Positions 1 through 64,000 of a stretch of DNA of 64,000 bases are shown in pieces. Below the pieces are notes generated by a model, which saw only the letters and a program-made list of their open reading frames with translations, made no database searches and was not told where the DNA came from. Position 1 is the first letter of the stretch; every line of letters begins with the position of its first letter. The translations under genes were made by a program, and so were the position numbers. Source of the DNA: an uncultured Nitrosomonas sp. (GTDB lineage Bacteria > Pseudomonadota > Gammaproteobacteria > Burkholderiales > Nitrosomonadaceae). The stretch lies in NCBI RefSeq assembly GCF_902826915.1, contig NZ_CADEGP010000002.1:1-64000 (forward strand), read 5' to 3'.

Positions 1-2
1 TA

Positions 3-608
3 TCAAACCTCTGCATGTCTATTCGATGTGATCGAATAGATCAGCGTTTCCCTAGCATTACCTCAGCGTTCGTTTGGCCCGAAGTTTTGGATTTTTCTCA
101 AAATCCTCTGATGCTTGACGTTGCGGGAGGTTCTGCGGCTCACCCGATTGGTGCAGCATCAAAGTTACCCAACTTGAAAGTAATCTTTCTGGACTTCGCT
201 CAGGTATGCGAGGTGGCTCAAGAATATATCAATCAGTATGGTTTACAGGAACAAATTAAGACGCAAGAAACCAACATTTGGAGCGATCACTGGCCTTCTA
301 CAGATCTACATTTTTTCTCAAATATTTATCACGATTGGCCCCCAGAAAAATGTCACTTTCTAACAGCAAAGAGTTTCAACAACCTTGAAGTTGGCGGACG
401 GATCGTCATCCATGAAATGCTCTATGATGATCAAAAAACAGGCCTTTTTGCCCCTGCAGCATTTAGTATGATGATGATGGGCTGGACCGAAGGAAGACAG
501 TATTCTGGTCAAGAATTGACTTCAATGTTAACAGAAATAGGATTTGAGGAAGCTCAAGTCCATCGAGCTTTCGGATACTATAGCATTGTAACGGGGCGCA
601 AGCCTTAA
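3..608 (+). CDS. SAM-dependent O-methyltransferase, C-terminal part (5' end outside window)
   Basis: The reading frame is open from the window edge, so the first visible ATG at 15 is probably internal and the N-terminal dimerisation domain lies upstream. The visible part is the Rossmann-fold catalytic domain of the plant-caffeate/acetylserotonin type (Methyltransf_2) O-methyltransferases. It carries the SAM-binding glycine motif LDVAGGSAAHP, an acidic residue after the second strand (FLDFAQV), and the sequence YHDWPPEKC, whose His-Asp corresponds to the catalytic His region of the family. It ends in the usual strand that closes the fold (YYSIVTGRKP). The methyl acceptor cannot be told from sequence; such bacterial enzymes often modify secondary metabolites or quinone-like compounds. 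No neighbour helps, because an insertion sequence follows. Confidence 0.75.
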   Translation, partial: SNLCMSIRCDRIDQRFPSITSAFVWPEVLDFSQNPLMLDVAGGSAAHPIGAASKLPNLKVIFLDFAQVCEVAQEYINQYGLQEQIKTQETNIWSDHWPSTDLHFFSNIYHDWPPEKCHFLTAKSFNNLEVGGRIVIHEMLYDDQKTGLFAPAAFSMMMMGWTEGRQYSGQELTSMLTEIGFEEAQVHRAFGYYSIVTGRKP

Positions 609-828
609 ATTGCGTTTATAGCACGCTAATCTTGCCATTCGACAATCCAACCGAAAATGAGATCAATAGTCGCACACTTTCTACATCCTTATTTTCGCTA
701 CTTGTCTTTCTGATTAGCACACCCGCATGCTCGCGCTTAAAACATTTGGCGTTACAATTCGAGTTAAAGAATACAAAATGAACTATCAACTTTCTTTTTT
801 GAATAGTTTCTTGTATCCCAGAAAACCC
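609..828. other. intergenic stretch between the methyltransferase and the IS element
   Basis: No convincing gene. One 34-codon plus-strand reading frame (727-831) exists but has no visible ribosome binding site and I do not call it. A weak six-base inverted repeat (781-786 with 803-808) flanks a T-rich stretch and could be part of a terminator for either neighbour. Confidence 0.4.
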
Positions 829-847
829 TAATTAGTCGGTCCTGAAA
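829..847 (+). repeat. left terminal inverted repeat of the IS5-family element
   Basis: Reads TAATTAGTCGGTCCTGAAA; the reverse complement of 2357-2375 differs only at one base (T to C at the twelfth position). The first six bases include the palindromic target sequence. Confidence 0.85.
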
Positions 848-848
848 T

Positions 849-874
849 ATGCATAATCATTTGATATTATGCAT
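849..874 (+). repeat. hairpin inside the IS left end
   Basis: ATGCATAAT (849-857) and ATTATGCAT (866-874) are exact inverted repeats separated by eight bases, between the left terminal repeat and the transposase start. It may limit transcription or translation entering from outside the element; that role is inferred from position only. Confidence 0.5.
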
Positions 875-954
875 GAATGCGCTGTTTATTAGTGATCATA
901 ACAACCGAAAATGTTAAAATAGCATCATATTTCTGGTCGAACTGGTGATTAAAA

Positions 955-2259
955 ATGCTAAGACGTAGCAGCACGATTCATCAACAGAATTTGTTTGGAA
1001 CGGATTTTCTGATGCAGTTGGATGCCAGTGATCCATTGCTGAAGCTTGCAGACGCGATACCGTGGCAAGAATTTGACGAAGCATTCTCGATTCACTACAC
1101 GAAATCGACAGGCGCGCCGAGCAAGCCGATCCGTTTGATGGTTGGGTTATTGATACTGAAGCAATTAGAGAATTTGAGTGATGAGGCGGTGGTGTTGCAG
1201 TGGAAGCGCAATCCTTACTACCAGGCTTTTTGTGGTATGAAGGAGTTCCAATGCAAGTTGCTTTGTCATAGCACGGAGCTGGTGCATTTTCGTAAGCGTA
1301 TAGGCGCGGAAGGTGTTGAGAAGATTTTCCGGATGAGCGTTGGTTTGCATGGAGAGTCGGCGCGGGAAGATGTCATTCATGTTGACACGACAGTGCATGA
1401 GAAGAACATCACGTACCCGACGGATAGCAAGCTGGCGATCAAGATTATCAAGCGATTAAATAAGATTGCCAAAGCCCATGGCATTTTGCAACGACGCACT
1501 TTCGTTAGGCAAGTAAAATCACTGCGCCTAGATATTCGGCACTACCGGCACGTGAAGAAAAGAGCCAAGGCCAAACGAGCGCTAAAGCGACTCAGAACAA
1601 TTGCAGGGATTTTGATACGGGAGCTAAGGAGAGAATTACCGCAACATTGTCTGTTTGAGTGCTACCAACAGGATTTTCTACTGTATGAACGTGTTCTGAA
1701 GCAAAAAACCAAAGACACACATAAAATCTATTCTCTGCATGAACCACAAGTGTACTGTGTTGGTAAGGGAAAAGACCACAAGCAATACGAATACGGCAGC
1801 AAGGCATCGATAGCCAGCACAGCAAAAGGTAATCTGATTGTCGGAGTCGTCAGTCACGAACAGAACCTGCATGACAGTCACACATTACCCGAAATCCTGC
1901 GCCATGTTGAAAACTCACGGGGGAAAGCTGCCAGGCAAGCCGTATGCGATCGCGGCTACCGTGGCAAACGTGAAGTCAATAGAACTCAGATCATTCTGCC
2001 TGGAAAAGCATTGAAGAAGGATACCCGGTACCAGAAAGACAAGAAGCGAAAACAGTGCAGGAGGCGTGCGGCAATTGAACCTGTTATTGGCCACCTGAAA
2101 TCGGATTATCGAATGGCGAGGAACTATCTGAAAGGCGCTATCGGCGATCGTATTAACCTGCTGATGGCTGCTGCAGCCTGGAATCTGAAACAATGGCTGC
2201 TGGCCATTTTTTGGCTCTTTTTTCCGTGGCGAAGACTACAGACTTCGCAAATTCTTTGA
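955..2259 (+). CDS. IS5-family transposase
   Basis: A 434-residue DDE transposase that cuts and rejoins the ends of the element. The N-terminal 110 residues match the DUF772-type domain of IS5 transposases (pattern around PSKPIRLMVGLLILKQLENLSDE). The RNase-H-like catalytic residues are visible as Asp in HVDTTVHEK, Asp in VCDRGYRGKRE and Glu in AAIEPVIGHLKSDYRM, the last being the typical Y-(2)-R-(3)-E-(6)-K-like region of this family. A long basic helical insert (residues about 180-230) lies between the first two. The frame is intact and the gene is flanked by matching inverted repeats, so the enzyme is probably functional. Confidence 0.9.
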   Translation: MLRRSSTIHQQNLFGTDFLMQLDASDPLLKLADAIPWQEFDEAFSIHYTKSTGAPSKPIRLMVGLLILKQLENLSDEAVVLQWKRNPYYQAFCGMKEFQCKLLCHSTELVHFRKRIGAEGVEKIFRMSVGLHGESAREDVIHVDTTVHEKNITYPTDSKLAIKIIKRLNKIAKAHGILQRRTFVRQVKSLRLDIRHYRHVKKRAKAKRALKRLRTIAGILIRELRRELPQHCLFECYQQDFLLYERVLKQKTKDTHKIYSLHEPQVYCVGKGKDHKQYEYGSKASIASTAKGNLIVGVVSHEQNLHDSHTLPEILRHVENSRGKAARQAVCDRGYRGKREVNRTQIILPGKALKKDTRYQKDKKRKQCRRRAAIEPVIGHLKSDYRMARNYLKGAIGDRINLLMAAAAWNLKQWLLAIFWLFFPWRRLQTSQIL

Positions 2260-2356
2260 TGGAAGAGTGGCGGAAGAAGACCAAATCGCTCGATTTTGTC
2301 TTTATTAACTCTCCACCTTTTGAAGCGGCTGATCTAAGATAGCGATTGATGCGGTT

Positions 2357-2375
2357 TTTCAGGGCCGACTAATTA
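2357..2375 (-). repeat. right terminal inverted repeat of the IS5-family element
   Basis: On the minus strand it reads TAATTAGTCGGCCCTGAAA, matching the left repeat in 18 of 19 positions. It overlaps the stop codon (2369-2371) of the neighbouring minus-strand glycosyltransferase gene. Confidence 0.85.
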
Positions 2376-4960
2376 ATCCCTTTAAATCCCTGAGAAATTC
2401 GGTAATATACCCGACGCACAGGCTCACCGTGGCGTTCGATTACACGATATTCAACCGCGCCAGGGTGATTAAGCATTCCTTTAACATCGATGTCTGGTCG
2501 TATTTTTTCTAAATGGCGGCGTTTCATGCCAACCTGAATGATCGGCCGATCAGTGGGGTTTTGGAAAGGAAGCCAGAATTCATACATGGCCCCACTACCG
2601 CCAAACATATTACGTGAACGGATATCCAACTTTGCATTACCGTGTGTATAAAAATATAGCGCACTGGCAACAGACCATTTGCTCATACCCACAATGATGG
2701 GTTCTTGGTCCGTTTGATTTCTGACTTCAGCTGCAATTTTCTCGATCTCAGCGGCGGTCTCACGCCAGAAATAGTGTTCTGTGAATAAGTGATAGGGTAT
2801 ACCTGGTATTCCCAGCACCACAAAATGGAGCACAAAGGCGTAACCAAAGATACAAGCAATAATGGTCGGTCGCCATGCTGTTTGAATGCGCTTGAACAGA
2901 GTACTCAGATGGTCGGTATGAACAATCATCCATGCGATGGTTGGTAATAGTGCAAGCCAGATCGGCGCAGTCCAGTGAAATCGGGGCGCATCAAAAGTAC
3001 TGAGTATGAAACAAACGAATACTGGGATACCGGCGAAAACTTGTACAAACAAATAGCGCCTGCGTTCGAGAGGCTGAGACTCGGGTCGTTTGATAAAAAA
3101 CAAGGCAAATATTGCTGCAAGAAAACCAATAGGGGTTAATAAAATGATAATGTGGAAAATGAATAAGTGGACTGCAAACTTATAGTCATCTGTCAATACC
3201 CGGTTCGACTGGAATGCAAAAGACGCCCAATCATTTTGATAGTTCCAGATAATTACTGGCGAAAAGAGAAGCAATGCCAATAGTGCTGCTAAATAAGGAT
3301 GGGGACGTTTCATCCAACGGCGTGCTGCCGGATCTACAATTACAAACACCAATGCGGCTAACCCCAATAATCCCAGCGAGTATTTCGATAGTAACCCGAG
3401 ACCAAACGCAATTCCCATTCCTAGCCAAGCCGTATTCTGGTGGGCGACTAGCGCTCGTTCCATGTAATAGAGGGTTGCTGCCCACGCTGCAAAGAGAGGT
3501 GCATCGGGCGTCGCTAACAGACCGGTAGAAAAGCCGAGCGGCAGGATAATGAGTAACAACAGGGTGCGCATTGCAGTGGATTTATCATACAAATTCTGTG
3601 CCAATGCATACAGATAACCCATTGTGATAAAGCCACAGAGAAACGCACCGATGCGAACACCGAACTCATTGTGCCCAAGAATTGATGTGCCAAGCCAGAT
3701 TAACCAAGCAACTGCGGGGGGATGATCATAAAAACTGAGACCCATGTGTTGCGCATATTGCCAATAATAAGCTTCATCTGGAATGAGTTGCGCCAAGCCG
3801 AAATAAACCAGCCGTAGCAGTATGGCAAAAAATACAATACCAATTGCCGCCATACGCCAGCGTATTTCCAACGAAGGAAGGTTCTTTTTATTGGGGAACA
3901 CATAAAAAGCCGAGCCTAAGAAGTTTACCGCTGCTGTGGTAAGTATAGCCGGAAAAATGGCCAATAGAGGCGGGACATGCCAAACATAAACTAGAAAAGC
4001 CAGCACGCCCCCACGTAATAAAAGCGCAAGTGTGCCAACAATTAAAAATCGACCAAATTGATGCCAGCGTAAACAGCCTTCATGATGTTCACGAAATGAC
4101 CACTTTGAGTTAAGAGCATAGTTAAAGGTTGCTGCAACAAAAAAACTGACGAAGTGGGACAGAGCAAGCCCGGCTTCACGGCTGATCATCCAATGAAAAA
4201 CAAAAGCATCTATTAATACACCTAACAGTCCAACTGCTGCAAAACGTCCTGCCGTATTGATCGTGGCCGTTCCTCCGGCTAACGTGATCAAACGTTGTAT
4301 ATAAGCTTGCTGGTGAAATAAAGATAGCTTTGAAGTGCCATAGGTCCGATCGCGAAAGCAAATTGGTATCTCTGTTACACGAATTTTCCCCTGATTAGCC
4401 ATGAGTAGTTCGAGTAGAATCTTGTAACCATGTGCGTGACTTGAAATATTTTTAGCCAGATCCCGGCGAAATGCAAAAAAACCGGATGTGCCATCATTCA
4501 CATCACAGATGGGTCGCGCTATCCAACCACCCACGCGAGATAAAAACTGTCGATACAATGGCCAATTTTCAGTACTGCCTCCCGCAATGTAACGACTGCC
4601 AACAACCACATCATGAGAATCATTTAATATCGGGGCAACGATAGCTGGTAATTGCTCAGGTGGATGACTAAGATCGGCATCCATAACAACAATGACGTCA
4701 CTCTTAGCCGCAGCAACACCAGATAGTATCGAAGCAGTTAAGTCCGGTGTTTCTCGGCGCTGGATTAGTCGAACATTTGATTGATTTTCCCAGTTAAGTA
4801 CTTTATTCGGAGTACCATCGGTTGAGCCGTCGTCAACAATAATTACTTCAAAAGAATCTGGAACAAAATCCAGTGCAAAGATGCGGGTTAAAAGTAAATC
4901 AATATTCTCGGATTCATTCAGCGTGGGCACTACGATGGAAAATTGTGTCATGTAGCTCAC
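2369..4960 (-). CDS. three-domain membrane glycosyltransferase: GT2 + GtrA + GT39/ArnT-like
   Basis: 863 residues in one frame. Residues 1-235 are a GT2 polyprenol-phosphate sugar transferase (dolichol-phosphate mannose synthase type) with the nucleotide-sugar motifs VDDGSTDGT and MDADLSHPP. Residues about 240-355 form a four-helix GtrA-type membrane domain. From about 370 onward there is a multi-spanning GT39/PMT_2-like transferase with the luminal acidic motif PDEAYYW and the following YDHPP, as in ArnT and protein O-mannosyltransferases. The simplest reading is one polypeptide that loads a sugar on undecaprenyl phosphate, helps present it across the inner membrane and transfers it to a lipid, glycan or protein. 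It starts 3 nt after mltG and is probably the last gene of the fab operon. Its TAG stop lies in the IS end at 2369-2371. Confidence 0.85.
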   Translation of the reverse strand: MSYMTQFSIVVPTLNESENIDLLLTRIFALDFVPDSFEVIIVDDGSTDGTPNKVLNWENQSNVRLIQRRETPDLTASILSGVAAAKSDVIVVMDADLSHPPEQLPAIVAPILNDSHDVVVGSRYIAGGSTENWPLYRQFLSRVGGWIARPICDVNDGTSGFFAFRRDLAKNISSHAHGYKILLELLMANQGKIRVTEIPICFRDRTYGTSKLSLFHQQAYIQRLITLAGGTATINTAGRFAAVGLLGVLIDAFVFHWMISREAGLALSHFVSFFVAATFNYALNSKWSFREHHEGCLRWHQFGRFLIVGTLALLLRGGVLAFLVYVWHVPPLLAIFPAILTTAAVNFLGSAFYVFPNKKNLPSLEIRWRMAAIGIVFFAILLRLVYFGLAQLIPDEAYYWQYAQHMGLSFYDHPPAVAWLIWLGTSILGHNEFGVRIGAFLCGFITMGYLYALAQNLYDKSTAMRTLLLLIILPLGFSTGLLATPDAPLFAAWAATLYYMERALVAHQNTAWLGMGIAFGLGLLSKYSLGLLGLAALVFVIVDPAARRWMKRPHPYLAALLALLLFSPVIIWNYQNDWASFAFQSNRVLTDDYKFAVHLFIFHIIILLTPIGFLAAIFALFFIKRPESQPLERRRYLFVQVFAGIPVFVCFILSTFDAPRFHWTAPIWLALLPTIAWMIVHTDHLSTLFKRIQTAWRPTIIACIFGYAFVLHFVVLGIPGIPYHLFTEHYFWRETAAEIEKIAAEVRNQTDQEPIIVGMSKWSVASALYFYTHGNAKLDIRSRNMFGGSGAMYEFWLPFQNPTDRPIIQVGMKRRHLEKIRPDIDVKGMLNHPGAVEYRVIERHGEPVRRVYYRISQGFKGIN

Positions 4961-4963
4961 AGC

Positions 4964-5992
4964 TCAAAAGTTGATGCTTGTTGATGGCAGCATAATGTTA
5001 TTTTTTTGCTTCTGGTATTTATTTACTGCTTTATTATGGTCCGTCAAATTGGTTGAAAACTGAGATTCTCCATTACCCTTTGCAACGAAATAGAGCGCAT
5101 CCGTTTCGCTTGGATTAAGAGCTGCGCGGATTGAGGCAAGACCTGGCATGGCAATAGGAGTCGGTGGCAGGCCAGAACGCGTATAAGTATTATACTCCTG
5201 GTCGGTTAACAAGTCCTTTTTGCGCAAATTACCGTCAAACTGTTCACCCAGACCATAAATAATGGTTGGGTCAGTTTGTAAACGCATGCCTTTGCGTAAC
5301 CGGTTAATAAATACGCCTGCTATTTCAGCGCGATCACTTTCCAAGCCGGTTTCTTTTTCTATAATGGAAGCCAGTATCAGCGCCTCATAAGGCGTGGCTA
5401 ATGGTAATGATTCTGCACGAACTATCCAGCTACTCTCCAAGTGGTTTTGCATATTATGATAGGCGCGTTGCAAAATCTCTATATCACTACTATCTCTAAC
5501 AAAATAATAAGTATCAGGGAAAAACAAACCTTCAGCGGAGGTTTCAACTGCACCTATTACGCGCAGAATTTCCTGCTCACTCAGTCCAGTCGTAAAATTC
5601 CTAATTGCTGGATGCTCATTCAATACTTGCCTGATTTGAGCAAACGTCCACCCTTCAATGAATCTTATTTCATTTTGTATCACATCACCTCTGATCAGAG
5701 CCTTTAATAATGCAACCTGAGTAAGATTTTCCTTAAATCTATAATCACCCGCTTTGATTGCAGATTCCTGATTCTGATAGCGTGCCAATAGTATAAATGT
5801 CCATTTGTTCAGAATAACCCCGGCGTCTTCTAGTTGCTGAGAAACCTGCTTCAGATTGGCGCCAGCCGGAATAGAAATATCATAAGGAATTGCAGGGAGG
5901 CTAACACTTGAATGAACATGAAGATAGAACCATGAAGCAAGCAAAATGGCTATCAATGTCCCAGAAAAAAGTAGGCGTTTTAGCTTTTGCAT
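4964..5992 (-). CDS. mltG: endolytic murein transglycosylase MltG
   Basis: 342 residues, the normal size of the YceG/MltG family. An N-terminal membrane anchor (about residues 8-26) is followed by a LysM-like region and the catalytic YceG domain. The catalytic Glu is E212 in ASIIEKETGLESDRAEIAGVFINR, and the family hallmarks LQTDPTIIYGLG and YNTYTRSGLPPTPIAMPG are present. MltG cuts nascent glycan strands in the periplasm and so sets peptidoglycan chain length. The gene follows fabF after 17 nt; in Escherichia coli pabC lies between them and is absent here. Confidence 0.95.
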   Translation of the reverse strand: MQKLKRLLFSGTLIAILLASWFYLHVHSSVSLPAIPYDISIPAGANLKQVSQQLEDAGVILNKWTFILLARYQNQESAIKAGDYRFKENLTQVALLKALIRGDVIQNEIRFIEGWTFAQIRQVLNEHPAIRNFTTGLSEQEILRVIGAVETSAEGLFFPDTYYFVRDSSDIEILQRAYHNMQNHLESSWIVRAESLPLATPYEALILASIIEKETGLESDRAEIAGVFINRLRKGMRLQTDPTIIYGLGEQFDGNLRKKDLLTDQEYNTYTRSGLPPTPIAMPGLASIRAALNPSETDALYFVAKGNGESQFSTNLTDHNKAVNKYQKQKNNIMLPSTSINF

Positions 5993-6009
5993 GCGCCAAT
6001 GGATAAAAT

Positions 6010-7251
6010 TTATATACGGCGGAAGACGAGCGTTCCGTTGGTTCCTCCAAACCCGAAAGAGTTTGATAATGCAACTTTAATATTCATATTTCTAGCAGTG
6101 TTGGGGATATAGTCAAGATCACATTGCGGATCTTGATTAACAAGATTAATAGTCGGCGGGGCAATTTGATGATGCGTCGCCAGTACTGAAAAAATAGCTT
6201 CTACACCACCAGCGGCACCTAATAAATGCCCTGTCATTGATTTTGTAGAATTAACAGCAATTTTACTTGCATGGTCACCAAAACAGCGTTTGAGCGCAAT
6301 GGTCTCGGCAATGTCACCTAATGGAGTAGATGTGCCGTGTGCATTAACGTAATCAACTTCTGCAGTATTGATTTCGGCATTTTTCAGTGCGTTCGACATA
6401 CAGCGTGCGGCGCCTTCACCATCGTCGCAAGGTGCTGTCATATGAAATGCATCTGCGCTCATGCCAAAACCGGCTACTTCAGCATAAATTTTAGCGCCGC
6501 GACGCTTAGCATGTTCTATTTCTTCCAAGACCAAAACTCCGGCACCTTCACCCAAGACAAAACCATCACGATCAATGTCCCAAGGACGGCTTGCAATTTC
6601 TGGTTCATCATTGTGTACTGACAAAGCTTTAGCGGCGGCAAACCCGCCGATAGCAAGAGGCGTTACACAAGATTCGGCACCGCCACACACCATGATATCG
6701 GCATCACCATATTCAATCATACGCGCTGAGTGACCTATACTGTGCGTAGCTGTAGTACATGCTGTCACAATGGCTAGGTTGGGGCCTTTATAGCCATACA
6801 TGATGGATAAATTTCCCGCAATCATGTTAATGATAGTGCTGGGTATAAAGAAGGGGGATATTTTACGTGGCCCACCCGCATGATATGCGATGTCGGTACT
6901 CTCAATCATCGACAAACCGCCAATACCCGAACCGATATTTACACCGATCTTTTCCGCATCTAACCTAGAAATCTCATCGATACCCGCATCTTTAACTGCT
7001 TGTATAGCTGCAGCCATACCATAATGAATAAAAATATCCATGCGACGCGCTTCTTTCGCTGAGAGATATTGGTGAATATCAAAATCTTTTACTTCGCCAG
7101 CAATCTGTGAAGCAAAACTAGACGCATCAAAGCGGGAAATCCTGGTAATGCCAGACTTTCCCGCAATAATGCTCTCCCATGCGCCTGAAATTGTGTTTCC
7201 AACAGGGGACACGATACCCAATCCGGTCACTACTACCTTACGTTTGGACAA
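6010..7251 (-). CDS. fabF: beta-ketoacyl-ACP synthase II
   Basis: 413 residues. Condenses acyl-ACP with malonyl-ACP in fatty-acid elongation. The nucleophile is C165 in the segment [12 protein letters not shown]; the two active-site histidines are in [11 protein letters not shown] and [11 protein letters not shown], and the conserved Lys is in NSTKSMTGH. The start is TTG at 7249-7251: the protein begins exactly where family members do ([15 protein letters not shown]), with GGAG five bases upstream and no ATG or GTG nearby. The gene lies 38 nt after acpP, the standard arrangement. Confidence 0.96.
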
Positions 7252-7289
7252 AATTACTCCACTTCCATGTACATATAAAAAACCAGAAA

Positions 7290-7532
7290 CTAACCAGCAC
7301 TCGTGTTGGCGGTGACGTAATCAATCGCTTCCTGCACGGTATTTATTTTTTCAGCTTGTTCATCCGGGATTTCGCACTCGAACTCTTCTTCTAGCGCCAT
7401 GACCAGTTCCACTGTGTCAAGCGAGTCTGCGCCCAAATCATTGACAAAAGATGATTCATTCTTGACTTCTGCTTCATTAACGCCAAGTTGCTCAGCTACA
7501 ATTTTTTTAATCCGCTGCTCAATATTTTCCAT
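7290..7532 (-). CDS. acpP: acyl carrier protein
   Basis: 80-residue acidic helical protein. Ser37 in the motif [11 protein letters not shown] is the 4'-phosphopantetheine attachment site. It carries the growing acyl chain between the Fab enzymes in the cytoplasm. The ATG is preceded by AAGGA. A 183-nt gap separates it from fabG, long enough for an extra promoter, which would fit the high expression expected for this protein. Confidence 0.97.
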
Positions 7533-7715
7533 CTAGGTATTCCTTCTCAGGTAAGAAAAACTTATTTATTCTAACAAATTTTACATGCCAACAAAATCGA
7601 AACATGGCACAGGATGCAACTATTGTTTAGTTTTATTCGATGTTACACTATAAAAAATTTTTTGCGATTAATTTACTTCCACAATTGATTGAATTAATTT
7701 CTATTTATCTATGTG
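7533..7715 (-). promoter_or_regulatory. fabG-acpP gap with a possible acpP promoter
   Basis: The 183-nt A+T-rich gap is the longest inside the fab operon. On the minus strand TTGTTG, 15 nt, TAGAAT lies within about 50 nt of the acpP start and resembles a sigma-70 promoter with a short spacer. A separate acpP promoter is known in other proteobacteria; here it is inferred only. Confidence 0.3.
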
Positions 7716-8459
7716 CTAATCCATATACATTCCACCATTAACATGTAGCGTTGTGCCCGTAATATAGCCTGCCGCAAACGAGGCGAGGAATGCAACAGCT
7801 GAAGCAACTTCTTCAGGTCGCCCCAATCGCCCCAAGGGAACATGCTGAATCAAGGTTTGTTGAAACGCATCCGGCAGGGAGCGCGTCATATCCGTATCGA
7901 TGAAGCCTGGGGCAACACAGTTGACGGTAATATTACGACTACCTACCTCACGCGCCAATGATTTACTAAACCCAAATACTCCTGCTTTAGCAGCTGCATA
8001 GTTCGTTTGCCCCGTATTCCCCATTGCACCGACAACAGAAGAAATATTAATAATACGGCCATATCGGGCCTTCATCATTGCGCGAAGAACCCCGCGGCTT
8101 AATCGAAAAATTGATTTCAAATCAGTTTCCATAATTTCATCCCATTCTTCATCTTTCATACGAACCAGCAGATTATCACGCGTAACCCCGGCGTTATTCA
8201 CCAATATTTCCACTTCACCAAATTTTTCACGAATGGTTTGAATAGCATGGTTAATTTGCTCGGCATCATTCACGTTTAAAACGACGCCGGTGCCTTTAAT
8301 GCCCGCCTTATCCAAGTATTGATTAATCGCAGTCATGCCACTTTCGCTAGTTGCCGTACCGATAACTACCGCACCAAGCTGCCCTAGTTTTAATGCAATA
8401 GCTTGTCCGATTCCCCGGCTAGCGCCAGTTACTAAAGCAATCTTATTCTCCAAGATCAT
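7716..8459 (-). CDS. fabG: 3-oxoacyl-ACP reductase
   Basis: 247-residue short-chain dehydrogenase. It has the NADPH-binding motif TGASRGIG near the N-terminus, the NNAG segment, and the catalytic Ser-Tyr-Lys set (ISSVVGAMGNTGQTNYAAAKAG). It reduces the beta-keto group made by FabF/FabH. The C-terminus GYITGTTLHVNGGMYM is typical of FabG rather than of other reductases of the family. The ATG has AGGAGAT upstream. It lies 46 nt after fabD. Confidence 0.96.
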   Translation of the reverse strand: MILENKIALVTGASRGIGQAIALKLGQLGAVVIGTATSESGMTAINQYLDKAGIKGTGVVLNVNDAEQINHAIQTIREKFGEVEILVNNAGVTRDNLLVRMKDEEWDEIMETDLKSIFRLSRGVLRAMMKARYGRIINISSVVGAMGNTGQTNYAAAKAGVFGFSKSLAREVGSRNITVNCVAPGFIDTDMTRSLPDAFQQTLIQHVPLGRLGRPEEVASAVAFLASFAAGYITGTTLHVNGGMYMD

Positions 8460-8505
8460 ATCTCCTTACATAGAGTCATGATGATTTGCTGCAAATAAAC
8501 ATTGT

Positions 8506-9450
8506 TCATGACGTCCTTACATCGTTAATAGCTTGCTTGATTGCTTCACTATCAGTCAATGACAATTGTTGTAAATTTTGATCGATGCGTTTATTCAATC
8601 CAGCCAATACCTTGCCGGGACCACATTCGATAACATGCGTAATCTCAGCAGCCGCAAAAGCTCGGACAGTATCCACCCAATGTACCGGCCTTATGAGCTG
8701 TTGAGCTAAAATTTCTTTGATTGTCGCTGGATCTGAATGTGATTTCACATCAGTATTATGCAGAATTGGAATGTTAGGCGCTTGCAGCGTGACGTGTTGC
8801 AATTGCAACTGTAATCTTTCAGATGCCGGTTTCATTAGAGAACAATGTGAAGGAATGCTCATGGGCAGCATAATTGCACGCTTTGCTCCTTTGGATTTAG
8901 CTAATTCTATTCCTTGCAAAATTGCATTTTTGTGTCCCGCGATAACGACCTGACCTGGTGAGTTGAAGTTGGCTGGCTCAAGAGATTCTCCATTACCCTG
9001 GTTTGTGATGTCGCGACAAATCGCTGTGATCGCTTCATCATCCAACCCAAGAATCGCAGCCATTCCACCAACACCTTCCGGCACAGCTTGCTGCATAACT
9101 TGTGCACGAAAATGCACTAATGATAGTGCATCGGCAAAACTCAACGCTTCCGACGCAACCAGCGCGGTGTACTCGCCTAGACTATGTCCAGCCAGAAATA
9201 CTGGTTCTTTTCCACCCAGACTAGTCCAAGCGCGATATACAGCCACTCCTGCGGCAAGCATGAGGGGCTGGGTATTTAGTGTAAGGTTAAGGTCTTCCGC
9301 AGGCCCGGAATTTACCATCGACCAGAAATCCTGCTTGAGGATATCGGAAGCTTCTTGAAAAGTCTCTTGAATAATGGGTAAATCTGTGTACCCATGCATC
9401 ATTCCAACCGATTGCGACCCTTGACCCGGGAATACAAATGCAAATTTCAT
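8506..9450 (-). CDS. fabD: malonyl-CoA:ACP transacylase
   Basis: 314 residues from the ATG at 9450. A longer frame reaches 9480, but family members begin MKFAFVFPGQGSQ, and that start lies only 2 nt after fabH. The nucleophilic serine is S90 in AGHSLGEYTAL, the catalytic His is in SIPSHCSLM, and the conserved Gln is in the N-terminal GQGSQ. The enzyme charges ACP with malonyl groups for FabH and FabF. The length is normal. Confidence 0.96.
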   Translation of the reverse strand: MKFAFVFPGQGSQSVGMMHGYTDLPIIQETFQEASDILKQDFWSMVNSGPAEDLNLTLNTQPLMLAAGVAVYRAWTSLGGKEPVFLAGHSLGEYTALVASEALSFADALSLVHFRAQVMQQAVPEGVGGMAAILGLDDEAITAICRDITNQGNGESLEPANFNSPGQVVIAGHKNAILQGIELAKSKGAKRAIMLPMSIPSHCSLMKPASERLQLQLQHVTLQAPNIPILHNTDVKSHSDPATIKEILAQQLIRPVHWVDTVRAFAAAEITHVIECGPGKVLAGLNKRIDQNLQQLSLTDSEAIKQAINDVRTS

Positions 9451-9452
9451 GA

Positions 9453-10409
9453 TCACCAACGCAGCAAAACTGCTCCCCATGTAAAACCACCGCCAACACC
9501 TTCCATCAGAATCAATTGATCAGGCTGAATGCGTCCGTCACGCACGGCAATATCAAGCGCAAGTGGAATGGAAGCTGCTGAAGTGTTGCCATGTTTATCC
9601 ACTGCTACTACTACTTTTTCCATGGGCAACCCCAATTTTTTTGCAGTTGATTGAATAATCCGAATATTAGCCTGATGAGGAATTAACCAATCAAGATCGG
9701 TGGACCGCAGATTGTTTTCTGCGACTGCTTCGTGCACAACCTCTTCCAGAACTTTGACCGCGAATTTAAAAACGGCATTGCCTTCCATGTTGATGTAAGG
9801 CGTACCTTGCACTTTACCGCCACTGATGCACCCAGGGGCAGACAGAATATTACTATAGCTCCCGCTGGCATGCAGATGTGTTGATAAAATTCCGGGGCGA
9901 TCACTGCGCGACAATACCACTGCCCCCGCACCATCGCCAAACAAAACACAGGTGTTACGATCGTTCCAATCAAGTATTTTTGAGTAAATTTCACTACCAA
10001 CGACTAAGGCATTGCGGCATTTTCCTGAACTGACAAACATATCGGCTGTTGCCAGTGCATAAATGAAGCCACTGCAAACCGCTTGCACATCAAATGCCGG
10101 GCAGTTCTCGATACCCAATTTATTTTGCAGAATACAGGCAGTGCTTGGAAAAATCATGTCGGGTGTGGTCGTGGCAACAATGATGAGATCAATGTCTTTT
10201 CCGGTTACGCCGGCAGCCAGCATGGCATTCTGGCACGCATACAACGCTAGATCGCTGGCAACCTGATCCCCAGCGGCAATATGCCGCTGGGTAATGCCGG
10301 TTCGTGTTCGTATCCATTCATCACTGGTATCAACGATACGCTCCAGGTCGAGATTGGTAAGTATTTTTTCCGGTAAATAGCTACCTGTTCCAGTAATTCT
10401 TGAATACAT
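9453..10409 (-). CDS. fabH: beta-ketoacyl-ACP synthase III
   Basis: 318 residues. Starts fatty-acid synthesis by condensing acetyl-CoA with malonyl-ACP. The Cys-His-Asn triad is visible: C112 in DVQAVCSGF, His in [11 protein letters not shown] and Asn in [14 protein letters not shown]. The ATG overlaps the plsX stop as TAATG, so the two genes are probably translationally coupled. Confidence 0.96.
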
Positions 10410-11449
10410 TATCTTGTAATTTCTTTAGAAGATATTTGTGGATGCTGAGAAAACTCAGCCACCCGTTCGCTAATCCGCCGCAACATTCCGCCACGAACTT
10501 CATCAGCAGCTCGTTTTATAGCAAAACCAAAAGCATATTTATCTGCGGAACCATGGCTTTTAATTACTATCCCACGCAAGCCCAAAAAACTGGCACCATT
10601 ATAGCGACGGTGATCAACACGGCGTTTGAACGAATTAATGACAGGCATCGCAATGACACCCGCTAGTTTTGTCAGCAAATTGCGTTTGAATTCTTCGCGC
10701 AAATAAGTTCCTAGCATTTGTGCCAGGCCCTCCGATGTTTTTAAGGTGATATTGCCAACAAATCCATCGCAAACCACAACATCAGTCGTTCCCTTATAAA
10801 TATCGGTACCCTCGACATTACCATAGAAATTAAGTCCGCTAGCGCGCAATAATTCAGCCGCCTGTTTGACTATCTCATTTCCTTTAATTTCTTCTTCACC
10901 AATGTTGAGCAACCCAACGCTTGGATATGCCTTGTTTTCTACCGAAGACACCAAGGATGCCCCCATGATTCCAAATTGAAATAAGTGCTCCGCGGTACAG
11001 TCAACGTTTGCACCCAAGTCTAAAACATAAGTATGGCCAATGCTAGTGGGCAAGATTACAGCCAGCGCCGGACGATCAACACCGGGAATTGTTTTTAACA
11101 CGAAACGGGAAGTTGCCAATAGCGCACCTGTGTTTCCAGCACTGATGCAAGCCTGCGCTTCGCCTGTTTTAACTAGATTGATGGAAACTCGCATGGAGGA
11201 ATCCTTCTTGCCACGCAGCACCACTGCCGGAGACTCGTCCATACCGACCACTTCACTTGCTGGATGTAAACGTATTCTTGTTCCGAGTTCAGAATTTGCG
11301 GCACGTAGTTCAGCTTCGATAGCATCGGGAATGCCAACAAGGATAATATTAGCCTCAGGATCGTTGCGTAAATAATCGAGTGCGGACGGGACTGTGACAT
11401 GCGGGCCGTGATCACCTCCCATACAATCTATTGCTACCGTAATATCCAA
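10409..11449 (-). CDS. plsX: phosphate acyltransferase PlsX
   Basis: 346 residues. Makes acyl-phosphate from acyl-ACP, the first step of membrane phospholipid synthesis in the PlsX/PlsY route. The N-terminus [14 protein letters not shown] and the segments [10 protein letters not shown] and [14 protein letters not shown] are family signatures. The start is TTG at 11447-11449, with AGGT upstream and no better codon in frame at the place where family members begin. It is preceded by rpmF and coupled to fabH. Confidence 0.95.
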
Positions 11450-11514
11450 TATCAGTACCTTTGTGGCTGCGAAAAACTTATATTCAGGTATGTCGTAGCA
11501 ATAGAGAGAAATTA

Positions 11515-11694
11515 TTAATCGTTTTTGGTTTTAACGACTTTTTTGCCACGATAATATCCGTTTGGACTAATATGGTGACGCAAGTGAATTTCTCCCGTAC
11601 TTGGTTCCACGGCTAATGGTGGACTAGTCAGGAAATCATGCGAGCGATGCATGCCGCGTTTCGATGGTGATTTTTTGTTTTGTTGAACTGCCAT
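11515..11694 (-). CDS. rpmF: 50S ribosomal protein L32
   Basis: A 59-residue basic protein beginning [20 protein letters not shown] and ending [14 protein letters not shown], the L32 pattern. The motif after the first helix ([21 protein letters not shown]) lacks the zinc-binding cysteines found in some L32 proteins, as usual for the proteobacterial form. It sits 18 nt after yceD and 65 nt before plsX, the order conserved across proteobacteria. AAGGAG-like purines (on the minus strand, TAAGGAGTTATCACA) precede the ATG. Confidence 0.97.
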
Positions 11695-11712
11695 TGTGAT
11701 AACTCCTTAAGC

Positions 11713-12228
11713 TTAATTTGTCTTTTTTAATGCCGCCAATGCTGCAAAGGGATGTGCTGCTCTTTTTTTGTCGATCAGATTATCTTCAATTGACTTTAGT
11801 TTAAGCGGACTACACTCGCCCTCTGCATGTCGCGATGAAATCGACAAACTAAGAATTAATTCATCTTCAATTAAATTGACCACATCCAAATCAGGTGTTG
11901 CTAAAATAGCATCAATAGTATCGTCTTCATCAACCTGTTGCAGCTCTACCTCATTTTTTGCCAGCAACAAAAATGTCTTTAGGTCAATTCTGTAAGCCAG
12001 TTTCTCAAGGCAACGCTGACAATTAAGATGAATTCTACCCTTTACTTCCAGTTGCAAGCCAGGCTTTGCATTCTTGTCGAATTGACCACTAATTTGATAG
12101 ATTAGCTCCCCTTCTTTGTCAAACAAAAAGTCATGCAGACGCGCAAGATCAGTCACCGGGATTCTACCATGACGTATACCCGCATTTTGAACAAAATCTA
12201 TAGGGTCTATCATTAACCTAACAGACAT
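11713..12228 (-). CDS. yceD: YceD (DUF177) 23S rRNA accumulation protein
   Basis: 171 residues. Family members affect 23S rRNA accumulation and are almost always encoded just before rpmF. The pair of cysteines in LNCQRCLEK, the acidic central stretch and the motif VNLIEDELILSLSISSRH identify DUF177. The start may be the ATG at 12228 or, five codons later, the ATG at 12213 (MIDPIDFV, which is where many relatives begin). It is the first gene of the operon that runs through rpmF, plsX and the fab genes, and it is divergent from yceF. Confidence 0.92.
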   Translation of the reverse strand: MSVRLMIDPIDFVQNAGIRHGRIPVTDLARLHDFLFDKEGELIYQISGQFDKNAKPGLQLEVKGRIHLNCQRCLEKLAYRIDLKTFLLLAKNEVELQQVDEDDTIDAILATPDLDVVNLIEDELILSLSISSRHAEGECSPLKLKSIEDNLIDKKRAAHPFAALAALKKTN

Positions 12229-12284
12229 AAGGCGCGCATGTTATATTTTTTACTCATAAGTGTCAAAAAACACAGAAGGAAATT

Positions 12285-12884
12285 TTGAAAATAAAAAACG
12301 ATTTTACACAGCAAATTATACTGGGATCCGGCTCGATCTATCGCAAAGAATTGCTTCAACGATTGCAAATTCCTTTTGAAACGAGCAATCCACAAATTAA
12401 CGAAACGCCGTTAATCGACGAATTACCCGAACAGACGGCGGCACGTTTAGCTGAGGCAAAAGCCCGCGCAGTAGCCAAAACTTACCCACAGGCGCTTATT
12501 ATTGGCTCAGATCAAGTGGCAGCCTTAGGGGATGTTCGTCTTGGCAAGCCGTTGAATCATGCTAATGCGGTAGAGCAATTACGACAGACCCGGGGAAAGG
12601 AAGTTGTATTTCATACTGCCGTATGTGTCCTGAATAGTTTCACCGATAAGCTACAAATACGTGTTATTCCATACCATGTGAAATTCCGCCAGTTGAGCGA
12701 TCAACAAATCGAGAACTATTTGTTAAAAGAACAGCCCTATCAATGCGCCGGCAGCGCAAAATCAGAAGGACTCGGCATTGCACTGATTGAACGAATAACG
12801 GGAAATGATCCTAGCGGATTGATCGGATTGCCTCTCATCACTTTAATCGACATGCTGACTCTCGAAGGAATCAAGATAATTTAA
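12285..12884 (+). CDS. yceF: Maf/YceF-type nucleotide pyrophosphatase
   Basis: 199 residues. Hydrolyses modified or non-canonical nucleoside triphosphates; YceF members prefer 7-methyl-GTP. Signature residues are the N-terminal [12 protein letters not shown], the E-A-K-A segment ([10 protein letters not shown]), the catalytic Asp in GSDQVA, and [13 protein letters not shown]. The start codon is TTG at 12285 with AAGGA upstream. It is divergent from yceD, the same arrangement as in Escherichia coli, which supports the YceF subgroup over YhdE. Confidence 0.9.
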
Positions 12885-12998
12885 ATGCTCAAAACAAAAC
12901 TTGAATTTATTGACAAAATTGCCTAATTGCAAATAGCGTGATAATGTGAAATGATTGCGATTGTCCAAGACTTACATTATTTGTAGATTGACACACCG

Positions 12999-13373
12999 AT
13001 GCGGAAATATCCTGTTTATCCAGTTATTCTTGTGCTGATTATCAGCATACTGACGAATGGACTGAGCTTATCTTTTAGAGGAGAAGTTTTCGCCCATGAA
13101 TTGGATCATATTCGACAATCATTATCCGCGGATCCTGCGACACATCTGGAATTGCATCGGAATAATGTAGCCTGGGATGGCGTTGATCTTGATGCAGCCA
13201 CCCATTTATGCCTACACTCTGTGGGACAATACCAGCCATTTTTCTTTAATTCTTTTCCGCACATTCCCGATCTAATCGTTACAGAGACGATAACTGTATT
13301 CATTTCTTCATTTATTCCAGAAACAATCCCGGATTTGCCCCTACGCCCTCCTCGAAGCATTTCTTTAAGCTAG
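12999..13373 (+). CDS. small secreted CzcI-like protein leading the metal-efflux operon
   Basis: 124 residues. An N-terminal hydrophobic signal segment (residues about 8-30) is followed by a His-rich stretch (HELDHIRQ, THLELHRN, THLCLHSVGQ) and a proline-rich end (PDLPLRPPRSISL). This layout and position resemble the small CzcI-type proteins encoded just before CzcCBA operons, which have been linked to regulation or periplasmic metal handling. Sequence similarity is weak by eye, so the call rests largely on the histidines and the neighbours. Confidence 0.5.
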   Translation: MRKYPVYPVILVLIISILTNGLSLSFRGEVFAHELDHIRQSLSADPATHLELHRNNVAWDGVDLDAATHLCLHSVGQYQPFFFNSFPHIPDLIVTETITVFISSFIPETIPDLPLRPPRSISLS

Positions 13374-13494
13374 ATCAAAAAAATTTAGTATTTGTGGATT
13401 AAATTTATTAATCTACAGCCGCGCAAGTGCAGATGAATTCAAACTTCATGATGATCTGTTTTACACATGCGTGGGCAAATGCCGGGAGAATTTT

Positions 13495-14919
13495 ATGAAA
13501 CTAATCAGTCTGTCTAGGCCACGCAGTTGGGTGGCAACAGAATTAAGATTTATGCTACTGAGTTGTATTCTATTACTATTTTTTTCATCTCAGATAGAAG
13601 CTAGTGCTGATACCTTTAGTGACGCATCCAACCGGACAAATAATCACACCATTGATTCTTCAATCAATGAAACGAGTGATCTCACGTTACGCGATGCGGT
13701 CAGTCTTGCATTACTTCGCAATCCAGAGCTGGCAGCTTTCTCCAAAGAAATGCGTGCATTGGAAGGTGCGACTCTACAAGCTGGATTGCTAAGAAACCCA
13801 GAATTGTCGGTAAATGTTGAAAATGTTGGGAATATTCAGAAGATACGTGGTGACATTAATGCAGCCGATTCGATAGTGCAAGAAGTTGTGCAGCAGGTCA
13901 CGACCATACGCATTGGTCAATTAATCGAATTAGGCGGAAAGCGTACCGCCAGAGTGAACGCAGCTTTACTTGGAGAAGAGCTGGCGGCCAAGGATTATGA
14001 AACCAAACGCATCGAAATTATCGCCCGAGTTGCCAGTGTATTCACAGAAGTGCTCGCTGCACAAGAGCGATTAAGACTGGCCGAGGAAACCAGACAAGTG
14101 GCGCAAAACGTAGTCAGTACCGTCACGGGACGTGTACAAGCGGGGAAAGTACCGCCCATCGAAGAAACCCGAGTGAAAATAGGTCTATCGACGACGCGTA
14201 TCGAGCAGGAACAGGCGCAACGAGATCTGATATCCGCACGCAGGCGATTAGCGCTGTTATGGAACAGTTCCTCACCGCAATTCGATAAGGTTTTGGGTGA
14301 TATGGAAATAATGACTGCGCCACCAAACTTCCAAGTCCTTGAGAAAAAAATATTAAACAATCCAATGGCGCTCCGCGCCTTGAAGAATATCGAGCATCGC
14401 AAAGCTTTATTGGAGGTTGAACAAACCCGGCGCATTCCCAACCTGACCCTAAATGCAGGCGTCGTAAATTATGCTGTGGTGGGTGGCAATACGGCCATAG
14501 CAAGCATAATGATGCCATTACCTCTATTCGATCGTAATCAGGGCAATCTCAAAGAAGCTTATCAACGTGTAGACAAAGCCGAGGATGAACAGACGATGAT
14601 GGAACTCAGGCTGAAAACCGAGCTGGCGCAAACTTATGAAGCAATGCTGACAGTCTGGAATGAAATTAACTTATTACGTGAAGAGATTTTACCTGGTGCC
14701 AAGAGTGCTTTTCATGTGATGCGCAGGGGCTATGAATTGGGCAAATTTGGTTTGCTGGAATTGCTGGATGCACAACGTGTGCTATTTCAGAATCAATTGC
14801 TCTACGTGCGTGCATTGGCAAACTATCAGCGATTGATGAATGACATTGAACGCCTGATCGCAGCGCCTATCGATAGTGTTTTGACTCATCGTGGTGTAGA
14901 AAAAAGGGTTAAGGAATAA
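13495..14919 (+). CDS. czcC: CzcC-type outer membrane factor of a heavy-metal efflux system
   Basis: 474 residues from the ATG at 13495, which has GGGAGA upstream; an in-frame GTG at 13471 would add eight residues before the signal peptide. It belongs to the TolC/OEP family: a secretion signal (residues about 18-40 hydrophobic, ending near IEASA), then two related halves rich in long helices (LRDAVSLALLRNPELAAF, and the second repeat with NPMALRALKNIEHRKALLEVEQTRRIPNLTLNAG). It forms the outer-membrane channel for the CzcB and CzcA proteins encoded immediately downstream. Confidence 0.88.
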   Translation: MKLISLSRPRSWVATELRFMLLSCILLLFFSSQIEASADTFSDASNRTNNHTIDSSINETSDLTLRDAVSLALLRNPELAAFSKEMRALEGATLQAGLLRNPELSVNVENVGNIQKIRGDINAADSIVQEVVQQVTTIRIGQLIELGGKRTARVNAALLGEELAAKDYETKRIEIIARVASVFTEVLAAQERLRLAEETRQVAQNVVSTVTGRVQAGKVPPIEETRVKIGLSTTRIEQEQAQRDLISARRRLALLWNSSSPQFDKVLGDMEIMTAPPNFQVLEKKILNNPMALRALKNIEHRKALLEVEQTRRIPNLTLNAGVVNYAVVGGNTAIASIMMPLPLFDRNQGNLKEAYQRVDKAEDEQTMMELRLKTELAQTYEAMLTVWNEINLLREEILPGAKSAFHVMRRGYELGKFGLLELLDAQRVLFQNQLLYVRALANYQRLMNDIERLIAAPIDSVLTHRGVEKRVKE

Positions 14920-14922
14920 ATT

Positions 14923-16425
14923 ATGGATAAAGCGCGATTGAGGCCAATCCTGATGGTAATTACCATAGGGATTATATTGGCTGGATTGATTCTAACTTTG
15001 GATAAGCCTACTGGCACTACCGAAGTCAAGATAAAAGATATGCACACCGATGAAAAATCAACCGAGAATCAACTTGCCACGGGACCAAGAGGAGGCAAGC
15101 TGTTTACAGATCATGATTTTAGTCTAGAGCTTACTATTTTCGAAACCGGTGTACCACCGCAGTTCCGAATCTTTCTGTATGAAAGGAATAAATTGTTACC
15201 ACCAACCTCGGCGACCGTAGCCATCACATTAACCCGGCTGGGTACACCAGCGCAGTTGATTCAATTTACTCCGGAAGCGGATTACTTGCTGGGAAATCAA
15301 ATCATCGAAGAACCGCATTCATTTGATCTCGCTATTACCGCAGAGCTCAACGGCAAAATCTTACGCTGGAGCCATAGCCAAGTGGAGGGACGAGTAGAAA
15401 TAAGCGATGACATGCTAAAAAGCATGGGGATTGAGCTTTTCACCGCCGGGCCAGCAACTATCAAGCCCAAACTCAGATTACCGGGAGAAGTGATATTTAA
15501 TGAACACAACATAGTGCGCATAGTACCGCGAGTTCCCGGCATGGTGACTGTGGTGCATGGCCATCATGGCCAGCATGTTAAAAAAGGAGATGTATTGGCC
15601 GTCATCGATAGTCCGATGCTAGCCGACATGCGCAGTCAGTATTCTGTGGCCAAGAAACGGCTGACTCTGGCAAAAACAACGTATAAGCGAGAGAAACAGT
15701 TGTGGGAAGAAAAAATCAGCGCCCAACAGGAATTTCTTTTGGCAGAAGAATTATGGAATGAAGCTCAGATTGCCTTAGAGTTGGCTGCCACCAAATTGCT
15801 TGCATTAGGCGTGCAACCTGAATCTAGCTTCTTGAGAACAAACATTACACAGTATGAAATACGCGCCCCAATTTCCGGAATCATTATTGCTAAGTCCGTT
15901 GCGCTTGGCGAGGTACTCAAGGAAGACAGGGAAATTTATACTGTAGCGGATGTATCGACAGTATGGACAGCTGTTACGGTTTATCCTAAAGACCTTAACG
16001 TGATTCGGGTTGGTCAGGAAGTTACAGTAAAGGCAACGGCTTACGACATAAAGGGCGAAGGAAGTGTAACTTATATTTCTACCTTGATCGGCGGACAAAC
16101 GCGCACAGCAACAGCCAGGGTTGAGTTAGATAATAGCGATGGTAAATGGCGTCCCGGGATGTTTGTGAATGCTGAACTGATAGCCGAAGAAATTGAGGTA
16201 CCTGCTGCCGTTTCTGTTGATGCCATTCAAACATTTCGCGACTGGTCAGTAGTTTTCGGCCGTTATGGCCAGTATTTTGAGGTTCGTCCTTTGGAACTAG
16301 GCCGCAGTGATGGTGAGATGGTTGAGGTTCTCGAAGGACTTACTCACGGTGAGCAATACGCCGGAGGCAATAGCTTTGCTCTTAAAGCAGAACTGGGCAA
16401 AGCGGGCGCAACGCACGACCATTAA
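14923..16425 (+). CDS. czcB: CzcB-type periplasmic adaptor of a heavy-metal efflux system
   Basis: 500 residues, 3 nt after czcC. One N-terminal membrane anchor (about 9-27) is followed by an extra N-terminal domain (about 50-170: GPRGGKLFTDHDFSLEL) seen in the longer CzcB proteins, then the barrel/lipoyl/hairpin layout of RND membrane-fusion proteins (VPRVPGMVTVVHGHHGQHVKKGDVLAVI; IRAPISGIIIAKSVALGEVL). The C-terminal GATHDH and the histidines of the lipoyl region could touch metal. It bridges the inner-membrane pump and the outer-membrane channel. Confidence 0.9.
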   Translation: MDKARLRPILMVITIGIILAGLILTLDKPTGTTEVKIKDMHTDEKSTENQLATGPRGGKLFTDHDFSLELTIFETGVPPQFRIFLYERNKLLPPTSATVAITLTRLGTPAQLIQFTPEADYLLGNQIIEEPHSFDLAITAELNGKILRWSHSQVEGRVEISDDMLKSMGIELFTAGPATIKPKLRLPGEVIFNEHNIVRIVPRVPGMVTVVHGHHGQHVKKGDVLAVIDSPMLADMRSQYSVAKKRLTLAKTTYKREKQLWEEKISAQQEFLLAEELWNEAQIALELAATKLLALGVQPESSFLRTNITQYEIRAPISGIIIAKSVALGEVLKEDREIYTVADVSTVWTAVTVYPKDLNVIRVGQEVTVKATAYDIKGEGSVTYISTLIGGQTRTATARVELDNSDGKWRPGMFVNAELIAEEIEVPAAVSVDAIQTFRDWSVVFGRYGQYFEVRPLELGRSDGEMVEVLEGLTHGEQYAGGNSFALKAELGKAGATHDH

Positions 16426-16447
16426 ACCGACAACCTGATCAAGGTGA

Positions 16448-19630
<3,183 letters not shown>

Positions 19631-19749
19631 CCTAGGTTGACCCTGCCCAGATTTTATTTCGCCAATGACGCCCCCCATTGCAAGTAGCGGGAAACTAAGC
19701 TCAGAAAATATTTTTCTTGTATTATGAAATCGAAAATTCAATCTGCCAA
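19631..19749. other. convergent gap between czcA and clpA
   Basis: 119 nt between two converging genes. I see no strong GC hairpin with a T run. A short A+T palindrome near 19705-19720 is too weak to call a terminator. Confidence 0.4.
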
Positions 19750-22005
19750 TCAAATAACTGCAGTTTCCTCTTCAAATAACAATACTACTTTGCTATCACT
19801 ATCCATATCAATCGTCACTTTCCCACCATTGACTAAGCGTCCGAATAATAATTCGTCGGCAAGCGCACTACGAACTGTATCTTGGATCAAGCGCTCCATA
19901 GGTCGCGCACCCATTAGCGGATCAAAGCCATGCTGCGCAAGATATTTACGCAATCTTTCGGTAAATGCTGCTTCGACTTTTTTCTCTTGCAACTGATTCT
20001 CAAGTTGAATCAAAAATTTATCAGAAACCCGCTGAATAATTTCCTGATCTAATGAAGCAAAAGAAATAACCGCATCCAGTCTATTACGAAATTCAGGAGT
20101 AAATAATCTCTTGATATCAATTAATTCATCACCAGCAGAATTTGATTTTGTGAAGCCAATTGATGTTTTCGTAAGCGCTTCCGAACCTGCATTTGTAGTC
20201 ATTATAATAATGACATTACGTAAATCCGCTTTACGCCCATTATTGTCAGTTAATGTACCATAATCCATAACTTGCAGAAGAATATTAAAAATATCTGAAT
20301 GTGCTTTCTCGATCTCGTCCAATAATAAAACCGAATAGGGGTGTTTGATCACAGCCTCAGTTAACAATCCACCCTGGTCATACCCTACATAACCAGGCGG
20401 TGCACCAATCAGCCGTGATACTGCGTGACGTTCCATATATTCGGACATATCAAAACGATGCAAGTGAACGCCCAAAGCATATGCTAATTGCCTTGCCACT
20501 TCAGTTTTCCCAACACCTGTCGGACCCGTGAAAAGAAAAGAACCAACCGGTTTTCTTGGATTACCCAATCCGCTTCTTGACATTTTAATGGCTGCTGTCA
20601 ATGCATTAATCGCATTGTCTTGACCAAAAACGACCGCTTTCATATCACGCCCCAAGGTTTTTAATTTACTACGGTCGTTAGTAGAAATGCTCTGAGATGG
20701 AATTCTTGCGATTCTTGCGACAACACTCTCAATCTCTCCTTTACCAATAACCTTGCGTTTCTTCGATTTCGGCAATAATCGCTGTGCAGCGCCAGCTTCA
20801 TCAAGCACATCTATTGCTTTATCTGGTAAATGCCTATCATTAATATACCGTTCTGATAACTCTGCAGCTGAAACTAGAGCGCTGCTAGTATACTTAACCT
20901 TATGGTGTTGCTCATAACGAGATTTTAAGCCTCGTAAAATAGCCACCGTCTCATCCACACTTGGCTCGCTAACTTCTATCTGCTGAAAACGTCGTGACAA
21001 TGCATGGTCTTTCTCAAAAATTCCACGATACTCACTAAAAGTTGTCGCGCCAATACATCGCAACTGTCCAGTATTCAGAACCGGTTTCAGTAAATTTGAA
21101 GCGTCCATAACTCCACCAGAGGCAGCACCAGCACCAATAAGGACATGAATTTCATCAATAAATAAAATAGCCGCGGGATCATCAGTTAATTGTCTTAGTA
21201 AAGCTTTTAAACGTTGCTCAAAATCTCCCCGATATTTCGTACCCGCTAATAAAGCCCCCATATCGAGCGAATAAATCTGATGCTTCAAAAGTAACTCAGG
21301 TACATTTTCCTCAACAATTCGCTTCGCTAGGCCTTCTGCAATCGCCGTTTTCCCAACACCGGCCTCTCCAACCAGCAGTGGGTTATTTTTACGGCGTCTA
21401 CATAAGATTTGTATTACGCGCTCGATTTCTTTTTCACGCCCCACCAAAGGATCAATTTTATTTATTAGTGCCAAGTGATTTAGATTTACCGTGTAATTCT
21501 CAAGTAGCCCAGCAGAGCTGGATTCATGTTCAGCATCGCTTTCACTTGCAGTTTTAGCATCATTCTCATGCGACATCTTCTTAATGTTGTGTGAGATGTA
21601 ATTAACCACATCCAAACGAGTCACTCCTCTTTGATGCAAGAAATAGACCGCATGAGAATCTTTTTCTCCAAATATCGATACCAATACATTAGCACCTGTT
21701 ACCTCCTTTTTCCCAGATGACTGAACATGCAATATGGCACGCTGAATAACACGCTGAAAACCCAGTGTAGGCTGCGTATCAACTTCCTCATCACCTTTAA
21801 TCACAGGAGTATGACGTGTTATATGATCCAACAATACTGCTCGCAAATCTTCTATACCCACCAAGCAGGCATTTAATACTTCAGCTGCGCTTGCATTATC
21901 CAGCATTGCCAACAACAAATGTTCTACCGTAATAAATTCATAGCGCTTCTGCCTCGACTCTACGAATGCCATATGCAAACTAACTTCTAAATCTGGTGCA
22001 ATCAT
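19750..22005 (-). CDS. clpA: ATP-dependent Clp protease ATP-binding subunit ClpA
   Basis: 751 residues. An N-terminal double Clp repeat (binds ClpS) is followed by two AAA+ domains with Walker A motifs [13 protein letters not shown] and [13 protein letters not shown], Walker B LFIDEIH and [10 protein letters not shown], and no long M-domain, which separates it from ClpB. ClpA unfolds substrates and feeds them to ClpP; the loop TSIGFTKS near residue 615 corresponds to the ClpP-docking IGL/IGF loop. It lies 1 nt downstream of clpS, so the adaptor and unfoldase are co-expressed. Confidence 0.96.
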
Positions 22006-22006
22006 T

Positions 22007-22315
22007 TCAGTTTTTCTCCATTACACACTTAAGAGGGTGCTGATTTCTTCTGCTAAATTCAACCACTTGCTTGACCTTAGTACTTGCAATATCGCCAGGA
22101 TATATACCACACACGCCCACTCCTTCTGTATGCACCTTTAACATTATTAATGTCGCCTGTTCTTGGCTCATGGAGAAAAACAACTTTAGTACCTCAACCA
22201 CAAACTCCATTGGAGTGAAGTCATCATTTAATAGTAAAATTTTATAAAAAGGAGGTGGCTTGTGCTTCACCTTCTCTTGTGAAAGCTTAACGGTTCCAGA
22301 CTTGCTCTCCGTCAT
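22007..22315 (-). CDS. clpS: ClpS adaptor protein
   Basis: 102 residues. The adaptor delivers N-degron substrates to ClpA. The core motif [16 protein letters not shown] holds the Asp-Asp and Met residues that form the N-end residue pocket, and [22 protein letters not shown] is the second half of the fold. It is the first gene of the clpS-clpA operon. Confidence 0.96.
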
Positions 22316-22460
22316 GAATATTTCCTAAACTGATAAATTTCTAATCATAAAATATAGTACAAAAGACTTCTCTACACTAGAGGCATATTTAACGATTACG
22401 ACAAAAATTTCAAGTATCTTGAGACAATTACCTTTCCCTGAACCACAAAAATGGTGCAAC

Positions 22461-22492
22461 CGCTTGACTTTAACCTAGGATTTGCGTAAAAC
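22461..22492 (+). promoter_or_regulatory. candidate cold-shock gene promoter with a direct repeat
   Basis: TTGACT (22464-22469), a 17-nt spacer and TAAAAC (22487-22492) resemble a sigma-70 promoter and would give a leader of roughly 105 nt. The segment CGCTTGACTTTAA (22461-22473) recurs as CGTTTGACTTTAA at 22502-22514, just before the hairpin. Promoter identity is inferred. Confidence 0.35.
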
Positions 22493-22510
22493 AGCAAATG
22501 GCGTTTGACT

Positions 22511-22553
22511 TTAAGATTACTTACGGATCAATTTTATCCATAAGTAATCTTAA
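22511..22553 (+). repeat. long hairpin in the leader of the cold-shock gene
   Basis: Arms 22511-22528 and 22536-22553 are complementary at 17 of 18 positions with a seven-base loop. No T run follows on either strand, so it does not look like a terminator. It ends 51 nt before the start codon of the cold-shock gene and would lie in its mRNA leader if the promoter at 22464 is used. Confidence 0.75.
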
Positions 22554-22604
22554 ATTTCAAATAGTATCAGGGTTTCCGGCCCAGTTTTTATATAGGAAGT
22601 AGAA

Positions 22605-22808
22605 ATGGCAACAGGTACAGTAAAATGGTTCAATGATTCTAAAGGTTTTGGTTTTATTACTCCTGATGACGGTAGCGAGGATTTGTTTGCACACTTCTCG
22701 GCAATCACTATGTCTGGTTTTAAAACCCTTAAGGAAGGTCAAAAAGTGAGCTTCGATGTCACTCAAGGACCAAAGGGGAAACAAGCCTCAAATATCCAGG
22801 CCACTTAA
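22605..22808 (+). CDS. CspA-family cold shock protein
   Basis: 67 residues, a single cold-shock domain with both RNA-binding motifs (KGFGFIT and DLFAHFSAI). It binds single-stranded RNA/DNA and acts as an RNA chaperone. The ATG follows AGGAAG. The candidate promoter, the roughly 100-nt leader and the strong hairpin upstream suggest post-transcriptional control, as known for cspA genes generally. Which paralogue it is (cold-induced or constitutive) cannot be said. Confidence 0.95.
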
Positions 22809-22864
22809 CTTTCATAACTACTGGCCAAACAATAACAATAATTTTCTTTTACTCTTATATAATA

Positions 22865-22902
22865 GCCCCTTTGCTTTGTTGTATTGCACGCAGCAAGGGG
22901 TT
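22865..22902 (+). terminator. possible terminator after the cold-shock gene
   Basis: CCCCTTTGCT near 22865 can pair with AGCAAGGGG near 22893, with one bulge, about 60 nt after the stop codon. Only a short T-containing tail follows, so it is a weak candidate. Confidence 0.35.
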
Positions 22903-22955
22903 CACTTTCGAACTCACTCCTTATTTATAACCGGATAAATAGCATCCATGAGTAA

Positions 22956-24206
22956 TTAGCTCATGGAATCAATCATCGCATTACCAAAAGCCGAGCAAGA
23001 GACTTTCTTAGCATTAGTCATTTGCCGGGCAAAATCATAAGTAACAATTCCGTCCTGGATAGTCTTTTCCATAGATTTAATAATTTTGTCGGCTGCTTCA
23101 CCCCATCCAATATGTCGCAGCATCATCTCTGCCGATAATATTATTGAACCAGGGTTTACTTGATCTTTACCAGCATACTTTGGTGCTGTGCCATGTGTTG
23201 CTTCAAAAACTGCCACCACATCGCTGAGATTGGCTCCAGGCGCTATCCCTATTCCACCCACCTGCGCAGCCAAAGCATCGGATATATAATCCCCATTTAA
23301 ATTCAAAGTTGCAACAACATCATACTCTTCTGGACGAAGCAAGATTTGTTGAAGAAAAGCATCAGCAATTACATCTTTGATAACAACTCCACCCAGTGTC
23401 GAAGGCAACTTCATCCAAGGCCCACCGTCCAACAATTCTGCTCCGAATTCATTGGCTGCCAATGCATATCCCCACTTTTTAAATGCACCCTCAGTAAACT
23501 TCATAATATTACCTTTATGCACCAAAGAAACAGAATCACGTTTATTATCAATTGCATACTGAATTGCCCTACGGACAAAACGCTCCGTTCCCTCTTTTGA
23601 GACCGGTTTAATACCGATACCAGAAGACCGAGGAAAACGTATATTCGTCACCCTCATATCTTTAACCAAAAAATTAATTACTTTTGTTACAGATTCTGAC
23701 TCTGCTTCCCACTCTATACCCGCATAGATATCCTCAGAATTCTCACGAAAAATGATCATGTCTGTTTTTTCTGGGTTCTTTAATGGACTCGGAACACCAC
23801 TGAAATAGCGTACGGGCCTTAAACAAACATATAAATCTAGTTGCTGCCGTAAAGCAACATTAATTGAACGAATTCCACCACCAACCGGTGTTGTTAACGG
23901 GCCTTTAATTGAAACCACAAACTCTTTGGCAGCCTGCAATGTCTCTTCTGGTAACCATACATCTGATCCATAAACCTGCGTTGATTTCTCACCCGCATAA
24001 ATTTCCATCCACGAAATTTTTCGTTGATCACCATAAGCTTTCTCAACAGCTGAATCAACAACACTACGCATCACTGGAGTGATATCAACACCAATCCCAT
24101 CACCTTCAATAAAAGGAATTATTGGATTGTCAGGCACTTTTAATGAATAATCATCATTAACCTTAATCCGCTCACCCTTACTAGGCACCTTTATATGCTG
24201 ATACAT
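22956..24206 (-). CDS. icd: NADP-dependent isocitrate dehydrogenase
   Basis: 416 residues, close to the Escherichia coli Icd length. Oxidative decarboxylation of isocitrate to 2-oxoglutarate in the TCA cycle. The substrate-site segment [13 protein letters not shown] includes the Ser that is the phosphorylation site in enteric Icd, and [21 protein letters not shown] contains the Lys-Tyr pair that selects NADP over NAD. N-terminus and C-terminus match the family. It stands alone, convergent with the cold-shock gene. Confidence 0.96.
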
Positions 24207-24423
24207 GACATCTCCAAATATTCAAAATGCAATTTGCAAGAAAAATTCTGCCAATCTAAAATAAACTCGTTCTTTCTATACGATGCATTATACGTGTAAA
24301 CACAATACCTTTCCATGATGGCAAGTAACCCTATCCCTGCATACAGCATTACCTCGCATTTGTATCAGCAGCAATATGGTCACTTGCCTTACAAAACCTT
24401 TTTGGAGTGTTTCATTCCCCTCA

Positions 24424-25473
24424 ATGAATATTAACCTTCTAATTCCCAATCTATTTTGGTCTGACACTTCGCAACCAGAAATCTATGATGGTTTATTAAT
24501 GCATTCTTTAGAAACACTACTATCTAAAGGTTTCTCCAAGACAAATTCATCCCTTGAAATGGAAATCTGGCTATGCAAACAGTTTAATTTGGAACAACAA
24601 CATGGGAATTGGCCTATTGCACCATTGATGTTACACCTTGATGCCCCCGTTTTGGCAAAAACAAGTAAAGATTTCTGGATACGAGCCGATCCTGTTCATC
24701 TTCGCATTGAACAAAACCATATCATGCTAGCAGATAGTCAATCTTTCGAAATCTCCCCAGAAGAAGCAGAGCAATTAATACAAGACTTGAATCATAATCT
24801 TGGTAACCAAGATTTTATTTTTTCAGCTTTTCATCCCCATCGTTGGTACATTCGAATACCCAAGGCACCTGAAATGCAAACACACACACTCAGCCACGTT
24901 ACATGCAAAAACATTAATAATTTCTTGCCGACAGGAAAAGACAGCAGCATCTGGCATAAAATCTTTAATGAAGTCCAAATGCTTCTGCATGAGCATCCGG
25001 TTAACCAAGCTCGTGAATCTCGCGGCGAATTGATCATTAATAGCATTTGGCCTTGGGGAGGAGGAAACATAATTCAATCAATACATTCTCCTTACACACA
25101 TGCATGGAGTAATAATGATTTTTCTCAATCACTAGCACTGGCTGCTAGTAATATCAATTATTCAAATCCACCTACAGATGTTAACAAATGGCTCCAAACT
25201 AAAATATCAGGAAATCATCTTGTAGTGTTGGACTCGCTACGTAATCCAGCAAAATACAAGAATGCTTATGGATGGCGAGAAGCTCTCAGAAATATGGAAC
25301 ACAATTGGTTTCTACCCTTATACACAGCAATTAAAAACGGAAAAGTTAGACAACTCACCATAACAACATCGAATGAAATCGCCTCACATGATTTTGCAAT
25401 AACACGCTCTGATCTATGGAAATTCTGGCTATTTAATAAACCACTCTTCACTCATAGTAGAAAAATCAACTAA
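24424..25473 (+). CDS. RpfE-type protein (phosphoglycerate-mutase-related family), function unknown
   Basis: 349 residues from the ATG at 24424; an in-frame ATG at 24376 would add 16 residues of unlike composition, and the family usually begins with a strand such as MNINLLIPNLFW. The segments WIRADPVHLRIEQN, DLNHNLGNQDFIFSAFHPHRWYI, FNEVQMLLHEHPVNQARESRG and NSIWPWGGG match proteins annotated as the RpfE regulatory type in Xanthomonas and betaproteobacteria, sometimes labelled cofactor-independent phosphoglycerate mutases. The metal-binding active-site set of true mutases is not evident, so I leave the function open. In related genomes it often sits next to recJ; here an EAL-domain gene follows after 62 nt. 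Confidence 0.75.
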   Translation: MNINLLIPNLFWSDTSQPEIYDGLLMHSLETLLSKGFSKTNSSLEMEIWLCKQFNLEQQHGNWPIAPLMLHLDAPVLAKTSKDFWIRADPVHLRIEQNHIMLADSQSFEISPEEAEQLIQDLNHNLGNQDFIFSAFHPHRWYIRIPKAPEMQTHTLSHVTCKNINNFLPTGKDSSIWHKIFNEVQMLLHEHPVNQARESRGELIINSIWPWGGGNIIQSIHSPYTHAWSNNDFSQSLALAASNINYSNPPTDVNKWLQTKISGNHLVVLDSLRNPAKYKNAYGWREALRNMEHNWFLPLYTAIKNGKVRQLTITTSNEIASHDFAITRSDLWKFWLFNKPLFTHSRKIN

Positions 25474-25535
25474 AAAATACTCTATAAATAGCAACAACGC
25501 ATCTTAATTTAAGCTCTCAAGAATAAGGAATTATC

Positions 25536-27047
25536 GTGCCAAAGAACTCATTATTAAATAACGTCAAGCCCTATTTGACTATTTGTATTTCATTGATTCT
25601 ATTGCTTATCATCATAGCAGATGCATATATTACCAATGAACTCCCGCCCCATTGGCTAACTGCATTATGGTTTTCTTTACTCTTTACAATACTAATAGTA
25701 ATTATTCAGTTAGCGCAAGCCGAGAAAAATTCCAGAAGCCTCAGCAATCAACTCAATGTTACTAAGGAAAGACTCGGAAATGAGATTAAACATCGGCTTT
25801 GGGCTGAAAAAACATCGTCAGAAAATAAGATAAAATCACAATTTATCGATGAGAATTTCCCTGTTATGTTGGCTTATTTTAATACTGAGCTCCGCTGTCG
25901 GTACCATAATCGAATTTTCCGCCGATGGTTTGGGTTAAATCCGGATCAGATTGATGGGCATTCTCTAAAAGAATTCTCAAATGCAGAATTCTTTTCTGAT
26001 ATCCAGAATAATATTGAAAAAATATTAACAGGAAAAACCGTACATAACGAACGAATCCTTAAATCTATCAAAGGCTTTCCCTATATTTTCACAGAGCAAT
26101 ATCTTCCTCATATTGATAATAAAGGAAAAACTATTGGCTTCTATACACTGCACACCCCTCGTGCACAAGAAAAAAGTCGTATACCCTCAAAAAACAATAA
26201 AGATGGAAATAAAACAAAGCCAGAGTTAAAAAAATCTATTGAAGCATCAACCAATAACGACATAAAGCTTCAACAAAATAATCAACCATCCACATCTAAA
26301 TCAGGAATTACTGCTGCACGCATTGCTCAAGCAATTGACGGAGAAGAGTTTAATCTCTATTGCCAGAAAATAATCCCTATCAAATCTGCTGATACATCTT
26401 CCTCGCATTATGAAATTCTGATTCGTATGCATGAAGAAGAAAATAGCTTAATGCCTCCAGGTTCGTTCTTACCCCTAGTCGATCAATTCCAAATGATGCC
26501 CAAGCTGGATCGATGGATCATCAACCATATCGTTCAGTGGCTATCGGTTCATCCAGAAACCAATTCGGTATTTCACCTTAATTTAGCCAAAGATACTTTA
26601 AAAGATGTAGCCTTCCCTAGCTTTATTCAAGATCAGTTGCAAAAGACCAAAGTCGCCGGCTCTAGTCTTTGTTTTGAAATTGAAGTTTCAGATGCAGAAG
26701 ACAGTACGGCAGACACACATATCTTCACACAAAGGATTCATGAATTAGGTTGCCTGGTTTCACTCTGTAGCTTTAGCGATAATTCTGAATCATTAAATCT
26801 ACAGAGTAAAATAAAAGTGGACTACCTGAAAATCGATGGCAGCATTGTTTGTAATATACTTCGCGACGAAGAAGATTTAACCAAAATAATAGCTATCAAT
26901 CAGCTCGCTCAAGATGCTAATGTCAAAACAATTGCTGAATTAGTCGAAACGGATGATATCATCGCGAAATTACAAGAAATTGGCATCGATTATGCGCAAG
27001 GATTTGGTATTGCGAAACCTCATCCCTTTAATGATCTTGAAACTTAG
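25536..27047 (+). CDS. membrane-bound PAS-EAL protein with a degenerate EAL active site
   Basis: 503 residues. Two membrane helices (about 12-30 and 41-59), a short coiled coil (62-100), a PAS-like domain (about 105-205), a charged low-complexity linker (210-255) and an EAL domain (about 260-500); no GGDEF domain. The EAL signature reads EIL (293-295). Asn349, Glu381, Lys432, Asp434, Glu468/471 and Gln488 align with conserved positions, but the metal-binding Asp-Asp of the DDFG loop is replaced by Cys411-Ser412 (LCSFS). A protein like this may bind c-di-GMP without hydrolysing it, or act through protein contacts. Start ATG/GTG: GTG at 25536 after AAGGA. Confidence 0.85.
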   Translation: MPKNSLLNNVKPYLTICISLILLLIIIADAYITNELPPHWLTALWFSLLFTILIVIIQLAQAEKNSRSLSNQLNVTKERLGNEIKHRLWAEKTSSENKIKSQFIDENFPVMLAYFNTELRCRYHNRIFRRWFGLNPDQIDGHSLKEFSNAEFFSDIQNNIEKILTGKTVHNERILKSIKGFPYIFTEQYLPHIDNKGKTIGFYTLHTPRAQEKSRIPSKNNKDGNKTKPELKKSIEASTNNDIKLQQNNQPSTSKSGITAARIAQAIDGEEFNLYCQKIIPIKSADTSSSHYEILIRMHEEENSLMPPGSFLPLVDQFQMMPKLDRWIINHIVQWLSVHPETNSVFHLNLAKDTLKDVAFPSFIQDQLQKTKVAGSSLCFEIEVSDAEDSTADTHIFTQRIHELGCLVSLCSFSDNSESLNLQSKIKVDYLKIDGSIVCNILRDEEDLTKIIAINQLAQDANVKTIAELVETDDIIAKLQEIGIDYAQGFGIAKPHPFNDLET

Positions 27048-27077
27048 TCCCAGATCATGAATGCCGTTCAATATATT

Positions 27078-27103
27078 AGAGCAACCGCTCAGGCAATTGC
27101 TCT
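27078..27103. terminator. weak hairpin between converging genes
   Basis: AGAGCAA (27078-27084) and TTGCTCT (27097-27103) are perfect inverted repeats with a 12-nt loop between the convergent EAL gene and pntB. There is no clear T tract, so termination is a guess. Confidence 0.3.
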
Positions 27104-27137
27104 CCAGTTCCAGAAATAGTCAATGTCTTTCAGGATA

Positions 27138-28517
27138 TCACAATGCCTTGACCATATGCTCAACGACTTTCTTAGCATCTCCGAATATCATCATAGTCTT
27201 ATCCATATAGAACAGATCATTATCAAGACCGGCATAACCCACCGCCATACTACGCTTTACAACCATAACCGTACGCGCCTTATGCGCATCTAATATCGGC
27301 ATACCATAGATGGGGCTGCCTGGAACGTTTGCTGCCGGGTTGACTACATCATTTGCACCCAATACCAAAACAACATCTGTATTTGAAAAGTCGCTATTGA
27401 TTTCTTCCATTTCCTGGACTTGCTCATAAGGAATTTCAGCTTCCGCCAATAATACATTCATGTGTCCAGGCATACGTCCGGCTACTGGATGAATAGCAAA
27501 GCGAACATTAACTCCCTTTTTATGCAATACCTCAGCCAATTCCTTGACTGCGTGCTGCGCTCTTGCAACTGCTAAGCCATATCCAGGGATGATGATCACA
27601 CTATCTGCATTACCCATCAAGAAAGCTGCATCTTCTGCACTTCCGCTACGATGAGTCTTCTGGGTGCCATCCGTAGCTACAATTGCTCCGCCATCGCTGC
27701 CAAAACCGCCCAATATAACAGATAAAAATGGCCGATTCATAGCTTTACACATGATGTAAGAAAGAATAGCGCCTGAACTACCCACCAAGGATCCGGCAAT
27801 AATCAACATCGGATTACCTAACGAAAAACCAATGCCTGCTGCAGCCCAACCAGAATATGAGTTAAGCATCGATATCACGACCGGCATATCAGCACCACCA
27901 ATAGGAATAATGATCAGAAATCCTAATACGAAGGCAATTGTAGTCATGGCAATAAACGCGGTCCAGTTCGTCGTCTCACTAAAAAAGAACCACAAACCAA
28001 ATCCAACCATGGCAATTGCCAGCAATAAATTAAGCATATGCTGGCCACTGAAAACAATAGGTGTACCGCTCATGCGGCCAGACAACTTCAGAAAAGCAAT
28101 AACTGAACCCGACCAAGTCATTGCGCCGATAAAAGTACCCAAGAACAATTCCAGCTTACTACCTGCCGGCAAAATCGCAGGCAACCCGAAAGAAACTGGA
28201 TTATTGATCGCTGCAATTGCAATAAATACTGCCGCCAGACCAACCAGTGAGTGCATAAAGGCAACCAATTCGGGCATTGCAGTCATCTGCACACGTTGTG
28301 CCACAATCGCACCGATAGTACCTCCCACCGCAATACATCCCAAAATCAAAAGCCAGTTCTGCGTAAGTGTCAAAGTTGTGGCAACCGCAATCGCCATGCC
28401 CACCATACCGAACAAATTTCCACGACGTGCTGATTCAGGCGAGCTTAGGCCTTTTAGTGCAAGTATAAAAAATACTGAAGCAACTAAATATGCAAGTGCT
28501 ACCATATTGGCTGACAT
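27138..28517 (-). CDS. pntB: NAD(P) transhydrogenase beta subunit
   Basis: 459 residues. The first two-thirds are about nine membrane helices forming part of the proton channel; the C-terminal domain III (about 285-459) binds NADP(H) through GYGLAVARAQHAVKEL and VVLVLGANDVVNP. With the two alpha subunits it couples proton entry to hydride transfer from NADH to NADP+. The ATG directly follows the pntAB stop (TAAATG). Confidence 0.96.
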   Translation of the reverse strand: MSANMVALAYLVASVFFILALKGLSSPESARRGNLFGMVGMAIAVATTLTLTQNWLLILGCIAVGGTIGAIVAQRVQMTAMPELVAFMHSLVGLAAVFIAIAAINNPVSFGLPAILPAGSKLELFLGTFIGAMTWSGSVIAFLKLSGRMSGTPIVFSGQHMLNLLLAIAMVGFGLWFFFSETTNWTAFIAMTTIAFVLGFLIIIPIGGADMPVVISMLNSYSGWAAAGIGFSLGNPMLIIAGSLVGSSGAILSYIMCKAMNRPFLSVILGGFGSDGGAIVATDGTQKTHRSGSAEDAAFLMGNADSVIIIPGYGLAVARAQHAVKELAEVLHKKGVNVRFAIHPVAGRMPGHMNVLLAEAEIPYEQVQEMEEINSDFSNTDVVLVLGANDVVNPAANVPGSPIYGMPILDAHKARTVMVVKRSMAVGYAGLDNDLFYMDKTMMIFGDAKKVVEHMVKAL

Positions 28518-28826
28518 TTACGCGTTTCCTTTTTTATCTTTTCTCTTGAACATTTCTAGCATCCGTTGACTCACCAGAAACCCACCAAAAACATTGATTG
28601 CTGCCAGCGTAACTGCAGCAGCACCTAACCAAACGCCCCAGTCGGTCTCCGTTGGCCCCGCAGCCAACATTGCGCCAACAAGAATAATACCGGAAATAGC
28701 GTTAGTCACTGACATCAGAGGGGTATGCAAAGCCGGTGTAACATTCCACACAACATGATAGCCAACAAAAACTGCCAGCACAAAAACCGTTAGATTGATA
28801 ATAACCGGATCAATTTCACCAATCAT
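28518..28826 (-). CDS. pntAB: NAD(P) transhydrogenase alpha subunit, membrane part
   Basis: 102 residues with three membrane helices, corresponding to the C-terminal membrane segment of the single-chain PntA of enteric bacteria. It is encoded separately here, as in Rhodospirillum-type transhydrogenases. It sits between pntAA and pntB and is co-transcribed with them. Confidence 0.95.
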
Positions 28827-28905
28827 ATTTACTCCTTTAAAATTCGTTAACTGTACTTTCTCTATGCAGCAACTGATAAAGCGTCTTTCTTAGTTATCGT
28901 TGAGA

Positions 28906-30033
28906 TTATGACTTTCCGATGACTTCCCCACCTGCACATAATAATGTTCCCGCAATAATTTCATCTGAGCGGTCTATTTTCAATGCATCATTCTCCTGAT
29001 CAAGCATCAAGTTAAGAAAATTCATCAGATTTCGTGCATATAATGCACTAGCATCGGCTGCCACCAAACCAGGAAGATTCGCAATCCCAATCAGATACAC
29101 ACCATGTTTAAACACATTCTTATTTAATTCGGATAATGGGCAATTACCACCTGCTTCAACTGCCATGTCGACAATAACAGAACCTGGCTTCATCGCCTGC
29201 ACGGTTTCCTCTTTGACCAAAACGGGCGCTGGGCGACCCGGAATTAACGCGGTTGTAATAATAATATCTGCCAAAACCGCACGCTCATGGACCAAGTCGC
29301 CTTGCCGCCGCTTATAATCATCCGACATTTCCGCCGCATACCCGCCCGCTGTTTCAGCTTCGGCTTTTTCTTCATCACTGAGTGGCACTTCCACAAACTT
29401 GGCACCCAGACTCTCTACCTGTTCCTTAACTGCCGGTCGCACATCGAAAGCTTCAACCACTGCGCCCAATCTCTTGGCGGTTGCAATGGCCTGCAATCCA
29501 GCAACACCTGCACCCAGGACTAGAACTCGTGCCGCTTTCACAGTACCAGCTGCCGTCATCAGCATAGGAAAGAATTTTTGATAGATATTTGCCGCCACAA
29601 TCACTGCTTTGTAGCCCGCAATGTTTGCCTGTGACGACAAAACATCCATATTTTGCGCACGAGAAATCCGCGGCAATTTCTCCATCGCAAATGCAGTCAA
29701 TCCATGTTGTACTAGTGCATCCACACCATCCTTTTGATGCGGCGACAACAACCCTAGCAATACCGCATCCTTTCGCATCATCGCTAATTCACTGGACTCT
29801 GGGCCACGCACTTTGAGTACAATTTGCGATTGCGCATACAATTCAGCCACATCAGTCACTATCGTTGCGCCCGCCTCTTGATAGGCTGAGTCTGGAATAC
29901 TGGCACCAGCACCGGCACCTAGCTGGACTGAAACCTTATGAACACCCTTAGCAGTATATTTTTTCACGGTCTCCGGTGTGGCTGCCACACGCGTTTCTCC
30001 ACCGCGAATCTCTGCTGGTATGCCTATATGCAT
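28906..30033 (-). CDS. pntAA: NAD(P) transhydrogenase alpha subunit, NAD-binding part
   Basis: 375 residues. Soluble domain I of the transhydrogenase, related to alanine dehydrogenase: MHIGIPAEIRGGETRVAATPETV at the N-terminus, RAQNMDVLSSQANIAGYKAV, and the NAD-binding VLVLGAGVAGLQAIATAKRLGA. The ATG follows GGGAGA. It is the first gene of the three-gene pnt operon. Confidence 0.96.
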   Translation of the reverse strand: MHIGIPAEIRGGETRVAATPETVKKYTAKGVHKVSVQLGAGAGASIPDSAYQEAGATIVTDVAELYAQSQIVLKVRGPESSELAMMRKDAVLLGLLSPHQKDGVDALVQHGLTAFAMEKLPRISRAQNMDVLSSQANIAGYKAVIVAANIYQKFFPMLMTAAGTVKAARVLVLGAGVAGLQAIATAKRLGAVVEAFDVRPAVKEQVESLGAKFVEVPLSDEEKAEAETAGGYAAEMSDDYKRRQGDLVHERAVLADIIITTALIPGRPAPVLVKEETVQAMKPGSVIVDMAVEAGGNCPLSELNKNVFKHGVYLIGIANLPGLVAADASALYARNLMNFLNLMLDQENDALKIDRSDEIIAGTLLCAGGEVIGKS

Positions 30034-30326
30034 TGATAATCTCCCTTTTCTTACCTATCTGTTTGCAGATAAAACCAATATTGAGTTTAAATTTTTAATG
30101 AGTAGTGGATTATAAATCAATTTGCGCGTAATGCATTAAATGGATCAGGAAAAACTTGATATGGCGTGATCTTAGGTTATACAGACAATTTCTTGCAGTG
30201 ATTAAGCTCACACCCAATAAAAGGATCAAGATGCATGGATGAATATCCAATCACTATGCTTCTTATCAAGCTCTCGATAAAAAATTTGAATCGTCGAAGT
30301 AAAATGACCAGGTTCCGCCTAGCGCC
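30034..30326. other. pnt upstream region
   Basis: 293 nt between the HPt gene and pntAA, all genes on the minus strand. It should hold the pnt promoter and the end of the HPt transcript. I see no convincing hairpin terminator or coding sequence. Confidence 0.4.
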
Positions 30327-30713
30327 TTATTCGCTCAACTCACCAAATTCATGCTCAAGTTGTTGTGTAATCTGCTTCAACAAAAGTGGAATCTTTGCCA
30401 GCAATGCTTCCGCATCGGACCAATTATTATTGGCGCTCGCTTCCTCAAGCGCCTCGCATAAATCAGCGAAACTTAAGGCGCCGATTGTTCTTGCTGAAGA
30501 TTTTAATTTATGACCTAAACAACCCAACGCTGACAGATCCTTTTCAGTCTGCGCCACTTCCATTTCCGAAAGCGTGTCATTGGCAACCTCAATAAATTTA
30601 AGACAAAACTTTCGTACTAGCACAGAATTGTCATGAAACATCAGACGCATTTTTGCGATATCAACCGGCAATGACGCATCCGGTAACGATCCTTCTTCTG
30701 CTTCATTAATCAC
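30327..30713 (-). CDS. HPt-domain phosphotransfer protein
   Basis: 128 residues, essentially one histidine-phosphotransfer four-helix bundle. The phosphorylatable His is in LGHKLKSSARTIGA, followed by the usual small-residue pattern FADLCEALE. It would pass phosphoryl groups between receiver domains. The start is GTG at 30711-30713, seven bases after the stop of the large oxidoreductase gene, so it is probably co-transcribed with it. No histidine kinase is nearby; a single receiver protein lies on the other side of the oxidoreductase. Confidence 0.88.
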   Translation of the reverse strand: MINEAEEGSLPDASLPVDIAKMRLMFHDNSVLVRKFCLKFIEVANDTLSEMEVAQTEKDLSALGCLGHKLKSSARTIGALSFADLCEALEEASANNNWSDAEALLAKIPLLLKQITQQLEHEFGELSE

Positions 30714-30719
30714 TACAGC

Positions 30720-33700
30720 TCAGACCCCGTTTTTTAAACAACGGTCAACCCATCGATTTGTTAGTTTTTCCTGCACAGTATTTTGGCGCAGACGTGTATT
30801 CAATCCTGAGAAATCCACTTGATCCAAGGGCTGATCTTGGTTGAAACAAGAAAACACATACGTAATTTTTCCTGTTTCCGGATCCTGATGCGGCTGTAGA
30901 CATTGTGCGCAAATCTCCTTCATCATGCACTGCATAGGCGAGTTAATCGAACCAATTGCAAAATGATCTGCCTTCAAGTAAGGCTTCAACTGGTTATGAC
31001 GAGCTAGTCCAACAGCAGCCATCATGCGATCCGAACCAATTGCAATAATATGATCGGCTTCAGTCAGCGCCACCGGTTGCACACCTAATTCACCACTGGC
31101 ATAAGCCACCATTGCTTGCACGATATTTCCTACATAGCTTTTATCCTGAGGACGCGTAGCTGTAAAACCTGGCGACTCATCGCAGCACCATACGACAATG
31201 TCTGCTGCAGCCTCGATCTCAGCCACTTTATATCGATCGACCAATTTCTTATAACCAGCAAAATATAACACCCTCGATCCGGCCGCACGCGCGGCTGCCC
31301 CAATAGAAAACAACACCGCATTACCTAAACCACCACCCACTAACACCACAGTCTTATCCCCAGGGATTTCTGTTGGTGTTCCGGTAGGCCCCATCAGCAC
31401 AACCGGCTCACCCGGTTTCAGCATCGCACACAAATTAGAAGATCCGCCCATTTCCAAAACAACGAGTGAAACCAATCCGCGCTCGATATCCACCGATGCG
31501 CCAGTCAACGCTAAACCCTCCATCGCCAGCCTAGTATCTCCGGCAATTGTTGCTAGTGTTGCATAATTCTGAAAGCGATAAAATTGACCCGGCTGAAAAT
31601 GCTCTGCTGCCATTGGAGCATGCACAACCACTTCGATTATATTGGGAGCAAGCCTCTCTACTTTATAAACCGTTGGACGCAGCTGATTGTTTAAGCCTGC
31701 AAAGAACTGCTGTGTCGACTGATTCAACTTTGGCTTAACACGCCCCAATACCCGATGCACCACGGGATAGCCTTGTTTGGCACTCGACATCGCCTTCACT
31801 ACATTCCCAGAATAGGATGGATGCAAATCACCAAAAAAACTGATAAAGCGGCCATCTTGACCATCCCGATAACGACTGAGCAACACCATCGGTATTTCTG
31901 GTTTGGGATTACCATGGGCGGGTTGCACTGGATTCCCTTCCTCATCGCAAGCAGCAAAATAACGGCCGTTGAGTTTGAATAGTTTTTCATCTTCCCGTGC
32001 CAGCACTGTATTAGGTTGAGTACCAGCAGCAACCAACAATGCACGTGCTGACAACTCTACATTGCCCGCATTTTGCCATTGTCCGGTTTCATCTCGTTTC
32101 TGCACCCCAAATTGCACCGATTGCGTGTGTCCCCATTGATCTACATTAACGCGCTCTGGCGTCATTCCCTCAGCAAACCAGATGCCTTCTTCCAGCGCCT
32201 TTTCCACTTCTTCATGATTCAACGTATAAGAAGGACTATCAATCAAGCGCTTCCGATAAGCTATTGTCGCGCCGCCCCAAGCTTGCAGCAGATTGATGAT
32301 ACGCGGTGCACGCCCTTCCTTTTCTGCATCCCGACGTTCTGCCCGAATGGCTCGTGCATGATTAAGAAGCTCGTCAGCAATTTCTTTCTCCTCATCGTCC
32401 CACGCTTCACGAATCGCAGCTTCACCTTGCACTACTGCCATTATTTCATAGCGCTGCAGAAATTTTTCCACCTGAACTGGATAATATGCCAGCGCCTCAG
32501 TTGCTGTATCAATGGCCGTCAACCCACCACCAATAACCACCACAGGCAAACGTAATTGCATATTCGCAATCGAATCGCTCTGCGCAGCACCCGTAAGTTG
32601 CAAACCCATCAAGAAATCCGATGCGGCACGCACCCCACGCGCTAACCCGTTCGGCATATCCAGCACAGTAGGTCGTCCAGCCCCTGCAGCTAGAGCAATA
32701 TGGTCAAACCCCATAGCAAATGCATCATCGGCAGTCAACGTGCCGCCAAAGCGCACACCTCCAAACAATGCAAATTCTTCTCTGCGCTCCAGCAACAACC
32801 GAATCAATTTGAGAAAGTTTTTATTCCAACGCACAGTAATTCCATATTCTGCCACTCCACCAAAACCACCCGGCATACGCTGCTCCAAGTTTTCTTCTAG
32901 CGTACTAGCCAGCCGGATCGCCTGAAATGGCACCCGTTCACCCTGTAAATTCACCCCTGAGATCTCTTCCGGCAAAAATTCAATCTTAAGCCCGTCGATG
33001 CCCACCACCGTGTGGCCTTCATTCATTAAATGATGCGCCAGCGTATATCCGGCCGGCCCCATGCCGACCACCAGCACCTTGCGGCCGGATGGCGACTTCG
33101 GCACCGGTCTATGTAAGTTCAAAGGATTCCAACGTGTCAGTAAACTATAAATTTCAAATCCCCATGGCAATGCCAGCACGTCTTTCAGCGTTCGTGTCTC
33201 AGCCTGAGGGATATCAACCGGCTCTTGTTTCTGGTAAATACATGATTTCATGCAATCATTACAAATTCGATGACCAGTTCCGGCACACATCGGATTATCC
33301 AGCGCGATCATGGCCAGACTGCCTATTGCGACGCCTTGTGTTTTGAGTTTATGAAATTCGGAAATGCGCTCTTCCAGCGGACAACCCGCGAGCAGCGCGC
33401 CCAACTCGCTGCGTTTGAAAGCAAGAGGCTCATCCGGTGATTTAGATTTCTGTATCAAACCCTTAGAGCATGAATCCTTACCTTGCTCATGACACCAGAT
33501 GCAGTAATTAGCTTCATCAAGCGCTCCCATCAGATCTGTTCCATTATCGGTCAACGCAAAACCATTGCGTTCACGCACATGACCAAGCCGATGCACCGGA
33601 TACCCTGCCGACTCATCCGTTTCCAGCGACAACAGATGCTGAAAATCCAATTTGGCAGGTGACTTAAATAAAATACCTTGCCGCGTACGTTGCTGCCCAG

Positions 33701-34226
33701 CCGGTGTTCGTAGTGCCCAAGCAGCATAGTGAAGCGCTTTGTTCAACTGGGATTCATTATCCGCCTCCGCATCCATCCACTGCGTTACTTTAGTAGCAAA
33801 AACTAATTCAGAGAAAGCTTCACCAAATTCTGCAGCAAGTTCCTTTTCAAGAGTCAATCCATCAATGCCAGCCAATTCTCCATCACTCACTTTCCCCTTG
33901 GCTCGGCGTTGTACAAATTGCCGCTTGCAAAAATACAGTGGAGCTAGTTCATGATGTTGTGCCGCCAATTGTTGCACTTCATTCTCAATATTAAACAACC
34001 GAGCAACAAAGTCTTCCAACCAAGGCGCAATCTCAATTAACAATGCAGATTCGTCTTTGGGTAACAAATCATCAGGATGCGCACGCGCATGCTCCAGTTT
34101 TTTATATAACGCCTCATCACCGGTGCGAAGAAAGCCCAGAAATACCTCATCCAATCTAACTAAACCATCGCGACGATAAAGATCAGCGATTGTGAAGTCA
34201 AAGTTAAAATTTGATAAAGTAGCCAT
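30720..34226 (-). CDS. large Nfn/GltD-like FAD and iron-sulfur pyridine-nucleotide oxidoreductase
   Basis: 1168 residues from the ATG at 34226 (AGGAAA upstream; an in-frame ATG at 34268 has a poorer site). Residues 1-240 are unassigned helical sequence. Cysteines at about 242, 245, 253, 282 and 314, 322, 325, 329 suggest Fe-S clusters. A GltD/NfnB-like flavoprotein follows, with GMGPAGYTLA (about 388) and VVIGGGLTAIDTATEA (about 563). The last 330 residues resemble the ferredoxin-NADP reductase/PyrK/NfnA fold (FQPGQFYRFQ, VLVGGGLGNAVLFSIG) with a final cysteine set (about 1100, 1106, 1109, 1127) as for a [2Fe-2S] cluster. The partner could be ferredoxin; the reaction is not established. Gene order is receiver, this gene, HPt, then pnt. 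Confidence 0.7.
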   Translation of the reverse strand: MATLSNFNFDFTIADLYRRDGLVRLDEVFLGFLRTGDEALYKKLEHARAHPDDLLPKDESALLIEIAPWLEDFVARLFNIENEVQQLAAQHHELAPLYFCKRQFVQRRAKGKVSDGELAGIDGLTLEKELAAEFGEAFSELVFATKVTQWMDAEADNESQLNKALHYAAWALRTPAGQQRTRQGILFKSPAKLDFQHLLSLETDESAGYPVHRLGHVRERNGFALTDNGTDLMGALDEANYCIWCHEQGKDSCSKGLIQKSKSPDEPLAFKRSELGALLAGCPLEERISEFHKLKTQGVAIGSLAMIALDNPMCAGTGHRICNDCMKSCIYQKQEPVDIPQAETRTLKDVLALPWGFEIYSLLTRWNPLNLHRPVPKSPSGRKVLVVGMGPAGYTLAHHLMNEGHTVVGIDGLKIEFLPEEISGVNLQGERVPFQAIRLASTLEENLEQRMPGGFGGVAEYGITVRWNKNFLKLIRLLLERREEFALFGGVRFGGTLTADDAFAMGFDHIALAAGAGRPTVLDMPNGLARGVRAASDFLMGLQLTGAAQSDSIANMQLRLPVVVIGGGLTAIDTATEALAYYPVQVEKFLQRYEIMAVVQGEAAIREAWDDEEKEIADELLNHARAIRAERRDAEKEGRAPRIINLLQAWGGATIAYRKRLIDSPSYTLNHEEVEKALEEGIWFAEGMTPERVNVDQWGHTQSVQFGVQKRDETGQWQNAGNVELSARALLVAAGTQPNTVLAREDEKLFKLNGRYFAACDEEGNPVQPAHGNPKPEIPMVLLSRYRDGQDGRFISFFGDLHPSYSGNVVKAMSSAKQGYPVVHRVLGRVKPKLNQSTQQFFAGLNNQLRPTVYKVERLAPNIIEVVVHAPMAAEHFQPGQFYRFQNYATLATIAGDTRLAMEGLALTGASVDIERGLVSLVVLEMGGSSNLCAMLKPGEPVVLMGPTGTPTEIPGDKTVVLVGGGLGNAVLFSIGAAARAAGSRVLYFAGYKKLVDRYKVAEIEAAADIVVWCCDESPGFTATRPQDKSYVGNIVQAMVAYASGELGVQPVALTEADHIIAIGSDRMMAAVGLARHNQLKPYLKADHFAIGSINSPMQCMMKEICAQCLQPHQDPETGKITYVFSCFNQDQPLDQVDFSGLNTRLRQNTVQEKLTNRWVDRCLKNGV

Positions 34227-34374
34227 TGTTTCCTGTCGAGTGTGAAACGTTGCATCCATTTTTGTCATAATTCCAGATATTTATTAATTATTTTATTACA
34301 ATGGGAAAATAAGCCATCATGATTTGCAGTAATATTGTCCGCCTAAATTCAAAACTTTGAATTTCCACAACCGC

Positions 34375-34779
34375 TCATTCTGGTAGCAGCCACTTTAATA
34401 TGATTCTGACTAGCTGTTCTGGATCAATTGGCTTGATTAAGAAGTCATTCATACCAACGCTCCGACATGAATCCTTATAATGCTGATCTGCATGGGCCGT
34501 TACCGCGATAATCGGCATATTGAACCACTGCGGATTAGCCCGAATCATCTTAGTAGCCTCTAAACCATCCATAACAGGCATCTGAATATCCATCAATACA
34601 CAATCAAAATTTTCCTTACTCAACTTATCCAGCGCTTCTTGTCCGTTACCTGCAATAGACACAACAGCTCCATTATATTCGAGTAGCCCTTGGGCCACTT
34701 GTTGATTCAATTCATTATCCTCTACCACCAGAATAATGCATCCATTTAGTTTCAGACCGGAATGATTGATTATATTCAT
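34375..34779 (-). CDS. stand-alone response-regulator receiver protein
   Basis: 134 residues, one CheY-like receiver domain and no output domain. The acidic pocket is VVEDNEL, the phosphoacceptor Asp is in VLMDIQMPVMDG, and the switch Thr and Lys are in AVTAHAD and FLIKPID. The sequence resembles receivers of hybrid kinases of the BarA kind. It lies 148 nt upstream of the large oxidoreductase gene on the same strand, with an HPt gene after that. Confidence 0.9.
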   Translation of the reverse strand: MNIINHSGLKLNGCIILVVEDNELNQQVAQGLLEYNGAVVSIAGNGQEALDKLSKENFDCVLMDIQMPVMDGLEATKMIRANPQWFNMPIIAVTAHADQHYKDSCRSVGMNDFLIKPIDPEQLVRIILKWLLPE

Positions 34780-35036
34780 ATCGCATTGACTTGATTTATT
34801 ATTTTCCTAACAGCTCCCATTGCATCAACAACATAATGTGTTTTATATGCGCAGACAGGAATAGAGAAAATCTACCAAATCTATCTTGTAATCGCCACGA
34901 CTAGGTATGGAATCCCCTCAATATTAGCCAGATAGGCGTGATGACTCATGCGCTTTTTCTCAACAAATAAAAATTTGTGCAAATCCTAGATAGATTGCTC
35001 TGACGAAAATAGATAGGGCATTACTAATAATCGCAG
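34780..35036. other. gap between the receiver gene and cysH
   Basis: 257 nt of A+T-rich sequence. No gene, tRNA or clear hairpin seen. It should hold the promoter of the receiver gene and the end of the cys transcript. Confidence 0.4.
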
Positions 35037-35735
35037 TTATTTTGATTGGATTACCTTGTCGGCATGCAATCCGCATTCCTTGGTTTCCGGAGTTTCCCAC
35101 CACCAGCGCCCGGAGCGTATATCTTCTCCCGGTGTAATAGCGCGCGTACAGGGAGCGCAGCCGATACTGGGATAAAATTTGTCATGCAGCTTGTTATAAG
35201 GCACTTCACAGTGTTTAAGATAGTCCCAAACTTCCGCATTAGTCCATTCCAACAATGGATTAACCTTTTGCATGCGATTGTCCATATCGTAAGTGGACAC
35301 TTCCAGGTTTGCACGAGTTGATGCCTGCTCACGCCTAATTCCGGTGACCCATGCTCGTTTGCCCTGCAAGGCACGACGCAATGGTTCCACTTTACGGATG
35401 TAGCAGCAATTTTTACGTAAATCAACGCTTTGATAAAAACCATTGACACCATGCTCCGCAACGTATGCTTCAATCTGCTTCACATTAGGAAAATAAATAC
35501 GCAATTTAGTTTTGTAGCGCTCTTGCACAGTTTGCATCAAATCATAAGTTTCCTGCGGCAAACGCCCAGTATCCAGACTAAACATTTCGATCCCGATGTG
35601 GTGCCGGTCGATAATGTCTGTAAGTACCATATCTTCAGCACCCAGGCTATTAGCAAACGCTACCGGCGCATAATCACGCACGGTTTCAGTCAAAACCGCA
35701 ACAGCCTGATCAACTCTATGTTGCAAGTTACTCAT
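35037..35735 (-). CDS. cysH: adenylyl-sulfate (APS) reductase, assimilatory
   Basis: 232 residues. Reduces activated sulfate to sulfite. The two cysteine pairs that bind a [4Fe-4S] cluster are present (RKNCCYIRKVEPL and SIGCAPCTRAI), which points to the APS-using type; PAPS-using enzymes lack them. The catalytic Cys that family members carry near the C-terminus is seen in ETKECGLH. The ATG overlaps the DUF934 stop by 4 nt. With cysI it forms the sulfate-to-sulfide branch. Confidence 0.94.
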   Translation of the reverse strand: MSNLQHRVDQAVAVLTETVRDYAPVAFANSLGAEDMVLTDIIDRHHIGIEMFSLDTGRLPQETYDLMQTVQERYKTKLRIYFPNVKQIEAYVAEHGVNGFYQSVDLRKNCCYIRKVEPLRRALQGKRAWVTGIRREQASTRANLEVSTYDMDNRMQKVNPLLEWTNAEVWDYLKHCEVPYNKLHDKFYPSIGCAPCTRAITPGEDIRSGRWWWETPETKECGLHADKVIQSK

Positions 35736-36262
35736 TGAACGGTGCCTGCAGTCGAATTCCCTTTGCGTTGCGTGCGCCGGAATAATGGTAAGGCTGGATC
35801 AAAAGAAGTCTGATAAACCTCAGAGAAATCGCTGAGCCCCTTTATTGCATCTTCTATTTTTCGGTCTGGACGCGGCGCAAAAGCATCAAAACCGACACGC
35901 TGCATGTAAAACAATTGATCGCGCAGCACATCACCGATCGCCCGCAATTCTCCCTTATAACCGAGCCGTGCGCGCAGATTATAAGCAATGGAATACCCCC
36001 GGCCATCCGAGAATTTCGGAAAATCAACTGCAACCACAGAAAACTTGTGTATATCACCCTTCAAATCTTCCGGGCATTCATCACTAGCCAGCCAAACACC
36101 GATGTCTTTGCGCTGTTGTAACGTTTCGCGCTGAGCTTGCCATACTTTTAACGGAACAATGACTTTCCCTGACGCAACTATCGCGCTCTCAGCAGTATCT
36201 TGTTCCTTTAACCGTAAGACCGTCCAATCGTCCGCAACGATAGTTTTATTTTTTATGATCAT
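35732..36262 (-). CDS. DUF934 protein of the sulfate-assimilation operon
   Basis: 176 residues. Members of DUF934 are encoded almost only between cysI and cysH in proteobacteria and are thought to help sulfite reduction, perhaps in place of a CysJ-like or ferredoxin partner; that role is inference. The conserved segment VVAVDFPKFSDGRGYSIAYNLRARLGYKGELRAIGDVLRDQLFYMQRVGFDAF is the family core. It overlaps cysH by 4 nt and follows cysI after 5 nt. Confidence 0.9.
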   Translation of the reverse strand: MIIKNKTIVADDWTVLRLKEQDTAESAIVASGKVIVPLKVWQAQRETLQQRKDIGVWLASDECPEDLKGDIHKFSVVAVDFPKFSDGRGYSIAYNLRARLGYKGELRAIGDVLRDQLFYMQRVGFDAFAPRPDRKIEDAIKGLSDFSEVYQTSFDPALPLFRRTQRKGNSTAGTVQ

Positions 36263-36267
36263 CTCAA

Positions 36268-38010
36268 TTAAAACCTTGGTGAATAAAAGGGAATCTCGTA
36301 CTGCGCAGACTCTACGCTATGCTTGTCAGCAACTTTCTCTTCCTGCGCTACAAAGTCAGTAGCGTATACATGCTCTTTAAACGGCGCATGGCCAATACGG
36401 CGCACCGTATCGATGAAGCACTCAGTTTCTGTGCGTTCGCGCAAATATACATGAATCAAACGTTGGATAACTTCCGGTACCTGATTAAAAGTAAATGACG
36501 GGCCAATAATTTTGCTAATCGAACTGTCATTGCCTTCCGCACCACCGATCGAAACTTGATACCACTCATCGTGATCTTTCTTTTCCACACCCGTGATACC
36601 AATATTGCCAATATGATGCTGCCCGCAAGCATTCACACACCCCGAAATATTCAACGTAACCTCACCAATATCATGTTGATAGTCCAGATCTTCAAAGCAT
36701 TCGGAAATTACCTTCGCCAACGGTATCGAACGAGCATTGGCAAGCGTGCAAAATTCCGCGCCGGGACAACTAATAATATCGGTCAACATGCCAATATTGG
36801 GTGTGGTTAATTCATGCTCGGTTGATTCTTGCCATAAGCGGACCAAATCTTTCTGCCTGACATCCGCCAATACCAGATTTTGCTTGTGCGTAATGCGTAA
36901 CTCACCAAAGCTATACCGATCCGCTAAATCTGCAACCGCTTCCATTTGCTCAGCCGTAGCATCGCCAGGAGCCTCACCAGGTTTCTTCAACGACAAAACA
37001 ACGATCGCGTAGCCGGGAATGCGATGAGGTTTAACGTTGCACGATAACCAATTCGAGAATGAACGGCTGTCCGCTTTGAATTCGTTTAATCTTGGATCAT
37101 GATCGGTTAGTGTTTCATAAGATGGATCAACAAAGAAAGAGGTGACACGATTGACTTCATCAGAGGTAAGTGTGCCATGACCATCCTTGAGGTCAGCCCA
37201 ATCGGCCTCCACCTTACGCCTGAATTCATCAACTCCAAGCGCTTTCACCAGTATCTTGATGCGTGCTTTATATTTGTTATCGCGGCGACCATATTGGTTA
37301 TACACGCGCAAAATAGATTCGACATAGGTCAGAATGTGCTGCCATGGTACAAACTCACAAATTTCACTACCAATGATCGGTGTTCGCCCCAATCCACCGC
37401 CCACCAATACACGGAAGCCGACTTCTCCTTGTGTATTCTTTGTCACCGCCAGTCCAATGTCATGCGCATAAATAGCAGCACGATCCTCTTTTCCACCGCT
37501 GATGGCGATCTTAAATTTTCGTGGCAGATACGCGAATTCCGGATGAAAAGTGCTCCATTGACGCAAAATCTCTGCATACGGACGCGGGTCAACCACCTCA
37601 TCCTGCGCCACGCCAGCAAACTCATCCGACGTAATATTGCGCACACAATTCCCAGAGGTTTGAATGGCGTGCATTTCCACAGATGCCAAATCTGCCAGAA
37701 TATCCGGTGTATCTTCCAATTTAAGCCAGTTAAACTGAATATTTTGACGTGTTGTGAAATGACCATAGCCACGGTCATATTTACGCGCAATATGAGCAAA
37801 CATGCGCATTTGCTTAGAAGATATCAGGCCATACGGCACTGCAATCCGCAGCATGTAGGCATGGATTTGCATGTATAGTCCGTTTTGCAGCCGCAAAGGG
37901 AGAAACTCCTCCTCGGTCAATTCCCCTGATAGGCGCCGACGCACCTGGTCACGGTACTGCTTGACACGTTCATCCACTATTTGTTGATCATATTCATCAT
38001 AGCGATACAT
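36268..38010 (-). CDS. cysI: sulfite reductase hemoprotein (CysI type)
   Basis: 580 residues. Six-electron reduction of sulfite to sulfide using siroheme and a [4Fe-4S] cluster. The cluster cysteines are in CPGAEFCTLANAR and NISGCVNACGQHHIG, the standard spacing of sulfite/nitrite reductases. No flavoprotein subunit (CysJ) is nearby, so the electron donor may be ferredoxin or another protein. The operon order is small protein, cysI, DUF934, cysH. Nitrite reductases share these motifs, but the context supports sulfite. Confidence 0.92.
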   Translation of the reverse strand: MYRYDEYDQQIVDERVKQYRDQVRRRLSGELTEEEFLPLRLQNGLYMQIHAYMLRIAVPYGLISSKQMRMFAHIARKYDRGYGHFTTRQNIQFNWLKLEDTPDILADLASVEMHAIQTSGNCVRNITSDEFAGVAQDEVVDPRPYAEILRQWSTFHPEFAYLPRKFKIAISGGKEDRAAIYAHDIGLAVTKNTQGEVGFRVLVGGGLGRTPIIGSEICEFVPWQHILTYVESILRVYNQYGRRDNKYKARIKILVKALGVDEFRRKVEADWADLKDGHGTLTSDEVNRVTSFFVDPSYETLTDHDPRLNEFKADSRSFSNWLSCNVKPHRIPGYAIVVLSLKKPGEAPGDATAEQMEAVADLADRYSFGELRITHKQNLVLADVRQKDLVRLWQESTEHELTTPNIGMLTDIISCPGAEFCTLANARSIPLAKVISECFEDLDYQHDIGEVTLNISGCVNACGQHHIGNIGITGVEKKDHDEWYQVSIGGAEGNDSSISKIIGPSFTFNQVPEVIQRLIHVYLRERTETECFIDTVRRIGHAPFKEHVYATDFVAQEEKVADKHSVESAQYEIPFYSPRF

Positions 38011-38054
38011 ATTTAATTTCCTCGCTTATTTGTTCGAAGATACCCAAAAGGCCT

Positions 38055-38282
38055 TTAGGATTCTTGGGAATAATGCTTAGATACTGGCAGCAACAATGCC
38101 GCATCCAATGGAAATTTGGCACCATACTTCATAATATGGTCCACATCATCGTCTTCATCATGCTTCAACGCCACGCCAATATAAGCATGCTCACCGCTTT
38201 CACCCACTACTATACCAATCCGCCCGCCACAACCATTAAACCAGCTCACTTGTTTAGGTTTATTCTCTACATTCGTACTCAT
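38055..38282 (-). CDS. 75-residue unknown protein heading the cys operon
   Basis: Start ATG at 38282 with AAGGA upstream. The protein has the segment WFNGCGGRIGIVVGESGEHAYIGVA, a run of acidic residues (HDEDDDVDH) and no signal or membrane segment. I do not recognise the family. It is co-directional with cysI, 44 nt upstream, and thus likely the first gene of the sulfate-assimilation operon. The single Cys in a Gly-rich turn and the acid run are its notable features. Confidence 0.75.
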   Translation of the reverse strand: MSTNVENKPKQVSWFNGCGGRIGIVVGESGEHAYIGVALKHDEDDDVDHIMKYGAKFPLDAALLLPVSKHYSQES

Positions 38283-38664
38283 CAATCAATCCTTGTTTCA
38301 TTAATGGAAAATTGCCAAAATCTGCTCACAAATAAGCAACTCACCACCTGTTTGATTTTTTCAAGCCTGACCGTATCGATCAGTGATCTTTCAGCATTCC
38401 GGCGTCGTTGATATACGCACAACCAACACACAGAATAGCAAATTCGTTATTCTACCAAAAACTAACGATAATCGCTTTTCGCGTGTTAACAGCAACTGAT
38501 TAAGCAGTGTGAGCAGAGTTGATCAGAGAACCTGACAAAATAGATTTAGTAACTGCCTTCCAATTTCCTTTTCTAGTCGTTTATTATGATAACAATACAT
38601 TTTTACAAATCAAAATAATATTATATTAGATGTATATAACCATTTATTATTACTAGGCGGGTCC
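38283..38664. other. divergent regulatory region between the cys operon and cysB
   Basis: 379 nt between divergent transcripts, A+T-rich near cysB. Besides a possible LysR-type palindrome at 38444-38468 I see no gene. CysB sites would be expected here. Confidence 0.5.
38444..38468. promoter_or_regulatory. candidate LysR-type operator (CysB?)
   Basis: TCGTTA (38444-38449) and TAACGA (38463-38468) form a six-base dyad separated by 13 nt, containing a T-N11-A-like arrangement, between the divergent cys operon and cysB. Assignment to CysB rests on position. Confidence 0.25.
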
Positions 38665-39648
38665 ATGAAACTTCAACAACTTCGCTATTTATGTGAAACC
38701 GCTCGCCAGGATATGAATTTGTCCAAAGCGGCCAAAAATCTGCACACCTCCCAACCAGCCATCAGCAAACAAATCCAGATGCTCGAACACGAACTCGGAG
38801 TCGATATTTTTTTGCGCAATGGCAAGCGCATTGTAAAAATCACCCCTCCCGGCCAATTGATAATTCAAACTGCCACTCGAATGCTACGCGACGCTGACAA
38901 TCTGAAAAAAATTGCGCAGGAATTTACCAATGAAGCAAGCGGCACTCTCACTATCGCAACTACTCATACTCAGGCTCGCTACGCGCTACCGATTGTAATC
39001 AAGCGTTTTACCGCGCGCTATCCAAAAGTTAAACTTATCCTGCGTCAAGGTAGTCCGATGCAGATCTCAGCTTTAGTAACTTCCGGCGAAGCGGATGTCG
39101 CAATCGCTACAGAAGCCATTGAACAATTCCATGAACTCGTCATGCTGCCATGCTATGAATGGAATCGATGTGTCATTGTACTACCCAAGCATCCACTCTT
39201 GAAAACAAAAAAACTTACGTTGGAAGCAATCAATCAATATCCCATTATTACTTATGACTTCGCTTTCACTGGGCGCTCAAAAATTAACCAGGCTTTTGCA
39301 AACCATGGACTGGAGCCTAACGTAGTATTGACAGCAATCGACTCAGACGTAATCAAAACTTACGTGGAATTGGGATTGGGCGTTGGCATACTAGCTAATA
39401 TGGCTTTTGACGCCAAGCGTGACAAGAACCTAAGGTCTATTGATGCCAGCCACCTATTTGAATCCAGCACAACGCGTATCGGCATAAGTCGCCATAGTTA
39501 TTTGCGCGGCTATATTTTCGATTTTATCGAAATGTTTGCACCGCATCTAAATCATGCAAGCATTAAAGCTACACTGAAAAACAACACGAGTGATGGCATA
39601 GAAAATTCTGCAACACCTATAACTACAAATTCACGCAATGCAAATTGA
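38665..39648 (+). CDS. cysB: LysR-type regulator CysB/Cbl
   Basis: 327 residues. An N-terminal winged helix-turn-helix (LSKAAKNLHTSQPAISKQIQMLEHELGVDIFLR) is followed by the two-lobe effector domain; TTHTQARYALP is the CysB-type ligand-site segment that binds sulfate, thiosulfate or acetylserine in relatives. It activates sulfur-assimilation genes during sulfur limitation. It is divergent from the cysI-cysH operon, which fits direct control. Length agrees with CysB (324 in enteric bacteria). Confidence 0.93.
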   Translation: MKLQQLRYLCETARQDMNLSKAAKNLHTSQPAISKQIQMLEHELGVDIFLRNGKRIVKITPPGQLIIQTATRMLRDADNLKKIAQEFTNEASGTLTIATTHTQARYALPIVIKRFTARYPKVKLILRQGSPMQISALVTSGEADVAIATEAIEQFHELVMLPCYEWNRCVIVLPKHPLLKTKKLTLEAINQYPIITYDFAFTGRSKINQAFANHGLEPNVVLTAIDSDVIKTYVELGLGVGILANMAFDAKRDKNLRSIDASHLFESSTTRIGISRHSYLRGYIFDFIEMFAPHLNHASIKATLKNNTSDGIENSATPITTNSRNAN

Positions 39649-39731
39649 TTCCTACTAAAATTAAAAGTACTATGAGAAAGGGATTGTTGTACGTTGAAAC
39701 TAAGCACAGGATATTTTTATAAGGTCATAAA

Positions 39732-40301
39732 ATGAAAATAATTCTTAGTCTTTTATTGGCATCACTCATACTAACCATTATTGCTATTGGATCAGGCGCT
39801 TACAATATAGCTGCCACAGAAAAACACTGGGGCATCACTGAGAAGATCATCGAATGGGTGCGCGAAAGTTCCATTGAGGCACGCGCCAAAAACTTGACAG
39901 TACCTTCACTGGAAGATACAGAACTACTTGCTCAAGGCGCCGTAGACTATGGCGCCATGTGCATAGATTGCCACTTGGCACCCGGTATCAAGCCGACAGA
40001 GCTCTCAATCGGTTTGTATCCTCAGCCACCCATATTCCATCAACGCGAACCTATCAACGATCCAGTCAAACAATTGGAGCTCGCCAGATCACATTTTTGG
40101 GTAATAAAGAACGGATTAAAAATGACCGCCATGCCAGCGTGGGGCTTAAGCCATGATGATCAGGCTATTTGGGGAATGGTGGCCTTTGTTCTAAAGTTAG
40201 GTCACATGACACCTGAACAACATCAAGATCTCATGAAAGCTGCGCAAGATCACGGCCATAATCATGGCCATAGTCACGATCAAGATCACGGTGATCACTA
40301 A
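39732..40301 (+). CDS. membrane-anchored class I cytochrome c with a His/Asp-rich tail
   Basis: 189 residues. An N-terminal hydrophobic segment (about 2-28) exports and probably anchors it. The heme site is C77-I-D-C80-H81, and MTAMPAWG supplies the likely distal Met. The C-terminus is a metal-binding-like run of His, Gly and Asp (residues about 172-189). It acts in periplasmic electron transfer; the partner is unknown. It lies 83 nt after cysB with AAGGTC-like purines upstream. Confidence 0.85.
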   Translation: MKIILSLLLASLILTIIAIGSGAYNIAATEKHWGITEKIIEWVRESSIEARAKNLTVPSLEDTELLAQGAVDYGAMCIDCHLAPGIKPTELSIGLYPQPPIFHQREPINDPVKQLELARSHFWVIKNGLKMTAMPAWGLSHDDQAIWGMVAFVLKLGHMTPEQHQDLMKAAQDHGHNHGHSHDQDHGDH

Positions 40302-40339
40302 CAAACTCGCAGATTCATGCAGCGTTATGCACGCTGCTA

Positions 40340-40783
40340 TTGAAACCAACGACTTTGATCCGATCATTGGTGGCTAAAAGCCTTACCGCCAGCTACCATA
40401 ATACGCACTATCAGATTGGGACTAGTTCAGATGCAATTGTCCTACGTATCGGCCAGCATTCAAAACCACTCACCAAACTTCTTGAAACACTTAAACAATC
40501 CTTCGCTGCCATAATCAGCGCATATAACCCATGTAGCCGACTCGTAAGCAATGAAACAAACTTAATTGCACACGAATTACTCAGGAATTATTTGAATCAC
40601 CATGCTTACGCGATGATTGAAAGCCTGAATGTAGATCCATCTGGCAAATGGCCGCCTGAGAAAAGCTTTTTTGTCCCTGGGCTGGATCTCAATACCGCCC
40701 GTTCAATCGGACAGCAATTTAATCAGAATGCGATTGTATGGATTGATAGTGAGGCAATTCCTCGCCTAATATTATTACGCTAG
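40340..40783 (+). CDS. DUF3293 protein
   Basis: 147 residues. The pattern SAYNPCSRLVSNETNLIAHELLRNYL, then PPEKSFFVPGLDLNTARSIGQQFNQNAIVW, is the DUF3293 domain, whose function is unknown. The only in-frame start at the needed place is TTG at 40340; no ATG fits. It is a soluble protein, placed 38 nt after the cytochrome gene. Confidence 0.75.
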   Translation: MKPTTLIRSLVAKSLTASYHNTHYQIGTSSDAIVLRIGQHSKPLTKLLETLKQSFAAIISAYNPCSRLVSNETNLIAHELLRNYLNHHAYAMIESLNVDPSGKWPPEKSFFVPGLDLNTARSIGQQFNQNAIVWIDSEAIPRLILLR

Positions 40784-40913
40784 AAAATCAGATTCTGTGT
40801 TTTTTGCAACAAAAAGACCGTACGCAGAATTTACTCAGCTAAAAATTCAATGTAGCTGGCAACACAAACCCGATGCTATACTCAACGCTTTACAATACAG
40901 TTGGAAGATTATT

Positions 40914-41774
40914 ATGAAGCGAACACTTACCTTTCTAACTTTAGCTATCTTCAGCTTTGGCTTACTTGCTTTTGATGCGGAAGCAAAACGCATGGGCGGT
41001 GGCAAAAGTTTCGGCAAACAACGTCAATCCGTTAATCAGCAACAAGCCGCACCCACTCCTCAACAAGCGCCTGCCGCAGCACCTGCAGCCGCTGCGGGTG
41101 GCAGTAAGTGGGGTGGCGCACTAGCCGGCTTGGCCGCCGGTGGTTTATTGGCTGCACTCTTTATGGGAGGCGCGTTTGAGAACATCAACATGATGGATAT
41201 CGTAACCATCCTATTACTCGTAGGCGCTGTGTTTTTCATCATTCGTATGCTGCGCAAACCCAAGACTGAACAATCGCCTTCCATGCAATACTCGGGCATG
41301 AATACCAATACACGCGACAACTTCAATACCCCGGCGTTCACGCCCCCTGCCGGAACCACAACTGCGGGCAGTCAAGCAGCTTATCGGCAGCCTAATATTC
41401 CCGCAGATTTTAAAGTGGAGCCCTTTTTACGCAATGCAAAAGCTTCGTTTATGCGCTTACAGGCCGCTCACGACCATGGTGATATCAATGAAATTCGTGA
41501 CTACACAACGCCTGAGATGCTGGCGGAAATTAGCGCACAGGTCAATGAACGGGGCGACGCGCAACAAAGAACGGAGGTCATGTTCATAGATGCCAATTTG
41601 TTAGAAGTTGAAACAACTGATGACATGGCCATCGCAAGCGTCCGCTTTACCGGTCAACTGAAAGACTTACCTGATGGCGAACCGGAAGCATTTGATGAAA
41701 TCTGGCATGTACAGAAAGACCTCAAGGACCCAGATGCGACATGGTTATTAGCCGGCATTCAGCAAGCCTCCTAA
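40914..41774 (+). CDS. Tim44-like domain membrane protein
   Basis: 286 residues from the ATG at 40914 with GGAAG upstream; a longer frame to 40797 has no sensible start. Signal peptide (MKRTLTFLTLAIFSFGLLAFDAEA region), a Gln/Pro/Ala-rich stretch, a Gly/Ala membrane helix and a second helix (about 90-115), then a C-terminal Tim44-like fold (about 165-286: FLRNAKASFMRLQAAHDHGDINEIRDYTTPEM). Bacterial members are conserved in betaproteobacteria; the role is unknown. Confidence 0.85.
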   Translation: MKRTLTFLTLAIFSFGLLAFDAEAKRMGGGKSFGKQRQSVNQQQAAPTPQQAPAAAPAAAAGGSKWGGALAGLAAGGLLAALFMGGAFENINMMDIVTILLLVGAVFFIIRMLRKPKTEQSPSMQYSGMNTNTRDNFNTPAFTPPAGTTTAGSQAAYRQPNIPADFKVEPFLRNAKASFMRLQAAHDHGDINEIRDYTTPEMLAEISAQVNERGDAQQRTEVMFIDANLLEVETTDDMAIASVRFTGQLKDLPDGEPEAFDEIWHVQKDLKDPDATWLLAGIQQAS

Positions 41775-41860
41775 TTTGTTGCATCCTATCCCGGCTGGCC
41801 TATCGTTGTTTGAATAGCGCTGGCCGAGGTTAACAAATATCCCAGCATAAACGTATTATC

Positions 41861-42361
41861 ATGTACGCAAGATTGTCAAAAACTGTGATGGTATTGGCTT
41901 TTGCGCTGTACACATCGCTGGTAGCATTCAATAACCTCACCGATTACAACTCAAATTTCTCCATCACTGCACATGTTCTGTTGATGGATACGACTTTTCC
42001 TGATAATCAGGGTCGCTGGCGGGCCATCGAATCTCCTTCTCTACATCATGCGGCGTATGGCCTGATCATTGTTACTGAAATTCTGATTGCTGGACTATGT
42101 TGGCTGGGTGGCTTGCGCTTATGCCAGAACATCAGAAATCCATCATCTTTCAATCAAGCAAAAAGCTTGGCAATACTTGGCCTCACTCTCGGTTTCTTAC
42201 TGTGGTTCACCGGATTTATGGCCATTGGTGGGGAGTGGTTTTTAATGTGGCAATCAGAAGTCGCCAATGGTCAGCAAGCTGCATTTCGTTTAGTGATGAT
42301 TACTGTCATCACCCTCATCTACTTGATCCAGGTAGACGAAGATAAGCATAGTCATAGTTAA
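41861..42361 (+). CDS. DUF2165 integral membrane protein
   Basis: 166 residues with four membrane helices and a His-rich tail (DEDKHSHS). The segments SLVAFNNLTDYNSN, LMDTTFPDN and GEWFLMWQS are typical of DUF2165 small membrane proteins of unknown function. No operon partner is evident. Confidence 0.8.
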   Translation: MYARLSKTVMVLAFALYTSLVAFNNLTDYNSNFSITAHVLLMDTTFPDNQGRWRAIESPSLHHAAYGLIIVTEILIAGLCWLGGLRLCQNIRNPSSFNQAKSLAILGLTLGFLLWFTGFMAIGGEWFLMWQSEVANGQQAAFRLVMITVITLIYLIQVDEDKHSHS

Positions 42362-42460
42362 AGATTGTTACAAACTGCCCATTTCTTCTCTGAAAAAGTA
42401 ATGCAAATTCATATTCACATCAACACACGTGAGATCTTTTGCTAATTCTCCGCATGAAAA

Positions 42461-42868
42461 TCAAGACAACAGCGCATCAATTCCAGCCTGAGCTATCCGT
42501 GCATCCTGGAAAGATCTCACGCCACTGACTCCGATTGCACCGACAAATTGATCATTAACAACAATCGGCAGTCCGCCTTCAATCGGCAAGGTGCCGGGCA
42601 AATTCAGGTAACGCAATTGCCCCTCCGAAATATTTTCTTCCCATATCTTGGTCGGACGGCGAAAGGCAATTGCAGCACGCGCTTTTTCAATCGCCACATC
42701 GATACTGCCATACTGCACATGATCCAAACGTTGCAAATAAAGCAAATGACCACCATCATCGACAATAGCAATGACAACTGGCCATTCATTCCGTATCGCT
42801 TCCAATTCTGCACCTATCGCTATTTTCTTGGCATCGTCCAGCGTGAGAATTACTTTATCAGCAGTCAT
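42461..42868 (-). CDS. GlcG/HbpS-like (DUF336) protein
   Basis: 135 residues. The sequence around VVIAIVDDGGHLLYLQRLD, EKARAAIAFRRPT, LPIEGGLPIVVNDQFVGAIGVSGV and a C-terminal AQAGIDAL matches the GlcG/HbpS family, which includes heme-binding and glycolate-operon proteins. No signal peptide is seen, so it is probably cytoplasmic. Its start lies 28 nt downstream of the epsC-type cysE gene on the same strand. Confidence 0.85.
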   Translation of the reverse strand: MTADKVILTLDDAKKIAIGAELEAIRNEWPVVIAIVDDGGHLLYLQRLDHVQYGSIDVAIEKARAAIAFRRPTKIWEENISEGQLRYLNLPGTLPIEGGLPIVVNDQFVGAIGVSGVRSFQDARIAQAGIDALLS

Positions 42869-42895
42869 GTGATCCCTAAAGGTGTCAACAATTGA

Positions 42896-43846
42896 TCAAA
42901 TCCCGGCACCACCCTCAAACACCTCTTGACGCATCTGTGCCTGAGAAATATTACTGCCTGGCGGCACGCTTCGCGTCAGCCATACATTACCGCCGATCGT
43001 CGATCCTCGTCCTATGGTAATGCGCCCCAGAATCGTTGCCCCAGCATAGATCACCACGTCATCTTCCACAATGGGATGACGCAAATTACCTTTCACCAGC
43101 GTACCATTCTCGTCCACCGGGAAACGTTTGGCGCCCAGCGTAACCGCCTGGTATAAGCGTACATTCTGTCCAATGATTGCAGTTTCTCCAATCACCACAC
43201 CGGTACCATGATCGATAAAGAAACTGCCACCGATCTGCGCGCCTGGATGAATTTCTATACCGGTCACAGAATGCGCAATCTCAGAAATCATACGCGCAAT
43301 CAGAGGCACCCCTAATCCGTGCAAAACATGCGCTAGCCGGTAATGCGTAATCGCCATAATACCCGGATAACAAACCAATACCTCGTCCACATTCCGTGCC
43401 GCCGGATCGCCCTCATACGCTGCCTTAATATCCGTTTCCAGCAAACACCGGACTTTCGGCAAATATTTTGCAAATGCCTGCGTAATTGCTACCGATTGCG
43501 CACGATCTTCATCGCCAAGAACTTCCAAACCAGAGTTATAGTGCAACTCATGCTGAATTTGCACCATCAACTCACGCAATGTCATATTCAGCGTATGTCC
43601 GACATAATGATCGATGCCTTCATCAGCCAATTCAGATGAACCTAATCGATTAGGAAACATAGCCGCACTCAAACCCTCCGCAACACTGGCCAGAATCCTA
43701 CGCGACGGCAACCTAGGCGGGCGATCATGCCGGTTACGGCTCTCTAATGAGGCCATGCGTAATGCACACAATTCAGCAACGATACTATCTATATCCAGAT
43801 GTGTGCTGCGCAATAAAAGATCGCGCGTTCTCTTAGTAGTATTCAC
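42896..43846 (-). CDS. serine O-acetyltransferase, EpsC type
   Basis: 316 residues. Makes O-acetylserine for cysteine synthesis. The C-terminal left-handed beta-helix contains hexapeptide repeats (IHPGAQIGGSFFIDHGTGVVIGETAIIGQNVRLYQAVTLGAKR), with the catalytic His in IDHGTG. The long N-terminal domain marks the EpsC-type, longer than enteric CysE. The start is GTG at 43844-43846 overlapping the cysK stop (TAGTG), so the two enzymes, which form the cysteine synthase complex in many bacteria, are coupled. Confidence 0.92.
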   Translation of the reverse strand: MNTTKRTRDLLLRSTHLDIDSIVAELCALRMASLESRNRHDRPPRLPSRRILASVAEGLSAAMFPNRLGSSELADEGIDHYVGHTLNMTLRELMVQIQHELHYNSGLEVLGDEDRAQSVAITQAFAKYLPKVRCLLETDIKAAYEGDPAARNVDEVLVCYPGIMAITHYRLAHVLHGLGVPLIARMISEIAHSVTGIEIHPGAQIGGSFFIDHGTGVVIGETAIIGQNVRLYQAVTLGAKRFPVDENGTLVKGNLRHPIVEDDVVIYAGATILGRITIGRGSTIGGNVWLTRSVPPGSNISQAQMRQEVFEGGAGI

Positions 43847-44823
43847 TATGCTGTCAAACCTTGTTCATTAAACATACCTTCGAACAATATACTGCTTAAG
43901 TAACGCTCAGCAGAATCAGGCAATATCACTACAATAGTTTTCCCCGCATTCTGCGGAAGCTTAGCATGACGTACTGCCGCCGCCACAGCCGCGCCGCAGG
44001 AAATACCAGCTAAAATACCCTCCTCGCGCGCTAAGCGCCGTGCAAATAGTATCGCCTCTTCATTGGTAACTTGCTCGATTTCATCCACCAGTGAAAGATC
44101 CAGATTATCAGGCACAAAACCGGCACCAATACCTTGAATTTTATGTGGCCCGGGCGCCAATGAAACTCCAGCACACTTTTGTGACAATACTGGACTCGCA
44201 GTAGGCTCAACCGCCACCGAAGTAATGGCTTTACCCCTGGTTTGTTTGATATAGCGAGAAACGCCAGTAATCGTGCCGCCTGTACCCACGCCTGCTACAA
44301 AAATATCAACAGTACCATCCGTATCGTTCCATATTTCCGGTCCGGTAGTTTTTTCATGAATTTCCGGGTTAGCTGGGTTCTTGAACTGTTGCAGCAAAAC
44401 ATAGCGCCCCGGATCAGAAGCAACAATTTCTTCCGCCTTCGCCAAAGCTCCATTCATACCGCGCACGCCTTCGGTTAATTCCAGCTTGGCGCCCAATGCA
44501 ACCAACAACTTACGCCGTTCCACGCTCATCGTTTCCGGCATCGTCAAAGTCAACGGAATTCCTCGCGCGGCTGCCACGAAAGCCAGCGCAATTCCCGTAT
44601 TGCCGCTGGTAGCTTCAATAATTTCTTTCCCAGGCCCCAATAATCCTCTACGTTCGGCATCGTCAATCATCGCCACACCAATGCGACACTTAACCGAATA
44701 CGCCGGATTACGCCCTTCAATTTTTCCCAACACGATTGCCGACGCACCATCAACAACCCGATTAAGCCGCACTAACGGAGTTTGTCCAATGGATAATGAG
44801 TTGTCTTTAAACCAATTTGCCAT
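43846..44823 (-). CDS. cysK: cysteine synthase A
   Basis: 325 residues. PLP enzyme that joins O-acetylserine and sulfide. The PLP-lysine is in [12 protein letters not shown], the substrate loop in [13 protein letters not shown], and the phosphate-binding glycines in [15 protein letters not shown]. It uses Ser-Val-Lys-Cys, as CysK enzymes do (CysM has Ser-Val-Lys-Asp; see 53154). The ATG follows AAAGGG. It is coupled to the serine acetyltransferase gene. Confidence 0.95.
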
Positions 44824-45208
44824 GATTGCCCTTTATGAATTTGATACAGATCTCAGATCAAACTCACACTATTAACTTATTAAATCACACACTAAACCAA
44901 TCGTTAACACACAGAACCTGATCGACTCTAAATAATGTACAACTCTGCAGTTTCGAATCTAGCGCAACATTTGAACCAAAGTATTCACTATAGCGCATTC
45001 ATTCCGAAGCCGAAAGTACACAACTTGTGGCAGACTATTGAGCATAATATTCGTAAACTTATCGAAGGTTAAGTTTGTACTGTATGGGATACAAAAAACA
45101 GAAGAAAAAAGAAGTGACTTAGCTGATAACAACGGAGAAAAAGCCATCGGATCGATCCCTTGTGATAGCTCTAAAAAGATTAGCCATTAAAAACCTTGCC
45201 CATAAGAA
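44824..45208. other. intergenic region between cysK and the tRNA gene
   Basis: 385 nt. It contains the cysK promoter region on the minus strand and a 45-codon plus-strand reading frame listed separately. I see no hairpin terminator and no repeat. Confidence 0.45.
44935..45072 (+). CDS. possible 45-residue small protein
   Basis: ATG at 44935 to TAA at 45070-45072. The product is soluble and of ordinary composition (MYNSAVSNLAQHLNQSIHYS at the N-terminus, ending EHNIRKLIEG). No ribosome binding site is evident and I know no relative, so it may be chance or a gene remnant. Confidence 0.25.
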   Translation: MYNSAVSNLAQHLNQSIHYSAFIPKPKVHNLWQTIEHNIRKLIEG

Positions 45209-45284
45209 TGGTGGCGAATCAGGGATTTGAACCCCGGACCAACGGATTATGATTCCGCTGCTCTAACCACTGAGCTAATTCGCC
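45209..45284 (-). tRNA. tRNA with CAT anticodon (Met elongator, or Ile2)
   Basis: 76 nt including an encoded CCA end. The acceptor stem GGCGAAT/ATTCGCC is perfect, the D arm is AGCTCAGTGGTTAGAGC, the anticodon loop ATCATAA gives CAT, and the T arm has GGTTCAAATCC. CAT is read by elongator Met tRNA and also, after lysidine modification, by the minor Ile tRNA; the D-loop and variable loop (TTGGTC) look like enteric Ile2, the anticodon stem like betaproteobacterial Met. I leave both open. Confidence 0.93.
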
Positions 45285-45544
45285 ATGCGCTTAAAGCACA
45301 AGGGTCGCATTTTGCCTTTGAGGGGATGGCTTGTCAAGATCAAGAATGTGACATGACAAGGGTTTCTGCGTATTCTCAGGGTGTTGTGTAATGTTTACCG
45401 ATACTTTAGAGATGAATCAGTAGCTTTGATTTATCGATTGAAAATGCACAACTGTCAGTTGATCTGGACAACCCAAAATTAGCTTTCAACGATGGTTAAC
45501 TTTGTGTTACCTGTCCATACCAAAGCAGCTGTATAATCAATTCT
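45285..45544. other. intergenic region between the tRNA gene and the UbiH-type gene
   Basis: 260 nt holding the tRNA promoter (minus strand) and the hydroxylase promoter (plus strand). No other feature seen. Confidence 0.4.
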
Positions 45545-46714
45545 ATGAAATTCGATATCATAGTCATCGGTGGCGGACTCGTGGGTGCAAGCTTGGTAGC
45601 TGCTCTTAAAGATAGTGGTCTAAAAATAGCGTTGATAGAACCACATGAATCCGTGCCGGTACCTCAAGATGAGAGCTGGGATAGCCGGGTGTATGCGATT
45701 AGCCCGGGCAGTGCTGCTTTCCTGCAAAAATTGGGGGCGTGGCAGCTGATAGAAACTGGGCGGGTAGCACCAGTTTATGAGATGGCGGTATTTGGCGATG
45801 ATAATACTGCACATATTAATTTCAATGCGTACGAGATTGGTTTACCCGAATTGGCATTTATTGCTGAAAACCGCCAGTTGCAAACAGCTGTCTGGCAAAC
45901 ACTCAGTTCTTCAAAAGAAAATTTACAAATATTCCGCCCAGCAAAATGTACCGCAATCACTTGGTATGACACGCATGTCGATGTGCAGCTGTCAGATGGC
46001 ACCCGACTTGAAACTGCACTAATAATAGGTGCAGATGGCGTAAATTCTTGGGTGCGTAAACAGGCTGAGATTGAGGTATCGCGGCATGCTTACCATCAAA
46101 TTGGCGTAGTAGCCAATTTCAGCACGGAACTATCGCATCGTCAGATTGCCCATCAATGGTTCAGGCGGGATGGTGTACTGGCGCTACTCCCGCTACCGGG
46201 AAAGCGCGTATCCATGGTTTGGTCTGCCACTGAAGATCACGCGGCTTTTTTACGCAACTTGCCTGCGGAGAAACTCTGTCAGCAAGTAGAAGAAGCTTCT
46301 TCACATACGCTGGGCACAATGCAGCTGATTTCGCCGCCAGTAGGTTTTCCATTGAATTATGTACATGTAAAAAAATTGGTTAAGCCTCGCTTGGTACTAA
46401 TCGGTGATGCTGCACATGGCATTCATCCGCTGGCGGGTCAGGGTGTCAATCTTGGATTGCGCGACACACAGGAACTTGCGGCTATATTGAACACGCAAAA
46501 CGCGCTAACAGATTGTGGCAATTATATATTATTGCGGCGTTACGAGCTGGCACGCAAGGAGGATATTCTGGCTCTGGAATGGGTCACGGATGGCTTGCAG
46601 AAATTATTCAACAATCCCAATCCGACATTAGCCCGCATACGCAATTTAGGGCTTGAAATAACCAATCACTTGCCATTGATTAAAAATCGATTGATACGGC
46701 ACGCTTTGAATTAA
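45545..46714 (+). CDS. UbiH/UbiI/UbiM-family FAD monooxygenase
   Basis: 389 residues. The N-terminal FAD site is IIVIGGGLVGASLVAALKDSG, the middle motif is LIIGADGVNSWVRKQ and the second FAD motif RLVLIGDAAHGIHPLAGQGVNLGL, all characteristic of the ubiquinone hydroxylases. It hydroxylates a ring carbon of the polyprenyl-phenol precursor of ubiquinone; which carbon is not decidable from sequence here. It is followed after 24 nt by dsbC on the same strand, a pairing also seen in related betaproteobacteria as far as I recall. Confidence 0.88.
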   Translation: MKFDIIVIGGGLVGASLVAALKDSGLKIALIEPHESVPVPQDESWDSRVYAISPGSAAFLQKLGAWQLIETGRVAPVYEMAVFGDDNTAHINFNAYEIGLPELAFIAENRQLQTAVWQTLSSSKENLQIFRPAKCTAITWYDTHVDVQLSDGTRLETALIIGADGVNSWVRKQAEIEVSRHAYHQIGVVANFSTELSHRQIAHQWFRRDGVLALLPLPGKRVSMVWSATEDHAAFLRNLPAEKLCQQVEEASSHTLGTMQLISPPVGFPLNYVHVKKLVKPRLVLIGDAAHGIHPLAGQGVNLGLRDTQELAAILNTQNALTDCGNYILLRRYELARKEDILALEWVTDGLQKLFNNPNPTLARIRNLGLEITNHLPLIKNRLIRHALN

Positions 46715-46738
46715 ATTTCTTTTTAAACTGGAGTTGAC

Positions 46739-47461
46739 ATGGCTACACACTTAAAGCATTTCATTTTCATCCTATCATTAAGTTTTTTTTCCGGAACGCT
46801 CTGGGCCAATGAAGAAGCTGTTAAGGAGGCTGTTCAACCCCATTTTGAAGGTCAGAAAATTGACAGCATAAAGAAAACACCTTTTTCAGGTCTATACGAA
46901 ATCGTTATAGGCGACGAACTCTTTTATTCCGATGATAAAGCAAATTATCTTTTTTTCGGTCATATTATCGATACCAAAACTCGGGCTAGCATGACCAATG
47001 AGCGCATCCAAGAAATCAAGGCTGCGCGGCGTGTATCATTCGATTCACTGCCTCTGCAACATGCCATCAAAGCAGTCAAAGGCGATGGCAAACGCAAAGT
47101 AGCGGTTTATACGGATCCCAATTGCCCTTACTGCAAACAACTGGAAAAAGAATTAATCAACATCACCAATGTCACGGTTTATAACCTGCTTTACCCGGTG
47201 CTTAACGGCTCAATGGAGTTATCAAAAAAAATCTGGTGCGCTGAAAATCAAATCAAGGCATGGGAAGATTTTATGCTAAGAGGAACTGCACCAGCGGAAA
47301 AAGACTGCGAAACGCCGCTGGAAACTTTGGTAAAGTCAGGCCGTGAGAATAAAGTTTCCGGCACGCCGACGCTAATTTTTGCTGATGGCTCGGTTGTTGG
47401 AGGAATGATTCCTGCCGCAGCCATTGAGGAAAAACTGGAGAGCGCAAGCAAGGACAAATAA
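46739..47461 (+). CDS. dsbC: thiol:disulfide isomerase DsbC
   Basis: 240 residues. A signal peptide (about 1-23, ending LWA) is followed by the N-terminal dimerisation domain and a thioredoxin fold with the active site CPYC (YTDPNCPYCKQLEKEL) and the cis-proline segment VSGTPTLIFADG. It isomerises wrong disulfides in the periplasm. The structural cysteine pair (CAENQ and KDCETP) is also present. Confidence 0.93.
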   Translation: MATHLKHFIFILSLSFFSGTLWANEEAVKEAVQPHFEGQKIDSIKKTPFSGLYEIVIGDELFYSDDKANYLFFGHIIDTKTRASMTNERIQEIKAARRVSFDSLPLQHAIKAVKGDGKRKVAVYTDPNCPYCKQLEKELINITNVTVYNLLYPVLNGSMELSKKIWCAENQIKAWEDFMLRGTAPAEKDCETPLETLVKSGRENKVSGTPTLIFADGSVVGGMIPAAAIEEKLESASKDK

Positions 47462-47476
47462 AACCTAAAGAAACTT

Positions 47477-47510
47477 AAAAAGCTTGCTGATAAATTGCAG
47501 CAAGCTTTTT
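47477..47510. terminator. bidirectional terminator between dsbC and mltA
   Basis: AAAAAGCTTGCTG (47477-47489) and CAGCAAGCTTTTT (47498-47510) are a perfect 13-base inverted repeat with an eight-base loop; each strand ends in a T run. It serves both converging genes. The mltA stop codon (47509-47511) overlaps the right arm. Confidence 0.9.
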
Positions 47511-48702
47511 ATTGCTGCGTAAGCGTAACCGGCTGATATTCCTTTGGCATGAGTATCCACATTTTCCCCGCCTGCTTCATTTTTCCTGCCTGATTTCCGG
47601 CTTCATGGCCAAACCCCCAAAAGAAATCTGCGCGCACTCCACCTTTTATCGCACCACCAACGTCTTGCGCCACCATGAGCCGATTCAAAGGTTTATTCGT
47701 ATTGGGCCAAGTGGTTGCCAGAAACACTGGCACACCCTGCGGGATTGACAGCGGATCAATAGCGATACTTCTGCCGGCAGTCAATGGCACGCCCATAGCA
47801 CCGATGGGACCTGATAAATCGGATGGCAATTCGCGGAAAAATACGTAGCGCGCATTTTGCTGTAACAACTCTGCTAGCTTACTAGGGTTTTGTCTCCCCC
47901 ATTGCTTGATACCTTGCATGGATGCCTGTTCCAAAGGTAGTTCACCACGTTGCACCAGAAGCTTACCAATCGAGTTATACGGAAATCCGTTTTGATCGGC
48001 AAAACCTATTTTCATCACTTCACCGTTATCGAACACTATCCGCCCGGAGCCTTGCACATGCAGGAAAAACAATTCAACTTCGTCTTCCACCCATAACAGC
48101 TCGTATCCGTTCAATAATTTCGGATTATTCATAATATCCGCTCTGCTGTAGTAGGGCACCACTTTGCGACCATTCAAACGCCCGCGCAGACGCAGATCTT
48201 TAAGCTCCGGGTAGGCTTCGCCTAATTCGATGGTTAGCAACTCATCGGGAGCAGCATAAACTGGAAAACGATAACGCTCTGAAGATGTCCTGCTCCCTTT
48301 CAGCAAAGGCTCATAGTAGCCAGTAACCAAACCTTCTTCAGTATTATCGGTATTAATAACTTGATAAGGGATAAAATAAGTTTCAAAAAAATTCTTTAAC
48401 GCTAAATTATTAGGATGTTGCAGTGACGCGGCAATTCGGCAATTTTCCTGCCAAATGAGCTGTTTGCTTAAGACTCTACAACTTTGCAAAAAAGTCTGCC
48501 ATGCCGGAAACAGATCATCATTGTTCCAATCGGTCAGTGCAGACCATTGCACGCGCTTGTGGATAGACTTTGCCAGCGGCTTCGACGACGTTATCACTTC
48601 ATCAGACTGCGCCGGTGGCGGTGTTGGACTGATATTTCCGGTAGTGCAGGCAGCAAGCCATATAAAAGAAGCAATAACGACAAAACTTAATTGGTTTTTC
48701 AT
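47509..48702 (-). CDS. mltA: membrane-bound lytic murein transglycosylase A
   Basis: 397 residues. A lipoprotein signal with the lipobox region WLAACTTGN (Cys about 19) anchors it in the outer membrane. The MltA core is seen in LVTGYYEPLLKGSR, and the 3D domain in MGVPLTAGRSIAIDPLSIPQG and RLMVAQDVGGAIKGGVRADFFWG, the latter carrying the catalytic Asp region. It cleaves peptidoglycan glycan strands with 1,6-anhydro ends. Its stop codon lies in the terminator shared with dsbC. Confidence 0.94.
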   Translation of the reverse strand: MKNQLSFVVIASFIWLAACTTGNISPTPPPAQSDEVITSSKPLAKSIHKRVQWSALTDWNNDDLFPAWQTFLQSCRVLSKQLIWQENCRIAASLQHPNNLALKNFFETYFIPYQVINTDNTEEGLVTGYYEPLLKGSRTSSERYRFPVYAAPDELLTIELGEAYPELKDLRLRGRLNGRKVVPYYSRADIMNNPKLLNGYELLWVEDEVELFFLHVQGSGRIVFDNGEVMKIGFADQNGFPYNSIGKLLVQRGELPLEQASMQGIKQWGRQNPSKLAELLQQNARYVFFRELPSDLSGPIGAMGVPLTAGRSIAIDPLSIPQGVPVFLATTWPNTNKPLNRLMVAQDVGGAIKGGVRADFFWGFGHEAGNQAGKMKQAGKMWILMPKEYQPVTLTQQ

Positions 48703-48757
48703 CTGATTTTAGTTAAAGTAACAGCTTGATTCAATAATGAGCTAATAATCTTAAATT

Positions 48758-48871
48758 ATGTGGTTATTAATAGTCGAAGCAGCTGTGGCATTGGGTTTAT
48801 TTCTCTTTATTATCTGGTGGACCATGTTTTCAGGAAAAAAAACGAAAGAAGATAAAAACAAAGATGAATAA
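48758..48871 (+). CDS. 37-residue single-span membrane peptide
   Basis: ATG at 48758. Residues 2-23 form one hydrophobic helix ending in Trp-Trp-Thr-Met-Phe, followed by a charged Lys/Asp/Glu tail (SGKKTKEDKNKDE): a textbook type of bitopic small membrane protein. No clear ribosome binding site precedes it, which lowers confidence. It lies between mltA and the Nif3-like gene, in a 218-nt gap that would otherwise be empty. Function unknown. Confidence 0.5.
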   Translation: MWLLIVEAAVALGLFLFIIWWTMFSGKKTKEDKNKDE

Positions 48872-48920
48872 AACCAGCATCAGAATTATCGCAGTATGAC
48901 TTCTGTGTCAATCTTATCCA

Positions 48921-49667
48921 TTACACCGGATTTTCAACATCAATAAATTGATGCTGTATTCCAAATTCCTGCGCAATGTAATTGCCCAGAGCTTGCACAC
49001 CATAGCGTTCTGTTGCATGATGCCCTGCGGCGATAAATGCGACACCCGATTCGCGCGCAGCATGAACATTCTGTTCTGAAATTTCACCCGTTAAATAGGC
49101 ATCAACACCTTGCAGAATCGCCGCGTCAAAATAATTTTGTGCAGAACCGGTACACCAGGCGATACGTTGTATGGCTTTATCAAGATCACCGATTATCATT
49201 GGCTTACGCAATAAGATTCGTGATATATGCTGGCCTAACGTAGACAAGCTCATGGTTTCTTTGAGTTCTCCCTGCATCATGATATCCTGCCCGCCGAAAC
49301 GGCCGTTTTCAACAAACCCTAATTTTTGCCCTAATTGCGCATTATTGCCAAATTGCGAATGTGCATCTAGCGGCAAATGATAGGCAAATAAATTGATCTG
49401 ATGGCTCATTAACAAAGCAATACGACGATTTTTTATACCAGTAATTCGCATATCTTCACCACGCCAGAAATAACCGTGATGAACCAAAACCGCGTCTGCT
49501 TTAGCTGCCAGCGCCGCCTGCAGCAGATCAAGCGAAGCGGTTACACCACTAACAACCATATGAATATCGCTGCGCCCTTCCACTTGCAGGCCATTTGGGC
49601 AATAATCTTGAAAGCGGGGTATATCCAATAATTGATTCAGATGATTTTCCAGCTTATCTCGATTCAT
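48921..49667 (-). CDS. Nif3-like dinuclear metal-centre protein (YbgI family)
   Basis: 248 residues from the ATG at 49667, which has an excellent AAGGAGG; the ten extra residues of a longer frame are not needed. Metal-ligand histidines are visible in DAVLVHHGYFWRGED and in AAGHHATERYGVQAL, and Glu in the latter; LPLDAHSQFGNNAQLGQKLG is another family segment. The role in bacteria is unclear; relatives are annotated as GTP cyclohydrolase I type 2, a label with poor support. Confidence 0.9.
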   Translation of the reverse strand: MNRDKLENHLNQLLDIPRFQDYCPNGLQVEGRSDIHMVVSGVTASLDLLQAALAAKADAVLVHHGYFWRGEDMRITGIKNRRIALLMSHQINLFAYHLPLDAHSQFGNNAQLGQKLGFVENGRFGGQDIMMQGELKETMSLSTLGQHISRILLRKPMIIGDLDKAIQRIAWCTGSAQNYFDAAILQGVDAYLTGEISEQNVHAARESGVAFIAAGHHATERYGVQALGNYIAQEFGIQHQFIDVENPV

Positions 49668-49747
49668 TGATTTCCTCCTTGGTTTCTTATATTGCATCGC
49701 AATATATTCATCGCTACGACTATTTTATTGTGGGGTAATACACTTTG

Positions 49748-50887
49748 ATGTACAGACTTTGGTTGATTTTTGCACAAACTGCAACAGTATTGCTGGCTAT
49801 TTTTTTTGTCGTATCTACACTGCGACCGGATTTACTCTCCTGGAAACCACGAGGAGAAACTGTAACCATAAGAGAAGTTGCGCCTGCGGTTACATCAGAA
49901 AGACCGGATAGCTATGCCAAAGCAGCCGAAATTGCCATGCCCTCTGTCGTCAATATTTTTACCAGTAAAGAAGTCAAGGAGCCCATCCATCCTTTGCTAA
50001 ACGACCCTACGTTTCGCAGATTTTTCGGTGACCAGTTAGAATCCAAACCAAGACGTGCTTCAAGCTTGGGTTCGGGAGTTATTGTCAGTCCTAATGGTTA
50101 TATATTGACTAATCACCATGTCGTCGAAACCGCAGACGAAGTTGAAGTTGCGCTGGTTGATGGCAGAAAAACCAAAGCTCGCTTGATTGGCTCCGACCCT
50201 GAGACAGACTTGGCGGTACTAAAAATTAACTTAAAAGATTTGCCTGCCATAACATTTGGTCAATCACAACAGGTTAAGGTAGGTGATGTCGTGCTCGCTG
50301 TGGGCAATCCCTTTGCCGTGGGTCAAAGTGTTACCATGGGAATTGTTGGTGCACTGAGCAGGAGTCGAGTGGGAATTAACACCTTTGAAGATTTCATTCA
50401 AACTGACGCAGCGATTAATCCGGGCAACTCTGGTGGAGCGCTGACCGACACTGCAGGCAATCTAATCGGAATTAACACTGCAATTTATTCCAACAGCGGC
50501 GGCTCGCTCGGCATCGGCTTTGCAATTCCTGTTCATACTGCCAAACAAATTATGGAACAAATTGTCCAGTCTGGTGGCGTAATCCGTGGCTGGCTAGGAG
50601 TCAGCATGCAAGATATGACTGAAGAGCTGGCAGAGTCATTTAATATGAATAGTCCATCGGGAGCCTTGATAGCCAGTATTCTCAAAGACGGCCCGGCTGA
50701 TAAAGCCGGAATGAAGCCAGGCGATATACTGATTGCAATCGAGGGCAAATCACTTAAAAACTCATCGGAAATGCTTAATCACGTAGCCGCATTACCACCT
50801 GGGACAACGGTAACTGTTACAGTCATTCGCAATAAACAAGAAAAATCTTTTCCAGTACAAATCGGTGTAAGACCCAAACAAAAGTAA
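49748..50887 (+). CDS. periplasmic serine protease of the DegS/AlgW/DegQ type
   Basis: 379 residues from the ATG at 49748. An N-terminal membrane anchor (about 4-24) without a cleavage site, then a trypsin-like domain: His in LTNHHVVETADEVEV, Asp in ETDLAVLKI, Ser in NPGNSGGALTD. One PDZ domain follows (about 280-370). One PDZ plus an N-terminal anchor is the DegS/AlgW layout, which suggests a sigma-E type envelope-stress role, but no rseA or sigma-E gene is nearby. Divergent from the Nif3-like gene. Confidence 0.9.
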   Translation: MYRLWLIFAQTATVLLAIFFVVSTLRPDLLSWKPRGETVTIREVAPAVTSERPDSYAKAAEIAMPSVVNIFTSKEVKEPIHPLLNDPTFRRFFGDQLESKPRRASSLGSGVIVSPNGYILTNHHVVETADEVEVALVDGRKTKARLIGSDPETDLAVLKINLKDLPAITFGQSQQVKVGDVVLAVGNPFAVGQSVTMGIVGALSRSRVGINTFEDFIQTDAAINPGNSGGALTDTAGNLIGINTAIYSNSGGSLGIGFAIPVHTAKQIMEQIVQSGGVIRGWLGVSMQDMTEELAESFNMNSPSGALIASILKDGPADKAGMKPGDILIAIEGKSLKNSSEMLNHVAALPPGTTVTVTVIRNKQEKSFPVQIGVRPKQK

Positions 50888-50919
50888 CTACATTTAGCAA
50901 TTTAAACAACATCAAACTC

Positions 50920-52572
50920 ATGAAGAATCTATTATCGGAAAACGGCTTTCTATCCGTAATATCACAATGGTTTAGCGCCAATATTCTTGCCCTTGGACGT
51001 GAAATGCGATTGTCTTATTTACCACCGTTAATGGTATACGTCGCCGCCGGCATCTCGGGTCTGACAAGTATTGTTGGCACGTTCTACGTCAAGGAAAAAC
51101 TTGGGCTTTCCGCCGAATTTCTGGCCATGCTAGGATTCTGGATGATGTTGCCATGGGCGCTAAAAATGCCGATGGGGCATTTGGTTGATCTGATCTGGCG
51201 CTGGAAGAGCTTGCTAGTATATTTAGGTGCCAGTTTAATCATGTTAAGTCTGTTGATCATGATTGGCTTGCTTGGACATACGGAGACCATGACCGCTATG
51301 GCCCCTGTTGAAGCTTGGTTTGTAACATCAGCCTTGCTGGCTCCGATCGGTTATGTTTTACAGGATGTGGTTGCCGATGCCATGACCGTTGAAGCAGTAC
51401 CGCGTGTCGATGAAAATGGCAATAAACTGAATTTAGAGAAGCGTAAGCTAATGCATGTCACGATGCAAACCCTGGGACGAGTCGCCATTATCGGCGGTGG
51501 TGTACTGGTATCCGTTATCAATGTTTTTATACTCCGCGATGCTGGATCACTGCCGGAAGTGGAAAAAGAAACCGTGTATTTATTGGTATATGAGCTTGCC
51601 TTGATTATTCCGCTTATTTCAATCTTTGGCGTTGTTTTTGCATCCTGGTTACGCCGACGCGAACGCAAGCATTTTCTCGCGTTGGGGCACAGCCGTCAGG
51701 AAGTCGATAGGTTACTGAATATGCACTCGGAAGCACCGGAAGTAAACTGGTGGATTCTGGGCGGCGGATTAGCTTTTACAATCATATCCTTGAGCATTGG
51801 CTTAAGTCGCATACCCGGCAGCGAGGAGATCATTTTTGTCATCTCCATGGTAATTGTCATATTTCTGATGTGGCGATTAACCGGCGAGCTTGAACCCGAG
51901 GCCCGCAACGTGCTAGTGGGTACGGCTGTGTTAATATTCATATTCCGCGCCATTCCCGGGCCCGGTGCCGGCTCTACCTGGTGGATGATTGACGAACTGG
52001 GCTTTGATCAACAATTTCTTGCCGTTTTGTCATTGGTGGGCGCTACATTAACGCTATTTGGCATGTTCATTTTCCGCCGTTTCATGGCCGAGCGCTCGAT
52101 TGCCTATATCATTGGTTTTCTCACTATCGTAGGGACATTTCTTTCACTACCGATCATAGGTATGTATTTTGGCCTACATCAATGGACAGCCGCCATGACT
52201 GGTGGAGTGGTCGATGCCCGCTTCATTGCATTGATTGATACCGCACTGGAATCTCCGCTCGGCCAGATTGCCATGATCCCAATGCTGGCCTGGATTGCCA
52301 ATTCCGCACCGGAAAAACTTAAAGCCACTTTTTTTGCTGTAATGGCCTCATTCACCAATCTGGCACTATCGGCTTCGCAACTCGGAACCAAGTATCTCAA
52401 CCAGATTTACGAAGTGAAACGTGAGGTGAAGGATGCTGTTTCCGGCCAAGTAACCATCCCGGCAGATTATAGCGATCTGGGGCAGTTACTGATTACCGTC
52501 ACGATCATTGGTTTTGTTTTGCCACTGGCCACGATTTTGATTGTCAAACATTCACGCTTTCGTAATGCTTGA
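50920..52572 (+). CDS. MFS transporter, BT1/folate-biopterin-like
   Basis: 550 residues with about 12 membrane helices and a larger cytoplasmic loop near residues 240-270. The segments GFWMMLPWALKMPMGHLVDLIWRWKSLLVYLGA, VLQDVVADAMTVE and STWWMIDELGFDQQFLAVLSLVG resemble the BT1 branch of the major facilitator superfamily. The substrate is unknown. It stands alone between the protease and the ComEA-like gene. Confidence 0.7.
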   Translation: MKNLLSENGFLSVISQWFSANILALGREMRLSYLPPLMVYVAAGISGLTSIVGTFYVKEKLGLSAEFLAMLGFWMMLPWALKMPMGHLVDLIWRWKSLLVYLGASLIMLSLLIMIGLLGHTETMTAMAPVEAWFVTSALLAPIGYVLQDVVADAMTVEAVPRVDENGNKLNLEKRKLMHVTMQTLGRVAIIGGGVLVSVINVFILRDAGSLPEVEKETVYLLVYELALIIPLISIFGVVFASWLRRRERKHFLALGHSRQEVDRLLNMHSEAPEVNWWILGGGLAFTIISLSIGLSRIPGSEEIIFVISMVIVIFLMWRLTGELEPEARNVLVGTAVLIFIFRAIPGPGAGSTWWMIDELGFDQQFLAVLSLVGATLTLFGMFIFRRFMAERSIAYIIGFLTIVGTFLSLPIIGMYFGLHQWTAAMTGGVVDARFIALIDTALESPLGQIAMIPMLAWIANSAPEKLKATFFAVMASFTNLALSASQLGTKYLNQIYEVKREVKDAVSGQVTIPADYSDLGQLLITVTIIGFVLPLATILIVKHSRFRNA

Positions 52573-52630
52573 TTAATGAATATCAATCAATATACTTCCT
52601 AAATTAATCTCTACAAAATCCGATATCACT

Positions 52631-52658
52631 TTGACCTGCGTGCATAGCAATGTATGTA
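52631..52658 (+). promoter_or_regulatory. candidate promoter of the ComEA-like gene
   Basis: TTGACC (52631-52636), 16 nt, TATGTA (52653-52658) upstream of the small helix-hairpin-helix gene. Only a sequence resemblance to sigma-70 promoters. Confidence 0.25.
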
Positions 52659-52739
52659 TTCGGGTATTTTTTAATCCACAAAAACTGAAGCGCTTGTTTT
52701 GTTCTGTGCATCAGTATTTGTTTTGATAAAGGAGATATT

Positions 52740-53027
52740 ATGCAGAAATGGTTTCTACTGATGGCTCTGGTATTCTTGTTTACTGGCACTGCATTCGCAG
52801 CGGTCAATATCAATACAGCTTCACAATCTGAGCTTGAATCTTTACAAGGAATTGGTCCTGCTAAAGCAAAAGCGATCATTGAGCACCGCGAAAAAAGCGG
52901 CACCTTCGCTTCCGTTGATGATTTAGCGAAAGTAAGCGGTATTGGTCAAGGAACTATCAAGCAACTTCGCGATGCAGTTACCGTCGAAGGTGAAAAAGCC
53001 ACAGAAGCTCCGGCCAAACAGGAGTAG
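52740..53027 (+). CDS. ComEA-like secreted helix-hairpin-helix DNA-binding protein
   Basis: 95 residues. A signal peptide (about 1-20, ending AFA) precedes one ComEA-type helix-hairpin-helix pair: VNINTASQSELESLQGIGPAKAKAIIEHRE then FASVDDLAKVSGIGQGTIKQL. Proteins of this kind bind incoming DNA in the periplasm during natural transformation, but short ones are also common in non-competent species. The ATG has AAAGGAGATATT upstream, a strong site. A clear terminator follows. Confidence 0.9.
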   Translation: MQKWFLLMALVFLFTGTAFAAVNINTASQSELESLQGIGPAKAKAIIEHREKSGTFASVDDLAKVSGIGQGTIKQLRDAVTVEGEKATEAPAKQE

Positions 53028-53048
53028 TTTTTGTAGTGGATTAATTTA

Positions 53049-53080
53049 CCCTCTCTGAAGATAATTCAGAGAGGGTTTTT
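53049..53080 (+). terminator. intrinsic terminator after the ComEA-like gene
   Basis: CCCTCTCTGAA (53049-53059) pairs perfectly with TTCAGAGAGGG (53065-53075) around a five-base loop and is followed by a T run (53076-53080 and beyond). Confidence 0.93.
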
Positions 53081-53153
53081 ATTTGCGTGATTACTTTGTT
53101 TCAATACCGTTAGCTTATGCGATAATTGATGCATCTATGGTAAAGTTTGCATC

Positions 53154-54059
53154 ATGCACAAAACAATTGAAAATTTTGTTGGTAATACGCCCTTAGTCAG
53201 ACTCAAGCATTTACCCGGAACGACTTCCAATACCATTCTTATCAAGCTAGAAGGTAATAATCCTGCCGGATCGGTCAAAGACCGACCGGCATTGTCGATG
53301 ATTTCGCATGCGCAACAACGCGGAGAAATTAAACCAGGCGATACACTGATTGAAGCTACCAGTGGCAATACCGGAATTGCATTGGCGATGGCTGCCGCCA
53401 TGATGGGTTATCGCATGATATTGATCATGCCGGAAAATTTGAGCATTGAACGACGGCAGTCCATGAGCGCATACGGCGCAAAGATTATTCTGACACCGAA
53501 ATCCGGCAGCATGGAGCAAGCTCGGGATGTGGCGGAAAAAATGCGCGACGAAGGCCAAGGCATCATTTTGGATCAATTTGCAAATCCGGATAATCCACGG
53601 GCGCATTATGAAGGCACGGCACCAGAAATCTGGCGCGATACGCAAGGAAAAATTACCCATTTTGTTAGCAGCATGGGGACAACAGGTACAATCATGGGTT
53701 GCTCAAAATTTTTCAGGGAGCAGCAAACACCGATTAAAATAATCGGTGTGCAACCAGAGGATGGCGCACAAATACCCGGTATCCGCAAATGGTCTCCAGC
53801 ATACTTGCCAAAAATTTTCGATGCGAAACGGATCGATGAAATGATTTATGTGAACCAGCCCGAGGCCGAAGATATGACACGCAGATTAGCCCGTGAAGAA
53901 GGGATTTTTGCAGGCATTTCATCGGGCGGCGCTCTGGCGGCAGCACTTAAAGTATCCGATCGCGTTGAAAACGCAACCCTAGTTTTCATCGCGTGTGACC
54001 GGGGAGATCGCTACTTATCGACCGGGGTTTTCCCTGCTAATGATGTACGATCAGAATAA
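53154..54059 (+). CDS. cysM: cysteine synthase B
   Basis: 301 residues. A second PLP cysteine synthase. The PLP lysine lies in GSVKDRPALSMI, the Asp after the Lys being the CysM pattern, and [15 protein letters not shown] and SSMGTTGTIMGCSKF are the substrate and phosphate loops. CysM enzymes can also use thiosulfate. It starts the plus-strand run that continues into ybgC and the tol genes, after 21 nt, though those probably have their own promoter. Confidence 0.94.
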   Translation: MHKTIENFVGNTPLVRLKHLPGTTSNTILIKLEGNNPAGSVKDRPALSMISHAQQRGEIKPGDTLIEATSGNTGIALAMAAAMMGYRMILIMPENLSIERRQSMSAYGAKIILTPKSGSMEQARDVAEKMRDEGQGIILDQFANPDNPRAHYEGTAPEIWRDTQGKITHFVSSMGTTGTIMGCSKFFREQQTPIKIIGVQPEDGAQIPGIRKWSPAYLPKIFDAKRIDEMIYVNQPEAEDMTRRLAREEGIFAGISSGGALAAALKVSDRVENATLVFIACDRGDRYLSTGVFPANDVRSE

Positions 54060-54080
54060 GGCTTAGCGTCATTCATTAGT

Positions 54081-54491
54081 ATGTTAACCAATTACTTTTC
54101 ACTGCCGGTTCGTGTCTATTATCAGGATACAGATGCGGGTGGAGTGGTATATCATTCAACCTACCTGAATTTCATGGAGCGAGCACGCTATGAATGGCTT
54201 AGAGAACTTGGATTTAATGCCAATACATTGGTTGCAACCTCTAAAATCTTGTTCATGATTCGTTCAATTGAGGTCGAGTATTTCAAACCAGCGACATTGG
54301 ATGATTTGCTGAATATAACAGTAGCTGTTCAGGAAGTTGGCAGAAGCCGCATTACGCTATTTCAGGAAGTTCTGTGTAACCATATCAAATTAGTAAACGC
54401 CACAGTTCATGTGGTATGTGTCGATGCAGTAAAACTCAGACCTGTGAGTATTCCTGCATCTCTTCGTGAAAAAATTGGGACGTCCGCATGA
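54081..54491 (+). CDS. ybgC: tol-pal system acyl-CoA thioesterase
   Basis: 136 residues, a hot-dog fold. The catalytic Asp is in YYQDTDAGGVVYHSTYLNFMERARYEWL, the 4-hydroxybenzoyl-CoA-thioesterase signature. It is the first gene of the tol-pal cluster in most proteobacteria and probably acts in phospholipid metabolism linked to the envelope. It overlaps tolQ by 4 nt. Confidence 0.93.
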   Translation: MLTNYFSLPVRVYYQDTDAGGVVYHSTYLNFMERARYEWLRELGFNANTLVATSKILFMIRSIEVEYFKPATLDDLLNITVAVQEVGRSRITLFQEVLCNHIKLVNATVHVVCVDAVKLRPVSIPASLREKIGTSA

Positions 54492-55168
54492 GCACAACAG
54501 TAACACAAGATATGTCATTTCTTTATCTGATCGCTAGCGCCAGTGTACTGGTACAACTGGTAATGCTGGTTCTGGTATTGATTTCGTTTTTTTCCTGGTG
54601 GTTTATTTTTCGTAAACACTTTGTTATCCGCAATGAGATAAGGAAAACGGATGATTTTGAGGATATTTTCTGGCGCGGAGTCGATTTGAATGCGCTGCAT
54701 CAGCGAATAACGAGCGCACGCTATGACTCCGGAAGTCTGGAACGGATCTTTGCCGCCGGTTTTGGTGAATTTAACAAGCACGCTGCCGGATCTGATCTTG
54801 ACGCGGTAATGGAAAGCACTCGCAGAGCCATGCGTGCTACGTATCAACGGGAAATGGATTATCTGGAATCGCACTTGTCATTTCTGGCCACCGTTGGTTC
54901 AGTCAGTCCTTACATCGGCTTGTTAGGCACCGTGTGGGGCATTATGAATTCTTTCCGCAGTCTCGCCAACGTCACCCAAGCTACCATCGCGCATGTCGCT
55001 CCAGGAATCGCGGAAGCCTTAATTGCAACAGCAATGGGATTATTTGCGGCCATCCCAGCAGTGGTTGCATATAATCGCTATGCCAGCAGCACCGATCAGC
55101 TGGCAACCCGGTTCGAGAGTTTCATGGAAGAATTGTCCAATGTATTGCAACGGCGAGCAGCCGGATAA
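54488..55168 (+). CDS. tolQ: Tol-Pal protein TolQ
   Basis: 226 residues with three membrane helices (about 13-38, 135-160, 170-195). The MotA/TolQ/ExbB domain is clear (FLATVGSVSPYIGLLGTVWGIMNSF, and PGIAEALIATAMGLFAAIPAVVAYN). With TolR it forms the proton-driven motor that energises TolA. Overlaps ybgC. Confidence 0.96.
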   Translation: MSTTVTQDMSFLYLIASASVLVQLVMLVLVLISFFSWWFIFRKHFVIRNEIRKTDDFEDIFWRGVDLNALHQRITSARYDSGSLERIFAAGFGEFNKHAAGSDLDAVMESTRRAMRATYQREMDYLESHLSFLATVGSVSPYIGLLGTVWGIMNSFRSLANVTQATIAHVAPGIAEALIATAMGLFAAIPAVVAYNRYASSTDQLATRFESFMEELSNVLQRRAAG

Positions 55169-55187
55169 ACTGATATAAGAGGATTCT

Positions 55188-55601
55188 ATGGCGCGTCGTG
55201 CCAAACATCGATTAATGAATGAGATCAATGTAGTACCATACATTGATGTGATGCTGGTATTGCTCATCATTTTTATGGTCACAGCACCCATGATCAACCA
55301 CGGACAGATTGAGTTACCACAGATTGGTAAATCGCTGGCAACGCCAGCTGTACCCCTGGAAGTAATCATACAAGCGGATGGCAGCCTTTCCTTGCGCGAT
55401 CGTGCCATATCTTCAACAGAACAGAGTGTTGACCAGAATCAACTGATCGAGGCCATCAAACAGAAACAAGCACAAAACGCTGAACAACCGGTCGTGATTG
55501 CCGCCGACAAAAACGTGCGCTATGAAGAAGTCATCAAGGTAATGGATGTTCTGCAGCAGAATCAAGTGCAAAGAGTAGGTTTGCTGGCGCAACAGAAATG
55601 A
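55188..55601 (+). CDS. tolR: Tol-Pal protein TolR
   Basis: 137 residues. One membrane helix with the essential Asp in INVVPYIDVMLVLLIIFMVTAP, and a periplasmic ExbD/TolR domain (VVIAADKNVRYEEVIKVMDVLQ). Part of the TolQ-TolR stator. 19 nt after tolQ. Confidence 0.96.
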   Translation: MARRAKHRLMNEINVVPYIDVMLVLLIIFMVTAPMINHGQIELPQIGKSLATPAVPLEVIIQADGSLSLRDRAISSTEQSVDQNQLIEAIKQKQAQNAEQPVVIAADKNVRYEEVIKVMDVLQQNQVQRVGLLAQQK

Positions 55602-55611
55602 ACTATTTGTA

Positions 55612-56505
55612 ATGAGTGTAACCGCCTTACGCAATTCATCCTATTCTGAACCGAGAATACTATTGGCAGGCGTGCTAGCTGGATTGGTGCATCTCGTGTT
55701 TATTGCGTTATTGATTTTTGGTTTAAATTGGAAAGATCATCCACCCGAAGGCATGATGGTCGAAATCTGGACAGAGTTGCCCAAGCCCATTCAAGAACCA
55801 GTCAAAACCCAACCACCACCAAAACAACAAACCAAACCCGCACCAGAGCCCTTAAAACCAAAACCCGAGCCAGAACCGCCAAAACCAGAATCAGTCAAAC
55901 CTGAGCCTGCTAAGCCAGCACCGCGGCAAGCGGCTGTGACGCCGCCTGTCAAAAAACCAGATATTACGATGCAGCAGAAACCAGAACCCATTAAAGAAAT
56001 CAAACCGGACCTGGAGCAGCAAAAGAAAAAAGAACAAGAAAGGTTAAAAGAACTGGAAAAACAAAAGGAGCTTGAGAAAAAGAAAGAATTAGAGAAACAA
56101 AAGGAATTGGAAAAACAAAAAGAACTGGCCGCACAACGACAGCGAGAACAAGCAGCAAAAGCACAGCGAGAAGCTGAAGCGCAACGTGCTGCGCAACAAG
56201 CAGCAGCAAGGAATTTGGTAACGAATGAAATCTCGAAGTATAAAGCTCTGATCCTGGCCAAGATCAGGAGCAGAATCGTAATGCCGCCTGATTTACCGGG
56301 CAACCCTATTGCTGAATTCAGCGTTACGTTGCTTCCTGGCGGCGACATTCTCGATGTTAGATTGACCAAGAGTAGCGGGCATGCTGTTTTTGACAATGCC
56401 GTAGAACGTGCAATCTTTTTGTCAAAACCACTACCACTACCTCCCGATCCTGCGCTGTTTCATGAATTCCGTAATCTGAATATTACAGTGCATTATCGTG
56501 AATGA
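55612..56505 (+). CDS. tolA: Tol-Pal protein TolA
   Basis: 297 residues. One membrane helix (about 18-38), a Pro/Lys/Glu-rich segment (about 58-125), a long Lys/Glu/Gln coiled coil (about 125-200) with the repeat KELEKQ, and a C-terminal TolA/TonB-like domain (about 205-297, FSVTLLPGGDILDVRLTKSSGH). It spans the periplasm and links the TolQR motor to TolB and Pal. The repeat region at 56030-56210 is A-rich DNA and may be length-variable. Confidence 0.93.
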   Translation: MSVTALRNSSYSEPRILLAGVLAGLVHLVFIALLIFGLNWKDHPPEGMMVEIWTELPKPIQEPVKTQPPPKQQTKPAPEPLKPKPEPEPPKPESVKPEPAKPAPRQAAVTPPVKKPDITMQQKPEPIKEIKPDLEQQKKKEQERLKELEKQKELEKKKELEKQKELEKQKELAAQRQREQAAKAQREAEAQRAAQQAAARNLVTNEISKYKALILAKIRSRIVMPPDLPGNPIAEFSVTLLPGGDILDVRLTKSSGHAVFDNAVERAIFLSKPLPLPPDPALFHEFRNLNITVHYRE

Positions 56506-56547
56506 TTGTTATAATCAGTGAAAAAATTTAACGCTTTCTAAAACTTA

Positions 56548-57852
56548 ATGCTTATGTCAATTTACTGCTCTAAATTAATGCGTGGTTTGCTATTTTTGCT
56601 TCTATGGCTAATCATTCCATCGCTCCACGCACAACTAAATATCGAAATTTTTGGCGGTGGCGCATCCCGCATTCCGATTACTATCGTTCCTTTTGCTGAA
56701 GAAAATAGGCTGCAGCAAAGCATTACCCCTGTTATCAGTGCCGATTTGCAACGCACTGGATTGTTCAGATTGATTGATCCCGCTGGCTCATCACCCCATG
56801 CACCGGTGGAAGTAGTCTATGCCGACTGGGCCAATCGAGGAGTCAATGCTCTGGTCATCGGCCGCGTTACGCATTTGTCCGACGACCAGGTGGAAATTCA
56901 GTTTCGGGTAATGGATATTGCCAAGAAATCACAATTAACCGGCCTGGCCATTACCGTTCCAACTACACAATTACGCGCTGCAGCGCATCGCATCGCGGAT
57001 GTTATCTACGAAGCGCTGACCGGTGATGTTGGGGTATTTAGTACCCGTATCGCCTATGTTCTGAAACGTGGCAATAAATACGCATTACAAGTTGCTGATG
57101 CCGATGGTTATAATGCACAATCCATCATCGAATATACGGAACCGATTATTTCTCCCGCATGGTCTCCGGATGGAAACCAATTGGCTTATGTATCTTTTGA
57201 GAACAAAAAACCGGTTGTATACGTTCAGACACTATCAACCCGTGAACGCAGAGCAGTTGCCAGTTTTAAAGGCAGCAATAGTGCGCCAGCCTGGTCTCCG
57301 GATGGAAAAAGGCTGGCGGTTGTGTTGACTGGACAGGGTGGATCACAAATATTTCTGGTCAATACCGATGGCAGCGGTTTGCAAAGATTGAGTAGAAGTT
57401 CCAGTATTGATACAGAACCGAACTTCTCTCCAGACGGACGATACATCATATTTACTTCTGATCGTGGCGGTAGCCCGCAAATTTACCGCATGCCAGTAAC
57501 CACCACAGAGTCTAGCAATGCCGAACGCCTTACATTTGAAGGTAACTACAATGCCAGTCCCGATTATAGTCGGGATGGCAAAAGCTTTACTTTTATTCAT
57601 CGCAACAACAATCAGTTTAATGTAGCTGCTCAAGAGATCGGTTCACGTCAAGTAGAGATTCTAACCAATTCCAAATTTGACGAATCACCTAGTTTCGCAC
57701 CCAATGGCAAAATGATCCTGTATGCGACTGAAATAAACGGGCATGGTATATTATCCGCTGTTTCCAGAGACGGGCAGACACGGCAACAACTGTCGGTACA
57801 AACGGGCGATATCCGAGAACCGGCCTGGGGTCCTTTACCAAAATGGAAGTAA
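56548..57852 (+). CDS. tolB: Tol-Pal protein TolB
   Basis: 434 residues. Signal peptide (about 1-28), N-terminal TolB_N domain, then a beta-propeller with repeated WSPDG/FSPDG/YSRDG blades (ISPAWSPDGNQLAYVS, PAWSPDGKRLAVV, NFSPDGRYIIF). It binds Pal and TolA in the periplasm. ATGs at 56548 and 56554 are both possible starts. Confidence 0.95.
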   Translation: MLMSIYCSKLMRGLLFLLLWLIIPSLHAQLNIEIFGGGASRIPITIVPFAEENRLQQSITPVISADLQRTGLFRLIDPAGSSPHAPVEVVYADWANRGVNALVIGRVTHLSDDQVEIQFRVMDIAKKSQLTGLAITVPTTQLRAAAHRIADVIYEALTGDVGVFSTRIAYVLKRGNKYALQVADADGYNAQSIIEYTEPIISPAWSPDGNQLAYVSFENKKPVVYVQTLSTRERRAVASFKGSNSAPAWSPDGKRLAVVLTGQGGSQIFLVNTDGSGLQRLSRSSSIDTEPNFSPDGRYIIFTSDRGGSPQIYRMPVTTTESSNAERLTFEGNYNASPDYSRDGKSFTFIHRNNNQFNVAAQEIGSRQVEILTNSKFDESPSFAPNGKMILYATEINGHGILSAVSRDGQTRQQLSVQTGDIREPAWGPLPKWK

Positions 57853-57886
57853 TGTCTTAGTTTTTTTAATTTTAAAGGAGCAATAA

Positions 57887-58405
57887 ATGAGAAAGTTATT
57901 AAGCATTGCATTGATCGTTCTGTTATCCGCATGTGCCAGTCAAACCACACAGCCTGATGTTGAAGATCTTACATCAGGCACAGATAATGGTTTAAGCGGA
58001 AGTGATTTGATGGGATCCGATTCAGGAAGGCCTAGCTATTTCAACCAACTAAATGATCCCAACAGCATTCTGTCACAACGTAGCGTTTTTTATGATTATG
58101 ATAGTTATACAGTAGCAAGTGAATATAGAGAGTTGGTGCTATCACATGCCAGATTCCTGCGTGACAACCCTGCTGCCAGCGTAATCCTGCAGGGAAATAC
58201 GGATGATCGTGGCAGCCGTGAATACAATTTGGCTTTGGGTCAGCGCCGCGCCGACAGCGTTAAAAATATGATGATACTGTCGGGCGCACAAGACGTACAG
58301 ATCGAGTCGGTTAGCCTGGGAGAGGAAAAACCGCACGCAATGGGTCACGGTGAATCAGCCTGGAGTCAGAACCGTCGCACTGATATTCTTTACCGAGGCG
58401 AATAA
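57887..58405 (+). CDS. pal: peptidoglycan-associated lipoprotein Pal
   Basis: 172 residues. A lipoprotein signal with lipobox LLSACAS (Cys about 16) anchors it in the outer membrane; the C-terminal OmpA-like domain binds peptidoglycan (VILQGNTDDRGSREYNLALGQRRADSVKNMM). AAGGAG precedes the ATG. 34 nt after tolB. Confidence 0.96.
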   Translation: MRKLLSIALIVLLSACASQTTQPDVEDLTSGTDNGLSGSDLMGSDSGRPSYFNQLNDPNSILSQRSVFYDYDSYTVASEYRELVLSHARFLRDNPAASVILQGNTDDRGSREYNLALGQRRADSVKNMMILSGAQDVQIESVSLGEEKPHAMGHGESAWSQNRRTDILYRGE

Positions 58406-58407
58406 CG

Positions 58408-59307
58408 ATGTTGATACGCGCTTTCTTTCTACTGTTATTGCTAAGCTGCAATGTCAGTTATGCATCATTCTTTGGTGATAGCGAAGCACGCGAACAAATT
58501 GACGTATTGCGCAAACAGGTTAAGGAAATGGAAGTGCGTATTGCCAAGATGGATCAAGCGCTAAATAACCAGGCACTGGTAGAGCTTTACACCCGGGTTG
58601 AAACACTTGGGCTTGAACTGGGAAAATTAAATGGTCAAATAGAAATGCTCAGTAACGAAAATGCGTTGTTACAAAAGCGACAACGAGATTTTTATATCGA
58701 TCTTGATAATCGACTCCGCCAGATTGAGCAGCCTGGCAGCCGAGCGCCTTCGTCTCATTCTGAACCCCAGAGCTCTCCTCGTAGCATGGCAGCACCGCCA
58801 CCTGACGAACATGCAGCCGCTCCACCGATTAATAATGATATAACTCCTGAATCATTCCCAGCTGAAGGAGTAGATTCATCTCGAGCTATGGATTCTGGGC
58901 CTTTGTCAGCCAATGAATTAGCGCCACCAGGTCCAGTAGAAAATGGTTCTTATAAGGAAGCGTATGATTCGTTCAGAAATGGTGAATATACGAACGCTAT
59001 CGCACAATTTGAAAACTTTCTGGGAAATTATCCGCGATCCAGCTTAGCACCTGGTGCTGCTTACTGGATTGGCAATGCGCGCTACGCATTGCGTGATTAT
59101 CAATTAGCCATCGATGCGCAAAAAAGATTGATCGGCAAGTACCCAGATAGCAATAAAGTACCGGATGCTCTGCTAAATATCGCTACCAGCCAGTTTGAAA
59201 TGGGTGACCGCAATACAGGCAGAAAAACCCTGGAGAATTTGCTGGCAAGTTACCCGCACAGTGAAGCCGCAGGAAAAGCCAAACAACGCTTATCGAACAT
59301 CAAGTAA
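58408..59307 (+). CDS. cpoB: cell division coordinator CpoB (YbgF)
   Basis: 299 residues. Signal peptide (about 1-20), an N-terminal coiled coil (about 28-110) that trimerises and binds TolA, a Pro/Ser-rich linker, and C-terminal TPR repeats (YKEAYDSFRNGEYTNAIAQFENFLGNYPRSSLAPGAAYWIGNARYAL and a second at DYQLAIDAQKRLIGKYPDSNKVPDALL). It coordinates peptidoglycan synthesis and outer-membrane constriction. 2 nt after pal. Confidence 0.94.
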   Translation: MLIRAFFLLLLLSCNVSYASFFGDSEAREQIDVLRKQVKEMEVRIAKMDQALNNQALVELYTRVETLGLELGKLNGQIEMLSNENALLQKRQRDFYIDLDNRLRQIEQPGSRAPSSHSEPQSSPRSMAAPPPDEHAAAPPINNDITPESFPAEGVDSSRAMDSGPLSANELAPPGPVENGSYKEAYDSFRNGEYTNAIAQFENFLGNYPRSSLAPGAAYWIGNARYALRDYQLAIDAQKRLIGKYPDSNKVPDALLNIATSQFEMGDRNTGRKTLENLLASYPHSEAAGKAKQRLSNIK

Positions 59308-59396
59308 ATCCAAAATTTAAACATCACTCCTCAATTGCTGTTTGCTGCATTCGCCACAAAGTAGTAGAGTCCGTTTTTTCCTTCAGGTAACTAGTA

Positions 59397-60056
59397 ATGA
59401 TGCAAGCGTTAGAGACAACAACCTTGCGTGTCAGTGAAATTTTCTTCTCGTTACAAGGTGAAACAAGTCGCGTTGGACTACCTACGGTTTTCGTACGTCT
59501 GACAGGCTGTCCCTTGCGTTGCGGCTATTGTGACACCGCCTATGCGTTTACTGGCGGTGAAAATGTTTCTATTGCAGACATCTTGGATCGAATCACGCAT
59601 TACAAAACGAATTACGTCACCGTTACAGGCGGAGAACCGCTAGCTCAAAAAGCTTGTTTAGTTCTGCTCACTGCACTCTGCGATGCCAAGTATTCGGTAT
59701 CGCTCGAAACCAGCGGCGCCTTGGATTTGTCGCAAGTAGATCTGCGCATCTGCAAAGTAATGGACATTAAAACACCAGGTTCTGGTGAGGTCGTAAAGAA
59801 CAACTGGGAAAATCTAATCTATCTGACACAAAAAGATGAAATAAAATTTGTACTGTGTGATGAAACAGACTATCAATGGGCCATTGAAATTATTCATCAA
59901 AAGCAGCTATCGCAGTTATGCCCAATCTTATTTTCACCGGTTTATAATAGCCTAAATCCCGCAACGTTGGCCTCTTGGATATTGCGCGATGAATTACCTG
60001 TCAGAATGCAACTGCAAATGCATAAATTGCTTTGGGGCGAAGGACCGGGACGATGA
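59397..60056 (+). CDS. queE: 7-carboxy-7-deazaguanine synthase QueE
   Basis: 219 residues. Radical-SAM enzyme of the queuosine pathway that makes the 7-deazaguanine ring from 6-carboxy-tetrahydropterin. The cluster motif is [14 protein letters not shown] (CxxxCxxC) and the SAM motif VTGGEPL. It clusters with queC, which does the next step. Two adjacent ATGs (59397, 59400) are possible starts. Confidence 0.95.
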
Positions 60057-60075
60057 AGCCAATACCAATCAAACT

Positions 60076-60750
60076 ATGAAGAAAGCAGTTGTATTATTGT
60101 CCGGAGGATTGGATTCCGCAACCACATTAGCCATTGCCCGCGACCAAGGTTTTGAGTGTCATGCATTGAGTATCGATTATGGCCAACGACATTACGCAGA
60201 GTTAAATGCCGCGCAAAAGGTCGCACAATCATTGGGCTCCCATGCACACAAGATAATTAAGATCAATCTGACCGCATTTGGTGGATCTGCGCTAACGGAT
60301 CAATCCATTGAGGTGCCTACCTCTGGGAAAAATATTAATATTCCGGTTACTTATGTTCCAGCCAGAAATACCATCATGTTGTCACTGGCATTAGCCTGGG
60401 CGGAAACATTGGATTGCCAGGATATTTTTATTGGTGTTAACACAGTTGATTATTCCGGTTATCCAGATTGCCGGATGGAATACATTCAGGCTTTCGAAAA
60501 AATGGCTAACCTAGCGACTAGAGCGGGCATTGAAGGCAAACAGCTAACCATCCATACGCCGCTCATGCCTTTGTCCAAGCAAGAGATAATTCAACTTGGA
60601 CTTGCTTTAGGTGTTGATTATAGCTTCACCGTTTCTTGCTATCAGGCGGACGAAGCGGGACGAGCTTGCGGTGTCTGTGATTCCTGTCGGATTCGCAAAG
60701 CAGGGTTTAAAATAGCGAACATAATCGATCCAATCATTTATAGACCCTAA
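60076..60750 (+). CDS. queC: 7-cyano-7-deazaguanine synthase QueC
   Basis: 224 residues from the ATG at 60076; a longer frame overlaps queE but the family begins [16 protein letters not shown]. The PP-loop SGGLDS binds ATP, and the C-terminal zinc cysteines are in [25 protein letters not shown]. It converts carboxy-deazaguanine to preQ0. It starts 19 nt after queE; the stop is 3 nt from the stop of the convergent next gene. Confidence 0.96.
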
Positions 60751-60753
60751 GCA

Positions 60754-61095
60754 CTATTTTTTCTGAGTATCATTTTTACTGCCTTCCTGACGCATTTTAC
60801 TTTCAAGCTTTTGTATTTGCTCAGGCGTCAAAACCACTTGCAAGTGTGATCGAGTTTCCTCCTGAATTAACTGCAATTTCTTTCTTTCTTCATTGAAAAC
60901 GGCTTCAACTTTCTTTTTTTCTGTATTAAGAATGGCCTCAACCTCACCTCGCTGAGTTTCACTAAGCCCCAATTCTTTAGTCATTTGATCGATGGTATTT
61001 CGATTATCCGCTGGAGAGTTTTTATTTTGGGCATATGCGATTGAAGCAATAAACAATAAAGTTATCAGCAGTAATACAACAAATTGAATTTTCAT
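60754..61095 (-). CDS. Spy/CpxP-like small periplasmic protein
   Basis: About 113 residues from the ATG at 61095 (ATGs at 61101 and 61110 are also in frame). A signal peptide (up to AYA) is followed by a helical, strongly charged domain with the LxxTQ-like segments LGLSETQRGEVEAIL and VLTPEQIQKLESKM, as in Spy/CpxP and CnrX-type sensors. Proteins of this kind are periplasmic chaperones or stress sensors. The gene sits alone, next to a transposase remnant. Confidence 0.7.
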   Translation of the reverse strand: MKIQFVVLLLITLLFIASIAYAQNKNSPADNRNTIDQMTKELGLSETQRGEVEAILNTEKKKVEAVFNEERKKLQLIQEETRSHLQVVLTPEQIQKLESKMRQEGSKNDTQKK

Positions 61096-61154
61096 TTCCA
61101 TCACGATCACTTTAAGTTTCTAAGAAGAAGGCTATCTGGCAACGCCAGCCACAA

Positions 61155-61476
61155 GCAGGACTGATAGTACAGCAGGACTCACGGATCGCAATATGCCAGT
61201 AAAGAATACCGGCGGCTTCTGAAAATACATGGCTTTATGGGTAGCATGAGCCGTATTGGTGATTGTTTCGACAATGCTGTGGCTGAAAGCTTTTTCCGCA
61301 GCCTCAAACAGGAGCGAATCCACTGGCGGCATTACCAAACCCGCTATGCAGCACAGCAAGATGTGCTGCACTATATTTCCATGTTTTATAACAGCCATCG
61401 ATTGCATTCAGTCTTGGAATGCAAAAGCCCGAATCAATATGAGCTAGAAACAAAAATATTGAAAAAAGTCGCTTAA
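61155..61476 (+). pseudogene. remnant of an IS3-family transposase (OrfB, C-terminal part)
   Basis: The conceptual product contains YASKEYRRLLKIHGFMGSMS, then DNAVAESFFRSLKQERI and a C-terminal YNSHRLHSVLECKSPNQYE, the end of the rve integrase domain of IS3-family OrfB. The catalytic Glu of the DDE set is in AVAESFF. Everything upstream of SQYAS is missing and a stop codon interrupts the frame just before it, so this is a fragment of about a quarter of the transposase. The tail after the stop (61477-61507) may be the right end of the element, but no matching left end is visible. Confidence 0.85.
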
Positions 61477-61930
61477 CTGGGTTGTCCGGTTTGACTTGAC
61501 TAGGTCATATCTCTTCTTCAATTGACACTAAAACTTCGTCACGCGCCCGAAATAAATCTAACCCGGATTGCATCGATTGAAAGTTCACGCTGAGTGCAGA
61601 ATAGATGTATGCCATGCATTAAGCCGCCCCAGCTGTTCTTTTATCATCCCAGATAGTTACCAGGGATAATTTCTTCTGGCTCAGCCATGCGCTGTTGTAT
61701 TTCTACACGGCTTGCTTGCCAAACGTAAACAAATTGAAACGGGGATTTCAAATTAAAAGAATGATAAGCTATAATCCAATATTACAATTATTCAATATGG
61801 TTGCATGAGAATATTAAATACAATTGTATAAAACCACACATAATGGCTTAATTTATCTCTTACTTACTTTAAAGTAGTTCACCCTACTATATAGTTATTC
61901 TTGCAATTCAAGAATCATTGGAAGCCAGAC
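61477..61930. other. mostly empty stretch after the IS remnant
   Basis: Around 450 nt, increasingly A+T-rich to the right. A 36-codon minus-strand frame (61505-61615) is listed separately. The last 150 nt should carry the promoter of the TackOD1-like gene. No repeat or hairpin of note. Confidence 0.4.
61505..61615 (-). pseudogene. possible decayed small gene
   Basis: A 36-codon frame (MAYIYSALSVNFQSMQSGLD, then LFRARDEVLVSIEEEI) reads like real protein and an overlapping frame just upstream reads MIKEQLGRLNAWHTSILHSA, suggesting a frameshifted remnant. I recognise no family. Confidence 0.25.
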
Positions 61931-63319
61931 ATGCTTATTGTTTTCTCCCAAGACCAAGAAGAAACTGATTTATCAAGTGAATACAAAAATCTCTTTAATA
62001 TTTCATATTTTAGTGATTTTTCAGTTTGGGAGAAGGAAAGAATTATCCCATCAGCTTTTATCATCCAAGGAAAGGATAAGCATTACATTTCTACCATCCT
62101 TGGAAAAGTGCGTAAGGATAGTGAATTTTTTGCATCTTTGTGTTTTATTACCGATTCAGCTTTTCCGTACGACGACTTTATGCTCGACGGGCAGCTACCA
62201 CAACCCATAGATTTACGAGAAGAAATAAATCAGTTTGATAATTTGCTGAAATCCCTGAAGAGTAATGAAACCTATATCACTCATCAAGGACGACTGATTA
62301 AATATTTCTGGTTGCGGCCGGACTTTGTACTTCAACCATATCATGATTGGCAACACGCGCGTTTCTATCGCTATCCATTACTCGAAGCGCTAAGCCTAGA
62401 TAAATCGGATAGTTTTGAGTGGCTGCGAAACCTTGCAAATAGTAAAATAATCGATCCTATCCTGTTGATTGATCGTCAACGTGAATGCACCGATTGTCGA
62501 TCTTCTCATTTAAGTTTTGTTGATGTTTGTCCAAATTGTCTTTCTATAGACATAGGGATGCAAGCATCGCTACATTGCTTTACTTGCGGATGTGTTGATG
62601 TGCAGGAGAGATTTCTGCATAGCGGCACATTAATCTGCCCCAAATGCCATACCCAGCTACGTCATATCGGCAGCGATTATGATAGGCCAATCGAAAACTA
62701 TCGGTGCCATTCATGTAGCCAGTCATTCGTTGAAGGCGAGGTGCAGGTTCGCTGCGCTATGTGCGAGAAGGAGATGGAATCCAGTGAACTTATTCAAAAT
62801 GAGATACGTAATTGGCGCTTAAGCGACAAAGGAAGAACAATCGCTTTTCGTGGAGAAGTTTTTGATTTATCTTCAGGCTTTGATCAGCTCAACTTCATTT
62901 CCCGCGAGTTGTTTATCCACGATCTTGATTGGATGATGATAACGTCACGACGTTATCCAAACGTTAATTTCAGTTTATTTGGAATTTATTTTCCCAACTT
63001 ACCAGAATTAGTCGAGCTTTTTAATCATGCACGATTACTGCAAATGCTTGAATCCTTTGCGCAGCAATTGAGAAGCTTATTACGCACCCCTGACCTTTCT
63101 ACCCGAACAGCGGAAAACATGCTTTGGCTGCTCCTGCCGAATACTGACGAACAAGGATTATTCGGTTTCCATAAGCGCATAGAAGGCAGCATGAAATTAT
63201 TATTGGAACAAAGCGAACATAAACTGGATTTTCGCTTTATTAGTATTTCCTCGCAAAAACTATCCAGCAAGGAAAACGCTGAGCTGCTGCTTGCCCGCCT
63301 ATATGGTGAGTTACTGTAA
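61931..63319 (+). CDS. TackOD1-like zinc-region protein with a degenerate GGDEF-like domain
   Basis: 462 residues from the ATG at 61931 (GGAAG upstream; a TTG at 61901 would add ten residues). Residues 1-175 are an unassigned N-terminal domain. Residues about 180-285 are a Cys-rich region with six CxxC pairs (186/189, 200/203, 216/219, 236/239, 259/262, 275/278) and the segment HIGSDYDRP, which matches the TackOD1 output domain. Residues 320-462 have the length and spacing of a GGDEF domain, with TPDLSTRTAENMLWLLLPNTD where active ones have an ATDL..R-GGDEF-x-VLLP-x-T pattern; the active-site motif is TAENM (393-397). Catalysis is unlikely. A GT2 gene follows after 3 nt. Confidence 0.7.
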   Translation: MLIVFSQDQEETDLSSEYKNLFNISYFSDFSVWEKERIIPSAFIIQGKDKHYISTILGKVRKDSEFFASLCFITDSAFPYDDFMLDGQLPQPIDLREEINQFDNLLKSLKSNETYITHQGRLIKYFWLRPDFVLQPYHDWQHARFYRYPLLEALSLDKSDSFEWLRNLANSKIIDPILLIDRQRECTDCRSSHLSFVDVCPNCLSIDIGMQASLHCFTCGCVDVQERFLHSGTLICPKCHTQLRHIGSDYDRPIENYRCHSCSQSFVEGEVQVRCAMCEKEMESSELIQNEIRNWRLSDKGRTIAFRGEVFDLSSGFDQLNFISRELFIHDLDWMMITSRRYPNVNFSLFGIYFPNLPELVELFNHARLLQMLESFAQQLRSLLRTPDLSTRTAENMLWLLLPNTDEQGLFGFHKRIEGSMKLLLEQSEHKLDFRFISISSQKLSSKENAELLLARLYGELL

Positions 63320-63322
63320 TTT

Positions 63323-64000
63323 ATGGAAAGTCTGAATCAGGCTTGGTATTTGTTTCAGGCTACCTTGTCACGCTATCAGGATTTTCAGTATGTATTCATG
63401 CTGATTCCATTTGTGTTGTTTTTTGAGCTGCCGCTTTATTTCATCAATTGGATGAGCGTATTTCGCTATCTGATTAAGAATGCTATAGAGGCACCTTTGA
63501 CGCTTCATTACTTTCCCCGCGTGACCTGCGCGATCACCTGCTATGCCGAAGGGAAAGCTGTTCAAAACACGGTGATATCACTATTGGAACAGATCTATCC
63601 CGGACACATAGAAATAATTGCGATGGTGGACGGAGTGAAAAGAAATCAAGTCACTTATCATGCTCTGGTGGAACTCGTTCCTTTAGTTTCGCAATATCCT
63701 AAACGCTCGCTGGTGATTATTCCGAAGTTTCAGCGCGGAGGCAGAGTTTCTTCACTCAATGCAGGGCTAAGCCGAGCTCAGGGGGAGATTTTTCTTGCAC
63801 TGGATGGTGATACATCATTTGATAATCAGATGATTCGCTATGCCGCAGCGCATTTTAGAAACCCTGATATGGTGGCCGTCACAGGGCCGATGCGAGCACG
63901 GAACGCTAGAAAAACAATCATGACGCGATTGCAGAATTTAGAGTACATGTTGACGATGCAGGTGGGAAAATTAGGCTTTGCGAAGCTGGGTGTTATCAAT
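63323..64000 (+). CDS. GT2 glycosyltransferase, processive type (3' end outside window)
   Basis: 226 codons are visible, open to the window edge. An N-terminal membrane helix (about 26-48, FMLIPFVLFFELPLYFINWM) precedes a GT2 catalytic domain: ITCYAEGKAVQNTVISLLEQ, then GGRVSSLNAGLSRAQGEIFLALDGD, in which LDGDT stands where the usual DAD/DXD metal motif lies, and AVTGPMRARN. The layout resembles cellulose, hyaluronan or poly-GlcNAc synthases. It starts 3 nt after the TackOD1-like gene and is surely in the same operon. The substrate cannot be told without the rest. Confidence 0.85.
   Translation, partial: MESLNQAWYLFQATLSRYQDFQYVFMLIPFVLFFELPLYFINWMSVFRYLIKNAIEAPLTLHYFPRVTCAITCYAEGKAVQNTVISLLEQIYPGHIEIIAMVDGVKRNQVTYHALVELVPLVSQYPKRSLVIIPKFQRGGRVSSLNAGLSRAQGEIFLALDGDTSFDNQMIRYAAAHFRNPDMVAVTGPMRARNARKTIMTRLQNLEYMLTMQVGKLGFAKLGVIN

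Follow-up and report, generated by a model that had tools for sequence, protein, structure and literature searches.

The window, a stretch of 64,000 nucleotides from an uncultured Nitrosomonas sp., ends inside an operon of four genes, A to D. The contig runs to 80365 and the operon extends to about 67849, past the window end at 64000. The reading frames, in the order A-B-C-D, overlap or nearly abut, and the next gene lies on the opposite strand. A search of Rfam for RNA regulators upstream of the operon gave no match. Residues of protein A are numbered here from its ATG (462 aa); in a second, 472-aa numbering R385 becomes R395 and D388 becomes D398. The features are as follows.

61931..63319, + strand: gene A, encoding a protein with receiver-like (REC-like), TackOD1 and degenerate GGDEF domains, 462 aa from the ATG
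61931..62254, + strand: N-terminal (beta-alpha)5 receiver-like domain of A, residues 1-108, from the secondary structure of the AlphaFold2 (AF2) model
62270..62821, + strand: TackOD1 zinc domain of A, residues 114-297, with six CxxC pairs
62663..62689, + strand: HIGSDYDRP signature of A, residues 245-253, inside TackOD1
62870..63316, + strand: degenerate GGDEF domain of A, residues 314-462, from sequence profile and fold comparison
63083..63094, + strand: I-site RTPD, R385xxD388, from conservation in 52 relatives
63110..63124, + strand: AENML in place of the GGDEF motif, register from the profile alignment; catalytic motif lost
63176..63178, + strand: R416, by spacing the third I-site residue, 31 after R385, as in SadC
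63323..64000, + strand: gene B, membrane GT2, cut by the end of the window; in full 63323-64648, 441 aa
about 64621-66816, outside the window: gene C, TolC-like outer membrane channel (OEP, 51 bits) with a C-terminal TIM barrel, 731 aa
about 66800-67849, outside the window: gene D, HlyD adaptor (HlyD_D23, 47 bits), 349 aa

The mechanical open reading frame of gene A opens at TTG 61901. We prefer the ATG at 61931 because relatives begin there; a start at the TTG is possible but less likely. AF2 modelled protein A with a mean pLDDT of 89. At its N-terminus, solved REC-GGDEF chains align with the model starting at residue 1. We base the receiver assignment on this fold order, since the profile-profile match to REC is weak (E 0.011, against 0.15 for an unrelated control). 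The phospho-acceptor Asp of this domain shows no conservation among relatives.

The original prediction described a TackOD1-like protein with six CxxC pairs and the HIGSDYDRP sequence. All of these are found in the protein encoded at 61931-63319, which matches TackOD1 (PF18551) with 226 bits against a Pfam gathering score of 32. The pairs are CTDC, CPNC, CFTC, CPKC, CHSC and CAMC. Across 53 relatives all twelve of their cysteines are invariant, as is His215, and HIGSDYDRP is nearly or fully so. Galperin et al. 2018, the one paper naming TackOD1 in the literature searched, give its cysteine pattern as five CxxC plus HxxC and call the function of the domain obscure (PMC5847659). The pattern HIGxDYD[RK]P occurs in at least 591 stretches of a wider collection of genome contigs, at least 588 of which are confirmed relatives of A. 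Twelve invariant cysteines in six CxxC pairs might also suit a metal or redox sensor, with zinc or oxidation state setting the activity of the synthase. We regard this as very unlikely, since full invariance is typical of the cysteines of structural zinc ribbons, and genes for metal transport or metal resistance are not a recurring feature of the neighbourhoods listed.

The C-terminus of A had been noted for its GGDEF-like spacing, and both sequence profiles and the AF2 model confirmed a GGDEF fold. Pfam GGDEF scores 19 bits on the window protein by itself, below the cut-off, and is matched at E<0.01 by 51 of 53 relatives; a profile of the A family matched diguanylate cyclases in the PDB at E 4.8e-9. 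The model aligned with solved GGDEF domains over ~142 residues (Z 13.5-16.1, rmsd about 2.8), and its matches include the c-di-GMP-bound structures 3ign and 5euh. The motif at the GGDEF position is indeed degenerate, as predicted; its register had been read as TAENM, and the true pentapeptide is AENML, one residue further on. None of 52 non-redundant relatives carries a GGDEF motif, and the metal-binding Asp (position 363) is absent, replaced in most of the 52 by Arg or Tyr. Annotated records of Aeromonas and Plesiomonas name A a 'diguanylate cyclase', which would make it an active enzyme supplying the synthase with c-di-GMP. These substitutions contradict that annotation, and we consider an active cyclase extremely improbable.

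The I-site, on the other hand, is retained. Among the 52 relatives the Arg is present in 48, the Asp in 51 and the RxxD pair in 47. Ranked by conservation within the C-terminal domain of these divergent relatives, D398 comes first and R395 third (472-aa numbering). The position of R416 holds Arg in 41 of the 52 and Arg or Lys in 46, and the R385/D388/R416 triad is complete in 41. Keeping the I-site while losing catalysis is the pattern that a c-di-GMP receptor like PelD or BcsE would be expected to show. The regulator had been predicted to respond to a nucleotide or to a metal. We favour the nucleotide over the metal because RxxD is kept, the catalytic site is lost and the cysteines are all invariant, as for structural zinc.

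In Nevskiales and in the Alphaproteobacteria at loci L160, L161 and L164-L166 the operon persists with an I-site that is no longer intact, so a signal common to all lineages cannot be c-di-GMP. Both I-site arginines were lost together in four relatives from Solimonas/Nevskia (L099, L106, L109 and L130), a joint loss that we count in favour of the I-site reading. The contigs of L099, L106 and L130 are long enough to show the four-gene operon, which is complete despite the loss.

The ATG of gene B, at 63323, lies 3 nt past the TAA of A, exactly the gap originally reported. Protein B has the full set of processive GT2 residues (D103, D161xD163, ED255 and QRLRW at 294-298), and the catalytic positions of this signature (DxD, ED, QRxRW) are invariant over 29 relatives. 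Among solved structures, hyaluronan synthases (HAS) are the closest to B. The best NCBIfam equivalog is PgaC/IcaA, at 143.5 bits below the cut-off of 422. Pfam detects no PilZ domain in B, and A may therefore be the sole c-di-GMP receptor.

Extending the sequence past 64000, as had been suggested, revealed C and D downstream. The C-terminal domain of C has no Pfam match, GH18 included, and a sequence search of the PDB with it found nothing; matches came from fold comparison alone. It is modelled as a TIM barrel (pLDDT 95) whose fold neighbours are Cwp19, GH18 chitinases and E. coli PgaB (Z 15.6-17.7; PgaB 15.6). A DxE at the end of strand 4 (D578xE580) is invariant in 46 of 46 sequences, and an MxY at strand 6 is also invariant. 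We take both to sit where GH18 enzymes keep catalytic residues. A homologue of C is absent near A in six loci of the class in which A, B and D are present, so C, the hydrolase/channel gene, need not be local.

The HlyD adaptors (D, L002:6801-7850, and its relatives) have a conserved cytoplasmic leader ahead of the transmembrane helix. In operons of the window type the leader reads V-x-Y-A-P-x-K-R and then R-W-Y; it is possible that it contacts the GT2 or A. Near the end of the contig, on the minus strand (L002:19630-19998), there is also a frame with a PEP-CTERM-like tail (VPEPG, a hydrophobic stretch and RYRK).

A processive GT2 together with a TolC-like channel/hydrolase and an HlyD adaptor fits the synthesis and export of an exopolysaccharide, in line with the link first proposed. 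HlyD and TolC are best known from the export of small molecules and proteins, and the product could instead be a short secreted or lipid-linked glycan. We judge this quite improbable given the QRxRW processivity motif, the HAS/PgaC-type similarity of B and the hydrolase domain; moreover, exit through GT2-HlyD-TolC has been proposed for cyanobacterial cellulose (PMC12430437).

We then asked how widely TackOD1 and the GT2 pair. B lies directly downstream of A in 78 of 80 loci, mostly 0-12 nt away, these being the best 80 of at least 588 relatives. They span Nitrosomonas, Pseudomonas, Stutzerimonas, Thioalkalivibrio, Marinobacter, Desulfobacterota and a Planctomycete. The two non-adjacent loci are L152, at a contig end, and L123, from genome G221 (L050/L123), in which A has no GT2 beside it. 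Since the 80 loci are those nearest to the query, an even selection of 369 genomes of the window's class provides a fairer test. Full-length TackOD1 is present in 17 of these genomes, from 13 families. The GT2 subfamily of B (E<=1e-80) is found in 15, all within the 17 TackOD1 genomes and at the same loci. The co-occurrence has a hypergeometric P of about 7e-25 (reciprocally, 15/15 and 15/17); the GT2 profile was built with some genomes of the sample, which aids sensitivity and cannot create the absence of B from genomes that lack A. The exceptions are G247, with B adjacent but frame-broken, and G221, with no GT2. Thus the pairing is not confined to one genome, as it might have been; it is found again in many families and in several phyla.

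Within the genus the operon is patchy, with an A homologue in 14 of 37 Nitrosomonas genomes. Annotated plasmid records hold A-GT2-HlyD in Plesiomonas, Rhodobacteraceae, Phyllobacterium, Aminobacter, Roseibium and Palleronia, and A-GT2-TolC-HlyD in Aeromonas. One bearer, an Aeromonas caviae plasmid of 29 kb (NZ_AP024139.1 / NZ_AP024951.1), is typed as mobilizable and has A annotated as a diguanylate cyclase.

A second operon type has the order C-D-A-B (L054, L056, L058, L059, L063 and L065, the last opening inside D at a contig end). Its GT2 is divergent, ~23% identical to B of the window, and the Nitrosomonas genome G372 (L065) bears this type. At L064, the second TackOD1 locus of genome G293, the gene is eroded, with the zinc domain partly deleted and no GT2 beside it.

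The neighbourhoods vary in the signals that they suggest. Some operons have genuine c-di-GMP enzymes as neighbours, which speaks for that signal: GGDEF-EAL proteins come immediately after D in L060 and L062, and lie upstream in L055. The A proteins of Roseibium and Palleronia have a canonical Response_reg domain ahead of TackOD1 and no RxxD, and Hpt and histidine-kinase-type genes lie near. A-GT2-HlyD persists in Phyllobacterium and Aminobacter, where A has neither Response_reg nor RxxD. The loci of these four genera favour an explanation in which TackOD1 regulates the GT2 and the signal here is other than c-di-GMP, the receiver-like and GGDEF-like domains being protein-interaction or phospho-relay modules. 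We think this unlikely for the window lineage, whose receiver-like domain lacks a conserved phospho-acceptor and in which 47 of 52 relatives have RxxD.

In the alphaproteobacterial loci L161 and L164-L166 the core of the operon is likewise kept and RxxD is lost. This loss and the receiver swap, with the operon core kept, indicate that TackOD1 and the GT2 are the constant pair and that the inputs vary, which suggests that communication with the synthase runs through TackOD1. More tentatively, and at a little less than an even chance, TackOD1 could be a dedicated coupling module for this GT2 clade. Varied inputs, c-di-GMP through the dead GGDEF or phosphorylation through a receiver domain, would then gate a single, widespread exopolysaccharide pathway whose conduit is HlyD/TolC-like.

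Downstream of D, Pseudomonas (L117 and L147) and Rhodobacteraceae (M382) carry UDP-sugar epimerase genes. Together with the GH18-like barrel and the PgaC-like synthase, they point to a polymer that would contain HexNAc. A GH16 gene follows D in L053, a locus without C, so the polymers may differ between lineages.

We infer that A controls the GT2. We propose, as the probable explanation, that the operon is a widespread synthase-dependent exopolysaccharide system activated when the dead GGDEF domain binds c-di-GMP, TackOD1 passing the signal on to the synthase. B, as a processive GT2, would polymerise an activated sugar and pass the polymer through its own membrane channel. The HlyD adaptor D and the TolC-like channel C would take it across the envelope, and the GH18-like barrel on C may trim or process it. 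A would act as the cytoplasmic receptor, its dead GGDEF binding c-di-GMP at the RxxD I-site. The signal would reach B by contact with A, through the zinc-stabilised TackOD1 domain, and synthesis would be switched on post-translationally, rather than inhibited. Precedents for such a role of A are PelD for Pel and BcsE, which supports cellulose synthesis.

Comparison with the closest known systems indicates how this operon differs. In Pel (P. aeruginosa, B. cereus), a degenerate GGDEF with RxxD, in PelD, controls a polysaccharide synthase, and a hydrolase and a UDP-sugar epimerase also occur in the system. Mutation of R363, D366 or R395 in B. cereus PelD abolishes measurable c-di-GMP binding, which is required for biofilm formation (PMC7112168). 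However, PelD has a GAF domain before its GGDEF where A has TackOD1, together with a receiver-like domain. The synthase is PelF rather than a membrane GT2, and export here would be by HlyD and a TolC-like channel. The PelD_GGDEF model scores 20.9 bits on protein A, below its gathering score of 27.

BcsE of enterobacterial cellulose secretion is a degenerate receiver-GGDEF tandem that senses c-di-GMP (PMC7439463). A shares its RxxD and would likewise be an accessory regulator of a membrane GT2. By the fold order of its model A may also share the tandem architecture, with TackOD1 standing between the receiver-like and GGDEF domains. Pfam gave no BcsE/GIL match in A at E<=1, and the operon contains no bcs genes. 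PgaABCD, which makes PNAG, shares a PgaC-like GT2, and the TIM barrel of C resembles the PgaB C-terminus (Z 15.6). Here a TolC-like channel takes the place of PgaA, an HlyD adaptor is present, and a separate TackOD1 receptor stands in for PgaCD.

The cyanobacterial cellulose export system XcsA-XcsB(HlyD)-TolC has a similar proposed GT2-HlyD-TolC conduit (PMC12430437). XcsA carries its own PilZ domain, however, its genes are scattered in T. vulcanus, and TackOD1 is not described there. Archaeal REC-TackOD1 response regulators share TackOD1 with a receiver domain (PMC5847659), but belong to thaumarchaeal type IV pilus loci, with no GGDEF or GT2 partner described (PMC5847659). We also considered Peb of P. 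putida (PP_1788-1795), from the right genus, and rejected it for its sialic-acid-type enzymes, two GT2s and lack of HlyD. A survey of exopolysaccharides covering Pap, Pea, Psl and Pel of Pseudomonas makes no mention of HlyD or GGDEF.

The operon appears to work like known c-di-GMP-gated synthase systems, yet it falls outside PelD, BcsE and PgaC by the models, domains and neighbouring genes compared. No description of it was found in the open-access literature searched, and the system is apparently undescribed.

If our proposal is correct, a further c-di-GMP-controlled exopolysaccharide system would join Pel, cellulose, alginate and PNAG. Its carriers comprise at least several hundred genomes and an Aeromonas plasmid, in Nitrosomonas, Pseudomonas, Stutzerimonas, Marinobacter, Thioalkalivibrio, Desulfobacterota and Alphaproteobacteria, and also in Planctomycetes. 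TackOD1 would gain its first testable function, and automatic 'diguanylate cyclase' annotations of the receptor A would be corrected. Aggregation and biofilm formation of nitrifiers matter for wastewater treatment, and the operon offers a direct target for knock-out.
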